Assembly: GCF_900119365.1 (NCBI RefSeq)
Contig: NZ_FPJO01000010.1
Location: forward strand, 1-64,000
Direction: 5' to 3'
Length of the DNA: 64,000 nucleotides
From: Streptomyces atratus
GTDB taxonomy: Bacteria; Actinomycetota; Actinomycetes; Streptomycetales; Streptomycetaceae
Shown: piece after piece, positions 1 to 64,000 of the stretch
Layout of the letters: each line of letters begins with the position of its first letter
How positions within the stretch are numbered: position 1 is the stretch's first letter
Position numbers and translations under genes: made by a program
Notes under the pieces: generated by a model
What the model was told of the DNA's origin: nothing
What the model saw: only the letters and a program-made list of their open reading frames with translations
Database searches by the model: none

Positions 1-430
1 TCATGCGGGAGTGACTCCTGGGGGTGTGGTGGTGCCGTCCGGTGTCGGCGGCGGCGGGGCGGGGCGGGGGCCCCTGTGTGGTGCGGGACGGGGGTGAGCG
101 GGTCCGGTGGTGTGTCCGGGCCGGTCGTGGTTCCCCGTGATGACAGCCATGGTTAGCGGCGGCCGTGGCGGGGGTCAATGATGTGACGTACTACCCCAAT
201 ACGGAGTAATGTCCGAAATGAGACGCTCTGGACTGGTTCTGCACCGTTCGGGCGGGGGTCGTGTCTACTACCCGCCCTAGGATGTGACGTGGCCCCTATG
301 GGTGGCATCACACCCACGGGGTCATTTCGGCGCCCTTCCGAGCCCTTTGCGGGGCCGCCGCCGGGGGTCCGCGTGCGGCGATCCGCGGGCCGGGACCTGT
401 GTACTGGGCACCGGTGGCCTTCTCTTGCCG
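1..430. other. No recognisable gene
   Basis: I find no convincing coding region here. A proline-rich 49-codon frame on the minus strand ends exactly at base 1 but has no ribosome-binding site. The word GATGTGACGT occurs twice (about 180 and 282), which may be part of a promoter for the downstream toxin-antitoxin pair. Confidence 0.4.
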
Positions 431-452
431 GTGCTAGCACGCGCGCGCTAGC
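431..452. promoter_or_regulatory. Putative toxin-antitoxin operator
   Basis: GTGCTAGCAC is a perfect 10-bp palindrome at 431-440, and its core GCTAGC recurs at 447-452. The pair sits 9-30 bases before the antitoxin start. Ribbon-helix-helix antitoxins typically bind such paired short palindromes to repress their own operon; that role is inferred here. Confidence 0.45.
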
Positions 453-460
453 GTGTTGCT

Positions 461-688
461 GTGCCCAAGACACAGCTGAACGTGAGAGTGGACGAGTCCA
501 CCGCCGAGGCCGCGCGGCAGCGCGCGCTGCAAAGGGGGATGAGCGTGAACCGGTACATAGAAGAGCTCGTGCGGCAGGATGCGGGCGAGGTCGGACACAC
601 CTTCGTCGAGGCCGCGGCCGACTTCATGAAGCAGTACGAGGCGGTGTTCGCCGAAGAGTTCGGCCCGGAGTGCAAAGGCACGCGTTGA
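461..688 (+). CDS. Ribbon-helix-helix antitoxin
   Basis: 75-residue protein starting at GTG. Residues 2-40 read as a CopG/Arc-type ribbon-helix-helix: a short beta strand (QLNVRVDE) followed by two helices with the typical RGMSVNRYIEELVRQ pattern. The acidic C-terminal half (FMKQYEAVFAEEFG) is the likely toxin-binding tail. The stop codon overlaps the TTG start of the Fic-like gene (TTGA), so the two are translationally coupled as an antitoxin-toxin pair. Autorepression through the palindromes just upstream is likely but inferred. Confidence 0.75.
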   Translation: MPKTQLNVRVDESTAEAARQRALQRGMSVNRYIEELVRQDAGEVGHTFVEAAADFMKQYEAVFAEEFGPECKGTR

Positions 689-1056
689 ACCTGCAGATCG
701 ACCTTTCCTGGCTGCTCATGGTGGCCGAGCACAAGACCCCCGGCGATCCGCAGGTCGTCGACTGGGGCGCGCTCGTGGCCGCGGTGGCCCGTCATGAGGC
801 CGAGATCTTCGGCAGCCCCGTCTACAGCGACCCCCACTCCCGGGCCGCTGCCCTCCTGCAGTTGCTGCTCCACGTCCCCGCGCTCGAACACTCCAACGCG
901 ATGTTCTCCTCGGCCGTCGCGTACGGATATCTCGTCGCCTCCGGGCTCAAGGTCATCACCTCGCCCGAGCAGGTGCGTGACCTCGCCAGGATGGTGAAGG
1001 AAGGCAAGGCGGACGTGCGGGCCATCGCCGACGAACTCCGCCAGTGGAGCCTGTGA
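685..1056 (+). CDS. Fic/Doc-like toxin with degenerate active site
   Basis: 123-residue protein read from a TTG that overlaps the antitoxin stop. Fold and context match the small Fic/Doc toxins annotated in Streptomyces beside ribbon-helix-helix antitoxins. In Doc the signature is HxFx(D/E)(A/G)NKRTA. Here the aligned stretch is PALEHSNAMFSSAVA: the catalytic His is Pro, the Phe is Leu, and Lys-Arg is Ala-Met, while the central Asn remains. Classical AMP transfer or kinase activity is therefore doubtful. It may be inactive, or a divergent enzyme. The TTG start is chosen for the coupling; no internal ATG precedes the conserved region. Confidence 0.65.
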   Translation: MNLQIDLSWLLMVAEHKTPGDPQVVDWGALVAAVARHEAEIFGSPVYSDPHSRAAALLQLLLHVPALEHSNAMFSSAVAYGYLVASGLKVITSPEQVRDLARMVKEGKADVRAIADELRQWSL

Positions 1057-1087
1057 CGGCCCCGGCGCGCGACGGCGGGCCGATGCC

Positions 1088-1765
1088 TCAGTCCAGCACG
1101 GCCGGGCGGCGCGCCACCCCCAGCACGCAGGCCGAGGTGGGCAGCCGGATTCCCCACTCCGGCATCCGTACCCTGCGGTAGGTCTCCACCACCAACCCGG
1201 CCCGCTCGATGGCGGCCAGGGTGTCGCGCGACGTATGACACCCGCCCGTCACCAGCGGCCAGACCGTACGGTCCAGCGCCCGCTGCGTCGCCGCCATGGC
1301 CCGGTCGTCGGCCCGTACATGCTCGAAGAAGCGCAGCTCACCGCCGGGCCGAAGCACCCGCACGAGCTCCGCGAGCGAACGCTCCACATTCCGTACGGTG
1401 CACAGCACCAGTGAGGCGACGGCCCCGTCGAACGCCTCGCTCTTCACCGGCAGCGCCTCTGCCGCGCCCGGCACCACATCCACCGGGATTCCCGCCCGCA
1501 GCGCCGACCGCACCGCCAACTGCCGAAGGCTGCGTTCGGGTTCGATGGCCACCACCTCCGACACCGCGGGCGGGTAGTGCGCGAAATTCAGGCCATTGCC
1601 CGCACCGATCTCGATGACCCGGCCGGACAGGCCGGCCAGCAGCTCCGAGCGCACCGCGCCCAGCCCCGCCTTGGTCTCCGCGGCCACGCTCATCCGGGCG
1701 TAGAACCGGGCGAAGACGGGGTGGTGCACGGCATCCTCGGGGATTCTCGTGCTGCGCAGACGCAT
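1088..1765 (-). CDS. Class I SAM-dependent methyltransferase
   Basis: 225 residues. A Rossmann-fold SAM site is visible: VIEIGAGNGLNF (motif I, about residues 50-61), then the acidic end of strand 2 (VAIEPE) and the post-I and motif II/III blocks (FDGAVASLVLCTVRN, LRPGGELRFFEHV). This is the Methyltransf_11/UbiE-like pattern acting on small molecules or lipids; the substrate cannot be read. A GAGGAGG ribosome-binding site lies 7 bases before the ATG. It converges with the Fic-like gene and precedes the biotin genes on the same strand, with no shared promoter evident. Confidence 0.8.
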   Translation of the reverse strand: MRLRSTRIPEDAVHHPVFARFYARMSVAAETKAGLGAVRSELLAGLSGRVIEIGAGNGLNFAHYPPAVSEVVAIEPERSLRQLAVRSALRAGIPVDVVPGAAEALPVKSEAFDGAVASLVLCTVRNVERSLAELVRVLRPGGELRFFEHVRADDRAMAATQRALDRTVWPLVTGGCHTSRDTLAAIERAGLVVETYRRVRMPEWGIRLPTSACVLGVARRPAVLD

Positions 1766-1842
1766 GACGGACCTCCTCGACCGGGCGCTCGGGCAGAAAG
1801 CACGCTACTTGGATTCTCCCCCGTCCCGAGCGGCTCAGACGC

Positions 1843-2532
1843 TCAGCCGGCGGGCCGATTCCCGCCCAGCTCCTCCGCTAGCCAACTCCGGGAACGCGCA
1901 CGGAAGTCGGCGGGCTCCAAGGCCCCCGCACCGGCCGGCACCGCCCCCAGCAGCGGGGCGCCCGCCACCACGGGAAGGTCCGCCAGATTGCAGCGCACCG
2001 CGAGGTCCGGTTCGCCGGGCATGCTGCCCACCACCACACCGAGGCACTCCAGCCCCCGGTTCCGCAGCGCCTCAGAGGTCAGCGCGGTGGTGTTGAGCGT
2101 GCCCAGACCGGCGGGCGTCACCACCAGCACCGGGGCGGCCAGCAGCCGGGCGGCGTCGGCAAGGGTCGAGCCCTCGTCGTCGAACCTGACGAGCAGCCCG
2201 CCCGCACCCTCGACCAGCACCAGATCGTGCTCGGTCGCCAGCTTCTGGGCCGCTTCGGCGATCTCGTACGGCCGCACCGGCGGGAGACCGGACCTGCGGG
2301 CCGCGGTGGCGGGTGCCAACGGTTCGGGGAACCGCGCCAGTTCGACCGCGGTGACATGGCCGCCCGCCAGCCGTGCCACTTCGGCGGCATCACCCGGTTC
2401 GCCGGGGGCCAGCCCCGTCTGCGCGGGCTTCAGCACCGCGACACGGCGGTCCGGGCACGCCGCCGCCACCGCCGCCGTCACGACGGTCTTGCCGATCTCC
2501 GTGCCCGTCCCCGTCACTACCAGAACCGTCAT
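1843..2532 (-). CDS. bioD: Dethiobiotin synthase
   Basis: 229 residues. Forms the ureido ring of dethiobiotin from 7,8-diaminopelargonate, CO2 and ATP in the cytosol. The N-terminus carries the P-loop TGTGTEIGKT (residues 7-16), with the family's Thr-Gly-Thr start; LVEGAGGLLV (near residue 100) is the second conserved block. The ATG at 2532 is preferred over an upstream GTG at 2592 because it places the P-loop at the usual distance and lies 2 bases beyond the bioA stop. It is the last gene of a bioB-bioA-bioD operon. Confidence 0.93.
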   Translation of the reverse strand: MTVLVVTGTGTEIGKTVVTAAVAAACPDRRVAVLKPAQTGLAPGEPGDAAEVARLAGGHVTAVELARFPEPLAPATAARRSGLPPVRPYEIAEAAQKLATEHDLVLVEGAGGLLVRFDDEGSTLADAARLLAAPVLVVTPAGLGTLNTTALTSEALRNRGLECLGVVVGSMPGEPDLAVRCNLADLPVVAGAPLLGAVPAGAGALEPADFRARSRSWLAEELGGNRPAG

Positions 2533-2533
2533 C

Positions 2534-3838
2534 TCATCCCTCTCGCGCAGCCGCGCACACGGCGCGGCAGATCCGTGCCACGTCCTCGTCACCCGTCACA
2601 TAGGGCGGCATCGTGTAGACGAGATCGCGGAACGGCCGCAGCCACACCCCTTCCCGTACCGCGGCCCGGGTCGCGGCCGCCATGTCCACCTCGTGATCGA
2701 GCTGTACGACGCCGATCGCACCCAGTACCCGTACATCCCGCACCCCGGGCAGCTCCGACGCCGGGGCGAGCCCTTCCCGCAGTCCGGTGCCGATCCGCTT
2801 CACCTCCTGCTCCCAGTCCTGGCCGAGCAGCAGATCGACGGAGGCGCACGCCACCGCGGCGGCGAGCGGATTGCCCATGAACGTCGGCCCGTGCGCGAGC
2901 ACCGGCACCTCGCCGCGCGAGATGCCCTCCGCCACCCGGGAGGTGCACAGCGTCGCCGCCATCGTCAGGTAGCCGCCGGTCAGTGCCTTGCCCACGCACA
3001 TGACATCGGGCGAGACCCCGGCGTGCCCGGCGGCGAACAGCTTCCCCGTACGGCCGAAACCTGTGGCGATCTCGTCGAAGACCAGCAGCACGTCGTGCTC
3101 GTCGCACGCCTCGCGCAGCACCCGCAGGTATGCGGGGGAGTGGAACCGCATCCCGCCCGCGCCCTGTACCACCGGCTCCACGATCACCGCGGCCAGCCGG
3201 TCGGCGTGCTCCGCGATCAGTTCCCGCAGGTGCCGGACATACGCGGCATCCGGTTCGGCGTCGAAACCGGCCGGGGGCTCGTCCGCGAAGACCTGGCGGG
3301 GCAGGACACCCGACCAGAGCTCATGCATGCCGCCCTCGGGGTCGCACACCGACATCGGCTGCCAGGTGTCGCCGTGGTAGCCGCCGCGCCAGGTCAGCAG
3401 CCGCTGCTTGGCGGGCCGCCCGGCCGAGCGCCAGTACTGCAGACACATCTTCACGGCGACCTCGACGGAGACCGACCCCGAGTCGGAGAGGAAGACATGC
3501 CGCAGCGGCTCGGGGGTGATCTCGACCAGCCGGGCGGCCAGCCGCACGGCGGGCTCATGGGTGAGCCCGCCGAACATCACATGGCTCATCCGGCCCAGCT
3601 GACCACGGGCCGCCTCGTTGAGCACCGGATGGTTGTAGCCGTGCACCGCCGACCACCAGGACGACATGCCGTCGACCAACTCCAGCTGCCCATGGGCCGG
3701 TTCCGCCAGCCTCAGCCGCACCCCGGACGCGGACTCCACGATCAGCGGCTCCTGACGCCCCGGCATCGGGCCGTACGGATGCCAGACGTGGGCCCGGTCC
3801 AGGGACCGCAGCTCGGCGGGGGAGAGGGCCTCAGGCAT
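2534..3838 (-). CDS. bioA: Adenosylmethionine-8-amino-7-oxononanoate aminotransferase
   Basis: 434 residues, normal length for BioA. PLP-dependent class III aminotransferase that converts KAPA to DAPA using SAM as amino donor. Visible features are HVWHPYGPM near the N-terminus, the GGYHGDTW block, the [12 protein letters not shown] motif and the PLP lysine in [11 protein letters not shown]. The ATG at 3838 overlaps the end of bioB by 8 bases; a longer upstream reading frame is only the bioB C-terminal coding region in another frame. Operon with bioB and bioD. Confidence 0.93.
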
Positions 3839-5027
3839 TGGGGGCGAGATCCGTTCCCGCGCCGCGACGGCGGACCGCCACCAGATCCGTACGGGCCGCC
3901 GGGACCCCGGAGGCGGTCGCCTCCTCGGACGCCTCGGAAGCCGTCGCCTCCCCGGCTTCCCCATGCGCGTCACCACAGGGGGCGCATCCGCCGTCGTGCG
4001 AACCGCATCCGCCGCCCGGCTGCGCCCGGTGCGCGGGCAGCGTCGCCGTTCCCGCCCCCTCCACCTCGAAACCGGCGTCCGCGATCATGTCCAGGTCCGC
4101 CTGGCCCGCCTGCCCCTCACTGGTGAGGTAGTCGCCCAGGAAGATTGAGTTGACCAGGTGCAGGGCCAGCGGCTGCAGCGAGCGCAGATGGACCTCGCGC
4201 CCGCCCGCGAGCCGCACCTCCACGTCCGGGCAGACGAACCGGACCATCGCCAGAATGCGCAGACAGCGCTGCGGGGTGAGGTTCCACTCCTTGGCCAGCG
4301 GGGTTCCCTCGAACGGGATCAGGAAGTTCACCGGCACCGAGTCCGGGTCCAGTTCGCGCAGCGAGAAGACGACATCGACCAGGTCGGCTTCACTCTCGCC
4401 CATCCCGGCGATCAGCCCCGAACACGCCGAGAGCCCGGCGGCCTGCGCCTGCTGCACGGTCTCCACCCGGTCCGCATAGGTGTGGGTGGTGGTGATGTCC
4501 CCGTACGTCCCCTCGGACGTGTTGAGGTTGTGGTTGTACGCGTCGGCACCCGCCGAGCGCAGCCGGTCGGCCTGCCCGTCGGAGAGCAGACCGAGGCAGG
4601 CGCACACCTCGACGCCCTCGTGTCGCTCCTTGATCGCCTCGATGGTCTCCGACACCCGGTCGACGTCGCGGTCCGTCGGACCGCGGCCGCTCGCCACCAG
4701 ACAGACCCGCTTGGCACCGCCCGCCACCCCGGCGGCGGCGGCCTTCGACGCCTCGTCCGGTTTCAGCCAGGTGTACTTGAGGATCCCGGCCTTGGAACCG
4801 AGCCGCTGCGAGCAGTACGAGCAGTCCTCGGGGCAGAGACCGGACTTGAGATTGACCAGATAGTTCAGTTTCACGCGCCGTCCGAACCACTGACGGCGCA
4901 CCTTTCCGGCCGCGGCCACCACTTCGAGCAGATCGTCGTCGGAGGTCGCCAGTACGGCGAGGGCTTCTTCGCGGGTCGGCAGCTCGCGCCGCAGCCCCTT
5001 GTCCACCAGCGTGTTCAGGAGGTCCAT
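3831..5027 (-). CDS. bioB: Biotin synthase
   Basis: 398 residues. Radical-SAM enzyme inserting sulfur into dethiobiotin. The cluster-binding triad CPEDCSYC gives Cys65, Cys69 and Cys72 (CxxxCxxC). Later conserved blocks YNHNLNTS and [10 protein letters not shown] are present. The protein carries an extra Gly/Ala/Glu-rich C-terminal tail of roughly 60 residues with additional cysteines ([19 protein letters not shown]), seen in some actinobacterial BioB proteins and of unknown role. First gene of bioBAD; its promoter lies in the 143-bp divergent region shared with bioF. Confidence 0.94.
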
Positions 5028-5093
5028 GGCGAAGATCCTGGCCTACGGCACCGCCCACAGCCAAGGAGGAACCGGACAACAGAGCCCGGCAAG

Positions 5094-5113
5094 GGTGTGT
5101 GTATTGCCACACC
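5094..5113. promoter_or_regulatory. Inverted repeat in bioB/bioF divergent promoter
   Basis: GGTGTG and CACACC flank an 8-base spacer (TGTATTGC) between the divergent bioB and bioF starts. It is a candidate operator for co-regulation of the two biotin transcripts. It does not match the BioQ consensus I know, so the regulator is unassigned. Confidence 0.35.
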
Positions 5114-5169
5114 ATGACCTGCTGCGCCCACGGTTAGGGTCTGTGAGCTGCCTACAAAAGGGACCGCTC

Positions 5170-6312
5170 ATGTCCTTGGACCCGTTCGACTGGATCGACG
5201 AGGAGGCGCGCCGCCGCGCCGACGCCGGACTCGTCCGTACTCTGCGCCCCCGGCCCGCCGCCCCCGTACTTCTGGACCTCGCGAGCAACGACTATCTGGG
5301 GCTGACCCGGCACCCCGACATCACCGCCGCCGCGGCCGGGGCCGCACGCGAATGGGGTGCGGGCGCTACCGGATCGCGACTTGTCACCGGCTCCACCGCG
5401 CTGCATGCCGAACTTGAGAACGAGCTGGCCGAATTCTGCGGTTTCGAAGCGGCGCTGGTGCTGTCGTCCGGCTACGCGGCCAACCTTGCGGCGGTCACGG
5501 CGCTCACCGGCCGTGGCTCGCTGATCGTCTCCGACGCGGGCAACCACGCCTCGATCGTGGACGGTTGCCGGCTCTCGCACGCCTCGACCGCCGTCGTCCC
5601 GCATGCCGATCCCGACGCCGTACGCAAGGCTCTGCGGTCGCACGAGGGGCGGGCGCTGGCCGTCACCGACTCGGTCTTCTCGGTCGACGGCGACGCGGCA
5701 CCGCTGCCCCGGCTGGCCGAGGTGTGCCGTACGGAGGGCGCCGCGCTGCTCGTCGACGACGCGCACGGCCTGGGCGTGCTGGGGGAGGGCGGCCGGGGCG
5801 CGCTCGCCGCCGCCGGTCTCGCGGGCGGAGGGGGAATCGTCACCACGCTCACCCTCTCCAAGTCCCTGGGCAGCCAGGGCGGAGCGGTCCTCGGACCGGC
5901 CCGGGTCATCGAACACCTCGTCAACACGGCCCGTACGTTCATCTTCGACACGGGTCTGGCGCCGGCCGCGGTGGGTGCCGCACTGGCGAGCCTGCGGCTG
6001 CTGCGCCGCGAGCCGGAGCGGGCCGGCCGGGCCCGCGCGGTCGCCGCCGCGCTGTACGAGCGGCTGACCGCGGCCGGTCTGACCGCCGTGCGGCCCGACG
6101 CGGCCGTGGTCTCGGTGCGTGCCCCCTCGGCCGACGCCGCGGTGCGCTGGGCGGCCGACTGCCGCACGGCCGGAATCGCGGTCGGGTGCTTCCGGCCCCC
6201 GTCGGTGCCCGACGGGGTGTCCCGGCTGAGGCTGACGGCGCGAGCCGATCTGACCGAGGAACAGATCGCCACCGCGGTGTCGGTCGTGCGGCGGACCGCT
6301 CCCGTCAGCTGA
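5170..6312 (+). CDS. bioF: 8-amino-7-oxononanoate synthase
   Basis: 380 residues. PLP-dependent alpha-oxoamine synthase condensing pimeloyl-thioester with alanine to KAPA. Motifs: LASNDYLGL near the N-terminus, GSRLVTG, the VDDAHGLGVLG aspartate block, and the PLP lysine in TLSKSLGSQGG. The ATG at 5170 is chosen because homology starts there; upstream in-frame codons run into the promoter. Divergent from bioBAD, so this locus supplies all four late biotin steps. Confidence 0.92.
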   Translation: MSLDPFDWIDEEARRRADAGLVRTLRPRPAAPVLLDLASNDYLGLTRHPDITAAAAGAAREWGAGATGSRLVTGSTALHAELENELAEFCGFEAALVLSSGYAANLAAVTALTGRGSLIVSDAGNHASIVDGCRLSHASTAVVPHADPDAVRKALRSHEGRALAVTDSVFSVDGDAAPLPRLAEVCRTEGAALLVDDAHGLGVLGEGGRGALAAAGLAGGGGIVTTLTLSKSLGSQGGAVLGPARVIEHLVNTARTFIFDTGLAPAAVGAALASLRLLRREPERAGRARAVAAALYERLTAAGLTAVRPDAAVVSVRAPSADAAVRWAADCRTAGIAVGCFRPPSVPDGVSRLRLTARADLTEEQIATAVSVVRRTAPVS

Positions 6313-6511
6313 CCGGAACCCGGTGCAGACCGGCGACGAATGAGGTCCAGGCCGCCGCGGAGAACCACAGCGGTGGCCTGGACACATCCTTGGAGTCCCG
6401 TACGGCCAGCCGCCCGTCACCGAACGGTGCGGCCTCCACACAGTTGTTCATGCCCGTGCTGCGGCTGCTGCGCCGCCACCGTAAGCCGTGCTGTGCGAGG
6501 CAATCCGACAT
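6305..6511 (-). CDS. DUF397 protein
   Basis: 67 residues if read from the ATG at 6511, which has a strong GAGGGAGG ribosome-binding site; a GTG at 6541 would add 10 residues and overlap the XRE gene. The sequence shows the DUF397 core: W-R-R-S-S-R-S, C-V-E-A-A, V-R-D-S-K, and a terminal W-x-x-F-V-A-G. In Streptomyces such proteins pair with XRE/DUF5753 regulators and act in developmental or antibiotic regulation. The 3' end overlaps bioF by 8 bases on the opposite strand. Confidence 0.85.
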   Translation of the reverse strand: MSDCLAQHGLRWRRSSRSTGMNNCVEAAPFGDGRLAVRDSKDVSRPPLWFSAAAWTSFVAGLHRVPVS

Positions 6512-6537
6512 GAGGCCTCCCTCGGGCGCTCCGGGGT

Positions 6538-7398
6538 TCACTGACCGTCGCGGTCGATCGTGGCGATGAGGTCCAACGAGTGCTCCGGCGACAGCGCGTG
6601 TGCCTGCATCGTGCGGAAGGCCGAGCTGTACGCCTCAAGGTCTTCTTTCCGCTCCAGATAGAGGCTACTCGTCAAATGGTCGAGAACGACCACATCTAGA
6701 TCAGAAGTGCTCGGAAATGAGAAGATAACGAAAGGTCCGGTGAGGCCGGCATGGCCGCCCACCGAGAATGGCAGCAACTGAAGTTGCACATGGGGAAGTT
6801 GAGCCACCCGGGTCAGATGGCGCAGTTGCTCCCGCATCACCCGGCGCCCGCCGACCTCGCGCCGCAGCACCGCCTCGTCGAGCACCGCGCTCAGCCGCAG
6901 CGGCGGATCGGTCCGCAGCACCCCCTGCCGGGCCAGCCGCACCTCCACCAGCGAGTCCAACTGGCCGGCGGGCAGCCCGTCCAGCGATGCCCGGGTCACC
7001 GCACGCGCGTAGTCGGCCGTCTGCAGTAGCCCCGGCACCACCGAGGTCTCCAGCGTGCGCGCCGTCCGCGCCTGGGACTCCAGACTGATGAAGTCGCGGT
7101 ACTGGGGCGGGATCAGACCGCGATAGGCGTGCCACCATCCGGTGCCGCCACCGCCCGCCGAGCCCGCCAACGTGGCCAGGAGGTCCCGCAACTGGGTGTC
7201 GTCCACGCCGTACGTGTCCAGCAGCCGGGTCACGTCGGCCGGCCGCACCCCGCTCACCCCGGTCTCGATCCGGCTCACCTTCGACTGGTGCCAGCCGAGT
7301 ATCCGCGCCGCGTCCCGACTGGTCAGTCCCGACGCGTGGCGCAGACTCCGGAGCTCCTCCCCGAGCTTGCGGCGTCGAACCGCAGGGCCGTGCTGCAT
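6538..7398 (-). CDS. XRE-family regulator with DUF5753 domain
   Basis: 286 residues. The N-terminal helix-turn-helix spans residues 10-65 (LGEELRSLRHASGLTSRDAARILGWHQSKVSRIETG), followed by a DUF5753 domain (from about residue 95: FISLESQARTARTLETSVVPGLLQT). This WhiJ-like architecture is common in Streptomyces next to DUF397 proteins and a small ATP-binding protein, as here. It probably binds DNA and is modulated by the DUF397 partner. Divergent from the ATPase gene; the AT-rich palindrome at 7489 may be its operator. Confidence 0.88.
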   Translation of the reverse strand: MQHGPAVRRRKLGEELRSLRHASGLTSRDAARILGWHQSKVSRIETGVSGVRPADVTRLLDTYGVDDTQLRDLLATLAGSAGGGGTGWWHAYRGLIPPQYRDFISLESQARTARTLETSVVPGLLQTADYARAVTRASLDGLPAGQLDSLVEVRLARQGVLRTDPPLRLSAVLDEAVLRREVGGRRVMREQLRHLTRVAQLPHVQLQLLPFSVGGHAGLTGPFVIFSFPSTSDLDVVVLDHLTSSLYLERKEDLEAYSSAFRTMQAHALSPEHSLDLIATIDRDGQ

Positions 7399-7488
7399 CC
7401 GCGGCCTCCCTCCCTCTTTAGCCGAGCGGACAGTGTGCCGCCCGCATACGGTCTCGTGTGGCAGGGTTCACCGCATTGAGCGACAGAT

Positions 7489-7498
7489 ATATGCATAT
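7489..7498. promoter_or_regulatory. AT-rich palindrome between XRE and ATPase genes
   Basis: ATATGCATAT is a perfect 10-bp palindrome, unusually AT-rich for this genome, centred between two divergently transcribed genes. It could be the XRE operator or part of a -10 region; direct evidence is absent. Confidence 0.3.
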
Positions 7499-7602
7499 CT
7501 TGGTGGATCGCCGTCCCAGGGGGCAGCATCAATGGCAATCTGGCGCGAAGCACAACCCGGACCGATCGCGGGTCTGTCCGGGTGGGAAAGGGACGGCTCG
7601 CC

Positions 7603-8034
7603 ATGGCAGACCATCAGGAAGCAAGCGTCACTCTGCCGAGCGAGCCGGTCGCGGTCTCGGCGGCCCGCAGGTACGTGGACCGGGTGCTCGGCGAATGGGG
7701 CATGGTCGCCGACACCGACTTCGCCGACAGCATTCGGCTCATCGTCTCGGAGCTCGCGACCAACGCCGTCCAGCACACCTTCGGGCAGTCGCCCACCTTC
7801 ACCGTGGACCTCCGGCTGGAGCGGGAGGAGCAGCTGCGTCTGGGAGTGACCGACAGCCACCCCCGCTGGCCCAGGCGGCTGCCAGCCGCCGTTCAGCAGG
7901 ACAACGGGCGCGGCATGGTGATCATCCGCACCCTGACCAAGGAGTGCGGGGGACGGCTCATCGTCACGCCCACCGCCGACGGCGGCAAGACGGTGTGGAT
8001 CGCGCTTCCGTGGAGCGTCCCCGTGCAGAGCTGA
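7603..8034 (+). CDS. ATP-binding (anti-sigma-like HATPase) protein
   Basis: 143 residues from ATG 7603, which follows GGGAAAGGGA; a GTG at 7582 is less likely. It matches the RsbW/SpoIIAB-like HATPase_c2 family: N-box RLIVSELATNAVQHT, then VTDSHPRWP and the DNGRGMVIIRTLTKECGG glycine-rich lid. Such proteins bind ATP and often act as anti-sigma kinases or partners of XRE/DUF397 pairs. Third member of the regulatory triad here. Confidence 0.85.
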   Translation: MADHQEASVTLPSEPVAVSAARRYVDRVLGEWGMVADTDFADSIRLIVSELATNAVQHTFGQSPTFTVDLRLEREEQLRLGVTDSHPRWPRRLPAAVQQDNGRGMVIIRTLTKECGGRLIVTPTADGGKTVWIALPWSVPVQS

Positions 8035-8177
8035 CCGGCGCGTTCCGGCTGACCGCCCGCCCGCGCGGTCACCCGGCTTCCGCGTCGGCCCCGCCCCCCC
8101 CGAACCCGCCGAGCCCAGGTCCCGCCCGGCGGAGCACGGCCGGGGGCGCGGCCCTGATCCGCCGGGTACGACCCGCC

Positions 8178-8651
8178 TCAGCGGACCCGGCCGTAGTAGA
8201 CGCTCTTGGTCCAGATCTTCTCCAGCCGGACCACCGCGCCGGTCCTCGGCGAATGCCAGATCTTGCCCTTGCCGGCGTAGATGCCCACGTGGTAGATGCT
8301 GCGGCCGGAATGGAAGAAGACCAGGTCGCCGCGTTGCCTGTGCGAGGCCGAGATGTGGCGGGTCCTGTTGTACTGCTGCTGGGCCGTGCGGGGGAGCTTC
8401 TTGCCCGCCTTCTTGAACGAGTAGAGCGTCAGCCCCGAGCAGTCGAAGCGGTTGGGGCCGGTGGCCCCCCACCTGTACGGCGATCCCTTCTTCGATGCCG
8501 CGATGTTGAGCGCCTTCATCGACAGAGTCGCCGCCTGGGCGTCCGTCGCGGCGCCCGGGGCGAACATGGTGGTGCCGACAGCGGCGAGAGTCAGAACCGA
8601 GGCCGTACCGGCCCGGACGAGCAGAGACGGGACATGAACCTGCGCAGTCAT
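8178..8651 (-). CDS. Secreted NlpC/P60 (C40) peptidoglycan hydrolase
   Basis: 157 residues from ATG 8651 (GAAGG 8 bases upstream; TTG 8657 is an alternative). A signal peptide covers roughly residues 1-42 and ends in AQA. The catalytic domain shows Cys71 in RFDCSGLT, His in IYHVGIY and a second His in KIWHSPR, giving the C40 Cys-His-His triad. It should cleave stem-peptide bonds in the cell wall. The leader contains a ydaO-type c-di-AMP riboswitch, the same arrangement as resuscitation and wall-lytic genes in Streptomyces. Confidence 0.88.
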   Translation of the reverse strand: MTAQVHVPSLLVRAGTASVLTLAAVGTTMFAPGAATDAQAATLSMKALNIAASKKGSPYRWGATGPNRFDCSGLTLYSFKKAGKKLPRTAQQQYNRTRHISASHRQRGDLVFFHSGRSIYHVGIYAGKGKIWHSPRTGAVVRLEKIWTKSVYYGRVR

Positions 8652-8657
8652 GCGCAA

Positions 8658-8810
8658 CCCTTCGTCAGCCGCCTGTGAAGGATGACCTGTCGGGTTCGGG
8701 CTGGCGAAGTTGCCCGGCCGCTTGCGGCGGCTTCACCCCGAGGGTCGACCGATGTTCAGGCCGACCCGTTGTGCTCGGGTCCTCCACTCCTGCCGATCCA
8801 CTTCTGTCGA
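8658..8810 (-). promoter_or_regulatory. ydaO/yuaA-type c-di-AMP riboswitch
   Basis: Reading the minus strand toward the hydrolase gene, the leader contains the family's hallmark blocks: GACCCTCGGGGTGAAGCCG (8731-8750 region) followed by a short GC hairpin (CCGCCGCAAGCGGCCGGG), then GCCCGAACCCGACAGGT just ahead of the start. These match actinobacterial c-di-AMP riboswitches in front of cell-wall hydrolases. Boundaries are approximate. Confidence 0.7.
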
Positions 8811-9233
8811 CCAGTCATCCGCGCGGCGGCAGGACTCGGCGTCCGCCCGGACCGCCCCGCCGCGGTGGCGGGGGCTTGTCGTCCCAGGGATCTTGACTCA
8901 CAGACTGCCGGATTTCCGAGCTGAAACAGGGATTTGTGAGGCTCCTCACGACTGATCCATTCGGGTGGACATGGTGCTTTCCGAGGCTCCGGCGGTGAAT
9001 CCGACCGGTGTCGTACCAGGGGTGGAAGGGGGGATTCCGATCACAGTCCACTCAGAGAACGCAAGTTGAGCAGTCCCTCGTGAGAGGGGCTTCCTACGCC
9101 GAACGAGCGAGGATTTTCGATCGGACCGCCGGGCGTGTCGGGTACGGGAGTTGGGTGACGGCCACCGGCCGTCGGACGCCGGGGCAGGGGAAGTTGGCCC
9201 GGCCCCGCCGTACGCGCGGAGCGCGGAAGCCGA

Positions 9234-9542
9234 TCAACTCGTGGGAGCGGGGGGTACGGTGACGCGCCCGGCCCGCCGTTCCCCGTCCAGTATGCGCAGT
9301 GCCCGGGCGAGCGTCGTGGCGTGGATCTGCGCCTCCCCGCGCTCGTGCATCGATGCGAGCGCGTCCCGCAGCGCGCCCGCGTGCGATACCAGCGCCTGTG
9401 CGGCGCGCAGGGCGCCGTAGGTGTCGCTGCCGCGGGCCGGGTTGATCCGGCCGAGCTGGTCGAGGACTTCGAGGTAGCGGTCGATGAACTCCCCCTCGGC
9501 GCACGTCAGTGCGGGAAGGGGCGGGAACTCCGGTGGTCGCAT
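9234..9542 (-). CDS. Hypothetical protein coupled to clpP
   Basis: 102 residues from ATG 9542, 8 bases after the clpP-like stop. I do not recognise a family. The sequence is predicted mostly helical (residues 15-80) with an Ala/Arg-rich C-terminus and no membrane segment. Co-transcription with the ClpP paralogue suggests an accessory or adaptor function, which is inference only. Confidence 0.55.
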   Translation of the reverse strand: MRPPEFPPLPALTCAEGEFIDRYLEVLDQLGRINPARGSDTYGALRAAQALVSHAGALRDALASMHERGEAQIHATTLARALRILDGERRAGRVTVPPAPTS

Positions 9543-9549
9543 AGGGGGT

Positions 9550-10188
9550 TCACCTCGCGCCGTGCGGGCGGAGCGAGGACTTCCGGTTCTCCAGGACATG
9601 GTCCACCAGCCCGTACGCCTTGGCGCCCGCCGCGTCGAGAATGAGGTCGCGCTCGATGTCGTCGGTGATCTGCCCGGCGTCGCGGCCCGTGTGACGGGCC
9701 AACAGCGTGATGAGCATCGTGCGGACCCGTTCGAGTTCCTTGGCCTCGATCTCCAGGTCGGACGGCTGACCCTGCATCGGTTCGGTGAGCTCGGGCTGTC
9801 GTACGACGACCCTCGCGCCGGGCAGTGCGTGCCGTCGGCCGGGGGCGCCGGCGGCGAGCAGCGCGGAGGCGCAGGAACCGGCCTGGCCGAGGCAGTAGGT
9901 CTCCACTTCGCAGGTGAGGTACTGCATCGTGTCGTAGATCGCGGACATGGCCCCGAACGAGCCGCCCGGGGAGTTGATGTAGAGCGAGACGGGGCGGTCC
10001 GGGGCGTCGTGCTCCAGGTACATCAACTGCGCGATCAGATCGCCGGCCGCGGCGTCGTCGACCGGGGTGCCGAGGAAGATGATCCGTTCGGACAGCAGCT
10101 TGGAGTACGGGTCGAGGGTGCGGGTCCCGTTGGTCGTGCGCTCGGTGAACTCGGGCAGTACATGACGGGCGGTGGGACGGAACAGCAT
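9550..10188 (-). CDS. ClpP-family protein lacking the catalytic His
   Basis: 212 residues, full ClpP length. The fold is recognisable: [23 protein letters not shown], the nucleophile block [14 protein letters not shown] (Ser105), and ITDDIERD (Asp177). The catalytic-His motif, normally (M/I)HQP, reads VVVRQP, so Arg130 replaces His. The triad is broken, and this subunit is probably inactive or a structural partner in a mixed ring. The Gly-rich handle also differs ([10 protein letters not shown]). The upstream region holds a TGTAC-N5-GTACA repeat. Followed by a small co-transcribed gene. Confidence 0.82.
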
Positions 10189-10262
10189 GGCGATGCCTCT
10201 CCTCCGGGGTCTGCACGGGTCTGCGCGGTCTCTTTACGGGGCCGCACCGACTTTGTAAAAAA

Positions 10263-10277
10263 TGTACAGGACGTACA
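10263..10277. promoter_or_regulatory. TGTAC-N5-GTACA operator candidate
   Basis: A perfect inverted repeat (TGTAC AGGAC GTACA) 75 bases before the clpP-like start, next to an A-rich run. It differs from the PopR/ClgR sites known for Streptomyces clp genes. Regulator unknown. Confidence 0.45.
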
Positions 10278-10429
10278 GAAGGTTATGATGGGAGCAGATC
10301 CTGGTGATCCACTGAAAGTCCCAGGTCAGAGGCTGTTTTGGCTGTTCGCTGAGAGTGGATATCTCACATTCTCTCTAGGTGTCTTGATCAACAGGCGCCT
10401 CGACCGGGTGCCCCGCAGCACTGCATGGC

Positions 10430-10708
10430 TCAGCGGCACGTACTGGTACGCGGCGGAACGCGCAGCGGTCGCTTCGTGCAGCTGCCTGTGACACGACTCG
10501 ACGCGGCCTGCTCGTCGAGGAATCCGAGCAGCGGGCGCTGCCGCACCCACACCGCGCGCACCGAGGCACCCCGCGAGGCGGCGGCTGCCAGGGCATGGTC
10601 CAGGGCGGCGCGGGCCGACGGGCTTGGCGACGAGATCGCTGTCGAAGTGGTCGAGCGAGCGATGCGCTGGCCGGCCGCGTGGTCGAGCGTGTCGCACAGA
10701 ATCCTCAT
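10430..10708 (-). pseudogene. Universal stress protein remnant
   Basis: A 92-codon frame whose middle reads ARAALDHALAAAASRGASV and RAVWVRQRPLLGFLDEQAA, the first helix and second strand of a universal stress protein. The nucleotide-binding C-terminal half is absent and both ends run into unrelated sequence. It is a fragment of a dormancy-island stress protein. Confidence 0.5.
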
Positions 10709-11069
10709 GTCCGGGAGACCTTCAATCGCGCGCAGGCCGAGAGGATTTGTGAGGCCCGGGGAGAGACGGCCGCCGGGTGCCTCGGTTCCGTGCTTTCGGT
10801 CGTGCGGTGCATGCTCCTCCGGGGTCGGCGAGTCGGCCCCCGCTTCCTTGTGCGCCGCCGTGCGTGCCGTTCATCGTGTTCCGAGCCATCGTCGACCTCC
10901 ATCGCTCCGGTTGGATGCCGCACCTGCTCCGCCTGAGCCCCACTGGATGACTACGCGTTGTTCATCGCCGGGACCGTCGCTGGGTCCTCTGCGAGGGGCT
11001 CCGCGGATTCCACGGCTATCGCCCCGAGTGCCGGTGCGGGCATGGAAACCTCCATGTCGGGCACCGCGT
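10709..11069. other. No recognisable gene
   Basis: No frame gives a convincing match. A short minus-strand frame directly after the stress-protein pseudogene (about 10945-11048) may be another gene scrap, but I could not identify it. Confidence 0.3.
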
Positions 11070-11198
11070 TCAGTCGTGGGCGACGACGGCGACGGGTGCC
11101 GGGGAGTGGTGGATCACCGCGTGGGCGATCGGGCCGATGCGGGTTCCCAGGGGGACCTGCGGATACAGCGGCCGACGACCACGAGATCCGCGTCGGCG

Positions 11199-11731
11199 AG
11201 CAATGCTCAGTACCTGTGGATCACTCCTGACGGAAGGAGGCGTACCTTCCCGATGGATCGATCGATAGGTCATCGAGCAAGGCCGACGTTGCCGCGTCGG
11301 CCGGGAAGGCACGCTCGTGCTCACGGTAGTCAACGAGAACGGCGCCAGGCCAAGTGGCAGTTCGCTGTTGGATGAGGTTGTTCGGGCGTCATCTCCTGGC
11401 TGAACTGGGTGATCCGGCTCCGTGACCAGTCCTGCCTGACCGGCACAGTCCAGGCGACGGTCAGCCCCTCTGGCCACGGCCCCATCGCCGAGGTCGCGTG
11501 GGTGGTGGGCACCCCGTGGCAAGGAAGCGGCATCGCCACCGAGGCAGCCCGAGGACTCGTCGATTGGCTCAGCCGGCAGCCGGTGCACAGCGTCATCGCC
11601 CACATCCACCCTGAACATCGGGCATCCGCTGCCGCCGGCCTCGCACCCACCGACGAATGGCGCGACGGCGAGATCCGATGGCACCGGATTATCAGGCGAT
11701 CTTCAACGATCCACAGGTATTGACTATTACT
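11199..11731. mobile_element. Non-autonomous transposon, 24-bp TIRs, 10-bp TSD
   Basis: 533 bp bounded by 24-bp terminal inverted repeats matching at 20 of 24 positions; the inner 12 bases (TACCTGTGGATC) are identical. Outside both ends stands the same 10-mer, CGCGTCGGCG (11189-11198 and 11732-11741), a perfect target duplication. It encodes no transposase; its cargo is a piece of an acetyltransferase gene. A 9-12 bp duplication is typical of IS4-group elements, but the family is not assigned. It splits the second domain of the tandem stress protein. Confidence 0.88.
11376..11690 (+). pseudogene. GNAT acetyltransferase fragment (transposon cargo)
   Basis: The frame WLNWVIRLRD through EVAWVVGTPWQGSGIATEAA and LVDWLSRQPVHSVIAHIHPE is the acetyl-CoA-binding part of a GNAT N-acetyltransferase, including the Q/RxxGxG/A-type loop (WQGSGIA). 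The N-terminal third is missing, and the C-terminus reads directly into the transposon's right terminal repeat. It is not expected to be functional. Confidence 0.75.
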
Positions 11732-12700
11732 CGCGTCGGCGGCGCAGTGGACCAACTGCTCTCCGGGAGAGCCCACAAGTGCCTGCTCGACGACGTCCAC
11801 CGACGGGCACTTCTGCCGCCAGGGCATCAGCAGTCAGGCAAGCGCGCGGTCGATTTTCGCGTCCGTCTCCTGGCGGACCCCTGATCGAGCAGGGGATCCT
11901 GGGCCACTACCAAGGGAAGTGACCAACCGTGCGCGATCCACGGCACGCAGTCACGCCGTGCGGCTTCGTCGAAGGCGAAAGCCAGCAGCGCGTCGCAGGG
12001 CTGATGGACGTCGACATCGACGACCAGGTCACGATAGGGGCCGGTACGGGGGCGGTGGCTCGTCGTCCTGCCGCTTGGTCGCCCGCACGAGGATGACCGG
12101 CCGCTCGATGCTACTGATCGTGGCCATGTCAAACGAGCGGATGAAGAACACCGTGATGCGGCTGAGCCCACGCGAGCCGAGCACCAGTAGGTCCGCCTCG
12201 CTCGCCTCGGCGGACAGGGCCGCTGGGGGTCGTGCGGAGAGCCGCCCGGTGGTCATGTCGAGCCCGGGATGGCGCTCCCGCAGGTCGTTTGCGACCTCGG
12301 TGAGCATGCGGTCGGACCCACGTTCCTGCGTCTCGAAGCTGCTCACCGGCATGGCGACGGATACGGGCCGGTCCTCGGCGTAGATGAGGCGCAGCGGCAG
12401 GCTGCGCAACGCGGCCTCATCTGCTGCCCATGACGCTGCCCAGCGGCTTTCGGGCGAGCCATCCACGCCGACGGTCAGATGACGGGTCATGGTGCGGACC
12501 TTGGGGGTTGTCGTCCAAGAACGACTGCACGAGCCAGGCCAGCACGGGATCCAGCGGGCCAGGGTCAGGCGCGCGGCTTCCGGCCCTGAAGACGCACAGG
12601 CGCCGGATACGGACGATCCGGATGCGGAGCCTCTTCGGCTGATGTCCCAGGCCCGTGGCCGGCCTGCGCTACGGAACAAGGCCGCAAGGGGCACACCACC

Positions 12701-12716
12701 GGGACCTCTCGGCCCA
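12701..12716. promoter_or_regulatory. DevR/OsdR-like box 1
   Basis: GGGACC-TCTC-GGCCCA, in the divergent region between the stress-protein pseudogene and the cyclic-nucleotide-binding gene, 94 bases before the latter's ATG. One of seven similar sites in the island. Confidence 0.55.
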
Positions 12717-12809
12717 AGTGCGCAACCTGCCGCTGACGCAGCCTGGGGGTGTGGACACGGTCGGCACCGTGCGGAGCAACCGCGGCGGCCGGAACCTGGG
12801 AGGACACCG

Positions 12810-13271
12810 ATGAACAGCACCTTTCTCCACGGACTGCCGGCGGAGGGCCAGGACCATTTGATGGCCTGCTCGCACGAGGTCTCGTTCCCCGCAGGGACAC
12901 GGATCTTCAACGAGGGCGACCCCGCCGACCGGTTCTGGATCATCCGCACCGGCGCCGTCACGCTCGATGTCCAGGCACACGGCCGCCGCGCCGCCACGGT
13001 GGAGACGCTGGGCCACGGCGATCTGCTCGGCTGGTCCTGGCTGGTCCCCCCGTATGCCTGGCGACTGGGGGCTGAGGCCTACAGCCTGGTACGGGCCCAC
13101 GAGTTCGACGCGAAGGCCGTACGCGGGCTGTGCGAAGTGGATCCCGCATTCGGCCTCGCACTGACCCGCCGCGTCCTGGAAGTGGTCACACACCGGCTAC
13201 AAGCCACCCGGATCCGGCTCGTCGATCTCTACACACCCCATGGCAGCGGAGTGACGCAGGTCCCACAGTGA
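12810..13271 (+). CDS. Cyclic-nucleotide-binding domain protein
   Basis: 153 residues from ATG 12810 (GGGAGG upstream). It is a Crp/Fnr-type sensor domain without a DNA-binding domain: FPAGTRIFNEGDPADRFWIIRTG (beta roll), VETLGHGDLLGWSWL (phosphate-binding cassette region), then a helical tail ending TRIRLVDLY. It is clearly paralogous to the gene at 21688 inside the hydrogenase operon, sharing DRFWII, GDLLGWSWL, FGLAL and TRIRL-LDLY. The phosphate-binding Arg of cAMP binders is not obvious, so the ligand is unknown. Confidence 0.8.
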   Translation: MNSTFLHGLPAEGQDHLMACSHEVSFPAGTRIFNEGDPADRFWIIRTGAVTLDVQAHGRRAATVETLGHGDLLGWSWLVPPYAWRLGAEAYSLVRAHEFDAKAVRGLCEVDPAFGLALTRRVLEVVTHRLQATRIRLVDLYTPHGSGVTQVPQ

Positions 13272-13699
13272 ATCTCCTGCGGCATCCGGACGGAGGGACG
13301 CACAGCCGAGTGGAAGAGCCGGATCTCTCTTTGAGGAGGTCAGGACGACGATGGCCCGCGTCGTGCCGACAGTGTTGCGTATTCGCGGCTGAAGCCCGCA
13401 GCTCGATGACGCTGAGGAAGCAGTCAGGGGGGCGACCTGATCATCCCCACGCAAGGGCCTGGCGCTCAGCGTTGCTGGCATCCAACGCAACGCGCACTCG
13501 GCCGCACTCCTGGCCGTGGGACCGCCGGCCCTCCCCGCCGGGCCGAACGTCACTGGTCGGCGGAGCGGCGCGGTGCTGTCATGGGTAGGGGAGACGGCGT
13601 GGACGAGTCGGCAGGCCCCAGAGGCCGGTACGGCCGCGCGTCGTCCGCCCGGGCGGTCCGATCTCGGCTGCCCGTCGCAAAGCGGAGGAGGTCGGTGCC
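13272..13699. other. Gap with weak DevR-like box
   Basis: No gene recognised. At 13613-13628, AGGCCC-CAGA-GGCCGG resembles the island's palindrome with mismatches in both halves, 72 bases before the CBS gene. Short frames in the remainder show no family signature. Confidence 0.3.
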
Positions 13700-14344
13700 A
13701 TGCTGCACCGCCGTACGGTCGGCGACGTGATGACCGAGGAGGTCCTCACCCTCCGCCCCAACACACCGCTCCAGGAGGTCACCGCCCTGCTGGACGCGAA
13801 TGACATCGTCGCGGCCCCGGTCGTCGACGACGACGGCGCCCCCATCGGCGTCGTGTCCGCGTCCGACGTGCTGCGGCACGAGACCGGCATGCCCGATCCG
13901 CAGGGGCAGGACGGGAACGACGAGCGCGCCTGGGGCAAGGCCCGGGCCCGGACCGCGGGCGCGCTCATGAGCAGCCCCGTCTTCACCGCCCGCGCCGACT
14001 GGACGATCCCCCGGGCCGCGCGGGAACTCCGCAGGCGGCACGTCAAGCAGCTGCCCGTGGTCGGCGACGACGGGCTCCTCACCGGCATCGTCAGCCGCAG
14101 CGACCTGCTCGACGCCTTCATCCGCTCCGACGTAGAGATCCGCGGCGAGGTCGAGCAGGACGTCCTGGGACGCATCCTCGGCCTGGACGAAGGCACCGTC
14201 GCGGTCGAGGTCCACGACGGGGTTGTCGCCCTGCGGGGCCACGTCCCGGAACCACGTCTCGTCCCGGTGGTCGTGGGCCTGTGCCAGGGCGTCGACGGCG
14301 TCGTCGCCGTGGACGCACACCTCGCCGCCGCCCGGGAGGGCTAG
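13700..14344 (+). CDS. CBS-pair protein with C-terminal BON domain
   Basis: 214 residues. CBS1 spans residues 5-60 (VGDVMTEEVLTL, APVVDDDGAPIGVVSASDVL), CBS2 residues 88-145 (AGALMSSPVFTA, LPVVGDDGLLTGIVSRSDLL), and a short BON domain follows (VEVHDGVVALRGHV). CBS pairs bind adenine nucleotides and act as energy sensors; a CBS-BON architecture is common in Streptomyces stress clusters. It probably belongs to the dormancy regulon. An alternative GTG start is not needed because the CBS motif begins at residue 5. Confidence 0.88.
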   Translation: MLHRRTVGDVMTEEVLTLRPNTPLQEVTALLDANDIVAAPVVDDDGAPIGVVSASDVLRHETGMPDPQGQDGNDERAWGKARARTAGALMSSPVFTARADWTIPRAARELRRRHVKQLPVVGDDGLLTGIVSRSDLLDAFIRSDVEIRGEVEQDVLGRILGLDEGTVAVEVHDGVVALRGHVPEPRLVPVVVGLCQGVDGVVAVDAHLAAAREG

Positions 14345-14362
14345 CCAGCCCTGCCGTTAAAA

Positions 14363-14378
14363 CTCCCGCCCTCGGGAG
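14363..14378 (+). terminator. Short hairpin after CBS gene
   Basis: CTCCCG-CCCT-CGGGAG, a perfect 6-bp stem 18 bases beyond the stop. No U-tract, as is usual in Streptomyces. Confidence 0.35.
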
Positions 14379-14615
14379 GCTGGTGGGTCTTGCACGGTCG
14401 CGTGTCGCCTAACAGCTTCGAAAACAGATAACGTCGAGTGATGACAGCGGGACGTGTTCGACGTGTCCGCGGCCGTGGTGAGTGCCCACGCAGCAGTCGT
14501 ATTTGGCGTTGTGAACGTCGCACTGGCTGCACACCTGAGTGACAGGCAGGCGTGGCAGCGCATGCCTGAATTCATCAAGGCGTTCGCCGACGCCAGTTTC
14601 CTTCATAAGGGAAGT

Positions 14616-15179
14616 TTGTCGGCGTGCTTTGAACCGTGACCCCCTATCGGTCGATGAAAAGTGACCCCTTCCGTGATCAAGTGATCAGTCTGGCTCCATG
14701 GGAGTCAGGTGGAAGAGGTGATCGGTGTGGAGGACTGGGCTGAGATCCGGCGGCTCCACCGTGCGGAGGGTATGTCGAACAAGGGGATCGCGCGGCATCT
14801 GGGGATCGCCCGGAGAACTGTGCGGCGGGCCGTGGCCAGCGACGATCCGCCGAAGTACCGGCGGGCGCCGAAGGGCTCGATCGTGGACGCGATCGTCCTC
14901 GTCTGGGAGAACCTAAATGTCCACAAAGCCGAAGGACTTCGGAAGTTCGCCGCCACCCGGGACTGGCTGGCCATCTACTACCTGCCGCCCTATGCACCCG
15001 ACCTCAGCCCCGTCGAAGGTACCTGGTCCCTGCTGCGGCGCGGTTGGCTCTCCAATGTCGCCTTCACCACGCCGGAACACCTCATGCAACGAATCCGAAG
15101 TGGCCTGCGGCACATCCAATACCGCAGCAACCTCATAGACGGCTGCCTCACCGAAACTGGACTGACGGTCAACCCCTGA
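14616..15179 (+). mobile_element. Chimeric IS: IS21 istA start fused to IS630 end
   Basis: The first 276 bases are the left end of an IS21-family element: repeated GTGACCCC motifs and the istA start (ORF from 14709), whose helix-turn-helix reads IKGIARHLGIA-type (here NKGIARHLGIARRTVRRAV). At about 14891 it switches to the C-terminal half of an IS630-family DDE transposase (VLVWENLNVHKAEG, YLPPYAPDLSPVEGTWSLL, with the DDE glutamate in PVEG). The fused 156-codon frame is open but makes no functional transposase. The same istA left end recurs at 25894 in the same orientation. Confidence 0.82.
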
Positions 15180-15493
15180 CCGTCGCAGAAGACATCACGA
15201 TTTCAACCGCAGTAATTGCCTGTCAGCGATTCCGAAGCAATGGGGTGATAGGAGGTGCGCTGCCTCACTCGTGACGCGATTCCGGCATCCAGAGCCGCTT
15301 AAATACACACAGAAGAAATCAAAAAGGCTCACCAAGGCCTGTATCCCGGGGTCTGGTACACGCAGGTCCGGGGCCCGGTACCCCGTATGTGTTCACGCGC
15401 TGATCGCCAGATACGTCCGTGGAACACCACCGGCAGCGCGCGGATCTGCAAGCTGCGACACCTGATGGTGCCCGCAATTGATGGAGGACCTAC
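15180..15493. other. IS630 flank and MCO leader
   Basis: Comparatively AT-rich after 15180, probably the non-coding end of the IS630 remnant. Around 15370 lies GGGGCC-CGGT-ACCCC, a weak resemblance to the island box. No gene seen. Confidence 0.3.
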
Positions 15494-17434
15494 GTGGTCA
15501 CGAGACGGCGTGTCGTGCAGGCGGCGGTCGGCGGAATGTGTGCGCTCCTTCCAGCGGCCTCCGAGACTCCGCGCCTCCTCGAGCCCAGCGGCAAGGGCAT
15601 TCTGGATCCGGAAGAAGTGGACAAGTACGTCACGCCGCTCGTCGTCCCGCCCGTCATGCCGCAGGCCCGGGGCAGCCTCGCTGATCACATCGACCACTAC
15701 GCGATCGGCGTGCGACAGTTCCAGCAGCAGGTGCTGCCCTCCGGCCTGCCGGCGACGACCGTGTGGGGGTACGGATCGACTCTGCATACGCGCAGCTTCC
15801 ACTACCCCGCGTTCACCATCGAGGCCCGTGCTGGAACACCTGTGCGGGTGAGGTGGAAGAACCAGCTGATTGATCGCAAAGGCCGATACTTGCCGCACCT
15901 GCTGCCGGTCGATCCCACACTGCACTGGGCAAACCCTCCGGGCGGAGCTTCGGCCCGGGACTCACGTCCCGGATTCCGCTCGACACCCGGACCGTACTCG
16001 GGCCCGGTGCCGATCGTGACGCACCTGCATGGCGGGCGGAACTCGGAGGAGAGCGATGGCTACACCGAAGCCTGGTACCTTCCCGGCGCGCTTGACCTTC
16101 CTGCGGGATACGCTGAAGTCGGCTCGTTCTACGAGGAGTTCAAGGGAAAGTTCGAAGACCGGTTCGGCGACGCCTGGGGCCAGGGGGACGCCGTGTTCCA
16201 GTACGCCAACGCGGAGAGGGCCTCGACCTTCTGGTTCCACGATCACGCCCTGGGCGTCACGCGGCTGAACGTCTACGCCGGACTGGCAGGGTTCTACCTT
16301 CTGCGAGGCGGACCTGCGGACCTTCCAGTCGGGGTATTGCCCGGTCCCGCGCCCCGGGCCGGTGATCCGCCCGGCCGGAAGTACTACGAGATCCCTCTCG
16401 CCATCCAGGACCGCTCGTTCCACGTCGACGGCAGCCTGTTCTACCCGGCCGGACGCACTGCCTTCGACGGATTCAGGGGCCCCTACATCCCGGACAGCGA
16501 CATCCCCCCGATCTGGAACCCCGAGTTCTTCGGCAACACGATGGTGACCAACGGGAGAACCTGGCCGGTCCTTCAAGTCGAACCGCGCCGCTACCGGTTC
16601 CGGCTTCTCAACGGATGCAACTCGCGGTACCTGATCCTCAAGATCGTCACCCGCCCACTCGCCCACCGCCCCGCGGCCGCCGCCCTCCCCTTCTGCCAGA
16701 TCGGCAGCGAGGGAGGCTTCCTCCCCACGCCCGTACGGCGCGACCAGGTGCTCATCGCTCCCGCCGAGCGCGCCGACGTGATCGTCGACTTCGCATCCGT
16801 ACCGGTCGGGACCGAGTTGTATCTCATCAACGAGGGCCCCGACAGAGCATTCCAGGGCGGGAAGGCAGGTACGGACTACTCCCCGGCAGACCCTGCTACC
16901 ACCGGGCAAATCATGAAGTTCGTCATCGAAACACTCACCACACCGGACACGACCGTGCCACCCTCCCAGCTGTCGCTTCCGCCGTTCGAACCGTTGGGAA
17001 AGGCGAGCCGTATCCGACGACTTTCCCTCAGTGAGCAGAAGTCCGCTTCGCTGCCGCACGTCGGCCCCCGGCAAATGCTGCTCGGCACCCTGGACCGGAA
17101 CGGGGCTCCCGTGCCGATGCGCTGGGACGACCCCGTTACGGAGAGTCCGGCCCTGGGCGCGACCGAGATCTGGGAGATTCACAACCTCACGAAGGACGCA
17201 CACCCGATCCATATCCACGAAGTCCAGTTCCAAGTCCTCGACCGGCAACAGGCCGGCCGTGCCGCCCGGCCCCCCGAGCCGTGGGAGAACGGGTTCAAGG
17301 ACACAGCAGTCGCCTACCCGAGTGCCGTGACGAGGCTGAAAGCGACGTTCGACCGGGCAGGCCGGTTCGTCTGGCACTGTCACATGCTCGAACACGAGGA
17401 CAACGAAATAATGCGCCCTTACACCGTCGGATGA
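15494..17434 (+). CDS. Multicopper oxidase (CotA/bilirubin-oxidase type)
   Basis: 646 residues from GTG 15494, with GGAGG 8 bases upstream. The N-terminus (RRRVVQAAVGG) looks like a short Tat-type signal. Four copper-binding blocks are present in order: HLHGG, FWFHDHALGVTRLN, HPIHIHEVQF and HCHMLEHEDNEIM (type 1, 2 and 3 copper ligands). It should oxidise phenolic or metal substrates with O2 reduced to water outside the membrane. It is larger than small laccases and resembles spore-coat CotA proteins. It stands alone, just after a chimeric IS. Confidence 0.88.
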   Translation: MVTRRRVVQAAVGGMCALLPAASETPRLLEPSGKGILDPEEVDKYVTPLVVPPVMPQARGSLADHIDHYAIGVRQFQQQVLPSGLPATTVWGYGSTLHTRSFHYPAFTIEARAGTPVRVRWKNQLIDRKGRYLPHLLPVDPTLHWANPPGGASARDSRPGFRSTPGPYSGPVPIVTHLHGGRNSEESDGYTEAWYLPGALDLPAGYAEVGSFYEEFKGKFEDRFGDAWGQGDAVFQYANAERASTFWFHDHALGVTRLNVYAGLAGFYLLRGGPADLPVGVLPGPAPRAGDPPGRKYYEIPLAIQDRSFHVDGSLFYPAGRTAFDGFRGPYIPDSDIPPIWNPEFFGNTMVTNGRTWPVLQVEPRRYRFRLLNGCNSRYLILKIVTRPLAHRPAAAALPFCQIGSEGGFLPTPVRRDQVLIAPAERADVIVDFASVPVGTELYLINEGPDRAFQGGKAGTDYSPADPATTGQIMKFVIETLTTPDTTVPPSQLSLPPFEPLGKASRIRRLSLSEQKSASLPHVGPRQMLLGTLDRNGAPVPMRWDDPVTESPALGATEIWEIHNLTKDAHPIHIHEVQFQVLDRQQAGRAARPPEPWENGFKDTAVAYPSAVTRLKATFDRAGRFVWHCHMLEHEDNEIMRPYTVG

Positions 17435-17768
17435 CGGAGGTTCTGCCCCTCTCCTGTGTCTCGGAGTGCTCCCCTCAAGTGAGATCAGCCAGAGCCGGAA
17501 TCGTGGGCAGGTGGGCTGTCGGGTGCATCCTGCGCACAGCGGTAGCCCCGCACCGCGGCAACGCCCCGCCGATGCCCGGCCGCAGCCGGAGTCCGGGGCC
17601 GGGAACGACAGGGCAGCACCGGGCACCTTCGCGAGGCCCGCGCCGACGATGGGCTGTCCCGCAGCCGCGGAACCGTGGACGGCTGATCACTCGCTGGCAC
17701 CTCACTCACACGGAGACCAGTCAGCCGTACACCGACGACTGGCATGGCGATCTCATGGGAGGAGTCGG
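17435..17768. other. No recognisable gene
   Basis: Intergenic stretch. No coding pattern, palindrome or remnant that I can name, except a GGGAGGAG ribosome-binding site just before 17769. Confidence 0.3.
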
Positions 17769-19046
17769 ATGGAACGGAACCGTTGCGCGGACCTGCTGCG
17801 TGTGTGTGCGATCGGTGGGGTGGTACTGGGCCACTGGCTGCTGGTCAGCATCATGTACCGGAGGGGGCATCTGTCTGGCCTTGACGCTCTTCAGCACGTC
17901 GGCTGGGGCCGCTGGTTGACCTTGCTGCTGCAGGTCATGCCGGTGTTCTTCGTGGTCGGCGGGTATGTCAACGCCGTCTCCTGGACGGCTCACCAGCAGC
18001 GGGGGGAAGGCTGGACCAACTGGATGCGCGGCCGGATGCTGCGGCTGCTGTGGCCGACGACGGTGTACGTCGTGGCGGGCGCGCTCGCCGTCGCCGTGGC
18101 CCGGATCGCCGACGTGGACAAGGCTGCTCTGGCCCGCGCCGGGTGGCTTGCCGCCCTGCATCTGTGGTTCCTGCCCGTCTACCTGCTGCTGATCGCGCTT
18201 ACCCCGCTCCTGCTCGCCGCGCACCGGCGGTGGGGACTGGCGGTACCTGCGGTGATGGCCGTCGCAGCCGTGGGGGTGGACGCCCTGGTGCTCGGCCCTC
18301 ACCTGCCACTGATCGGCTTCGCGAACTATCTGCTGGTGTGGGGGACGATGCACCAGTGGGGGTTCGCGTGGCAGGACGGCACGCTCACGCGTCCCCGGTG
18401 GCGCTGCGGGATGCTGGCCGCCGGAGGAGCCGTGCTCCTCACCGCTCTGGTGGTCTGGGGTCCCTTCCCCATCGACATGATCGGGACGGGGGCGCGGGTG
18501 GGCAACACAACCCCGCCGTCGATTGCCCTGCTGGCGTTCGCCGCTACCCAGACGGGACTGCTGCTCGCGGTCGAACCGGCCGTTGAGCGCCTGCTCGCCC
18601 GCCCGTGGCGATGGCGGCTGGTCTCCCGCCTCAACCGCACGGTCATGACGGTCTACTTGTGGCACATGACGCCGGTCATCATCGTGGCCGTCACGCTCTA
18701 CCCCACCGGCGTCATGCCCCAGCCGAGCATCGGATCGGCTCAGTGGTGGGCCCTGCGCCCGGCGTGGATCACCCTCCTGACAGCTCTGCTGGTACTCCTC
18801 ACCGTGGGTGTGATGCGGGCCCAGCGGCCGCTGCGTCTGCTGCCCGCGGGACTGGGAGCGGCCGGGTGGTGGTCGCCGGTGCTGGTGCTGTGCGCTCTGG
18901 GAGCCATCGTGCCGGCGTTGGTCAGGCTGGCCGTCTGCGGATTCGCCCCAGGCGGGCACGTGCCTGTGTTGTTGCTGGCAACCTACGCCTGCGGCTTCTT
19001 GGCAGTTTTGTGTTCGGGCCGCCCACCGGCAGGGCGAAGGGGCTGA
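17769..19046 (+). CDS. Acyltransferase-3 family membrane protein
   Basis: 425 residues from ATG 17769. About ten hydrophobic segments are visible, the first at residues 9-27. Family features include the N-terminal R-x-CADLLR block with GHWLL (conserved His), PVFFVVGGYVN, R-M-LRLLWP, and YLWHMTP near the C-terminus. Members transfer acyl groups to sugars or lipids at the membrane; the substrate here is unknown. No obvious operon partner. Confidence 0.82.
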   Translation: MERNRCADLLRVCAIGGVVLGHWLLVSIMYRRGHLSGLDALQHVGWGRWLTLLLQVMPVFFVVGGYVNAVSWTAHQQRGEGWTNWMRGRMLRLLWPTTVYVVAGALAVAVARIADVDKAALARAGWLAALHLWFLPVYLLLIALTPLLLAAHRRWGLAVPAVMAVAAVGVDALVLGPHLPLIGFANYLLVWGTMHQWGFAWQDGTLTRPRWRCGMLAAGGAVLLTALVVWGPFPIDMIGTGARVGNTTPPSIALLAFAATQTGLLLAVEPAVERLLARPWRWRLVSRLNRTVMTVYLWHMTPVIIVAVTLYPTGVMPQPSIGSAQWWALRPAWITLLTALLVLLTVGVMRAQRPLRLLPAGLGAAGWWSPVLVLCALGAIVPALVRLAVCGFAPGGHVPVLLLATYACGFLAVLCSGRPPAGRRG

Positions 19047-19354
19047 GTACCGGCGACGATCAGCACGGCGGCCGCGAGGACCTGCTCCGCACCCCGGTGC
19101 GACTTCCGCGAGCGCGCGGGCAGCCGAGAAGGCCGCGTCTCGGGCAGCGCACCGGGGTGCGGCGGCACACGGCGCATGACGGCGGTCGCAGTGACGGCCG
19201 CATGGCCACAAGAGCAGTGCCGATCAGACGTGGTGGCATGGGACGGGGGAAGTGAGGGTGACGAAGCGGCCAACGTGGCGGCGGATGCGACGGTGCCCAG
19301 GATGCAGCCGCGGGGCCGGCTGCGGGGCGGGGCCGACCCCGTAGAATCGGTGTC
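19047..19354. other. No recognisable gene
   Basis: No supported coding region. Frames on either strand are low-complexity Arg/Gly/Pro translations typical of non-coding high-GC DNA. Confidence 0.3.
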
Positions 19355-19603
19355 GTGCACAGGAGTGCGCTGCTCAACGCGCCGATCCGAGACGATGCCG
19401 GGATTCGTGAGGAGATTGAGTCGAGGATCCTCGCTGAGCACTTCCCGTCTGCGCGGAACGCCATCGAGGTCACCGTGCGCAACGGGGTGGTGAACGTGAG
19501 TGGCCGGATTGCGGAAGCCGATGTCCCTCGGCTCCTTGCGGCAGTCGAGGCCATCGATGACGTGACGGAAGTGGTCGATCACCTGAACACCGTCACTGGG
19601 TGA
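19355..19603 (+). CDS. Small BON-domain protein
   Basis: 82 residues starting at GTG. A single BON domain fills it: DDAGIREEIESRILAEH, IEVTVRNGVVNVSGRI (the diagnostic G-V-V-x-V-x-G), and VEAIDDVTEVVDHL. There is no signal peptide, so it is cytosolic. BON domains bind membranes or ligands and often accompany CBS domains in stress islands, as at 13700. Start chosen because the domain begins at residue 10. Confidence 0.75.
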   Translation: MHRSALLNAPIRDDAGIREEIESRILAEHFPSARNAIEVTVRNGVVNVSGRIAEADVPRLLAAVEAIDDVTEVVDHLNTVTG

Positions 19604-19849
19604 GGCCGGAGTCTCGACTCCTGTCGACGTCACCCTGCCCGACGGGGTCTGTGCAAGATCTGCCAAAGCGGTGCGCTGCTCGCCGCGAACGTAGGGAACC
19701 CTGAGAGTGAACTGTTTTCGACAAGGTGAATGAGAGCCGCCAAGGCAACAGGAATGGGCGCGGGAGTCATGGTTTCGGCCATCCACGCTGATCACGTGCG
19801 AATCTCCGCGAAAGGGTGGGCACAGATGGAGCACGCAGCCAGTTCGCGC

Positions 19850-20353
19850 CTACCTGCTGCCGGTAGAACCCGCATGCAGCGAGATTTCTGTCGCGATCCA
19901 TTCGGTAAGCGGCTCCACGATGGCTGCGACGGGTGCTGACAGGCCGGTGCCCAGGCTGCTGTCGGCTCCCTCGACGGCGTAGACGACCAGTTGACCGGGC
20001 AGGCGGTCCAGCTGGCGGGCGAGTTCGACGGCATTGCCGAGCCCGAGCCCGTGGGAACTCGTCGCAGTGCCTGTCTGCGACAGCTGCCCATCATCCACTT
20101 TCAGGCGATGCAGCCGACCGGGACGCTCTGGGTGTGCGTGTGCGGCGTCCACCACGATGGCGAGGTCGGCGTCTTCCCACAAGGTGATCAGACGGGCGGG
20201 GTCGCCGTCGCATACCAGAAGGGCGGTTCCACTCGGCAGTGGCCGTTCCTCGGCCCATTCTGCCAGCTGGGCCACGACGGCCCAGCCCACACCGTCGTCG
20301 TGGCGGAACTCGTTCCCGACGCCGATGACGGCGATCCGCGTAGTGAGGTTCAC
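19850..20353 (-). CDS. [NiFe]-hydrogenase maturation protease
   Basis: 167 residues from GTG 20353 with GGGAAGGGG upstream. HycI/HyaD-like M52 family: IAVIGVGNEFRHDDGVGWAV at the start (GxGNxxxxDDGxG with the Ni-sensing Asp/Glu residues), IVVDAAHA (second metal ligand region), and SSHGLGLGNAVELA (conserved His). It trims the C-terminal tail of the large subunit after nickel insertion. Divergent from the hydrogenase operon across the box at 20448, so both are likely co-regulated. Confidence 0.88.
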   Translation of the reverse strand: MNLTTRIAVIGVGNEFRHDDGVGWAVVAQLAEWAEERPLPSGTALLVCDGDPARLITLWEDADLAIVVDAAHAHPERPGRLHRLKVDDGQLSQTGTATSSHGLGLGNAVELARQLDRLPGQLVVYAVEGADSSLGTGLSAPVAAIVEPLTEWIATEISLHAGSTGSR

Positions 20354-20447
20354 TCGTTTACCCCTTCCCGCCGCACAGGCCCGCCAGTTGTACCGGGTCC
20401 GCTCGGGGTCCGTACGGGGTGACGTAGACAGCCACCTGGACCACGCA

Positions 20448-20463
20448 GGGGCCGGGCGGCCCA
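20448..20463. promoter_or_regulatory. DevR/OsdR-like box 2
   Basis: GGGGCC-GGGC-GGCCCA between the divergent protease and hydrogenase operon, 68 bases before the first hydrogenase ATG. Confidence 0.5.
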
Positions 20464-20530
20464 TGCCGGACAGCAGGTCCGTGCACATACTGGCCGGGCA
20501 AGCATCATCGGCGGCGTCGGAAGGTTGGCG

Positions 20531-21691
20531 ATGGCGGACGACGGCGGCATGGCCGCGGTGATCGGCAAGGACGGTCTGGAGGCGCTGATCACGGTCCTGG
20601 CCGGGCGTGGCCGTACGGTTGTGGGACCGACCGTACGCGACGGGGCGATCGTCCTGTCCGAGATCTCCAGCGGTGCGGAACTCCCCTACGGCTGGGGAGT
20701 CGAGCTGGAGGCAGGCATCTATCGGCTTCGTGCCCGCGAGGACGGTGCCGTGTTCGCGCACAGCGCGGGCCCTCAGTCCTGGAAGACGTTTCTGCACCCG
20801 CCGCGGGAACGGCAGTGGACAGCCGATCGCGGTGCCGACGGCGAACTGATGGTGACCGAGGACCGGACGTCACCGCCATCGTACGCGTTCCTCGGTGTGC
20901 GCCCCTGCGACCTGCGGGCCATTGCGATCCAGGACCGGGTTCTGACCGGCGGGATGTACAGCGACCCGGCGTATCGCGGGCGTCGTGAGCGGGCCTTCCT
21001 GGTGGCGGCGGAGTGCACCGAGCCGGGTGCGACCTGCTTCTGCGTGTCCATGGGCACCGGGCCGGCCGTGGGGCCCGGCTACGACCTGGCGCTGACCGAG
21101 GTGCTCGATTCCGACGGCCACCGCTTCTTGGTGCGGATCGGGAGCGAGGAGGGAGAGTCGGTCCTGGCCGAGCTGCCCCGCCGTCCCGCCGACGCCGCGA
21201 CTCGGACCGCGGCGAGTGAGCGTGTCGCCGACGCGGCGGATCGCATGGGTCGCAGCATGCCCCTGGTGGACCTGCGGGTGCTGATGCGCGAGACACTCAC
21301 GGCCGAGCGCTGGGACGACGTCGCGGCTCGCTGCCTGACCTGCGGAAACTGCACCATGGTCTGCCCAACGTGCTTCTGCACCACCACCGAGGACGTCACG
21401 GACCTCACCGGTGACCACGCCGAGCGGTGGCGGCGCTGGGAGTCCTGCTTCGACCTGGACTTCTCCCACCTGCAGGCAGGTCCGGTCCGCAACTCCTCGC
21501 GCAGTCGCTACCGTCAGTGGGCCACCCACAAACTCGGGACCTGGTATGACCAGTTCGACAGTTCCGGGTGCGTCGGCTGCGGGCGCTGCATCGTGTGGTG
21601 CCCGGTCGGTATCGACATCACCGAGGAGGCCCATGCGCTGAACCTGGAACGGGAGGCCCCTCAGCAGGAGCCGGGGCAGGGCCCGTCATGA
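20531..21691 (+). CDS. hyhB: Hydrogenase iron-sulfur subunit (HyhB-like)
   Basis: 386 residues from ATG 20531 (GGAAGG upstream). Related to the beta subunit of group 3b sulfhydrogenases and AsrA. The C-terminal region carries two ferredoxin-type clusters, CLTCGNCTMVCPTCFC and CVGCGRCIVWCPVGI; an earlier GVRPCDLRAIAIQD block is characteristic. It passes electrons between the small subunit and the flavoprotein. The stop overlaps the next start (ATGA), so translation is coupled. First gene of a five-gene operon. Confidence 0.85.
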   Translation: MADDGGMAAVIGKDGLEALITVLAGRGRTVVGPTVRDGAIVLSEISSGAELPYGWGVELEAGIYRLRAREDGAVFAHSAGPQSWKTFLHPPRERQWTADRGADGELMVTEDRTSPPSYAFLGVRPCDLRAIAIQDRVLTGGMYSDPAYRGRRERAFLVAAECTEPGATCFCVSMGTGPAVGPGYDLALTEVLDSDGHRFLVRIGSEEGESVLAELPRRPADAATRTAASERVADAADRMGRSMPLVDLRVLMRETLTAERWDDVAARCLTCGNCTMVCPTCFCTTTEDVTDLTGDHAERWRRWESCFDLDFSHLQAGPVRNSSRSRYRQWATHKLGTWYDQFDSSGCVGCGRCIVWCPVGIDITEEAHALNLEREAPQQEPGQGPS

Positions 21692-22146
21692 CCGTTGTTC
21701 GCCACGGGTTTCTCGGTGCTCTCTCGCCCGGCCACCGCAAGCGGCTGGCCACGTTCGGCCACGACGTCTCCTTCCCCGGTGGCACCCGCATTTTCGACGA
21801 GGACGGTGTCGCCGACCGGTTCTGGATCATCCGTTCCGGGCTCGTCGCGCTGGACGTGCACGTTCCGGGCCGACGCGAGGCAGTCCTGGAGACCCTTGGT
21901 GAAGGCGATCTGCTGGGCTGGTCCTGGTTGTTCGAGCCGTACCGCTGGCACCTCGGCGCGCAGGCCCGCAGCACCGTGTCGGCGTTCGAGTTCGACGCGG
22001 AGCGGGTCCGAGCCGCGTGTGAGGAGGATCCGTCGTTCGGCCTGGCGTTGACCAACTGTGTTGCGCAAGTGATCGCACGGCGACTGAAGTCCACCCGTAT
22101 CCGCCTGCTCGACCTGTACGGGCCTTCCGACGCCGGTGAGTCGTGA
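21688..22146 (+). CDS. Cyclic-nucleotide-binding protein in hydrogenase operon
   Basis: 152 residues. A Crp-like sensor domain alone (FPGGTRIFDEDGVADRFWIIRSG, LGEGDLLGWSWLFEPYRWHL, FGLAL, LKSTRIRLLDLYGP), with no helix-turn-helix. Paralogue of 12810-13271. Its coding sequence overlaps both neighbours (ATGA and TGATG), so its product is made in step with the hydrogenase subunits. This suggests a regulatory or assembly subunit that senses a nucleotide, rather than a transcription factor. Ligand unknown. Confidence 0.82.
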   Translation: MTVVRHGFLGALSPGHRKRLATFGHDVSFPGGTRIFDEDGVADRFWIIRSGLVALDVHVPGRREAVLETLGEGDLLGWSWLFEPYRWHLGAQARSTVSAFEFDAERVRAACEEDPSFGLALTNCVAQVIARRLKSTRIRLLDLYGPSDAGES

Positions 22147-22982
22147 TGACGGCAGCCGCACCATTGACTGCCCGGCCGGGAGCTGCCCCTGTTCCGTACC
22201 GGGTGGCGGAACGCGAGGCGGAGACGCCCGACACCGCCACGATCGTCCTGGAACCGGTCCGCTCGGCCCTGCAGCCCTTCGCTCCTGGGCAGTTCGCGAT
22301 GGTGTACGCCTTCGGCGTCGGCGACATCCCGTTGTCGGTCTCCGGGATCGACGGACGCCGGCTGACGCACACCGTCCGCACGGTCGGAGCGGTCTCCGGG
22401 GCGCTGAACGGGCTGCGGCGTGGCGACACGGTCGGAGTGCGCGGTCCGTTCGGCACCGACTGGGAACTACCCGCCGCAGCCGGGAAGGACCTGCTCGTCG
22501 TGGCTGGAGGTATCGGTCTGGCACCGCTGCGCCCGCTCGTACGCGACGCGCTCGCCGCACCAGAGCGTTACGGACGGCTCAACGTTCTCATCGGAGCGCG
22601 CACACCCCACGAACTGCTGTACACCGGGGACGTTCGAGGCTGGCAGTCGGCTGCCAGGATCTTGACCACGGTGGACCGCGCGGACCCGCCGTGGCAGGGC
22701 GAGGTCGGCGTCGTCACGACCCTGCTCGACCGGGCCGCCTTCAGCCCCGGGGCGTCGGCCGCGTTCATCTGCGGCCCCGAGCCGATGATTCGGGCCGCCG
22801 CCGGCGAACTGGTACACCGCGGCGTCGATCCGGAGCAGATCCGGGTCTCGCTGGAACGCAACGTGCACTGTGCCACCGGCCACTGCGGACACTGCCAGCT
22901 CGGCCCCCTCCTGCTCTGCCGCGACGGCCCCGTCATCAGCTGGACCAAGGCCCAACCCCTTCTCATGGTCAGGGAGTTGTGA
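22146..22982 (+). CDS. hyhG: Hydrogenase FAD/NAD(P)-binding subunit (HyhG-like)
   Basis: 278 residues from ATG 22146. Ferredoxin-reductase fold: [24 protein letters not shown] (FAD), [16 protein letters not shown] (NAD(P) dinucleotide loop), [13 protein letters not shown], and a C-terminal iron-sulfur motif [20 protein letters not shown] of the dihydroorotate-dehydrogenase electron-transfer type. It links H2 to NAD(P). The length fits the gamma subunit of group 3b hydrogenases. Coupled to the gene before it; 1 base separates it from hyhS. Confidence 0.88.
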
Positions 22983-22983
22983 C

Positions 22984-23766
22984 ATGCCGCCGAGCGACCG
23001 CCCGAAACTCGCCGTCTGGAAGTTCGCCTCCTGCGACGGATGCCAGCTCACGCTGTTGGACTGCGAGGACGAACTCCTCGGCATCGCCGAGAGGGTGGAG
23101 ATCTCACACTTCCTGGAGGCTTCCAGTGCCGACGCACCGGGCCCGTACGACCTGTCGCTGGTCGAGGGATCGGTGACCACCCAGCAGGACATCGACCGGA
23201 TCCGGCACATCCGGACCGTCTCCAAGCGGTTGGTGACCATCGGGGCGTGCGCAACCGCAGGTGGAATCCAGGCGCTGCGCAACTACGCGGACGTCGCCGA
23301 CTTCCAAGCTGCCGTCTATGCCAGACCGGACTACATCGAGACACTGGCCACCTCCACACCCATCAGCGCCCATGTCCCGGTGGACTTCGAGCTGCGCGGC
23401 TGTCCCATCGACCGCGGCCAACTGGTGGAGGTCATCACCGCCTACCTGGCCGAACGCAAACCCGACGTACCCGCGCACAGCGTCTGCTTCGAGTGCAAGC
23501 AGCGCGGCACGGTATGCGTGACGGTGGCCCACGGCACGCCCTGCCTGGGTCCGGTCACCCACGCCGGATGCGGTGCGCTCTGCCCCGCGTACGGGCGCGG
23601 CTGCTACGGCTGCTTCGGCCCGTCCAACTCGACCAACTTCCCCTCGTTCATCCCCCTCCTGCGCCGTGACGGCATGAACACCCTCGACGTGGTGCGGGTG
23701 CTGCGCACCTTCAATACCGCCGCTCCCGAGTTCGACGCGGCCTCCCGGAAGGAACTGGAAGGGTGA
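22984..23766 (+). CDS. hyhS: [NiFe]-hydrogenase small subunit
   Basis: 260 residues. Starts [22 protein letters not shown], giving the proximal-cluster pair Cys17 and Cys20; further Cys are at [17 protein letters not shown], and the Cys-rich end [19 protein letters not shown]. There is no Tat signal, consistent with a cytosolic group 3 enzyme. The ORF could extend upstream, but the ATG at 22984 is adjacent to the previous stop and puts the Cys motif near the N-terminus. Its stop overlaps the hyhL start (GTGA). Confidence 0.9.
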
Positions 23767-25130
23767 CCCCCCGCGGCTCAAAGGTGTTGAAAGTCGGATC
23801 GCTCGCCCGCGTCGAGGGAGAGGGCGCACTGTACTTGCGCGTGGATGGCGGCGAGGTTGCAGAGGCCCGGCTGGCGATCTACGAACCGCCGCGCTTCTTC
23901 GAGGCGTTCCTGCGCGGACGTTCCTACACCGAGCCGCCCGACATCACCTCCCGGGTGTGCGGGATCTGCCCGGTCGCGTACCAGATGAGCGCCTGCCGAG
24001 CGATCGAGGACGCCTGCGGCGTTGTCGTGGGCGGGCAGTTGGCGGCGCTGCGCCGACTGCTCTACTGCGGTGAATGGATCGAGAGCCAGACACTGCACAT
24101 CTACCTCCTCCACGCGCCCGACTTCTTCGGCTGCGACAGCGCCATCGACCTCGCACGCACCCGGCGCGCCGACATCGAACGCGGCCTTCGGCTCAAACAA
24201 GCCGGCAACGCGATCGTTGAACTGCTGGGCGGCCGGGCGATTCATCCGATCAATGTCCGCCTCGGTGGCTTCCATCGCGTCCCGGCCACGGCCGAACTGC
24301 GCCCGTTGGCCGAGCGGTTGCGCCGGGCCCGGGAGGATGCGGCCCAAACCGTACGATGGGTGGCCGGCTTCGAGTTCCCCGACGCAGGGTGCGACAACGA
24401 CCTGTTCGCCCTGTCCGAGCCCGGCACCTACGCCATCGAATCCGGCACCCCGACCGTCATGGCCGCGCCACACACCGCCGGCCTTTCCCCCGAATCCGAC
24501 CGTGCGCTGCCCACCCGCACCTTCGGGGCCCACGACTTCGGCGCCCACGTCACCGAGAGCCAGGTACCCCACTCCACCGCCCTCCACTCCCTGCTGGACA
24601 ACCGCCGCCATCTCACCGGCTCACTCGCCCGGTACGCCATCAGCGGCCGCTGGCTGTCCCCGATTGCCCTCCAGGCCGCCCACGACGCCGGACTCGGCGA
24701 CCCCCGGCAGGGCACCGTCTGTCGAAACCCCTTCCGCAGCATCATCGTCCGAGCCGTTGAGGTGCTCTACGCGGTCGACGAGGCACTGCGGATCATCGAC
24801 GCCTACGAACCCCCGCCGCACCCCTACGTCGACGTGCCCTCACAAGCCGGCACCGGGCACGGGGCGACTGAAGCGCCGCGCGGTCTCCTGTACCACCGCT
24901 ACACCCTCGACTCCGAAGGGAACGTCACCGACGCCATCCTTGTCCCGCCGACCGCGCAGAACCTGGGTGCGATCGAGGAGGACCTCCGCCGCCTCGTGCA
25001 GGAACGCCTGGGAGACGGAGACCTCACCGACGCGGAGCTGACCGCTCTGTGCGAACGGGCGGTCCGTAATTACGACCCGTGCATCTCATGTTCGGCCCAC
25101 TTTCTCAACCTCGGCGTCGAGCGAACCTGA
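23763..25130 (+). CDS. hyhL: [NiFe]-hydrogenase large subunit
   Basis: 455 residues from GTG 23763. The L1 motif RVCGICP provides Cys66 and Cys69; the C-terminal L2 motif DPCISCSAH provides Cys440 and Cys443 with His446 at the processing site. The nine residues after His446 (FLNLGVERT) are the tail that the divergent protease would remove. With hyhB, hyhG and hyhS this is a group 3b-like bidirectional NAD(P)-linked cytosolic hydrogenase. No hyp maturation genes are in the window, so they must lie elsewhere. Confidence 0.92.
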
Positions 25131-25281
25131 AGGCCGACGAAGGAGGTGTGTGTGAATCGATGAGCCACCTCACCGATCACGCGTCGGCCGCCGCGCCGAC
25201 GTAGTTCGTTGCGGCTGTACTGCAACAGCAATGGCGGATCTCTTCCTGCCCACCAGCAGGGGTGGTGCTCTTGACGCTCGT

Positions 25282-25563
25282 TCAACCGGGCGCGGCCGAG
25301 TCACCCGACGCGGAGTCGATTCCTCCGGCGCGGAGCAACTGGTTACCGAGGCCGACCAGGGCCCGGCCGACGGCGAACTCGTCGCCGATCTCGGGAACGG
25401 GTGTGTCGTGAGGGTTACGCTGAGCGGAGGTCCGACTCTGCAGGGTGGTATCGCCGGTGTCGAGGACGGCGTGAACCTTGGTGAGGTCACCTTCCTCGAA
25501 GATGTCCAGACGTACGCTCCACTGCTTGCTGTGTGGCTTCTCGGTGCTGGTGTGCCGGCCCAT
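25282..25563 (-). CDS. DUF1876 protein
   Basis: 93 residues from ATG 25563, after GGAAGGAC. DUF1876 features: KQWSVRLDIFEEGDLTKVHAVLDTG, the RRNP-type loop (AQRNPHDTPVPEIGDEFAVGRAL), and the LVGLGNQLL helix. The function is unknown; it is frequent in actinobacterial dormancy and stress islands. It faces the hydrogenase operon tail to tail. A box-type palindrome lies 174 bases upstream. Confidence 0.82.
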   Translation of the reverse strand: MGRHTSTEKPHSKQWSVRLDIFEEGDLTKVHAVLDTGDTTLQSRTSAQRNPHDTPVPEIGDEFAVGRALVGLGNQLLRAGGIDSASGDSAAPG

Positions 25564-25736
25564 GGCCAAGACGTCCTTCCGTTGAATCGGCAGGCTGCTG
25601 GGAACACGGTCGCCATTAACCGCTGTCGGCCGACTGCACGACGGTGAAGCGCTCCCGGCTCCCAGATCCGGCGCGACAACGATCCTTCTCGAATTGCTCT
25701 GACCTCCATACTGCGCCGTGTGAGCTGTTCCGGACT

Positions 25737-25752
25737 TGGGCCTACTGGCCCA
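25737..25752. promoter_or_regulatory. DevR/OsdR-like box 3
   Basis: TGGGCC-TACT-GGCCCA, a perfect 6+4+6 inverted repeat upstream of the DUF1876 gene. Confidence 0.5.
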
Positions 25753-25893
25753 CAGAGTGTGCTGGACAGGTCCGTCCGGCACATCCTTGCGGGCCTGTCC
25801 CGCGAGCACGCCTTGCGGAGCCCGTCCCAAGACAGGGGACTCACGCGGCCTCCCGTGCCTGCTACGGACGGCGTGTCATCGGGAGTGCGGTCT

Positions 25894-26393
25894 TTTGTCG
25901 GCGTGCTTTGAACCGTGACCCCCTATCGGTCGATGAAAAGTGACCCCTTCCGTGATCAAGTGATCAGTCTGGCTCCATGGGAGTCAGGTGGAAGAGGTGA
26001 TCGGTGGGGAGGACTGGGCTGAGATCCGGCGGCTCCACCGTGCGGAGGGTATGTCGATCAAGGGGATCGCGCGGCATCTGGGGATCGCCCGGAACACTGT
26101 GCGGCGGGCCGTGGCCAGCGACGATCCGCCGAAGTACCGGCGGGCGCCGAAGGGCTCGATCGTGGACGCGGTGGAGCCGGCGATCCGCGAGTTGCTGGCG
26201 GAGTACCCGCGGATGCCCGCCACGGTGATCGCCGAGCGGATCGGATGGGAACGGTCGTTGTCAGTGCTGAAGCGGCGGGTTCGGGAACTGCGGCCGGTCT
26301 ACCTTCCGGCGGACCCGGTCTCGCGGACGGCGTATCAGCCCGGCGAGCTGGCCCGGTGCGATCTGTGGTTCCCGCCAGTGACGGTCAGGGTGG
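25894..26393 (+). mobile_element. IS21-family left end with truncated istA
   Basis: Nearly identical to 14616-14891 over its first 277 bases, then extends further into istA (ORF from 25988): helix-turn-helix SIKGIARHLGIARNTVRRAV, AVEPAIRELLAEYPRMPATV, ending at ARCDLWFPPV. The catalytic DDE core and istB are missing; the frame then enters unrelated DNA. The two left ends are direct repeats flanking the 11.3 kb that contain the oxidase and hydrogenase genes. Confidence 0.85.
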
Positions 26394-26599
26394 CACCGGA
26401 CATTTCGCTGCGACGTTCTTCGCGCCTCCGGGCCCGGGGCGGTTTTCGCGGTGTGCGAACCAGCGCGGTGGCGAGGTCCGGAGCGACATCCGCGGCGCCT
26501 GTCCGGGCCGGTCGCCGTCCCCGGATGCTTCTCGGCGTGGGGCTACTACCGTGAAGGTGTGACCCCGGCGCGCCGCGCGCGGGTCACGACGGAGGCACC

Positions 26600-28330
26600 G
26601 TGGGCGACAACGGCGACAAGGGATCTGGTGACTGCGGAGAGGCGCACCGTCGGCTGGGTGCGCTGCCGGGCGATCTTCAGGAGCGGCTGGACGCGGTGAG
26701 GAGGGGGCCGGCGGAGGCGGCTCTGCTGCTGGATGCCGTGATGTCGGTGGGCAGAGGGCTCGATCTGCCCCAGGTGCTGCGGCGGATCGTCGAGGCCGCG
26801 GTTGTCGTGGCCGATGCCGAGTACGGGGCGCTGGGAGTGGTCGGTGAGGGGACCCGGCTCACGCAGTTCCTGCCGGTGGGCGTCACGGGGGAGCAGTGCG
26901 AGGCCATCGGCCCCCTGCCCGAGGGGCACGGCATCCTCGGTGAGCTGATTTGTCACCCCGAGCCGTTGCGGCTGGTGGAACTCTCCGAACATCCGTCGTC
27001 CTACGGTTTTCCGCCGAACCATCCCCCGATGCACTCGTTCCTGGGGGTTCCCGTCCGGGTTCGCGACAAGGTGTTCGGCAATCTGTACCTGACGGAGAAG
27101 CGGGGCGGCCGGGGCTTCGACGCCGAGGACGAAACCGTCCTGTCGACGCTCGCGGTGGCGGCGGGAGTGGCCATCGAGAACGCCCGTCTGTACGCGGAGA
27201 CGCGGGACCGTCAACGCTGGCAGGAAGCCAACAGCGAGATCGTCGCGGCTCTGCTGAGCGGGGCGGACGAAGCACACGTCCTGCGGATGATCGTTGATCA
27301 CTCCTCACGCATCCTCGCCGCGGATCTCGGTGTGCTGGCACTGCCTGCGGCCGTGCAGGGGAAGTACCTCCGGGTGGCACAGGCGTCCGGGCTGGATGCC
27401 GGGACACATCGCGGTCTGGTCCTGCCGCGGGCGGGTTCGTTCGCCGGTGCCGCCCTGGACGCGGGCGAGCCGATCACCAGCCTCGATGTCGAACACGATC
27501 CGAGGATCACCGGGGGCCCGCCACGGTGGACGGGGCTCGGCCCCGCTGTCGCGGTTCCGATGGTCACGGGGGAGCGGACCCGTGGGGTGCTGCTGCTGGC
27601 CCGGGTACGGGGGCGTCCCGCCTTCACCGATGCGGAGACCGCGCCGCTGCTGGTGTTCGCCGGACAGGCGGCTCTGGCGTTGGAGCTCACCGAACGGCGC
27701 GAGTCCGCCGAGCAGATCGCCCTGCTGGAGGAACGCGACCGTATTGCCAGGGATCTGCACGACCTGGCCATTCAACGGCTGTTCGCCACCGGGATGACGC
27801 TGCAGAGCGTGGTGCGGCTCGTGGAACAGCCACAGGCGAGCGAGCGGCTGCTGCGCGCGGTGGACGATCTGGACGAGACGATCAAGATCATCCGGTCCAC
27901 CATCTTCGGACTCCGCGCCAGTGACTCGGGCCGGGTCGGCCAGGGGCTGCGTGCCCGGACGGCGGCCACGGTCGAACGGGCCGCCCGGACCCTGGGCTTC
28001 CAGCCGTCGCTGCGGATGGGAGGGCTGATCGACACGGACGTGCCGACCGGGACCGCCGAACAGGTGATCGCGGTGCTCGGCGAGGCGCTGAGCAACGTCG
28101 CCCGCCATGCACGGGCGACGGCGGTGGACATCTCGCTGGTGGTGGGAGAGGGCGAGGTGAACCTGGTCGTGTCCGACAACGGTGTGGGCATGCCCGGGCA
28201 CATCGGTTCCCGCAGCGGGCTCGACAACCTCGCACGGCGTGCGGGAAAACTCGGCGGTCACATGGATGTGGGGGAGTCCGCACAGGGCGGCACCAGGCTG
28301 AGCTGGCGGGTGCCGTTGCGACTCTCCTGA
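26600..28330 (+). CDS. DevS/OsdK-like GAF sensor histidine kinase
   Basis: 576 residues from GTG 26600. GAF1 spans residues 50-197, GAF2 about 215-365, HisKA_3 with phospho-acceptor His387 in ERDRIARDLHDLAIQRL, and HATPase with VLGEALSNVARHA and SDNGVGMPG. In GAF1, the stretch EHPSSYGFPPNHPPMHSF aligns with M. tuberculosis DosS; His141 sits at the position of its haem-ligand His149, so gas or redox sensing is plausible. No membrane segments. No response regulator is adjacent. It probably activates the regulator that reads the island's boxes. Confidence 0.88.
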   Translation: MGDNGDKGSGDCGEAHRRLGALPGDLQERLDAVRRGPAEAALLLDAVMSVGRGLDLPQVLRRIVEAAVVVADAEYGALGVVGEGTRLTQFLPVGVTGEQCEAIGPLPEGHGILGELICHPEPLRLVELSEHPSSYGFPPNHPPMHSFLGVPVRVRDKVFGNLYLTEKRGGRGFDAEDETVLSTLAVAAGVAIENARLYAETRDRQRWQEANSEIVAALLSGADEAHVLRMIVDHSSRILAADLGVLALPAAVQGKYLRVAQASGLDAGTHRGLVLPRAGSFAGAALDAGEPITSLDVEHDPRITGGPPRWTGLGPAVAVPMVTGERTRGVLLLARVRGRPAFTDAETAPLLVFAGQAALALELTERRESAEQIALLEERDRIARDLHDLAIQRLFATGMTLQSVVRLVEQPQASERLLRAVDDLDETIKIIRSTIFGLRASDSGRVGQGLRARTAATVERAARTLGFQPSLRMGGLIDTDVPTGTAEQVIAVLGEALSNVARHARATAVDISLVVGEGEVNLVVSDNGVGMPGHIGSRSGLDNLARRAGKLGGHMDVGESAQGGTRLSWRVPLRLS

Positions 28331-28448
28331 TGCCGTGCGGGGTGCCTCGAGGAGCCGTACGGCCAGATCCGGTGGTGCCCGGCACCGGGCGCGGAGGTAT
28401 CCGTGGCGTGCGCGGCTCCATCGTGTGCCGCCCGGGGCGCACGATGCT

Positions 28449-28464
28449 TGGGCCGACCGGCCTG
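28449..28464. promoter_or_regulatory. DevR/OsdR-like box 4
   Basis: TGGGCC-GACC-GGCCTG, 130 bases before the Rv1733c-like gene; one mismatch in the right half. Confidence 0.4.
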
Positions 28465-28593
28465 GTTCCGCGACCCGCTCAGCCCATGCTGCGGGCCGCA
28501 CGGGATGGCCAGGATGGTGGTATCCGCTCCTGCTGCGGGCTTCGCGATGCGCTACGGGCAAGCGGCGGTGCAGCAGGGGAATGAGGCCGGATC

Positions 28594-29199
28594 ATGACTG
28601 AAGAAGAGCCCCCTGGAGCAGGCCGAGAACCCGGCGGGTCCAGTACCCGTGGGCTGCCGGTCCGTGCCTCGGATCGGATCCAGCGCTGGGGCAGGGTGCT
28701 CCTGGTTGTGGTCTTCCTGCTGGCGGCACCCTTCGCATCGGTTGCCACAGGCCGTGCGGTGCACAATGCCGAGATCCGCCGTGCTGCCACACTCTCCGAC
28801 ACGACGAGAGTCGAGGCTCGGCTCGTCTCCGATGCCGGCGGCCCCGCGGCGGATGCCAGAGCGCAGTCACTGGTGCGCGCCTCCGTCCGGTGGACACAGC
28901 CCGACGGTCACGTGCGCACGGCGGTGGTCAGTGTCTGGGCGGGCAGCCGGGCCGGAACCGCGGTCCCGATCTGGACCACTGCTCAAGGTGCGGCCACCAG
29001 CAGGGCACCCGCGACACCCGGCGAAGCCGTTGCGTCCGCATGGATGACGGCAACAGTGACGTTCGCGCTGGCGACGGGACTGCTCGCCGCAGTGTGGAAG
29101 GCCTTCACGAAGTTGGTGGACACCATCAGGTGCAGGGGGTGGGAGAAGGAGTGGGACGAGGTGGAAGCCGAGCTGTCCGAACAGTTCCGAAATCGCTAG
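28594..29199 (+). CDS. Rv1733c-family membrane protein
   Basis: 201 residues. Two hydrophobic segments: residues 32-52 ([19 protein letters not shown]) and 149-170 ([21 protein letters not shown]), flanking an extracytoplasmic domain with V-R-W-T-x-P-D-G-x-x-R-T. This is the layout of the Rv1733c family, whose M. tuberculosis namesake belongs to the DosR dormancy regulon. Function unknown. The 3' end overlaps nothing real; the antisense frame there is the read-through tail of the truncated MBL gene. Confidence 0.8.
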
Positions 29200-29234
29200 C
29201 GGACCGGCATACGTGACTCCGAGGAGAGACCAGT

Positions 29235-29889
29235 CCACGTCGGCGCCCGAGAACGGCTCCGGAGGCAGCAGCAGCGGATGGCCGGGGCGGCCGAGGTCGC
29301 CGCTCGCGGCGAGGGTGTGGCCGTCTTCGAGGGTCAGGTGGGCCCAGGCGGAGCCGAGGATGTGCCCACCGTGATGCAGGACGAGCCGGGCGCCGGCCAT
29401 GATCTCGATCTCGCTGCCGACCTCGACGGGGTCGAAGAAACTGACGGTGGTGTCGACATCGGACTCGTCGTAGAGCGGTTTCGCGGGCCGGTGCTTGGAC
29501 CAGCCGTGTTCGTTGGCGTGCTGGGCCGCCTCCATCTGCAGGCGCGCGCTGTCACGGAGCACGATCTCCGCGAGCCTGGAGGTGTGGGCGGTGGTCAGGA
29601 TCGGTCCTCGGAAGTCGTGCCGGACCAGTCGGGGCAGATAGCCGCAGTGGTCCAGGTGGGCATGGGTGATGACCACGGCGTGGATGGACGATGCGTCGCA
29701 CGGCAGCTTCGCCCAGTTGCGGCGGCGCAGGTCCGCGAAACCCTGGAAGAGGCCGCAGTCGAGGAGGATCCGGGCGTGATCGCTCTCGATGAGGAACTTG
29801 CTGCCGGTGACGGTCCGGACGCCGCCGAGGAAGCGCAGCAGCGCGGGTCTCGTCCTGGGCGCGGCCAGGTGTGCTTCTGCCTCGGACAT
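29235..29889 (-). pseudogene. MBL-fold RNA exonuclease, C-terminally truncated
   Basis: The first 218 residues match the metallo-beta-lactamase domain of CPSF/RNase J-like exonucleases: [16 protein letters not shown], the zinc motif [20 protein letters not shown] and [10 protein letters not shown]. Homology stops at PEPFSGADV, where VESTYG should follow; the frame then runs antisense into the Rv1733c-like gene. The beta-CASP and RMMBL parts (about 240 residues) are lost. It diverges from the alcohol dehydrogenase gene across a DevR-like box. Confidence 0.8.
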
Positions 29890-29953
29890 CGCCGCCCCCT
29901 TCTTCGGTGGGCGGCAGCGTCTTCACCATCACATTCCCGAATCCGGGGCGGGA

Positions 29954-29970
29954 GGGGCCCGAAAGGCCCC
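29954..29970. repeat. GGGGCC-N5-GGCCCC inverted repeat
   Basis: Perfect 6+5+6 palindrome immediately next to box 5 in the divergent MBL/alcohol-dehydrogenase promoter. Its spacer is one base longer than in the boxes; it may be a second, weaker regulator site. Confidence 0.4.
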
Positions 29971-29974
29971 CGGG

Positions 29975-29990
29975 GGGACCGACCGGCCCA
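29975..29990. promoter_or_regulatory. DevR/OsdR-like box 5
   Basis: GGGACC-GACC-GGCCCA between divergent genes, 73 bases before the alcohol dehydrogenase start. It has the same half-sites as box 1. Confidence 0.55.
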
Positions 29991-30062
29991 TGTGGAGCGG
30001 GCCCGCGCCGGGTCAGCCTGAGGGAGAACCTCACCGGGGGACACAGGAAGAGGTGCGTCATC

Positions 30063-31136
30063 GTGAAGGCACTTGTTTTTCAGGGCCCGGGACAGATTGC
30101 GTGGCAGGACGTTCCGGACCCTGTGGTCAAGGGCGCCGACGACGTGGTGATCCGCGTCGATGTCGTCACCATCTGCGGGACCGACCTGCACGTCATCAAG
30201 GGCGACGTGCCCGAGGTGACCCCTGGTCGGGTGCTGGGGCACGAAGCTGTCGGCACGGTGGTCGAGGCCGGGGCCGGCGTCCGTACGGTCCGGCCCGGTG
30301 ACCGTGTCCTGATCTCGTGCATATCCGCGTGCGGCCGGTGCCGCTTCTGCCGTGAGGGCCACTACGGGCAGTGCCGCGGTGGCGGCGGCTGGGTGCTCGG
30401 CCACACCGTCGACGGCACCCAGGCCGAATACGTACGGGTGCCGTTCGCCGACCTGTCCGTGCACCCTTTGCCGGCCTCGGTCGACAGCCATGACGGCGTG
30501 CTGCTCGCCGATATTTTTCCGACCGCCTACGAGGTCGGGGTGCTGAATGGCGGCGTACGGCCCGGCGACACCGTCGTCGTGGTCGGCGCAGGCCCCATCG
30601 GACTCGCCGCCATCATCGGCGCCGGCCTCTACAGTCCCGGGAGGATCATCGCCGTCGACCTTGCCGAGTCCCGGCTGGCCGCCGCACGCTCCCTGGGCGC
30701 GGATGCGACGGCGGGCGCGGCCGAAGAGCCCGGACAACTCGTCGACGACCTCACCGAGGGTCTCGGCGCCGACGTCGTCATCGAAGCCGTCGGCGTCCCC
30801 GAAGCCTTCGAGATGTGCACCCGCATGGTCCGGCCCGGAGGCCGTGTCGCGAACATCGGCGTCCACGGCAGGCCGGCGACGCTCCACCTCGAAGATCTGT
30901 GGAGCAAGGACATCACCATCACCACGGGGCTGGTCGACACGTACTCCACGCCCATGCTGCTGGGCATGCTGGCCGCCGACCGGCTGCCGTCGTCATCACT
31001 GATCACCCACCGCTTCGAGCTCGGGCAGATGGAAGAGGCCTATGACGTGTTCTCCCGTGCCGCGGACACCGGTGCGCTCAAGGTGGTGCTGGGAGGACCG
31101 CAGCACAACGAGATCATCGCCCCGGCTCAGCCATGA
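30063..31136 (+). CDS. Zinc-dependent alcohol dehydrogenase
   Basis: 357 residues from GTG 30063. Medium-chain dehydrogenase: catalytic zinc ligands in ICGTDLH (Cys) and GHEAVG (His-Glu), a structural-zinc lobe C-x2-C-x2-C-x7-C (CGRCRFCREGHYGQC), and the NAD(P) loop VVGAGPIGLAA. The substrate is probably a secondary alcohol or similar. The stop overlaps the ATG of the GH65 pseudogene (ATGA), so they formed an operon. Controlled from the divergent region with box 5. Confidence 0.9.
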   Translation: MKALVFQGPGQIAWQDVPDPVVKGADDVVIRVDVVTICGTDLHVIKGDVPEVTPGRVLGHEAVGTVVEAGAGVRTVRPGDRVLISCISACGRCRFCREGHYGQCRGGGGWVLGHTVDGTQAEYVRVPFADLSVHPLPASVDSHDGVLLADIFPTAYEVGVLNGGVRPGDTVVVVGAGPIGLAAIIGAGLYSPGRIIAVDLAESRLAAARSLGADATAGAAEEPGQLVDDLTEGLGADVVIEAVGVPEAFEMCTRMVRPGGRVANIGVHGRPATLHLEDLWSKDITITTGLVDTYSTPMLLGMLAADRLPSSSLITHRFELGQMEEAYDVFSRAADTGALKVVLGGPQHNEIIAPAQP

Positions 31137-33333
31137 GCACGGAATGGACTTGGGACTTCAACGGATACGACCCCAAGAAGGAGCGTACTGTCGAGGCTCT
31201 GTGCACGCTCGGCAACGGCAGGTCCGCCACCCGCGGGGCCGCGCCTGAGTCAACCGCAGGCACCGCTCACTACCCAGGGACTTACGCTGCCGGGTGTTCC
31301 AACCGGCTTTCCTCGAACGTCGCAGGAGAAAAAGTCTGCAACGAGGACATGGTCAACCTGCCCGACTGGTCGCGCATGCGTTACCGCTGCTTGCCGGACG
31401 ACGGGCCGGCAGGGGAGTGGCTCACGCCTGACGACCCGAGCGTGCGGTGTTGCAGTGCCTCGCTCGACCTGCGAGGCGGCATCCTCACACGCCACTTGTT
31501 CTTCCAGGACGGTCACGGCCGCCGACTCGGCGTCACCCACACCAGACTCGTTCACATGGGCGACCCGTATCTCGCCATCCAGAGGACCGCTTTCCACGGG
31601 TACGGCTGGAGCGGGGTGATCGAGGTCGAGTCATGATTGACGGCGACGTCATCAACGGCGGCGTCGAGCGCTACCGCGGCCTGGACAGCCGCCACCTCAC
31701 CGGGCACCGCGCCGGGGTGGAAACGGACGGGTGGCCTGGCTGTCCTGCCGGACCCGTTCGTCCCGGATCCGGATCGCAATCGCCGTCAGGACATCATCGC
31801 GGCCACTCGTCGCCGTGGGGGCGAGCTGCACGGAGACCCAAACGGCCCAGAGACTCAGGCTGCCGCTCTCCCGCGTGCACTGCGCGGCCGTCGTGAAGCG
31901 CGCCGCCCTGCACACTTCGCTGGATCGACCTCCGGGGGACCCCCTCTCACCAGCCGTCGAGCACGTGTCACATGCGCCGACGTTCGCTGCATTGCTCACA
32001 TCCCACCGTGCCGTTCGGGAACGTCTGTGGAGCCAGGGCGAACTGAAGATGCCCGGCGAAGCGGGTCGCATCCTCCGGCTTCATCTCCTCCACGTCCTGC
32101 AGACCCTCTCCCCGCACACGGCCGAACTGGACGTCGGAGTGCCCGCCAAGGGCCTGCACGGCGAGGCCTACAGAGGGCCTGTCTTCTGGGATGAGCTGTT
32201 CGTGCTGCCGTACATCACCCTGCACTTTCCGGAGGTGGCGAGGGACCTTCTCATGTACCGGCACCGCCGGCTGCCGGCGGCACGCTCCGCAGCCCTGAAG
32301 GCGGGCTTTCGAGGAGCGATGTTCCCCTGGCAGAGCGGTAGTTCGGGTGTGGAGGAGAGCCGATCGCGACCGCTACCGCATCCGCGGTGTGGTCGGCCCC
32401 GACAAGTACCACGACGCCTACCCCGAGGCCGCTGCTCCCGGGATCGACGACAACGCCTGCACCAACGTGACCGCGGCCTGGGTGCTCGCATGCGCACTTG
32501 AGGTGTTCGACTGGCTGCCTGCGGCCCGTCGGCGGGAGCTGGCTGAACGACTCGGCCTGGACGACGGGACGCTGAACCGCTGGGAGGACATCTCCCGCCG
32601 TGTGTATGTGCCGTTCCACGGCGGTGTGATCAGCCAGTTCGAGGGCTATGGCGAACTGGCCGAACTGGACTGGGACGCCTACCGCTCCCGCTACGGCGGC
32701 ATCCGCCGCCCCGACCGGATCCTGGAGTCCGAGGGAGACACGGTCAACCGCTACCAGGCATCCAAGCAGGCCGACACACTCATGCTCGGCTATCTCTTCC
32801 GCCCCGCCGAGCTGCGGGCCCTCTTCGACCGTCTCGGATACCGCCTCAATGACGAGGTATGGCGCAGGACCGTCAGCTACTACCTGACGCACACCAGTCA
32901 CGGCTCGACCCTCAGCAGCCTGGTGCACGGCTGGGTGCTCGCTCGCGAGAGAGGCCCGGATGCCTGGCGATACTGCGAGGAAGCCCTGCTCAGCGACGTG
33001 GCGAACACTCAGGGTGGCACCACCGGCGAAGGCATCCACCTCGGTGCCGTGGCTGGCACCCTCGATCTCGTCGAACGGAGCCTCGCGGGTCTGGAGGCAG
33101 GCCCGGACGGCCTCCGCATCGACCCAACCCCGCTCCGCGAGATGCCACGCTGCACGTTCACATTTTGTTACCACGGACACCGGGACATCCGTGTCCGCCT
33201 CCTTCCGGTCCGGTTGGGGATTCGTGTTCCGCGCTCCCGGCTCACTCCCCCTCTGCGCGTATGTCTGCCCGGTGAGCGGCTGGTGACCGTGGCCGCGGGC
33301 GAGCAACGTCGGTTCCGTCTGCCCGTGCGCTGA
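31133..33333 (+). pseudogene. GH65 phosphorylase/hydrolase, multiply broken
   Basis: About 2.2 kb colinear with GH65 (kojibiose/trehalose/maltose phosphorylase-like) proteins in at least three frames. Part 1 (31133-31636) ends at a TGA after SGVIEVES; part 2 restarts MIDGDVINGGVERYRG one base over; part 3 (from about 31730) covers GEAGRILRLHLLHVLQ, GLHGEAYRGPVFWDE and MFPWQSGS; about 80 residues are then missing before part 4 (YRIRGVVGPDKYHDAYPE onward). In the catalytic motif GPDEYH the acid Glu is replaced by Lys. It is non-functional as read. Confidence 0.85.
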
Positions 33334-33448
33334 CCTCTTGCGGATTCCGTGTGGCCCGCTGCGACAACGAGGGCCGGCACAGCGCGCGCCCGACGGCCAC
33401 GAGCCCGAGAATGAAATTAGCCCTCAGCTGGTTCCGGAGGTGCATGGT

Positions 33449-34960
33449 GTGAACGCCGTACATGGACAGCGACGGACCTCGGTCGTGGGTTCCGAGCGGT
33501 GGGTCAAGCCCGATCGCCTCTTCGACAGGGATGACGAATGGGTAGCCCTGATGTCCTTTTCGAGCGATCCGCATCCGGGAACGGGCCTGGGCGTCGTCAT
33601 GGGGCGCCCTCACCAGGGCAAGACGCTCCTGCTGGAATCTGTGGCACGAGCCACAGGAGGGTTCTATTTCTGTGGCCAACAAGCCACCGAAGCCGAGTCC
33701 TTGCGCAGGGTGGGCGAGGAGTACGCGCGATACCGTCGGGTCGCACAGCCCAGCCACTGGCGTGATTGGAAGGAAGGCCTCGACGCCATGCTGGCGTTGG
33801 GTGACACCAGGCCACTGCCCGTCATCATCGACTCGTTCCCCGACCTCGTGGCGGCGAGCCCAGCCTTGCCGTCCGTCATCCACGGTGCCCTCCGGCACCT
33901 CGACAGACCGCCGCTGGAAAACCGTGCGCGGCTGCTGCTCGGTGGTGAGACCGCACCGGTCATGACCCGGCTGTTCGCCTCATCCTCGCCATTGCTCGCC
34001 CTTGCCGCCCTGAAGCTCGACATCCAGCCCATGGACTTCCGCGGGGCAGCGCGATTGTGGGGCATCGACGACCCGAGGCTCGCCTTTCTCGTCTACACGG
34101 TCGTCGGCGGTACACCCGCCTACCGACACGACTACGTCGGCGACGACGTTCCCGTCGATCGTGACGACTTCGATGCCTGGGTCTGCCGCACCGTCCTGAA
34201 TCCCCGCACGCCGCTGTTCCACGAGGCCCGCCATCTCCTCGACGAGGAGACCGGGCCCTGGAGCTGCGGGGCTTGCCACTCCGTACTCACCGCCCTGGCC
34301 AGAGGTTGCACGACCCACGGCGAGATCGCCACCTTCCTGGGACAGCAGCTCGCCGACGCCTCACGCGCCCTGGCCGTCCTCCGCGACCACGGTCTGCTCC
34401 AATCGCAGACGGACGGACTGCAGCCGGGGATCACACATCACCACATCACGGACCCGCTCCTCGCGTTCGAACACGCCGTGGCACGCCCGCGCAGGGCCGC
34501 TCTGGAACAGAGTGACGCCGAGACGGTGTGGGAGGACGCGCGAACCGATTTCAACACTCTCGTCGCGGGGCCCCGGTTTGCTCAGGTCTGCCGGGACTGG
34601 GCGGCCCGCTTCGCCAACCCGGCCACCTTCGGTGCCGAACGTGGCACGGCGTCGTACGGCTCCCTCAGCAACCCATCGACAACTGCCGGGCTCGATGCCG
34701 AGGTCGTGGTCCGCCGACGGAACGGCCACATGAGAGGCCCTCTTCTCTCGGTGGGGCTCGCACGATGGCATACGGGCATGGACATCCACCATCTGCAACG
34801 CCTGAGGCGGATACTGGACGCGCTCGACTCCCGTGAAGATCTCAGCCGCGTCCGCCTGGCCCTCTACGGTGCTTCGGGATTCAGCCCCGAACTCCACGCG
34901 GCGCACGCTCGCGGTGAGGTTCTGCTCGTTGATCTCGAAGACCTGTACCGAAGTGTTTAG
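33449..34960 (+). CDS. Archaeal-type AAA ATPase (DUF234-like)
   Basis: 503 residues from GTG 33449 (GGAGG 8 bases before). Walker A GRPHQGKT spans residues 52-59; Walker B is LPVIIDSFPDL; the middle region contains FLVYTVVGGTPAYRH, the signature of the ATPase/DUF234 family (prokaryotic MNS/STAND-like ATPases), followed by a winged-helix region (HGEIATFLGQQLADASRAL) and a DUF234-like end. The role is unknown; relatives are thought to act as stress or defence NTPases. Its place inside the dormancy island is the only clue. Confidence 0.75.
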   Translation: MNAVHGQRRTSVVGSERWVKPDRLFDRDDEWVALMSFSSDPHPGTGLGVVMGRPHQGKTLLLESVARATGGFYFCGQQATEAESLRRVGEEYARYRRVAQPSHWRDWKEGLDAMLALGDTRPLPVIIDSFPDLVAASPALPSVIHGALRHLDRPPLENRARLLLGGETAPVMTRLFASSSPLLALAALKLDIQPMDFRGAARLWGIDDPRLAFLVYTVVGGTPAYRHDYVGDDVPVDRDDFDAWVCRTVLNPRTPLFHEARHLLDEETGPWSCGACHSVLTALARGCTTHGEIATFLGQQLADASRALAVLRDHGLLQSQTDGLQPGITHHHITDPLLAFEHAVARPRRAALEQSDAETVWEDARTDFNTLVAGPRFAQVCRDWAARFANPATFGAERGTASYGSLSNPSTTAGLDAEVVVRRRNGHMRGPLLSVGLARWHTGMDIHHLQRLRRILDALDSREDLSRVRLALYGASGFSPELHAAHARGEVLLVDLEDLYRSV

Positions 34961-35023
34961 GTACGCCTCTTCGCGAAGTCGTCGTGGTCTGAAAGCCACC
35001 AGATCCGAGCCGACCCCCGGCCA

Positions 35024-35039
35024 TGGGCCGTTCGGTCCC
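35024..35039. promoter_or_regulatory. DevR/OsdR-like box 6
   Basis: TGGGCC-GTTC-GGTCCC in the 311-base leader of the PEP synthase gene, 233 bases before its ATG. Confidence 0.5.
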
Positions 35040-35271
35040 TCTCAGCTATGGCCCACTCGGCACTGCGACGATGACGTTTCCAGGGCGATCGTGGAAGTCG
35101 GATGCTTTTCCGGGCTCCGCCTCCCGAAGAGGTGACAGCGATGCAGCGCATCCGGACCCAGATCGGGCCGAGAAAGCCCCGCAAGCCCGCGCAGCTGGAT
35201 TGGCGAACCCCGTCCGGTCGGCCGATGCCCTACTGAAGCCCGCGGACATCGCACATACGGCGGAGGACATT

Positions 35272-37719
35272 ATGGCAATGACTCGACGCGTCGTACCCTT
35301 CGCGGAGTTCGGCCGACAGGATGTCGGCCGTGTCGGTGGCAAGAATGCCTCGCTGGGGGAGATGACCGCGCACCTGGCCGCTGCGGGGGTGCGGGTGCCT
35401 CCTGGCTTTGCGACGACGGCGGACGCGTACGCGGAGTTGCTCGACAGCCACGGGCTGCGTGCAGGGATCGCCGCGCAGATTGAACGTCTGCACACAGGGG
35501 CCGTGCTGGACGAGGTGGGGGCGGCGATCCGGTCGATGATCATGGCCGAGCCGCTACCGGCCGGGTTGCGGGCCGAACTTGTCTCCACGTACGAGCAACT
35601 CGCGCGCGACCAGGGCCGTGACGATCCTGAGGTCGCCGTGCGAAGCAGCGCCACCGCTGAGGACCTGCCCCAGGCGAGTTTCGCAGGCCAGCAGGAGACC
35701 TACCTGAACGTGCGCGGGCCCGCCCAGCTGCTCCAGTCCTGCCACCGCTGCTATGCCTCCCTTTTCACCGACCGTGCGATCGACTACCGGGAGCGGATGG
35801 GATTCGACCACCTCTCGGTCGCTCTCTCCGTCGGCGTCCAGATCATGGTCCGCTCCGACCTCGCGGGCGCCGGCGTGATCTTCACCCTCGACCCTGAGAG
35901 CGGCTTCCCCGAGGTCATCGTGGTCAGCGCGGCGTGGGGCCTGGGCGAGACTGTCGTCAGTGGCCAGGTCGACCCCGACGAGTACACCGTTTTCAAGCCG
36001 AGCCTGAAGGACCCGGCACTGGATCCTGTGATCGATGTACGGATCGGAGCGAAGCGAAAGAAGGCGGTCTATGGACAGCACGGACTGACCCGGACCGCCG
36101 ACACGACCTGCGAGGAGCGCTCGCGACGTGTCCTGGCAGATGCGGAAGTCCGACTGCTGGCCGAATGGGCGATGACTGTAGAAGAACACTACGGATGCCC
36201 CATGGACCTGGAATGGGCCAAGGACGGCCTGACTGGAGAACTGGCGATCGTCCAGGCCCGCCCCGAAACAGTGCAGTCCCGCCGCCGTACGACGACGCTA
36301 CGCCGATGCCGCCTGACCGCCACCCCGCGGCAGAGCCTCATTGAGGGCATAGCGGTCGGCGAGGCCATCGGCTCAGGCCCGGTCGTTGTCCTCGACTCGC
36401 CTGTGGATCTCGACCGCTTCCCGACCGGCGGGGTGCTTGTCACGGGCATCACTGACCCCGACTGGGAACCCGTCATGAAGCAGGCTTCCGCGATCGTTAC
36501 CGACCATGGGGGCCGGACCTCGCACGCTGCCATCGTCAGCCGCGAACTCGGCGTCCCCGCCGTCGTCGGCACCGGCAGGGCCACCGAGGTACTGCGCGAC
36601 GGCCGGAACGCGACCGTCTCCTGCGCCGAGGGGACCCGTGGCCGGGTCTACGCGGGACTGCTGGCCTACGAGGAGCGCGAGACCGATCTCACCGAGCTTC
36701 CTGCCACCCGGACCCGTGTGATGCTCAACCTCGCCGACCCGTCCGCCGCCTTCCGATGGTGGCGCCTGCCCGCCGACGGTGTCGGACTCGCGCGCCTGGA
36801 GTTCATCGTCGCCCACCAGGTCAAGGCTCACCCCATGGCACTGCTGCACCCAGAGCGAGTGGATCGGCACGACCGCTGCGCCATCGAACAGCTCACCGAG
36901 GGCCACCTAGACCGCGGCCAGTACTTCATCGACCGGCTGGCCCACGGAGTGGCACGCATCGCCGCGTCCCGCTGGCCCGACCCGGTCGTCGTACGGACCA
37001 GCGACTTCAAAACCAACGAGTACGCGCGGCTGCTGGGCGGCCGGTCCTTCGAACCGGTCGAGGCGAATCCCATGATCGGCTGGCGCGGCGCGAGCCGCTA
37101 CTACAGCGACGGCTACCGCGAAGGATTCGCCCTGGAATGCCGGGCACTGCGCCGGGTTCGCGACGAGATGGGACTGACGAACGTCGTCGTCATGATCCCC
37201 TTCTGCCGCACCCTCGAAGAGGCCGACCGGGTTCTGGACGTCATGGCGGAGCAGGGCCTGCGCCGGGGCGAGCACGGCCTCAAGGTGTACGTCATGGCGG
37301 AGATCCCCTCCAACGTCATCCTGGCCGAGGACTTCGCCGAGCGCTTTGACGGTTTCTCCGTCGGAAGCAACGACCTGACCCAGCTCACCCTGGGCGTCGA
37401 CCGCGACTCCGAAGCCCTCGCCCATGTCTTCGATGAGACCGACCCCGCAGTCACGCAGAGCATCCAGTTGCTTGTCCCGCGCGCCCACCTCGTCGGCCGC
37501 ACAGTAGGCCTCTGCGGGCAGCGGCCCAGCGACGACCCCGCCTTCACCGAATTCCTGGTGAAGGCCGGCATCGACTCGATATCAGTGGCACCGGACAGCT
37601 TTGCCGCAGTGAAGCAGCACGTGGCTGCTGCCGAACTGGACCCGCAAAGGGGGGACCGAACGGTCCCATCCGGGACCCGGCAGCCCCAAGCGGGCATGTC
37701 GCCCGGCGACGGCAAATGA
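35272..37719 (+). CDS. ppsA: Phosphoenolpyruvate synthase
   Basis: 815 residues from ATG 35272 (CGGAGG upstream). N-terminal ATP-grasp domain: VGGKNASLGEM, VAVRSSATAEDLPQASFAGQQ. Central phosphohistidine domain: TDHGGRTSHAAIVSRELG with His418. C-terminal PEP/pyruvate TIM barrel ending in GSNDLTQL and VGLCGQ with catalytic Cys748. It makes PEP from pyruvate and ATP, giving AMP and phosphate. Related PEP synthase/PPDK genes occur in DosR-type islands. The 3' end contains box 7, which reads toward the hsp20 fragment. Confidence 0.9.
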   Translation: MAMTRRVVPFAEFGRQDVGRVGGKNASLGEMTAHLAAAGVRVPPGFATTADAYAELLDSHGLRAGIAAQIERLHTGAVLDEVGAAIRSMIMAEPLPAGLRAELVSTYEQLARDQGRDDPEVAVRSSATAEDLPQASFAGQQETYLNVRGPAQLLQSCHRCYASLFTDRAIDYRERMGFDHLSVALSVGVQIMVRSDLAGAGVIFTLDPESGFPEVIVVSAAWGLGETVVSGQVDPDEYTVFKPSLKDPALDPVIDVRIGAKRKKAVYGQHGLTRTADTTCEERSRRVLADAEVRLLAEWAMTVEEHYGCPMDLEWAKDGLTGELAIVQARPETVQSRRRTTTLRRCRLTATPRQSLIEGIAVGEAIGSGPVVVLDSPVDLDRFPTGGVLVTGITDPDWEPVMKQASAIVTDHGGRTSHAAIVSRELGVPAVVGTGRATEVLRDGRNATVSCAEGTRGRVYAGLLAYEERETDLTELPATRTRVMLNLADPSAAFRWWRLPADGVGLARLEFIVAHQVKAHPMALLHPERVDRHDRCAIEQLTEGHLDRGQYFIDRLAHGVARIAASRWPDPVVVRTSDFKTNEYARLLGGRSFEPVEANPMIGWRGASRYYSDGYREGFALECRALRRVRDEMGLTNVVVMIPFCRTLEEADRVLDVMAEQGLRRGEHGLKVYVMAEIPSNVILAEDFAERFDGFSVGSNDLTQLTLGVDRDSEALAHVFDETDPAVTQSIQLLVPRAHLVGRTVGLCGQRPSDDPAFTEFLVKAGIDSISVAPDSFAAVKQHVAAAELDPQRGDRTVPSGTRQPQAGMSPGDGK
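37652..37667. promoter_or_regulatory. DevR/OsdR-like box 7 (perfect)
   Basis: GGGACC-GAAC-GGTCCC, a fully symmetric 6+4+6 repeat in the last codons of the PEP synthase gene and 104 bases before the hsp20 fragment start. Confidence 0.6.
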
Positions 37720-37770
37720 AAACAGACACCACACAGAGGCGCCGTTGAGGCGCCGGAAACGGAGGACACC

Positions 37771-37875
37771 GTGTCCGGAAGCCAGATGGAGCGCAGGCGC
37801 AGTATTTTCCCGGACCTCATCGACTGGTTCGGAAGCGACTTTCCCCGCTTCCCGACGTGGCGGCCCATGCCTCAC
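37771..37875 (+). pseudogene. Hsp20/alpha-crystallin N-terminal fragment
   Basis: From GTG 37771 the frame reads about 35 residues including RRRSIFPDLIDWFGSDFPRF, the typical N-terminal arm of actinobacterial Hsp20 proteins (related to HspX of the DosR regulon). It ends abruptly where an IS mosaic begins; the alpha-crystallin domain is gone. The upstream perfect box suggests it was once a strongly regulated dormancy gene. Confidence 0.65.
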
Positions 37876-38440
37876 GTGAAGTCCCAGCGGCGGGGGCTCA
37901 CTTCACCTCCCGAGCGAAACAGGCGGCTGCCCGGCGCAGGATCTCGCGCTCCAGCTGCCACTCCTGCTCGGCCTTGAGCAGCCGGGCGTTCTCCACCCGC
38001 AGCCGAGCCAGCACCTCGGCCGCGCTCACGCTGCCGTCGCGGCCCTCGGGCGCGGCCTGAATCCTGTCCTTGCGCACCCACGTCCGCAGCGATTCCGCGG
38101 TGATGCCGAGATCTGCGGCCACCGCCCGTATCTGCTTGTTCGTCAGCTCGGCGAACCATCGCTCCACCAGGTTGAGCCAGGACGATCCGATGGGTGCGAA
38201 GTGCAGGTGGAAGCGTGGGTGTGCCAGCAGCCAGGTACAGCTCGCCGCCGACGACGTTGACGTTCTCTGGCTTCGTGTCGGCGGTCGTAGTGGGCTCTGG
38301 CGCCGAGTGGGGAGAGGGCGGAGAAGGCCAAGAGGTAGCCAGCCGCGGCGAGACGCTGGTTCTTGACCCGGCGGGCCATGGCAGAGAGGCTTGTGCGTGC
38401 CGGGCGCACGGTGCTCTGCCACAGGCCATGGGCACGTCGC
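37876..38440 (-). mobile_element. Mosaic of IS3, IS630 and IS110 fragments
   Basis: Three transposase scraps lie head to tail on the minus strand. 37872-38135: IS3 OrfA C-terminus (IRAVAADLGITAESLRTWV and the leucine-rich LRVENARLLKAEQEWQLER). 38136-38250: IS630 C-terminus (HPRFHLHFAPIGSSWLNLVE, RWFAELTNK). 38280-38440: IS110 C-terminus (RVKNQRLAAAGYLLAFSALS, GARAHYDRR). None is complete, and no terminal repeats are evident. Serial insertion and deletion at one site is the simplest reading. Confidence 0.7.
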
Positions 38441-38479
38441 ATGCGTCGCGCACGTGCTGAGTGGTCTCGCTTGAGGTCC

Positions 38480-39610
38480 TCATGCGTGCTGCCCGGCGTG
38501 CAGGGGCCGCAGCGTGAGCGTGCCGTCGGGCCCGCCGTCGACGCGGGTGCCGAACTCCCGGCTGTGTCGGTCGAGGACGGCGCGCAGCCACTCGGTGTCC
38601 TCGGGTGAGGCGTGTTCCAGTCGCATCCTGCGTGCCTGCAAGGGCACCATCCGCGCGTCAATCAGGCGGCCGGTGTCCGCCTCCACCGAGACCAGGTACA
38701 GCACCCGCAGGTCGTCCCGGTAGCTCTCGTAGCCGCCGATGCCTTCATAGTCGTCGACGAGGTCGCCGCAGCCGTACAGGATGAACTTGTCCCGGTACAC
38801 CTCCAGCGGGCGCGGGTGGTGCGAGGAATGTCCGTGCACGACGTCCACGCCTGCGTCGAGGAGCGCGTGGGCGAAGCGGACCTCGGAGCGGGAGACGTCG
38901 TAGCCCCAGTTGGGGCCCCAGTGGACCGAGGCGACTGTGATGTCTCCCTGTTGTCTGACCTGCCGAAGACGGTCGGCGAACGCGAACGCGGCGGCCGCCG
39001 AAGGCTCCGCGAGCACGTTGACACCGGCCCGCTGCCCGGTGGCAGCCCAGTTCTTCGGGATCCCGCTGGACGGCATCCCGAAGGAGAAGACCAGCACCCG
39101 CCCGCCGGCGCCCAGGGGTACGATCGCCGGCTGTCTCGCGCGCACCTCGTCCCGGCCTGCCCCCGCCGTCCGCAGTCCCGCATCCGCCAGGGCGTCGAGC
39201 GTCTCGTGGAGGCCGCGTGGGCCGAAGTCGAGCGCATGGTTGTTGGCCAGCGCGCAGACGTCCGGCCGGGCCGCGGCCAGGCACGGCAGGTTGGCCGGGC
39301 TCATCCGGTAGTGGACGTCCTTGTCGGGCGCGAAGTCCCCGTCACTGGTGACGGCGGTCTCCAGATTGACCACCCGTACGTCCGGCGCGGCGTCATCCAG
39401 GACCTGCAGGGCCACGCCCCACGGCCAGCGGAAGCCGACCGGCCGGGGGATCGGCCCGTTCGCCACCTCCGCCAGGTCGACGTAGGCACGGGCGTCGCGG
39501 ATGTATGCCTCCCGCAGCGCCGGGTCACCGGGGTGCGGGAGGATCTGATCGACGCCCCGTCCGAGCATCACGTCCCCGCCGAGGAACAGGGTGACCACAC
39601 CCTCATACAC
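38480..39610 (-). CDS. CapA-family protein
   Basis: 376 residues. Calcineurin-like CapA (poly-gamma-glutamate biosynthesis-type) domain: FLGGDVMLGRGVDQ (metal ligands), VVNLETAVT, CALANNHALDFG (NNH motif), VASVHWGPNWGYD, and DVVHGHSSHHPRPLE with FILYGCGDLVDDYEG. No signal peptide or membrane anchor is evident, so it is likely a cytosolic phosphoesterase-like protein. The product it acts on is unknown. Complete and apparently intact beside the IS mosaic. Confidence 0.88.
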   Translation of the reverse strand: MYEGVVTLFLGGDVMLGRGVDQILPHPGDPALREAYIRDARAYVDLAEVANGPIPRPVGFRWPWGVALQVLDDAAPDVRVVNLETAVTSDGDFAPDKDVHYRMSPANLPCLAAARPDVCALANNHALDFGPRGLHETLDALADAGLRTAGAGRDEVRARQPAIVPLGAGGRVLVFSFGMPSSGIPKNWAATGQRAGVNVLAEPSAAAAFAFADRLRQVRQQGDITVASVHWGPNWGYDVSRSEVRFAHALLDAGVDVVHGHSSHHPRPLEVYRDKFILYGCGDLVDDYEGIGGYESYRDDLRVLYLVSVEADTGRLIDARMVPLQARRMRLEHASPEDTEWLRAVLDRHSREFGTRVDGGPDGTLTLRPLHAGQHA

Positions 39611-39755
39611 CCTCCCACGCTAAAGCCGTCGCGGGCGATGCGCGAAGGATCCGCGCGACGGGGGCGCCACGCGGCTGTGCGTGCGCGGTGCGCAGGAGCC
39701 CTGCGGCCGGCGAACCGGCTCCTGATGGAGGGCGTGGTGAGCGCGGGCAGCATGG

Positions 39756-39875
39756 TTGCCTCAGGTGCCGCGGCAGGTCGTCGAGGCGGCGGTCGCACTG
39801 GAGGACGCCGAGTACAGGACGCTCGGAGTGATCGGCGAGGACCACGAGCCGACGGAGTTCGTACCGGCATGTTCG
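39756..39875 (+). pseudogene. Fragment of a second DevS-like kinase
   Basis: About 40 codons reading PQVPRQVVEAAVALEDAEYR and TLGVIGEDHEPTEFVPA, which align with the start of GAF1 in the kinase at 26600 (PQVLRRIVEAAVVVADAEYG, ALGVVGEG). No start, no kinase core. It is the relic of a paralogous sensor. Confidence 0.65.
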
Positions 39876-40138
39876 AACCCGTCGAGCACATCGGCGGGAA
39901 GGTCGCCTGATCGCAGGGTCTTGACCTCACGCTCACCACGCTCCTGTCCTGCAAGTCCACGAACATCGGGATGGAGTCGGTCATCAAGCCCGGCGAAGGC
40001 ACTGACCCGCTCGCGCCTGGCTGCCATGGAGCGGAACTGTTGGAAATGCCCGGGATGAGCGCCGCCTCTGTTCTGCTGGTTGCCCGGCAGGGTGATGTCG
40101 ACCTCGCCTCCGACTGGGCGGCGGGCATGTTGCCTCCG

Positions 40139-40252
40139 GTTACGGCGAATGTGCACCTCAACCGCGCCAAAGTTCTGCGCGGTCGGCGGTACCAGGTCGG
40201 CGTCAGCGACGGTCCCCCCAGCAACAAGGGTGCAGCGATGATGGAGCAGGCG
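40139..40252 (-). pseudogene. Fragment of a second hydrogenase large subunit
   Basis: Minus-strand frame RLLHHRCTLVAGGTVADADL and VPPTAQNFGAVEVHIRRN matches hyhL residues 378-413 ([39 protein letters not shown]). The flanking parts of the gene, including both Cys pairs, are gone. It shows that a second [NiFe]-hydrogenase once stood in this island. Confidence 0.72.
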
Positions 40253-40259
40253 GCGCTGT

Positions 40260-40724
40260 TCAGGGTCCGTGGCCGGATCCCCGGACCACGACGACAGGGC
40301 ACGGGGCATGCTGCACGCAGTGCTGGCCGACCGACCCCAGAAGTGCCTCGTTGAATCCACCGTGCCCCCGGTTGCCTACAACCAGCAGGCGTGCTCCTGC
40401 AGCGGCATCGAGCAGGACGGCAGCCGGGTGCCCGTGGGCCGAGATGGGGCGGAGGTCGACCGGCCGTGCCGGGCCCGGGCCGAGGGCCTCGTCGATCGCC
40501 TGATCCAGGATCTTGCGCGCCTGCTTCTGGTAGTCAGCCGGATCCTTGTCCGTGGGCGGCGCCAAGCCATACCAGGCTGTCGGAAAGTCCCAGGCAATAG
40601 TCGCGTCGACCACGCCACCCATCAGCTTCGCCTGGCCGACCGCCCACCGCAGGGCTGCCTTCGACGGTTCGGAGCCGTCGACGCCCACCACAATCCGCGG
40701 AACTGATGTTGCTTCGTCGCTCAT
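40260..40724 (-). CDS. Universal stress protein
   Basis: 154 residues from ATG 40724. Single UspA domain: RIVVGVDGSEPSKAALRWAV at the start, and the ATP-binding loop G-x2-G-x9-G-(S/T) as VGNRGHGGFNEALLGSVGQH near the end, followed by CPVVVVRG. It is intact and of ATP-binding type. The only undamaged universal stress protein in the window. Confidence 0.9.
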   Translation of the reverse strand: MSDEATSVPRIVVGVDGSEPSKAALRWAVGQAKLMGGVVDATIAWDFPTAWYGLAPPTDKDPADYQKQARKILDQAIDEALGPGPARPVDLRPISAHGHPAAVLLDAAAGARLLVVGNRGHGGFNEALLGSVGQHCVQHAPCPVVVVRGSGHGP

Positions 40725-40904
40725 CACGCACCTGCCCGGTCGCGCTTGGTGTCCCGTTCTCACCATCCCTGCGGCAGCCTCGTGCCGCCACCGCAACAGG
40801 GCGTCGATGATGTATGCGGACGGCGGTCGACCGTGCCCCGCAGCTCTCACACTGGCCCAGCAGCGCCTGTCCACACGACACCAGGCCATGCTCGGGTCAC
40901 CGAC

Positions 40905-41105
40905 CTCGAAGACCTGAGCGTCGATGACCCGCGGTTCAACGACACGATCGCGAAGCTGAAGTTCGAGGTCGCCTCCCACGGGCGCGAGGAAGAACACGAA
41001 CTGTTCCCGAAACTCGCAGCCGTCCTCCCGCCCAAGACGCTGGACGAACTCGGCCGGCTGGTGCGCCGGGCCAGGAAGACCGCTCCCACCCGTCCCCATC
41101 CCTCG
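40905..41105 (+). pseudogene. Hemerythrin-domain fragment
   Basis: Frame LSVDDPRFNDTIAKLKFEVA, SHGREEEHELFPKLAAVLPP, KTLDELGRLVRRARKTAPTR is the second half of a hemerythrin HHE domain (H-x3-E-E-x-E-x-F-P). The first two helices with the other iron ligands are absent and no start codon is suitable. It is a relic. Confidence 0.65.
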
Positions 41106-41243
41106 CTCCTGAACTGTTGGGGAGAGGCTGCCGGTTGCGGCGCGCCGCTGCCGCCAGAGCAGCCAACTCTCACCTCCGGATGCAGTGAGGGTGCCGTGCC
41201 ATCGAGCCTGCACCGTGCCGGTCGGTGCACGCAGTCAGCTAAG

Positions 41244-41265
41244 GATACGGGTACGTACCCGTATC
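41244..41265. promoter_or_regulatory. Perfect 22-bp palindrome, antitoxin operator
   Basis: GATACGGGTAC followed directly by its reverse complement GTACCCGTATC, 14 bases before the antitoxin ATG; a further GGGTAC half lies at 41270. Such a perfect symmetric site overlapping the promoter is expected for an autorepressing antitoxin. Confidence 0.65.
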
Positions 41266-41279
41266 TTTAGGGTACGACG

Positions 41280-41528
41280 ATGTCTGATGCCAATGTCCGT
41301 ATCCCCGAGGCGGCCAGGGACCGGCTCGCCGCGATCGCGGCTGCTGAGGGGTTGTCGCTGCGTGCGTATCTGGCGCGGCTGGCCGAGACCATGCTCACTC
41401 CGGCTGAGCGGGCTGAGCGGGCTGAGAAGGCCAGGGCCGCACTGAAGGCGTGGAATGGCTACGCGCCCACTGGTCCGAGCCTGGACAGTGAGCTGGACCG
41501 GCGCCTGGCCCGGGTGACGGCCCGGTGA
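41280..41528 (+). CDS. Antitoxin of a VapBC-like module
   Basis: 82 residues. A ribbon-helix-helix domain fills the first 40 residues (SDANVRIPEAARDRLAAIAA, EGLSLRAYLARLAE), then a linker and a C-terminal toxin-binding tail (ALKAWNGYAPTGPSLDSELD). The stop overlaps the GTG of a PIN toxin remnant (GTGA). Expressed under the palindromic operator just upstream. The antitoxin is intact, the toxin is not. Confidence 0.8.
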   Translation: MSDANVRIPEAARDRLAAIAAAEGLSLRAYLARLAETMLTPAERAERAEKARAALKAWNGYAPTGPSLDSELDRRLARVTAR

Positions 41529-41629
41529 GCGATGCCGTGCACATCGTCCTGGACGACACGGCGATGGCCGGCGGGAATGCGCCTAGTCCCGCCGGCCCCC
41601 GGAGGGTCGGACCTACCGTTAGCCGGTGA
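41525..41629 (+). pseudogene. Truncated PIN-domain toxin
   Basis: The frame opens VSDAVHIVLDDTAMAG, the first strand of a PIN ribonuclease with its first acidic residues (LDDTA), then departs into unrelated codons and stops after 34 residues. About 100 residues including the other catalytic acids are lost. The 3' end overlaps the phosphotransferase gene's stop. Confidence 0.65.
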
Positions 41630-42476
41630 GGCCGTCCGCCAGCTCCTCCTCGTCACCGTCGCGCTGTGCGTAGAGGGCCTGTTGGAGGGCGAAGGTGCCG
41701 CGGATCGCGCTGATCCGCCCGGCCGTCGAATCGTCGGCCCAGCCGCCGAGCGCCAGCACCCGGCCCAGCAGCTCCTCCCCGTAGCTGGCCCCGACGGCCG
41801 CCAGGTCCTCGGCGGGGTCGCCCAAGGTGACCTCGTCCCAGTCGATGACACCGCTCAGGCGCGGCACACCGTCCGAGATCTCCCACAGGACGTTCTCACC
41901 GCCGAGGTCGCCGTGGACCACGGCGGAAGTGAGCGGGGGAAGGCCGTCGAGCGCGGCGAGTTCGCGCGCGGCACGCTCCCGGCCGCCGTCGGACATCAGC
42001 GGGAACAGTTCGGCGCGCACTCCCGCAGCGAACTCCTGCCACTGGCCCTCGGGGGCCGCTGGAAGCGCGGCGCGCACCCTCTCGTCCTTGCCCGCGGCGG
42101 TGAGCCCGGAGAGGAGCTCGGCGTATTGCTCGGCCGCCGCCTCGGCGACCTCGGGGCGCTCGAGCGCGTCGTCCTCCAACGGCGCTCCGGGAATCCGGCT
42201 CAGCACCAGGTAGGGCGGTTCGTCCGTGCCCTGGATGCCGCCCTGGGCGAGCGGGCGCGGGGTGCGGAAGCCGAGGTCGAGCCCGGCGAGGGCGCGCAGT
42301 ACGGCTGCCCGCGCGGGCAGCCGCGCCGCGGCAGCCTCGGTGCGGGCGAAGCACACCACGCGCTCCGAGCCGACCACTACGTGGTGGAACTGCCCCTGAT
42401 GGACGGAGAGTTCATCCTCCTTGTCGTCGGGCAGCAGGCGGATCAACAGGTCGCGGTGCGTCTCAATGATTTCCAT
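41619..42476 (-). CDS. APH-family phosphotransferase
   Basis: 285 residues from ATG 42476 (a GTG at 42494 would add six). Kinase-like fold of the aminoglycoside/macrolide phosphotransferase type: VVHGDLGGENVLW (catalytic loop, Asp) and GVIDWDEVTLGDPAEDLA (metal-binding Asp). It may confer resistance to a macrolide or aminoglycoside, or act on a metabolite; the substrate cannot be read. Stands alone. Confidence 0.8.
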   Translation of the reverse strand: MEIIETHRDLLIRLLPDDKEDELSVHQGQFHHVVVGSERVVCFARTEAAAARLPARAAVLRALAGLDLGFRTPRPLAQGGIQGTDEPPYLVLSRIPGAPLEDDALERPEVAEAAAEQYAELLSGLTAAGKDERVRAALPAAPEGQWQEFAAGVRAELFPLMSDGGRERAARELAALDGLPPLTSAVVHGDLGGENVLWEISDGVPRLSGVIDWDEVTLGDPAEDLAAVGASYGEELLGRVLALGGWADDSTAGRISAIRGTFALQQALYAQRDGDEEELADGLTG

Positions 42477-42559
42477 GGTGGGTGAACTCTCCACTTCTCA
42501 GGCCTTCGCGAGCTCTCGATGTATGTGCGTTGACGTGCTGAATCAGCTAAAGCAGGGAT

Positions 42560-43091
42560 ATGACGATGGACCCGGTTGCATACGAGATGCTGCGGCACAT
42601 GTGGTTCCCGGTCGCCCGGGTCGCCGACCTCGGGAACGGCGTCACGAGCGGCAACATTCTCGGTGAGGAACTCGTGGTGTACGGCGACGGACGTTCCGTC
42701 ACTGTGGCCGAGGGCTTCTGCCCGCACCGCGGTGTGGCACTGCGGCTGGGACAGTTGAGCGAGGGCGCCCTGGAATGCCCGTACCACGGCTGGCTCTTCG
42801 AGGCGGGAAGCGGGCGGTGCACGCGCGTTCCCTCGTTGCCGTCGGGCCGGGACAGGCCGCACGCGGCGCTGCGCACCTACCCAGCCGAGATTGCCTACGG
42901 CCTGGTGTGGAGCTGCCTCGACGCCCCCTGCCTTCCCTTGCCGCGGCTGCCCGAGTACGTCGACGAGACCTGGCAGCTCGGCGCGGGCGAGCCGTACACC
43001 CTGAACTGCGGCATGCGGCAGCTGACCGAGAACTTCCGGGACAAGGCCCACTTCCCCTTCGTGCACGCGGACACGATGGGGGATGTGGCTA
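42560..43091 (+). pseudogene. Rieske oxygenase, truncated by IS4 remnant
   Basis: The first 177 residues are sound: Rieske cluster ligands C-x-H (EGFCPHRGVAL) and C-x2-H (LECPYHGWLFE), then YGLVWSCLDAPCLPLP and LTENFRDKAHFPFVHADTMG, the start of the mononuclear-iron domain. At about 43092 the IS4 terminus intervenes and the catalytic half is missing. It was a ring-hydroxylating or demethylating oxygenase. Confidence 0.8.
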
Positions 43092-44065
43092 AGCCTCAAT
43101 ACCGTTCAGTTAGTGGATGTGGATGGTGGTGTGTGGGGTGTGTTCGGGTTGGGGCCAGTGTGTGTGGTGGGAGCTTTTCGCGGCCCATTTCAGGACCTTG
43201 CGTTTGACGACTCGGGGGTGTGAGCGTTTTCGGCGTGGTGGGTTGAGGTGTTGGGTGAGCCATCGGATGGCGTGAGACCAGATCGCGTCGGCCGTGTCAG
43301 CGCCCGGAGGGGGAAATGCGCTCTGCGCGACTGAACGGCGGGCGATGCGGAGGGCCTTGACGAAGGAGACTCTGTCGGGGTCCTGGCCGGTGTGCGCGGC
43401 GGTGTCAGCCATCAGAGTACGGATGGCGTAGTGGCAGCACAGGTGTCCCCAGATTTCTTGCTGGACAAGGTCGGGGGCTTTCGAGCGCAGTACCGCGCGG
43501 GGCCCGCGTTGATGGGTCTTCAGTTCGTCGAAGGTGGTCTCGATCTCCCACCGCCTGGCGTAGGCGGCTGCGAGGTCCTCGGCGCCGGCCTCGGCCGGGT
43601 CGAGGATCGTGGTCAGCAGCCGGTATTCGTCGGGGTTGTCCCGGCCGTCATCGACCGTGTAGTCGATCACTCGGACCGTGAGGGGCTCCGTCGTGGCCCG
43701 GTTCGTGCCCGACATCGGGACGATCCGGGCCAGCCAGGACCCATCGGCCAGGGTTTCCAGATACCGGGGCCGCAGGTTCACTGCACGAGCCGGTGACAGC
43801 GTCGAAGACCACATGGGTGCCGCATTCAGCCAACGCCACCAGGCGGGCCTGCGGAAACGCGGACCGCTCCCCCGGCAGGAAGCCGGCCGCCCGAAGACCT
43901 CTGCGTTGGCTGCCGTGTCCGCCACATCCAGGCACGTCCCGTCGATCGCCACCAGACGACGCCCGGCCAGCCACGACCCCGGCGTGTCCGGCCCCGCCAG
44001 CGGACGCGCAACCCGAGCGAAGAGATCCCGCACCGGCTCGAACCGCGCCGGCGGCTGGGCCTCGG
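43092..44065 (-). mobile_element. IS4-family remnant with frameshifted transposase
   Basis: The minus-strand ORF 44033-43110 has the IS4 blocks LVAIDGTCLDVADT (first Asp), RVIDYTVDDG and the Y-x2-R-x3-E-x6-K signature (YARRWEIETTFDELK). A middle segment (AFPQARLVALAECGTHVVFD) lies in another frame, so at least two frameshifts occurred. The transposase N-terminus is missing, whereas the far end (CTCAATACCGTTCAGTTAG, 43095) looks like a genuine IS terminus. Defective copy. Confidence 0.78.
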
Positions 44066-44069
44066 CCGT

Positions 44070-44157
44070 GATGGTGGATGAGGTCTACGGACACGTCGAT
44101 GTCCACGACCCGGTCTTCGACGCCGCCCTGCGCACGGTCTGGGGTGAGACGAAGTGA
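44070..44157 (+). pseudogene. C-terminal scrap of an integrase-like gene
   Basis: Frame MVDEVYGHVDVHDPVFDAAL ending VWGETK resembles the last residues of a tyrosine recombinase. Its body was replaced by the IS4 remnant. The stop overlaps the GTG of the next gene (GTGA), as in recombinase operons of Streptomyces. Confidence 0.45.
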
Positions 44158-44576
44158 CGGCGCCGTCGCCGCTGCCACAGCAGGATGCCCGCATGCGACG
44201 GGACCGGCTGGAGATGCTCACCGCGCTGATCAACGGGCCCGAGTTCGACCCGGCGCTGCGCGGCGGGGTGCTGAAGATCCCGCCGACGCACCCGGTATAT
44301 CCGTGGAACTGCACGGTCGTCGACTGTGCGCGGCCCCGCTGGCGGCGCTACGCAATGTGCTCGGTGCATGCCGAGCAGTGGCAGGAGGCGGAGGCGCGCG
44401 GCATGAGCCGGGCGCAGTTCTTGCGGACCGCGCCTCGGTCTCACACATCTCTCACAATCGAGAGCGCACGGGAGCACGCGAGAGCCTCTGACCTGGAAAA
44501 TCGCTGTCACCACGGACCACAGCGGACCAGGTGGACATTACATAGGCTAGGAGCATGGCCTACGAGATTCCGGTGA
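44154..44576 (+). CDS. Recombinase-operon zinc-finger protein, probably truncated
   Basis: 140 codons from GTG 44154. The recognisable part is MRRDRLEMLTALINGPEFDP, HPVYPWNCTVVDC, and a zinc-finger-like CTVVDC...CSVH set of ligands, which I associate with large recombinase operons in Streptomyces. After FLRTA the frame becomes unlike the family and overlaps the Phd start, so the C-terminus is probably lost. Function uncertain. Confidence 0.45.
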   Translation: MTAPSPLPQQDARMRRDRLEMLTALINGPEFDPALRGGVLKIPPTHPVYPWNCTVVDCARPRWRRYAMCSVHAEQWQEAEARGMSRAQFLRTAPRSHTSLTIESAREHARASDLENRCHHGPQRTRWTLHRLGAWPTRFR

Positions 44577-44839
44577 CGCAAGCCCGGGCTGAGCTCGCCG
44601 ATTTGATCAACCGCGTCGTCTACGGCGGCGAGCGCGTCGTCGTGACACGGCACGGCAAGCCGCTGGTGGCGCTCGTCTCGGCCGCTGACCTGGAGCGACT
44701 GGAGAAGGACGAGGCGGCCGCGGAGGAGCAGGTGATCAGCTCGGTCTCCTCGATCGGCTCCTCGGTGTCCGCTCCCGGCGAACGGCGCCGCTTCGGCATC
44801 GCGGCGGAGCACAGGGGGCACCACGAGCCGGGCAGCTGA
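44555..44839 (+). CDS. Phd/YefM-family antitoxin, orphan
   Basis: 94 residues from ATG 44555. Complete Phd/YefM fold: IPVTQARAELADLINRVVYG, ERVVVTRHGKPLVALVSAAD, LERLE. The C-terminal extension (SSVSSIGSSVSAPGERRRFG) should neutralise a partner toxin, but no RelE/Doc-like gene follows; a long hairpin comes instead. It may be orphaned or serve as a repressor only. Confidence 0.82.
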   Translation: MAYEIPVTQARAELADLINRVVYGGERVVVTRHGKPLVALVSAADLERLEKDEAAAEEQVISSVSSIGSSVSAPGERRRFGIAAEHRGHHEPGS

Positions 44840-44864
44840 GCGCCGCGCCGACGGCCCATGACGC

Positions 44865-44914
44865 GGGCATGCCGGGTACCTCCGTCCGCTGCGACGGGGG
44901 TACCCGGCATGCCC
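44865..44914 (+). terminator. Long perfect hairpin after Phd antitoxin
   Basis: GGGCATGCCGGGTACC and its exact complement GGTACCCGGCATGCCC enclose an 18-base loop that can itself pair (CCGTC/GACGG). A very stable rho-independent-type hairpin without U-tract. Confidence 0.7.
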
Positions 44915-45118
44915 GGGCGGAGGCGCTGGAGAACGGCTTGCGTGGCCTGATGCCCATGCATCTTCCGGAGACCGGTTAACGCGCCGGAAAAACTTCGGCT
45001 CTAATGTGCACCACCTCGCCGCGAGTCGGCGGCTCGCTGTTCGACGACCGCGTCGAACACCGCTGTTGCCTTGCCGCGCCCAGGGCCGGTACTGGGCACA
45101 GGACTGTGAGGTGGACGC

Positions 45119-45421
45119 ATGCGACTGACCCCGCACGAGCAGGAACGCCTGCTCGTCCACGTTGCCGCCGATGTGGCCCGGCAGCGCAGGGCGCGCGGGC
45201 TTCGGCTCAACCACCCCGAGGCGATCGCGCTGATCACCGTGCATCTGCTGGAGGGCGCCCGCGACGGCCGTACGGTCTCCGAGCTGATGGCGTCGGGCCG
45301 CGAGGTGCTCACCCGGGACGACGTGATGGACGGGGTGCCCGAGATGATCCACGACGTCCAGGTCGAAGCCACCTTCCCGGACGGCACCAAGCTCGTCACC
45401 GTCCACGAGCCGATCGTCTGA
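45119..45421 (+). CDS. ureA: Urease gamma subunit
   Basis: 100 residues, normal length. [20 protein letters not shown], the [11 protein letters not shown] block, [13 protein letters not shown] and [15 protein letters not shown] are all typical. One of three structural urease subunits. First gene of ureAB-C-G-D; 15 bases from ureB. Intact, but the operon's catalytic subunit is destroyed. Confidence 0.93.
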
Positions 45422-45436
45422 CGGGAGGCGCCACCG

Positions 45437-45748
45437 ATGATCCCCGGAGAGATCCTGTACGCGGGCGGGCCCGTGCCCTTCGACGAGGGCCGCCCCGTGA
45501 CCCGCCCCACCGTGCTCAACGCCGCCGACCGGCCCGTCCAGGTCGGCTCGCACTACCACTTCGCCGAGGCCAACCCCGGCCTGGACTTCGACCGTTCGGC
45601 CGCCCGCGGCCTGCGGCTGAACATCGTCGCCGGAACCGCCGTGCGCTTCGAACCCGGCGTACCGGTCGGCATCGAACTCGTACCGCTCGCCGGGCGGCGC
45701 ATCGTCCCCGGGCTGCGCGGCGGGACCGGAGGTGCCCTCGATGGCTGA
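45437..45748 (+). CDS. ureB: Urease beta subunit
   Basis: 103 residues. [38 protein letters not shown] and [20 protein letters not shown] are diagnostic. The stop lies 8 bases inside ureC, giving translational coupling. Intact. Confidence 0.93.
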
Positions 45749-46382
45749 ACTCGACCGCGCCGTATACGCCGACCTGTTCGGCCCCACGACCGGCGACCGC
45801 ATCCGGCTCGCCGACACCGATCTGCTCGTCGAGATCGAGGAGGACCGCTCGGGCGGACCCGGACTCGCCGGTGACGAGGCGGTGTTCGGTGGCGGCAAGG
45901 TCATCCGTGAATCGATGGGGCAGGCTCGCACCACCCGCGCCGAAGGGGCCCCGGACACCGTCGCCACCGGCGCCGTGATCATCGACCACTGGGGCGTGGG
46001 CAAGGCGGACATCGGCATCCGCGACGGCCGGATCACCGGGATCGGCAAGGCCGGCAACCCCGACACCATGGACGGCGTCCACCCCGATCTGGTCATCGGC
46101 CCCGAGACCGAGATCATTGCGGGCAATGGCAAGTTCGTCACCGCGGGGGCGATCGACGCCCATGTCCACTTCATCTCGCCGACCCTGATCGACCAGGCGC
46201 TCTCCTCCGGCATCACCACCCTGGTCGGCGGCGGCACCGGACCCGCCGAAGGCACCAAGGCCACCACCGTCACCCCCGGCCCATGGCACCTCGCCCGGAT
46301 GTTCGGGGCCCTGGACGCCTACCCCGTCAACATCGGTCTGCTCGGCAAGGGCAACACCATGTCGCGCGAGGCCATGCACACC
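45741..46382 (+). pseudogene. ureC: Urease alpha subunit, C-terminal 60% deleted
   Basis: From ATG 45741 about 214 of roughly 570 residues remain: [34 protein letters not shown]-type block, and [13 protein letters not shown] with the first two nickel-site His. The sequence breaks off after [10 protein letters not shown], before the carbamylated Lys and the remaining active-site residues, and continues directly into ureG in another frame. No urease activity is possible from this gene. Confidence 0.9.
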
Positions 46383-46990
46383 GCCGCGCCCTGCGCATCG
46401 GACTCGGCGGACCGGTCGGCTCCGGCAAGACCGCGACCGTCGCCGCCCTCTGCCGGGCCCTGCGCGAGCAGCTCTCCATCGCGGTGGTCACCAACGACGT
46501 CTACACCCGCGAGGACGCCGCCTTCCTCCTGCGCCACGCCGTCCTGCCGCCCGAGCGCATCCAGGCCGTGGAGACCGGCGCCTGCCCGCACACCGCGATC
46601 CGCGACGACATCTCCGCCAACCTCGAAGCCGTCGAGGACCTGGAGGACACCGTCGGGCCGCTCGATCTGATCCTGGTCGAATCCGGCGGCGACAACCTCA
46701 CCGCCACCTTCTCCAGGGGGCTGGCCGACGCCCAGATCTTCGTCATCGATGTGGCGGGCGGCGACGACGTCCCGCGCAAGGGCGGCCCCGGCGTCACCAC
46801 CTCCGACCTGCTCGTCATCAACAAGACCGACCTCGCCCCGTACGTCGGCTCCGATCTCGGCCGGATGGCCCACGACGCCGCGCAGCAGCGTGGACCGCTC
46901 CCCGTGGCCTTCACCTCGCTCACCTCCGAGGAGGGCGTGGGGCCCGTCGCGGACTGGGTGCGTGCGCGGCTCGCCGCCTGGACCGCATGA
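46383..46990 (+). pseudogene. ureG: Urease accessory GTPase lacking its N-terminus
   Basis: Begins within the UreG sequence at [20 protein letters not shown] (P-loop); [29 protein letters not shown] and [12 protein letters not shown] are intact to the normal stop. Its own start codon and roughly the first ten to thirty residues are lost in the deletion that removed most of ureC and all of ureF. Any product would need an unrelated upstream start in frame. Confidence 0.88.
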
Positions 46991-47766
46991 GCGTCCGGGC
47001 CACCGCCAGGATCACCGCGGCACTCGACGGCCGGGGCGTCACCTCGCTCCCCGTGCTGCGGGGCGACGGACCGCTCGCCCTGCGCCGGACCCGGGCGACC
47101 ACCGGGTCCGGCACCCGGGGCACCGTCGTCGGCGCCATGAGCGCACCGCTCGGCGGCGACCGGCTCGCCATCGAGACCCGGGTCGGCGACCGCGCCCGGC
47201 TCACCGTCGACTGCGCCGCGGCGACCGTGGCCCTGCCCGGGTTGGGCGGTGAACCCGCCACGTACGGGATCGAGTTGAGTGCGGGGGAGCGGGCCGAGCT
47301 GCGCTGGCTGCCCGAACAGCTCGTCTCGGCGCACGGCAGCGTGCTGCACATGACCACCCGGGTGCAACTCGCCGCCACCGCACGGCTGGTGCTGCGGGAG
47401 GAACAGATCCTCGGCCGCCACGGCGAAGGCACCGGCACCCTCGTCAGCCACCTCACCGTGCACCTCACCGTGCACCGCGCCGGACGCCCGCTGATCGACC
47501 AGCAGCTGGCGTACGGGCCGGGAGCCCCCGGCGGCTGGGGCGGTGCGGCGGTCCTGGGCGGCCACCGGGCCGTCGGTCAACTCCTCGTCGTGGAACCGGC
47601 ATTCGACGAGAAGCGCCCCGACGCACGCCTGCTGGGGGAGACCGCCGTCCTCACCCCGCTCGCCGGACCGGCCGTGCTGGTCACGGCCGTCGCCCCCGAC
47701 GCACGCCTGCTGCGCGGTGTCCTGGACCAGGCCCTGGACGAATTGCTCGGCGCCCAGGAGGAGTGA
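46987..47766 (+). CDS. ureD: Urease accessory protein UreD
   Basis: 259 residues; overlaps the ureG stop (ATGA). UreD/UreH features: [34 protein letters not shown], and the region around [11 protein letters not shown]. Complete. It is a scaffold for nickel loading of urease with UreF and UreG, neither of which is functional here. Confidence 0.88.
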
Positions 47767-47784
47767 ACACCGCCCGGCCGTGCC

Positions 47785-48834
47785 TCACGCCTTACGGTCG
47801 TACGCCTCCAGCCAGGCGTCCTCCGCCGCGTAGTCGAAGAGCTCCTTCCCGTACGCCCGCAGCATGGCGGGGAAGGCCGCCGTCCAGTCCCTCCCCTCCA
47901 ACTGCGCCGCGATCCACTCGACCGTCCCGGGAAGCGACTGCGCGTAGTCCGTGACCGGCCGGTACCCGAGCTCGCGCTCGGCGGCCGTCATGTCGTACAC
48001 GATGGGGTGGGCGCCGCCCCATGGCGTGTCACCGACGCCGTCCTCCCCGGGCGCGCCCGCCATCAGCACGGTCTGCGTCGTGCGGCCGAGCGCCGCGTCG
48101 ACGGCCTCGCCGATCTCCGCGACCGTCGGCGCCTGCGGATCCCCGGCGTTGAGCACCCGCGAACCGGGCCGCAGGGCGGCCAGCCGGATCAGCTCGGCCA
48201 GATTGGAGACATGGACCGGGTGGAAACGGGACTCCCCGCCGAACGCGAGCACCCGCCGGGCGCGGCCGTCCAGGAGCCGCTTCACGAAGAACAACTCACG
48301 CGGCGAGCGGCAGTACTTCCCGTGAATCGCACCGGCCCGCAGCAGTGTCACCGGCAGCGCGTCCCCGGCCGCCAGCAGATCCTGCTCAAGCCGTATCTTC
48401 CGTGTCCCGTACGTCGTGTCGCCGGCCGGCAGGGTGCGCTGCGACTCCGGGATCGGCAGCGGGTAGTGCGGAGCACCGTCGGGTTCGCCCTGCGTGTCGA
48501 AGCTGCGGCCCCGGTCGTCCTCGTACACCGCACCGCTGGAGATGACCACCGCCGAACCGATCCGGTCCGTGAGAGCGGTCAGCTGACGGGCGTGACCCGC
48601 GTCGTACGCCACCATGTCGACCAGTACGTCACAGCCGTCGCCCAGCGCCGCAGCGAGCGCCCCGTCGGCGTCCCGGTCCAGGCCCGTCGTGCGCACCGCC
48701 CCGTCCCACCGGTCGTCCCGGCCGCCGCCGCGGGAGGCGGCCGTCACCTCCCAGCCGTCCTCGACGAGCGCCTGCACGGCCGCCCGCCCGATCTGTCCCG
48801 TCGCCCCCAGTACCCATGCGTTTCCCTTGCTCAT
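47785..48834 (-). CDS. NAD-dependent epimerase/dehydratase
   Basis: 349 residues from ATG 48834. Extended short-chain reductase: nucleotide loop GATGQIG near residue 10, VISSGAVYEDD, the YxxxK catalytic pair as YGTRK, and FHPVHVSNLAELI. The substrate is probably a nucleotide sugar or polyketide-like metabolite. Converges with the urease operon. Confidence 0.82.
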   Translation of the reverse strand: MSKGNAWVLGATGQIGRAAVQALVEDGWEVTAASRGGGRDDRWDGAVRTTGLDRDADGALAAALGDGCDVLVDMVAYDAGHARQLTALTDRIGSAVVISSGAVYEDDRGRSFDTQGEPDGAPHYPLPIPESQRTLPAGDTTYGTRKIRLEQDLLAAGDALPVTLLRAGAIHGKYCRSPRELFFVKRLLDGRARRVLAFGGESRFHPVHVSNLAELIRLAALRPGSRVLNAGDPQAPTVAEIGEAVDAALGRTTQTVLMAGAPGEDGVGDTPWGGAHPIVYDMTAAERELGYRPVTDYAQSLPGTVEWIAAQLEGRDWTAAFPAMLRAYGKELFDYAAEDAWLEAYDRKA

Positions 48835-48877
48835 GCGGTCCACGCTAGGGCCGGGCGGTCACCCGGGACGGCGGCGT

Positions 48878-49618
48878 TCACCGAGCGCGGATCCGCCGTG
48901 AGCGTCGCAGTTTCGGGAACTTCTTCGGCTGACCGCTCTGTTCGGCCTGCGCGGCCTTCACCTTGACCGCGTACTCGTCGACGTACTCCTGACCCGAGAG
49001 CCCCAGGATCGCGTACATGATCTCGTCGGTGACGGCCCGGATCGCGGCCTTCTGGTTCTCCATACCGGCGTAACGGGAGAAGTCCAGTGGCTCACCGAAG
49101 CGGATGGTGACGCGCCTGATGCTCGGGACGACCTGTCCCGGCGGCTGGATCTCGAATGTGCCGACCATCGCGCACGGCACCACGGGCACCTGCGCCTTGA
49201 TCGCCATGACGGCCACGCCCACCTTGCCCTTGTAGAGCCGACCGTCGTGCGAACGGGTGCCCTCCGGGTAGATGCCCAGCAACTCGCCCTTGCTCAGCAC
49301 CCCGAGCCCCTCCCGGATCGCCGCCTGCCCGGCCTCTTTGCCGGAACGGTCCACCGGGATCTGCCCGATGCTGCGGAAGAAGGCGGCGGTCAGCCGCCCC
49401 TTCACCCCCGGACCGGTGAAGTACTCGGCCTTGGCGAGGAACGTGATCCGCCGTTTGAGGATCGCGGGCATCAGGAAGTGGTCGGAGAAGGACAGATGGT
49501 TTCCGGCGACGATCGCCGCGCCGTCCTCCGGGATGTGCTCCAGGCCCTCGATCCGGGGGCGGAAGAGCAAGCGCAGAAGCGGCCCGATGAAGACGTATTT
49601 GAGTACGTGATAGAACAC
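48878..49618 (-). CDS. 1-acyl-glycerol-3-phosphate acyltransferase (PlsC-like)
   Basis: 246 residues from GTG 49618, preceded by AGGAG at 8 bases; an upstream frame to 49672 is less likely. Acyltransferase motifs: HLSFSD (HX4D) near residue 43, YPEGTRS (motif III), and VPVVPCAMVG. A single N-terminal hydrophobic stretch (HVLKYVFIGPLLRLLF) suggests membrane association. Phospholipid synthesis or remodelling. Confidence 0.85.
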   Translation of the reverse strand: MFYHVLKYVFIGPLLRLLFRPRIEGLEHIPEDGAAIVAGNHLSFSDHFLMPAILKRRITFLAKAEYFTGPGVKGRLTAAFFRSIGQIPVDRSGKEAGQAAIREGLGVLSKGELLGIYPEGTRSHDGRLYKGKVGVAVMAIKAQVPVVPCAMVGTFEIQPPGQVVPSIRRVTIRFGEPLDFSRYAGMENQKAAIRAVTDEIMYAILGLSGQEYVDEYAVKVKAAQAEQSGQPKKFPKLRRSRRIRAR

Positions 49619-49687
49619 GGGGCGGCTCCTGGGGCCTCTCGTCTGGATCATGTCCGGCTGGCCGGCGCGCATCTCCGGGAGGGCAGC

Positions 49688-50346
49688 CTATGTGCAGGTG
49701 TCGTCCGCCGCAGCCGTCTTCCTGACGTAGTCCTCGACCGCCGCGTCGAGTCCGATGTCGTGCTGGGCCCGTTCGGACAGGTACCAGCGGTGTTCGAGGA
49801 GTTCGTGGTAGAGCTCGGCCGCGTCCATCCGGGCGGGCACGTGGTCGCGCGCGGCGCGCACCGTGGGCCGGAAGATCTCGCGGACCCAGCGGTGGGCCAG
49901 TACCTCGGTGCGGGCGCCGTGCCGGTCGCCGGGGGCGTGGTCGTCCTGGGTGGCCATCCAGCTCTCCAGGTCGCCCAGGAGCCGCCGTGCCTGGTCGACC
50001 GGTAGGGGAGCGAACCGCCCAGATGGCGGGTGATCAGCACGGGTTCGAGGGGCGATCCGTCGGCCTCGGTCCGGCCGGTGACCACGGCGAGCGGGTCGAC
50101 GGCCGGTATCCCGAGACGGTCGAGCGTACGCAGGAGCTCGTACTCGCGCAGCGCCGGCCGCTCGGCGAGCTCCTTCACGGCCACGGTCTCCTCGCCCGCT
50201 CGCGCGTAGCGCACGACGTGCCGCGAGATGCCGCGGGGCAGCGGCACGAGGTACTCCTCGGGCCACTCCTCCAGGGGAATGTGCCAGGGCAGTTCGAGCA
50301 GGAGGGCCGGGTGTTCGGGGTTGGTGGCGCTGATCTGCAGAGTCAT
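49688..50346 (-). pseudogene. DUF4032 gene with internal deletion
   Basis: Residues 1-117 match the DUF4032 N-terminus (LLLELPWHIPLEEWPEEYLV, VAVKELAERPALREYELLR, VLITRHLGGSLPYRS). The frame then leaves the family. In another frame the C-terminal part resumes at QARRLLGDLESWMATQDDHA, LYHELLEHRWYLSERAQHD and runs to 49688. About 200 residues are missing at the junction near 49998. The start at 50346 is well supported. Confidence 0.8.
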
Positions 50347-50450
50347 GCGGTCACAGTCCCTGGGTCGGGCGGCGGGTCCACCGTGAACGGAACCCGAGGG
50401 GGCGGTGCGGGGCAAGACCGGTGCCGGGCCCGCACCGCCGCCACGCGGCC

Positions 50451-51092
50451 TCAGTCCTTCAGATGCTCCAGGATCCGGTGCATCCCGCTGTTCCAGTTCT
50501 CCTTGAGCGCCGCGACGGCCGCGTCCAGGTCGCCGCGCTGCAGGCACTCGGCGATCCGTTCGTGCTCCTGCGCCGAACGCTCCAGGATGTCCTGGTCGCC
50601 CAGGGCCACCCGCTCGTAGCGGTGCATCGTCACCTTCAGGGAGGTGATCAGCTTCATCAGGCGGTCGTTGGTGCAGCCGGACAGCAGCAGGTCGTGCCAG
50701 GCGTCGTCGTAACGCTCTATGACGTCGTGCGGCGCCTGTGGGGCCGAGAACGCGCGCGCCTCCGCCAGCAGACGGGGGGCCGTCGCCGCCAGGTGCTCGG
50801 GATCGCTGGACTCCAGGGCGAGCGCCTCCAGCGTCGCGACGATCGCGGACAGGTCGCGGAACTCCTGCGCGCTGAGCGGCGTGAAGCGGAAGCCCTTGCC
50901 GCGTTCGCTGGTGATGACGCCCTCGCGCTCCAGCGTGATCAGTGCCTCGCGCAGCGGCGTACGGCTGACGCCGAGTTCGGTGGCGAGCTGCCCCTCGTTG
51001 ATCGGCTCACTGGTCGCGATCGTGCCGCGCCCGAGGCGCTTGATCAGTTCCTCCTTGACCTGTTCGCGCAACGGGCGGTTTTCGATTGGCAT
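50451..51092 (-). CDS. GntR-family regulator (FCD domain)
   Basis: 213 residues. GntR winged helix at residues 8-70 (LREQVKEELIKRLGRGTIA, LATELGVSRTPLREALITLE), then an FCD ligand domain (IVATLEALALE, HDLLLSGCTNDRLMKLI, EHERIAECLQRGDLDAAVAALKEN). Last gene of a minus-strand operon beginning with gcvPA, so it probably regulates that operon, perhaps through the palindromes near 56119-56164. Ligand unknown. Confidence 0.88.
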   Translation of the reverse strand: MPIENRPLREQVKEELIKRLGRGTIATSEPINEGQLATELGVSRTPLREALITLEREGVITSERGKGFRFTPLSAQEFRDLSAIVATLEALALESSDPEHLAATAPRLLAEARAFSAPQAPHDVIERYDDAWHDLLLSGCTNDRLMKLITSLKVTMHRYERVALGDQDILERSAQEHERIAECLQRGDLDAAVAALKENWNSGMHRILEHLKD

Positions 51093-51141
51093 GTGAGGCT
51101 GCCCTCCCCTTCGGTCCGGTCGATTATCCGCTACCGGCGGG

Positions 51142-51888
51142 TCACGCGGTACCGGCGCCGTCGACCGGGATGACCGCTCCGCTCAGGAACGCCGAGGCGT
51201 CGGAGGCCAGGAACGCCACGGTCTGGGCGATGTCACGGGGCTGCCCGATCCGGCCGAGCGGCCGGTCGGCGGCGTCGGCGTAGAACGCGTCGGAGCTCTC
51301 GCCGAGCTGGCGGGCCTCCTCGGCGAGCATCCCGGTCGCCGTGTCACCGGGGCAGACGCAGTTGACGCGGATGTTGTCGGGGCCGTGGTCGATGGCCATG
51401 GCGCGGGTCATGTTGACCACGGCGCCCTTCGACGCGCAGTACGAGACGGCCCGGCCGCCGCCGCGGATGCCCCACCCGGAGCCGGTGTTGACGATGGAGC
51501 CGCCGCCCCGGGCCGCCATCCCGGGGATCACGAGACGGCTCATCAGCATCACCGACCGGATGTTCACGGCCATCACCAGGTCCCAGTCGTCCTCGGTGAT
51601 CTCGCAGACCGTGGAGCGGCGGATGATGCCCGCGTTGTTGAAGAGGACGTCCACACCGCCGAACCGCTTCTGCGCCGTGTGCACGACGGCCTCGCAGTCC
51701 TCGCGCCGTGACACGTCGCAGCGTACGAAGGTTCCGCCGGTGTCCTTCGCGGTACGTTCGCCGCCGTCCGTGTCGATGTCGGCGATCACCACGCGGGCGC
51801 CGAGCTCGGCGAGGACCTGGGCGGTGGCACGGCCGATGCCGGCTCCGCCGCCGGTCACGATCGCACGCTTGCCGTCGAGGGAGATCAT
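51142..51888 (-). CDS. Short-chain dehydrogenase/reductase
   Basis: 248 residues from ATG 51888 (GGAG upstream). Classical SDR: TGGGAGIG cofactor loop, NNAG, catalytic Ser in NTGSGW and YCASK (Tyr-x3-Lys), and VIPVDGAG at the end. NADPH or NADH preference is not obvious. In the gcvP operon, 38 bases from the NAD-kinase-like gene. Substrate unknown. Confidence 0.87.
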   Translation of the reverse strand: MISLDGKRAIVTGGGAGIGRATAQVLAELGARVVIADIDTDGGERTAKDTGGTFVRCDVSRREDCEAVVHTAQKRFGGVDVLFNNAGIIRRSTVCEITEDDWDLVMAVNIRSVMLMSRLVIPGMAARGGGSIVNTGSGWGIRGGGRAVSYCASKGAVVNMTRAMAIDHGPDNIRVNCVCPGDTATGMLAEEARQLGESSDAFYADAADRPLGRIGQPRDIAQTVAFLASDASAFLSGAVIPVDGAGTA

Positions 51889-51926
51889 CTTGGGCTCCTT
51901 GTGTCCGGTGTCGGGGGTACGTGGGG

Positions 51927-53072
51927 TCACATGGCCAGGCGGTACAACGAGGTGCGCCGCCTGCCGGTGATGACGGGGAGATGGCCGGACAGCTCCGCGT
52001 CGAGTGCGTCGTCGCCGGTGTCCAGGAGAAGGGGGCGGCCGCCGAGCGCCGCCAGTTTCGTTTCGGTGCACAGCACGAGCAGGCGCTCGCGGCCGCCCGC
52101 CGCGCGCAGGACGCGCGGCGAGATCTGCTGGTTGCCGCGGCCCAGGAGGAAGCCCTGGCCGCCGATGGGGGAGAGGGCGATCCAGGCGGGGCCCAGGGCG
52201 AGGAGGGCGTCCTCGCCCGCGTCGCGGGCCACGACCCGGGGCGGGTGGCCCGGCCGCAGGGCGAGCACGTCGACCCCGGTGAGCGACACGTCCGCGCCGA
52301 GCGCTGCCGCCACCGCCCGGGTGGTGCTCCCGGGGCCGAGCACGAGCAGCCCGGCTCCGACCCGCTCGGCGGCCTCGGCCGCGATCCCGCCGACCGCCTC
52401 CGGCAACGCGGCGCTGCTGCCGGTCTTGCGCTGCTGCACGCGGACCGGCACGTCCGGGACGGGCAGCCACCCGAACAGCCGGGAGGTGACGCGCCCTTCG
52501 CCCAGGGCGTCCTCGTCGCGGTCCATCACCTCGGCGTCCCGCACCCGGACCCTGCCCGTGCGGGCGAGCCACGCCGCCGCGACCTCACCCGCGGCGCGCG
52601 GGCTGACGGCGAAGACGGCCGAGTGCATCTTCACGCCGGTCGGCACCCCGAGGACCGGGCAGGGCACGTCGCCGAGGGCGCCGAGCACGTCCCGCGCGGT
52701 GCCGTCGCCGCCGGCGAAGAGCAGGAGGCCGACGCCCTCGGCGACCACGGCCCGCACCGCGGCGGCCGTGTCCGCGGCCGAGGTGTCCCGGCCGGTCCCG
52801 GCGGCGTACACGATCCGTTCCGTGAGTCCCGCGGCGGCGGCGGACTCGGCGCCCAGGGGGCCGGCGGCGGTGACGACGAGGAGCTCGTCCCGGGCCGGCT
52901 CGCCCGCACGCGCCGCCAGTTCGCCCAGGGCCGCGGCCGCACGCGCCCCCGCCAGCGGGCGTGCGCCCAGCGACAGCGCCGTGCGGGCCCGGTCCGGGCC
53001 GTCGGTGCCGCCCAGGCCCACCCTGCCGCCGAGCCCGGCGACCGGGTTGACCACCAGGCCGACCCTCGTCAC
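51927..53072 (-). CDS. ATP-NAD kinase-like protein (AcoX type)
   Basis: 381 residues from GTG 53072, overlapping the gcvPB stop (GTGA). NAD-kinase fold: VGLVVNPVAGLGG at the start and LLFAGGDGTARDVLGAL (GGDGT). It is longer than ordinary NAD kinases and resembles the AcoX-like branch found beside catabolic operons. The role with glycine decarboxylase subunits is unknown. Coupled translation suggests a shared pathway. Confidence 0.82.
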   Translation of the reverse strand: MTRVGLVVNPVAGLGGRVGLGGTDGPDRARTALSLGARPLAGARAAAALGELAARAGEPARDELLVVTAAGPLGAESAAAAGLTERIVYAAGTGRDTSAADTAAAVRAVVAEGVGLLLFAGGDGTARDVLGALGDVPCPVLGVPTGVKMHSAVFAVSPRAAGEVAAAWLARTGRVRVRDAEVMDRDEDALGEGRVTSRLFGWLPVPDVPVRVQQRKTGSSAALPEAVGGIAAEAAERVGAGLLVLGPGSTTRAVAAALGADVSLTGVDVLALRPGHPPRVVARDAGEDALLALGPAWIALSPIGGQGFLLGRGNQQISPRVLRAAGGRERLLVLCTETKLAALGGRPLLLDTGDDALDAELSGHLPVITGRRRTSLYRLAM

Positions 53073-54667
53073 CGGCGGCCCGCCTCGCCCAGCACCTTGC
53101 GGCGGTAGGCGCGCCAGGAGACCGCCCAGACCGCGGGGTCGTCCAGGGCCTGAGGGCGTACCCGGTGGATGGTCGAACGGTGCGGCGCCGTGCGCACGGT
53201 CTCCGGGTCCTCGTACGCCTCGCGGGCGATCTCCGCGAGGATCGCCGCGTACTCGTCGAGGTCGGCGCGCGTGTAGGACTCGGTCGGCTCCAGCGTCATG
53301 GGTTCCGGCACCACATAGGGGTGGTGGCTGGTCCAGTAGTGGGTACCGAAGTCCGCGGCGCGCAGGCCGATGTCCTCGGAGTGCAGGCCGGTGTCCTCGT
53401 GGAGCTTCTGCCAGCTGTACCGGACCTGCTCGACGCGCGGGCGCCCGGCCGCGTACGGCACGGAGACGCCCGGGATCTGCCGGACCTTGTGGAGCAGGTA
53501 GTTGTTGTTGAGGACGGCCGTCTCGGCGGCGGCCCGCAGACCCTCCGCACCGAGCGACATGATCCAGGCGTAGGCGCGGACCAGGTTCGGCACGACGCCG
53601 TAGAACGGCCGCATCTTGCCGACCGACTCGGGCCGGTCGTCGTCCAGCCGGTAGGTGCCCGACTCCGGATCGAACTCCACGGTCGGGCGCGGGAGATACG
53701 GGGCGAGCTCCTCGGTGACGGCACAGGCGCCCGCCGCCGGGCCGCCGCACGCGTGCGGCGTCGAGAACGTCTTGTGCAGGTTGAAGTGGCACAGGTCGAA
53801 GCCCGCGTCCCGGGCCCGGGTGATGCCGAGGATGCCGTTCGCGTTGGCCTGGTCGTACGAGCACAGGCCGCCCGCCTCGTGCACGATCCGGACGAACTCC
53901 TCGATGCGCGGGTTGTAGATCCCGGTGTCCTCGGGGTTGGTGATGAGGAGCGCCGCCGTGCGCGGGCCGACCGCCGCCCTGAGCGCCTCGATGTCCGGGT
54001 AGCCGTCAGGGTCCGGGTGGAGGGTGATGACCTTGAACCCCGCCGTCTTCGCGCAGGCCGCGTTGGACGGGTGTGAGAAGATGGTCGTGATGATCTCGTC
54101 GCGCTGCTCCAGTTCGCCGCGCGCCGCGAAGTGGGCGCGGATCATCGCCACGTTGGTGTAGATCGCGGCGGAGCCCGCACCCGGCTGGAGCGAGACCCGG
54201 TCCATGCCGGAGATCTCCTTCAGGAGCTGCTCCAGGCTGTGGATGATCCCGAGGACGCCCTGGACCGTGTCCTCGTCCTGGAGCGGGTGCAGCGAAGCGA
54301 TCCGCGGGTCGCGGACGAACTGGTCGTTGACCTTGGGGCTGTACTTCATGGTGCAGGTCCCCTGGCCGACGTCGATGTTGAGGTCGGCGCCCAGAGTCTC
54401 CTGGGAGAGACGCAAGTAGTGGCGCAGGACCTGCTGTTGGGACATCTCAGGCAGGGCGGGCGGTTCGGCGCGGCGCAGGGCGGCGGGGATCGCGGGCCTT
54501 TCGAGGGACGGGTCCGCGGACGGTACGAGAACGCCGCGCTCGCCCGGCGAACCGAGCTCGAAGATCAGCTTCTCGTCCCAGGAGGCCTGCTGGAACCGGC
54601 GCAGGCGCGGCTTGCCGACGATGCGCGCTTCCTCGGGGGCGACGGACACGGGCGCGTGGGCGGTCAC
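53069..54667 (-). CDS. gcvPB: Glycine dehydrogenase (decarboxylating) subunit 2
   Basis: 532 residues, full for the two-subunit P-protein. SSxLxPQAGSGA-like start of the PLP domain (VSLQPGAGSAAIYTN), YDQANANGILG, and the PLP lysine block HFNLHKTFSTPHACGGP. With gcvPA it forms the P-protein that decarboxylates glycine onto lipoyl-GcvH. Overlaps gcvPA by 4 bases. No gcvH or gcvT lies in the window, so partners must be supplied from elsewhere, or the pair does another job. Confidence 0.9.
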   Translation of the reverse strand: MTAHAPVSVAPEEARIVGKPRLRRFQQASWDEKLIFELGSPGERGVLVPSADPSLERPAIPAALRRAEPPALPEMSQQQVLRHYLRLSQETLGADLNIDVGQGTCTMKYSPKVNDQFVRDPRIASLHPLQDEDTVQGVLGIIHSLEQLLKEISGMDRVSLQPGAGSAAIYTNVAMIRAHFAARGELEQRDEIITTIFSHPSNAACAKTAGFKVITLHPDPDGYPDIEALRAAVGPRTAALLITNPEDTGIYNPRIEEFVRIVHEAGGLCSYDQANANGILGITRARDAGFDLCHFNLHKTFSTPHACGGPAAGACAVTEELAPYLPRPTVEFDPESGTYRLDDDRPESVGKMRPFYGVVPNLVRAYAWIMSLGAEGLRAAAETAVLNNNYLLHKVRQIPGVSVPYAAGRPRVEQVRYSWQKLHEDTGLHSEDIGLRAADFGTHYWTSHHPYVVPEPMTLEPTESYTRADLDEYAAILAEIAREAYEDPETVRTAPHRSTIHRVRPQALDDPAVWAVSWRAYRRKVLGEAGRR

Positions 54668-56055
54668 TTGACGATCTCCTCAAGGGTCGCGGCGAGCCGG
54701 TCGATGTCGGCCTTGGTGTGGACTTCGGTGACGCAGTACGCGGCCTCGTGCTCGCCGGTCGGCACGCCACCGAAGATGCCCCGCTCCTTCAGGCCGGCGC
54801 GGATCTCGTCGGCGGTCCCGCCACCCGTGTACCGGACGGTGAAGTCGGCGAAGTGCAGGGCGTCGCCGTACGGGACCTCGACGCCGGGCACCTCCGCGAG
54901 GCGCCTGCGGGCGTACGCGGTGAGCGTGAGGACGGTGTCGCCGATCTCCCGCATGCCCTGCGGTCCCATCAGCGCGAGGTACACCCCGGCCCCGATGCCG
55001 TGCAGCGCGGCGGCCGTACCGACCCACTCCTTGCCCTCCTCGCGCAGTGCGAACGAGGTCCGTTCGTAGGCGACGTCGCCGAAGCCGTACTCGCCCTCGA
55101 TGCTCGTCGGCACCAGGCCGAACAGGCGCGACGGGTACTCGGCGACCAGCCGTTCCTCGTCGCGGGTGGCGATGAAGCCCGCGTTGCCGCCGCCGAAGCT
55201 CTGGTGGAGGCCGAGCGGCTGGATGTCGCCGCAGGTGATGTCGGCGCCGTACGCGGAGGGCGGAGCGAGCACGCCGAGGGTGAGCGGATTGCAGCCCACG
55301 ACATACAACGAGCCGGCATCGTGGGCGAGTTCGGCGAGGCGGGGGAGCGCCTCGTCGACGATGCCGAGCGCGGAGGGCGAGTCCGCGTACACCGCGGCCG
55401 TGTCCCCGGCGGCGAGCGCCTCGCGCACCGCGTCGAGGTCGGCGCAGCCGGTGTCCGGATCGACCGGGATCACCGTCACGTCGTGGTCGGGGCGTACGTA
55501 GTCGCGTACCCGGGAGAGCTTGTCGGCGTCGATCGCGGTGGCGACGAGCACGCGGCGGCGGCCGGTGATCCGGCCGGCCATGCGCAGGGCGGTGCCGGCG
55601 GCCTGGAAGCCGTCGTACACCGGGACGTTGACGACCTCGACGTCCAGCAGCTCGGCCATCATCGACTGGTACTCCCACAGCGCCTGGAAGCGGCCGTGGT
55701 CCTCGTACGGTTCGCCCGCGTACGCCGTGAGGAACTCGCTGCGGTTGACCACCTCGTCCACCACTGCCGGGACGTGGTGTTGGTAGCAGCCGGAGCCGAG
55801 GAAGCTGAGCGCCTGCCGGGTCGAGGTGTTGCGGACGAGCAACTCCTCCATGTGGCGGGTGAGTTCGGCCTCCGAACGCAGCGGGGCCGGCAGATCGAGG
55901 GGGCGGTGCAGCCGGATGCCGTCCGGGATGTCGGCGTAGAAGTCCTCGACGCTCCTGGCGCCGATCTCCTCCAGCATCGCCTGCCGCACGGCCGGGACCG
56001 CGTTCGGGATGTAGGGATGGGTGTAGGTGTGTGCGGAGTCCTGGGGTGACGTCAT
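54664..56055 (-). CDS. gcvPA: Glycine dehydrogenase (decarboxylating) subunit 1
   Basis: 463 residues from ATG 56055; the ORF's 41 upstream codons are promoter. Conserved stretches: YIPNAVPAVRQAMLEEIG, FLGSGCYQHHVPAVVDEVV, EYQSMMAELLDVEVVNVPVY, GDIQPLGLHQSFGG. Subunit 1 lacks the PLP lysine, as expected. Streptomyces usually have a single fused GcvP, so a split copy is notable. Head of the operon gcvPA-gcvPB-kinase-SDR-GntR. Confidence 0.9.
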   Translation of the reverse strand: MTSPQDSAHTYTHPYIPNAVPAVRQAMLEEIGARSVEDFYADIPDGIRLHRPLDLPAPLRSEAELTRHMEELLVRNTSTRQALSFLGSGCYQHHVPAVVDEVVNRSEFLTAYAGEPYEDHGRFQALWEYQSMMAELLDVEVVNVPVYDGFQAAGTALRMAGRITGRRRVLVATAIDADKLSRVRDYVRPDHDVTVIPVDPDTGCADLDAVREALAAGDTAAVYADSPSALGIVDEALPRLAELAHDAGSLYVVGCNPLTLGVLAPPSAYGADITCGDIQPLGLHQSFGGGNAGFIATRDEERLVAEYPSRLFGLVPTSIEGEYGFGDVAYERTSFALREEGKEWVGTAAALHGIGAGVYLALMGPQGMREIGDTVLTLTAYARRRLAEVPGVEVPYGDALHFADFTVRYTGGGTADEIRAGLKERGIFGGVPTGEHEAAYCVTEVHTKADIDRLAATLEEIVK

Positions 56056-56118
56056 GCCGCGCCTTTCGCGTGCGCCGGCTCGGGGGCCGGCCATGGACCA
56101 CAGCAGCAAAAGTCTTTG

Positions 56119-56128
56119 GGTGTACACC
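56119..56128. promoter_or_regulatory. GGTGTACACC palindrome before gcvPA
   Basis: Perfect 10-bp palindrome 64 bases upstream of gcvPA, in the region shared with the divergent ABC operon. GntR/FadR-type regulators often bind T-G-T-A-C-A cores, so it is a candidate site for the operon's GntR protein. Confidence 0.45.
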
Positions 56129-56148
56129 TCTTGACGGCAGCCTCCGTC

Positions 56149-56164
56149 ATTCAGTGTTCTGAAT
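56149..56164. promoter_or_regulatory. ATTCAG-N4-CTGAAT palindrome before ABC operon
   Basis: Perfect 6-bp arms around TGTT, 35 bases before the solute-binding protein start, with a second partial ATTCAGG at 56177. Candidate operator for the sugar operon; no dedicated regulator gene is visible. Confidence 0.4.
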
Positions 56165-56198
56165 ACAGCATTAGGCATTCAGGCTCCAGGAGGCAAGA

Positions 56199-57536
56199 GT
56201 GTCAACAGGACCCACCCGACGGGCCGTTCTGGCCACCGGCTTCGCGACCGCGGCATCGTCCCTGGTCAGTGCATGTGCCATGGGCGGCGCGGGCGGCGGA
56301 CAGGCCCGCGACATCGGCGGCAGGAAGGACGACGAAGGGGGCAAGGTCAGCGGCGGGATCACCGTCTGGTCATGGGACGTGGCCGCCAAGGCCATGAAGC
56401 GCCTGGCCCGCACCTTCGAGGAGCGCCACCCCGGGACCACCGTCGACATCGTCGACATCGGCTACGACAACGCCTACGACAAGATCATTGTGGGCCTGCG
56501 CGGCGGCTCGGGTCTTGCCGACGTCCTCACGGTCTCGGGCAGTCACATGCCGCGCTTCACCGGCAACTTTCCCAGCGGCTTCTACGACCTGACGAGCCTC
56601 GGCGGCCGCTACGGAGGCGACTTCGACCGCGCCGCCTGGCACACCGTCACCGGCAAGGACAGCGCGGTCTTCGCCCTGCCCTGGGATATCGGCCCCTGCG
56701 CGCTCTACTACCGGAGGGACCACTTCCGTGCCGCGGGAGTGGACCCCGCGTCGCTGGTGACGTGGGACGACTACGTGACGGCAGGCGTCCGCATCAAGAA
56801 GGCCACCGGCCGCAAGCTGCTCATCATGGACTCCACGGACGCCGGGATCCTGCCGATGCTGCTCCAGCAGCAGGGCCAGTACTACTTCAAGGGCGGCCGG
56901 GTCGCGCTCGACACCCCGGAGGCCGTGCGGGCCCTCACCCTGATGAAGTCCTTGCAGGACGAGGGTCTCGTCGACTACGAGAAGGGCTGGGACGGACTCG
57001 TCACCGGCACCAAGGAGGGCAAGGCCACCACCACACCCACCGCTGCCTGGTGGACGGGCACGCTCACCGACGAGATGCCGGAGCTGAAGGGCAGGTTCGG
57101 GGTGGTGCCGCTGCCCGGCTTCACCGCCGACGGCATCCGCACCTCCAACATGGGCGGCTCCACGCTCTGCGTCCCCGCGCAGAGCAAGAATCCCCGCCTC
57201 GCCTGGGCGTTCATGGAATTCCTGCTCACCGGCAAGGCCAACCAGGTCTCCATGCTCAAGCGCGAGGGCCTATTCCCCGCCTATCTGCCCGCGCTCGACG
57301 ACCCGTACCTGAGCACGAAGCAGGAGTACTTCGGCGGGCAGGCGGCCCTCGACGTGTTCGCCCGGCTCGCCCGCAACATCCCGCCGGTCGAGTACAACAA
57401 GGACGACGCGAAGGCCACCGACATCATGGTCTCCGCCGTCACCGGCGTGATGCTGCGCGGCAAGGACCCGCGCGCCGCCCTCGACTCGGCCGCGCGGCAG
57501 CTCGCCGCGGCCACCGGCCGCGAAAGGGTGAAGTAG
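56199..57536 (+). CDS. ABC sugar-binding lipoprotein
   Basis: 445 residues from GTG 56199 (AGGAGG upstream). Lipoprotein signal with lipobox LVSAC (Cys26), preceded by RR, so possibly Tat-exported. Family 1 solute-binding protein: ITVWSWDVAAKAMKRLARTF, YRRDHFRAAGVDPAS, AWWTGTLTDEMPELKGRFGV, PAQSKNPRLAWAFMEFLLTG. It delivers an oligosaccharide to the permeases downstream. No ATPase gene is present, as usual in Streptomyces, where MsiK serves many systems. Confidence 0.9.
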   Translation: MSTGPTRRAVLATGFATAASSLVSACAMGGAGGGQARDIGGRKDDEGGKVSGGITVWSWDVAAKAMKRLARTFEERHPGTTVDIVDIGYDNAYDKIIVGLRGGSGLADVLTVSGSHMPRFTGNFPSGFYDLTSLGGRYGGDFDRAAWHTVTGKDSAVFALPWDIGPCALYYRRDHFRAAGVDPASLVTWDDYVTAGVRIKKATGRKLLIMDSTDAGILPMLLQQQGQYYFKGGRVALDTPEAVRALTLMKSLQDEGLVDYEKGWDGLVTGTKEGKATTTPTAAWWTGTLTDEMPELKGRFGVVPLPGFTADGIRTSNMGGSTLCVPAQSKNPRLAWAFMEFLLTGKANQVSMLKREGLFPAYLPALDDPYLSTKQEYFGGQAALDVFARLARNIPPVEYNKDDAKATDIMVSAVTGVMLRGKDPRAALDSAARQLAAATGRERVK

Positions 57537-57540
57537 CCCG

Positions 57541-58467
57541 ATGGCAGTCCCCACCACCTACGACCGGCCCGTCGCCCCCGCCCGTGCCCCGGCCCCGGCA
57601 CGCCGCAGACGCCGGCGCCCCACCGCCTGGATCTTCGCCGGACCCGCGGCCGTCCTCTTCGCGCTCTTCTTCGCCTATCCGCTGGGCGCGAGCCTCCTGC
57701 AGAGCTTCACCACCGAGGACGCCGGCGCCACCCACTGGGTCGGACTCGACCAGTACCGGCGCATGATCCACGACCCCGCGTTCCTGGAGTCCCTGTTCAA
57801 CACCGGGATCATCCTCGTCGTCCAGGTCCCCGTGATGATCGGCCTGGCACTCGTCCTCGCCGTCCTGCTCAACCAGTCCTGGCTGCGCTTCCGCGGCACC
57901 TGGCGAGCGGTCTACTTCCTGCCCGCCGTCACCACACTCGTCGCGTACGCCGTCGTCTTCCAGGTCCTCCTCAAGACCGACGGCGGTCTCGTCAACCAGA
58001 TCCTCGGCGCCGTCGGCATCGGCCAGGTCGACTGGCTCAACAGCCCCACCTGGGCCCGCGTCTCCCTGATCGCCTCCCTGACCTGGCGCTGGACCGGCTA
58101 CAACGCCGTCATCCTGCTCGCCGGACTCCAGTCCATCGGCAAGGAGCAGTACGAGGCCGCGGCGATCGACGGCTCCGGCACCCTGTCCACGTACACGCGC
58201 GTGATCCTGCCGCAGCTGCGCCCGGTCGTCCTGTTCTGCGTGATCACGTCCACCATCGGGACGCTCCAGCTCTTCGACGAGAACTACGTCCTCACCCGCG
58301 GCGGCCCCGACGACGCCACCCTCACCCCGGTCGTCTACCTCTACAAGGCCGGCTTCCAGCAGCTCGACTTCGGCTACGCCGCCGCCATCGCCTGGGTCGT
58401 CGTCGCCCTCATCGCCGCGGTCTCCGCCCTCCAGTACGTCGCCTTCGGAAGGGAGCGCCGCCAGTGA
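57541..58467 (+). CDS. ABC sugar permease (MalF-like)
   Basis: 308 residues. Six hydrophobic segments, the first at about residues 28-48. The EAA loop reads EQYEAAAIDGSGTLSTYTRVILP. Starts 4 bases after the binding-protein stop; overlaps the next gene by 4 bases. Confidence 0.92.
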   Translation: MAVPTTYDRPVAPARAPAPARRRRRRPTAWIFAGPAAVLFALFFAYPLGASLLQSFTTEDAGATHWVGLDQYRRMIHDPAFLESLFNTGIILVVQVPVMIGLALVLAVLLNQSWLRFRGTWRAVYFLPAVTTLVAYAVVFQVLLKTDGGLVNQILGAVGIGQVDWLNSPTWARVSLIASLTWRWTGYNAVILLAGLQSIGKEQYEAAAIDGSGTLSTYTRVILPQLRPVVLFCVITSTIGTLQLFDENYVLTRGGPDDATLTPVVYLYKAGFQQLDFGYAAAIAWVVVALIAAVSALQYVAFGRERRQ

Positions 58468-59317
58468 CCGCCCTCCAGCAGGCCTCCGTACGCATCCACC
58501 CGGCCCGGCGCGCCGGCCGGTACCTCATCCGCCTCCTCCTCGTGGCCGGCGCCGTCGTCAGCCTGGTGCCGTTCCTCTGGATGGCGATCGCCGCGACACA
58601 CTCCACGTCGGATCTGTTCCACTCACCGCCGCCGTTCCTGCCCGGCGGCCGTCTCCTCGACAACCTCGTCCGGCTCCAGGACACCATCGGCTTCGGGCGG
58701 GTCCTCCTCAACAGCGTCGGCATCGCCGTCGTCCACACCGCGCTCAGCTCGCTGATCTCCGCCATGTGCGGCTACGGACTCGCCAAGTACCGCTTCCGCG
58801 GCCGGGGTCTGCTGCTCGGCGCCGTGCTCGCCACGATGATGATCCCGTTCCAGGTGCTGCTCGTGCCGCTGTTCCAGATGATGGCGAGCGTCGGCTGGAT
58901 CGACTCGTACCAGGCGGTGATCCTGCCGTTCCTGGCGAACTCCTTCGGCATCCTCCTGATGCGGCAGAGCTTCGTCGACTTCCCCGACGAACTCCTCGAA
59001 TCGGCCCGGATCGACGGTTCCGGCGAGCTGCGCACCTTCTACCAGGTCGTGCTGCCGTGCGTACGCCCGCAACTCGGCGCCCTGGTCATCTTCACGTTCA
59101 TGGCGCAGTGGAACAGCTTCATCTGGCCGCTGCTCATGCTGAACTCCGAGGACAAATACACCGTGCCCGTAGCACTCAACACCCTCACCGGGCTCTCCCA
59201 TGTCGACTACTCGGGCCTGATGCTCGGCTCGCTCCTCGCCACGCTTCCGCTGATGCTCCTCTTCCTGGTCTTCCAGCGGCAGTTCGTCGCCGGACTCCTC
59301 GGCGGGGCGGTGAAGGG

Positions 59318-59321
<4 letters not shown>
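58464..59321 (+). CDS. ABC sugar permease (MalG-like)
   Basis: 285 residues. Six transmembrane segments; the EAA loop is PDELLESARIDGSGELRTFYQ. Overlaps both neighbours by 4 bases, so binding protein, permeases and glycosidases are made from one message. Confidence 0.92.
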
Positions 59322-63548
<4,227 letters not shown>

Positions 63549-63549
<1 letters not shown>

Positions 63550-63571
63550 GGGACGGGCGGCAACCGTCCCC
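63549..63571 (+). terminator. Hairpin at end of sugar operon
   Basis: GGGGACGG-GCGGCAA-CCGTCCCC, a perfect 8-bp stem starting at the last base of the stop codon. Likely transcription terminator for the operon. Confidence 0.65.
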
Positions 63572-63669
63572 GGATCGGGCGCGGGCAGGGCAGCTGTGCT
63601 CGCGCCCCGTCGATGCGGTGGGCCCTGGACCTCCCGGGTCCGGACCGGCAGGGCCGAACCGCGGCGCGT

Positions 63670-63840
63670 GGCCGCCGCCAGGACCAGGACGATCGCCTCG
63701 GGACCGTAGGCCACCGAGGCCATCGCGTCGAGCGAGAGCGCGGCGAGGCCGGTGAGGGAGGTGAGCTTGTGGCGGGCCCCGGGATCGGGGGGTTCCTCGG
63801 CGCTCGGCGCCGCGCCGGGGTCTGAGGTCGGAACGGACAT
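63670..63840 (-). pseudogene. APC-family permease, N-terminal fragment
   Basis: From ATG 63840 the frame reads about 57 residues of an APC amino-acid permease start (HKLTSLTGLAALSLDAMASV, AYGPEAIVLVLAAA, first membrane segment) and then continues in unrelated sequence. The remaining ten or so segments are absent between here and the glycosidase terminator. A truncated relic. Confidence 0.7.
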
Positions 63841-64000
63841 GTGATGCGCGGTCCTTCGATCGGGTCCGCCCAGCGTGGGCCCGGTCCCGGCCGCCGGAGA
63901 CGGGCACTTGCGCGATCTTGGCGCGGAGCGCCGGACTCTTCGCGCATTCCTGACGCGCGGGGCCGGGGCACGACGGTCCCTGCCCCGTCACACCCGCCCG
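63841..64000. other. No recognisable gene
   Basis: Upstream region of the permease fragment with no further coding pattern. Confidence 0.3.

Follow-up and report, generated by a model that had tools for sequence, protein, structure and literature searches.

Urease genes at the locus

The window, a stretch of 64,000 nucleotides, is part of contig C34 in a Streptomyces draft genome of 8.5 Mb (102 contigs). On its forward (+) strand it carries a urease locus with ureA for the gamma subunit (45119 to 45421, 100 aa), ureB for the beta subunit (45437 to 45748, 103 aa), a remnant of ureC (45741 to 46379), a remnant of ureG (46382 to 46990) and ureD (46987 to 47766, 259 aa). As a preliminary description of this DNA had stated, ureA, ureB and ureD are intact, i.e., open and full length, with matches to Pfam PF00547 (Urease_gamma, positions 1 to 99 of 99), PF00699 (Urease_beta, 1 to 96 of 98) and PF01774, respectively. 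The ureC remnant starts at the ATG at 45741 and, judging from the open reading frames, Pfam and the alignment of relatives, keeps residues 1 to 213 of about 573, the last of them ending at base 46379. Beyond this base the ureC frame (ORF 45732 to 46670) runs out of frame through ureG sequence (46380 to 46670), coding for unrelated residues until a stop at 46668 to 46670. UreG homology begins at 46382, in a frame different from that of ureC, and continues to the native stop (46988 to 46990); this remnant lacks the start codon and the first 23 residues, retains the P-loop and gives a cobW/UreG match in Pfam. The truncation of UreC and the switch of frame into UreG had both been described before, and both stand, except that UreC ends at residue 213 and not at 214.

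What is left of ureC covers the Urease_alpha domain (2 to 121 of 121) and only positions 1 to 91 of the 345 in Amidohydro_1. It retains the HVH motif, but neither the lysine that bridges the metals (in GFKIHEDWG) nor the metal-binding and catalytic residues downstream of it. Of the components of a functional ureABCFGD operon, Pfam detects UreA, UreB and UreD; UreC, instead of being full length and having the bridging lysine and nickel ligands, ends at residue 213, and the only UreF match in the genome is on another contig, C35.

Upstream of ureA, a Rieske [2Fe-2S] oxygenase gene (42560 to 43207, by Pfam) is cut near 43090, the edge as placed by eye, where an element with a DDE transposase (43110 to 44033, Pfam) starts. 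Between the transposase and an antitoxin gene there are apparent remnants of integrase or other mobile genes (44050 to 44450, by eye), and nothing upstream of 44433 aligns within the available flanks of the six relatives compared. The antitoxin gene itself (44555 to 44839) is of the Phd/YefM type, has no toxin partner beside it by eye, and is found near the urease operon in all six relatives. At 44915 to 44975, S. atratus, Ncost-T10-10d, G065 and G075 have about 1.0 to 1.7 kb of extra sequence that is absent from the window and sk2.1; in G075 a TetR-like frame can be made out in it by eye. Between ureD and an epimerase gene (47766 to 47785), five of the six relatives have about 1.8 kb extra; in S. 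atratus (L068:10031-11605) a frame resembling an alpha/beta-hydrolase is seen there by eye. Neither the window nor G075 has this stretch.

Comparison with intact operons

Comparison with intact operons in relatives, proposed as a check in the preliminary description, was carried out with 82 loci: 80 drawn from the named genome collection, where they ranked best among 508, and two others. Both the ureC and the ureG sides were present in 71 of them, and each of these 71 contains further bases at the point where the window has none (1,819 to 2,530, median 1,890), so that at least 1,819 bases of the middle of the operon, present in 71 of 71 loci, are missing here; the deletion is shared by none of the 71. 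In the remaining 11, ureG was not reached because the contig breaks off 256 to 1,861 bases beyond the ureC match. Set against its two closest relatives, G075 (L142) and S. atratus (L068), the window lacks 1,853 to 1,874 bases, and the spacing is 1,855 to 1,953 bases wider in eight relatives for which both sides were aligned. Since these eight carry single operons that align to both sides (88 to 93% on the ureC side, 89 to 92% on the ureG side), the joining of ureC to ureG is no chance event, and the two sides were collinear in all six relative loci compared. The single deletion of roughly 1.8 kb claimed earlier is therefore supported as one event, with a size nearer 1.86 kb given the spacing in relatives. 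UreC has 573 residues in G075 and S. atratus, so 360 codons have been lost here, and, as UreG starts with MHLDHA in the nearest relatives, 23 codons of ureG went with them. The gene ureF lies inside the missing stretch, since part of the gap matches the UreF region of C35. The sequences of relatives thus bear out the absence of the lysine, the greater part of the active site, the whole of ureF and the beginning of ureG.

In gene order and in DNA identity (up to 93% for the ureC part and 95% for the ureG part) the locus resembles the Streptomyces ureABCFGD cluster, including the antitoxin gene upstream; it departs from it in lacking the 360 ureC codons, ureF and the start of ureG. In S. coelicolor this cluster extends over SCO1231-1236, with UreA being SCO1236 and UreC SCO1234.

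The state of ureC was also surveyed in a genus sample of 199 genomes, the window's own included. A query from the junction region matched 192 of them, picking up paralogous loci as well, and UreC was found above the family cut-off in 178. Only the window's genome matched the junction-region DNA at better than 1e-80 and had no UreC match better than 1e-200. Another 21 genomes had no UreC match better than 1e-200; the junction region was matched in 14 of these (9.5e-42 at the strongest, in G088, the rest being 5.9e-7 or weaker) and in 7 it was not, a pattern that fits most of the 21 having lost, or simply lacking, the entire canonical operon. Among the genus-search matches listed, none outside the window's own genome spanned the junction. 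Seven genomes were inspected more closely; in one (G082:C1:653000-654708) the canonical ureC is split across two frames near residue 60, and in another (G088:C1:445409-448944) ureC has an internal TAG and lies in two parts about 1.8 kb apart. Broken urease genes are therefore not confined to the genome studied here.

Origin of the deletion

A join made by the assembler, with the 1.86 kb still present in the cell, is conceivable in a draft of 102 contigs with GC-rich DNA and three related urease loci, but we consider it very improbable. Judging from relatives, no more than about 4 bp are common to the two flanks where they meet, and assembler word lengths are far greater than that. The dropped piece has no close copy on any other contig: the G075 version of it (1,840 bases), searched against the window's own genome, matched nothing but the two other urease loci (68 to 77%) and five short weak regions. 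The paralogous loci, just 68 to 78% similar here, are also too distant for a false join, and the genome is rated 100% complete. A 32-mer across the junction had no match in genome_contigs, a collection that may leave aside the entries closest to the genome of the window.

The junction (46377 to 46384) reads CAC/A/CCGCC, the slashes marking the breakpoints. On the ureC side most close relatives have GCCATGCAC followed by TCC, and S. atratus and its sister strain have GCCATGCGC; on the ureG side most close relatives have GACGGCAC followed by CCGCCGC or CCGGCGC. In the window, GCCATGCAC is followed by A and then by CCGCCGC. The microhomology, as judged from relatives' sequence, is thus about 4 bp (GCAC) at most, perhaps with one extra base. 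Such a tiny shared sequence fits end joining or slippage and not recombination between repeats, and it suggests that the deletion may have arisen in one of these ways at little or no homology; the microhomology as such is too short for naming a mechanism. A Ku gene is present in the genome, and Streptomyces end joining genes have been described (PMC5124664). Deletion mediated by an insertion sequence was set aside because over 2 kb separate the transposase gene from the junction and because urease sequence abuts on both sides, within about one base.

The deletion might also, without conflict with our preferred explanation, have come about during the uptake of foreign DNA, in which an S. atratus-like ureG segment was joined by homology on the ureG/ureD side and illegitimately at ureC, with loss of what lay between. 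This origin was considered because the nearest relatives of the ureG remnant are S. atratus and its sister strain (identity to S. atratus over the first three quarters of the gene, 94.7 to 98.7%), whereas G075 is nearest for ureA to ureC and for ureD; the nearest relative of the remnant differs from that of its flanks, which a simple deletion alone leaves unexplained. At sites separating the two, the window sides with the atratus pair against G075 in 36 of 44 in ureG, compared with 37 of 92 to the left and 36 of 86 in ureD (G075 to atratus, 8:36, 55:37 and 50:36; Fisher p of 7e-6 for ureG against left and 1.4e-5 for ureG against ureD), although the comparison was picked post hoc and neighboring sites are not independent. 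With sk2.1 in place of G075, the splits are 50:43 on the left, 13:38 in ureG and 37:60 in ureD, so that ureD favors atratus as well. In trees of 30 rows (29 chosen loci plus the window), also used for the AU tests, the left part grouped with G075 and sk2.1 (99/98), ureD with G075 (98/96) and ureG with the atratus pair (94/98), this last branch not being starred. The AU tests rejected the atratus grouping for ureD (p 0.00985) and left it standing for the left part (p 0.22); the G075-sk2.1 grouping stood in ureG (p 0.16) and in ureD (p 0.154). No alternative grouping is thus rejected for the left part or for ureG, and recombination in the lineages of G075 and sk2.1 would explain the mosaic pattern equally well. 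The signal is weak, suggestive and unproven by the trees. We regard the uptake of foreign DNA as an unlikely source of the deletion, and it is similarly doubtful that the locus is a natural Streptomyces case of homology-facilitated illegitimate recombination that removed 1.86 kb and killed the operon.

The explanation that we favor, with a probability of roughly 85%, is that a single deletion of about 1.86 kb has recently inactivated a canonical Streptomyces ureABCFGD operon; in all likelihood the locus is an ordinary pseudogene of recent date. One event, probably end joining or slippage with little or no homology, would have removed UreC from codon 214 onward, the whole of ureF and UreG as far as codon 23. 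The truncated UreC should be inactive, and UreG would no longer be made from its own start.

Age of the loss and remaining urease loci

None of the five genes or remnants has internal stops in its open reading frame. Against seven relatives their dN/dS values range from 0.08 to 0.56, with 33 of 35 at or below 0.36 and the two higher ones (0.37 and 0.56) both belonging to ureD. With no internal stops and low dN/dS, the loss looks recent, or too recent for decay to be told from constraint. Open frames and low dN/dS would also be expected if ureA, ureB, ureG and ureD had been retained because they still act in trans for the ure(AB)CFGD urease, but a recent deletion predicts them equally. Moreover, in six of eight relative-rate comparisons dN is nominally greater for the window than for S. 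atratus, by a small margin (ureC stayed outside, its aligned codon numbers being unequal), the C35 operon owns a fused gamma-beta subunit, UreF, UreG and UreD, and the ureG of the canonical locus is without a start. Service in trans is therefore hardly credible.

The preliminary description had advised looking for a second urease operon, and there is one. Contig C35 carries a complete ure(AB)CFGD operon with fused gamma-beta subunit, alpha subunit, UreF, UreG and UreD; its alpha subunit scores 726.8 bits, with the neighbors in frame, and carries GFKVHEDWG, LHADSLNESGF, FHVEGAGGGHAPD, MVVCHHL and SSDAQAMGR (read by eye), which we take to be the usual active-site motifs. A third locus, ure(AB)C on C70, consists of the fused gamma-beta and alpha subunits. 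Both cluster types have been reported in Streptomyces (PMC5489568) and differ from the ureABCFGD locus studied here by the fusion of gamma and beta. The genome therefore has one urease locus of each type, of which the canonical one has been lost. The loss may have been tolerated since the operon on C35 could supply urease and its maturation proteins.

As the C35 and C70 loci remain, a urease-negative phenotype need not follow, and from the gene content urease activity may persist in the strain. Urease-negative strains that carry urease genes do exist, as PMC5489568 reports. Brucella has several urease operons, with active urease coming from ure-1 only (PMC2492869). The situation here is similar in that there is more than one operon and some are dispensable; unlike here, where one operon was destroyed by deletion, that account reports no deletion for the second Brucella operon.

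The presence of a ureABCFGD operon in this strain should therefore be treated with caution and not be used to predict urease. If the mosaic reading were true, the locus would be the record of a gene-deleting recombination event. As an ordinary pseudogene, it offers a clean, recent case of one operon copy decaying while another complete urease operon stays.
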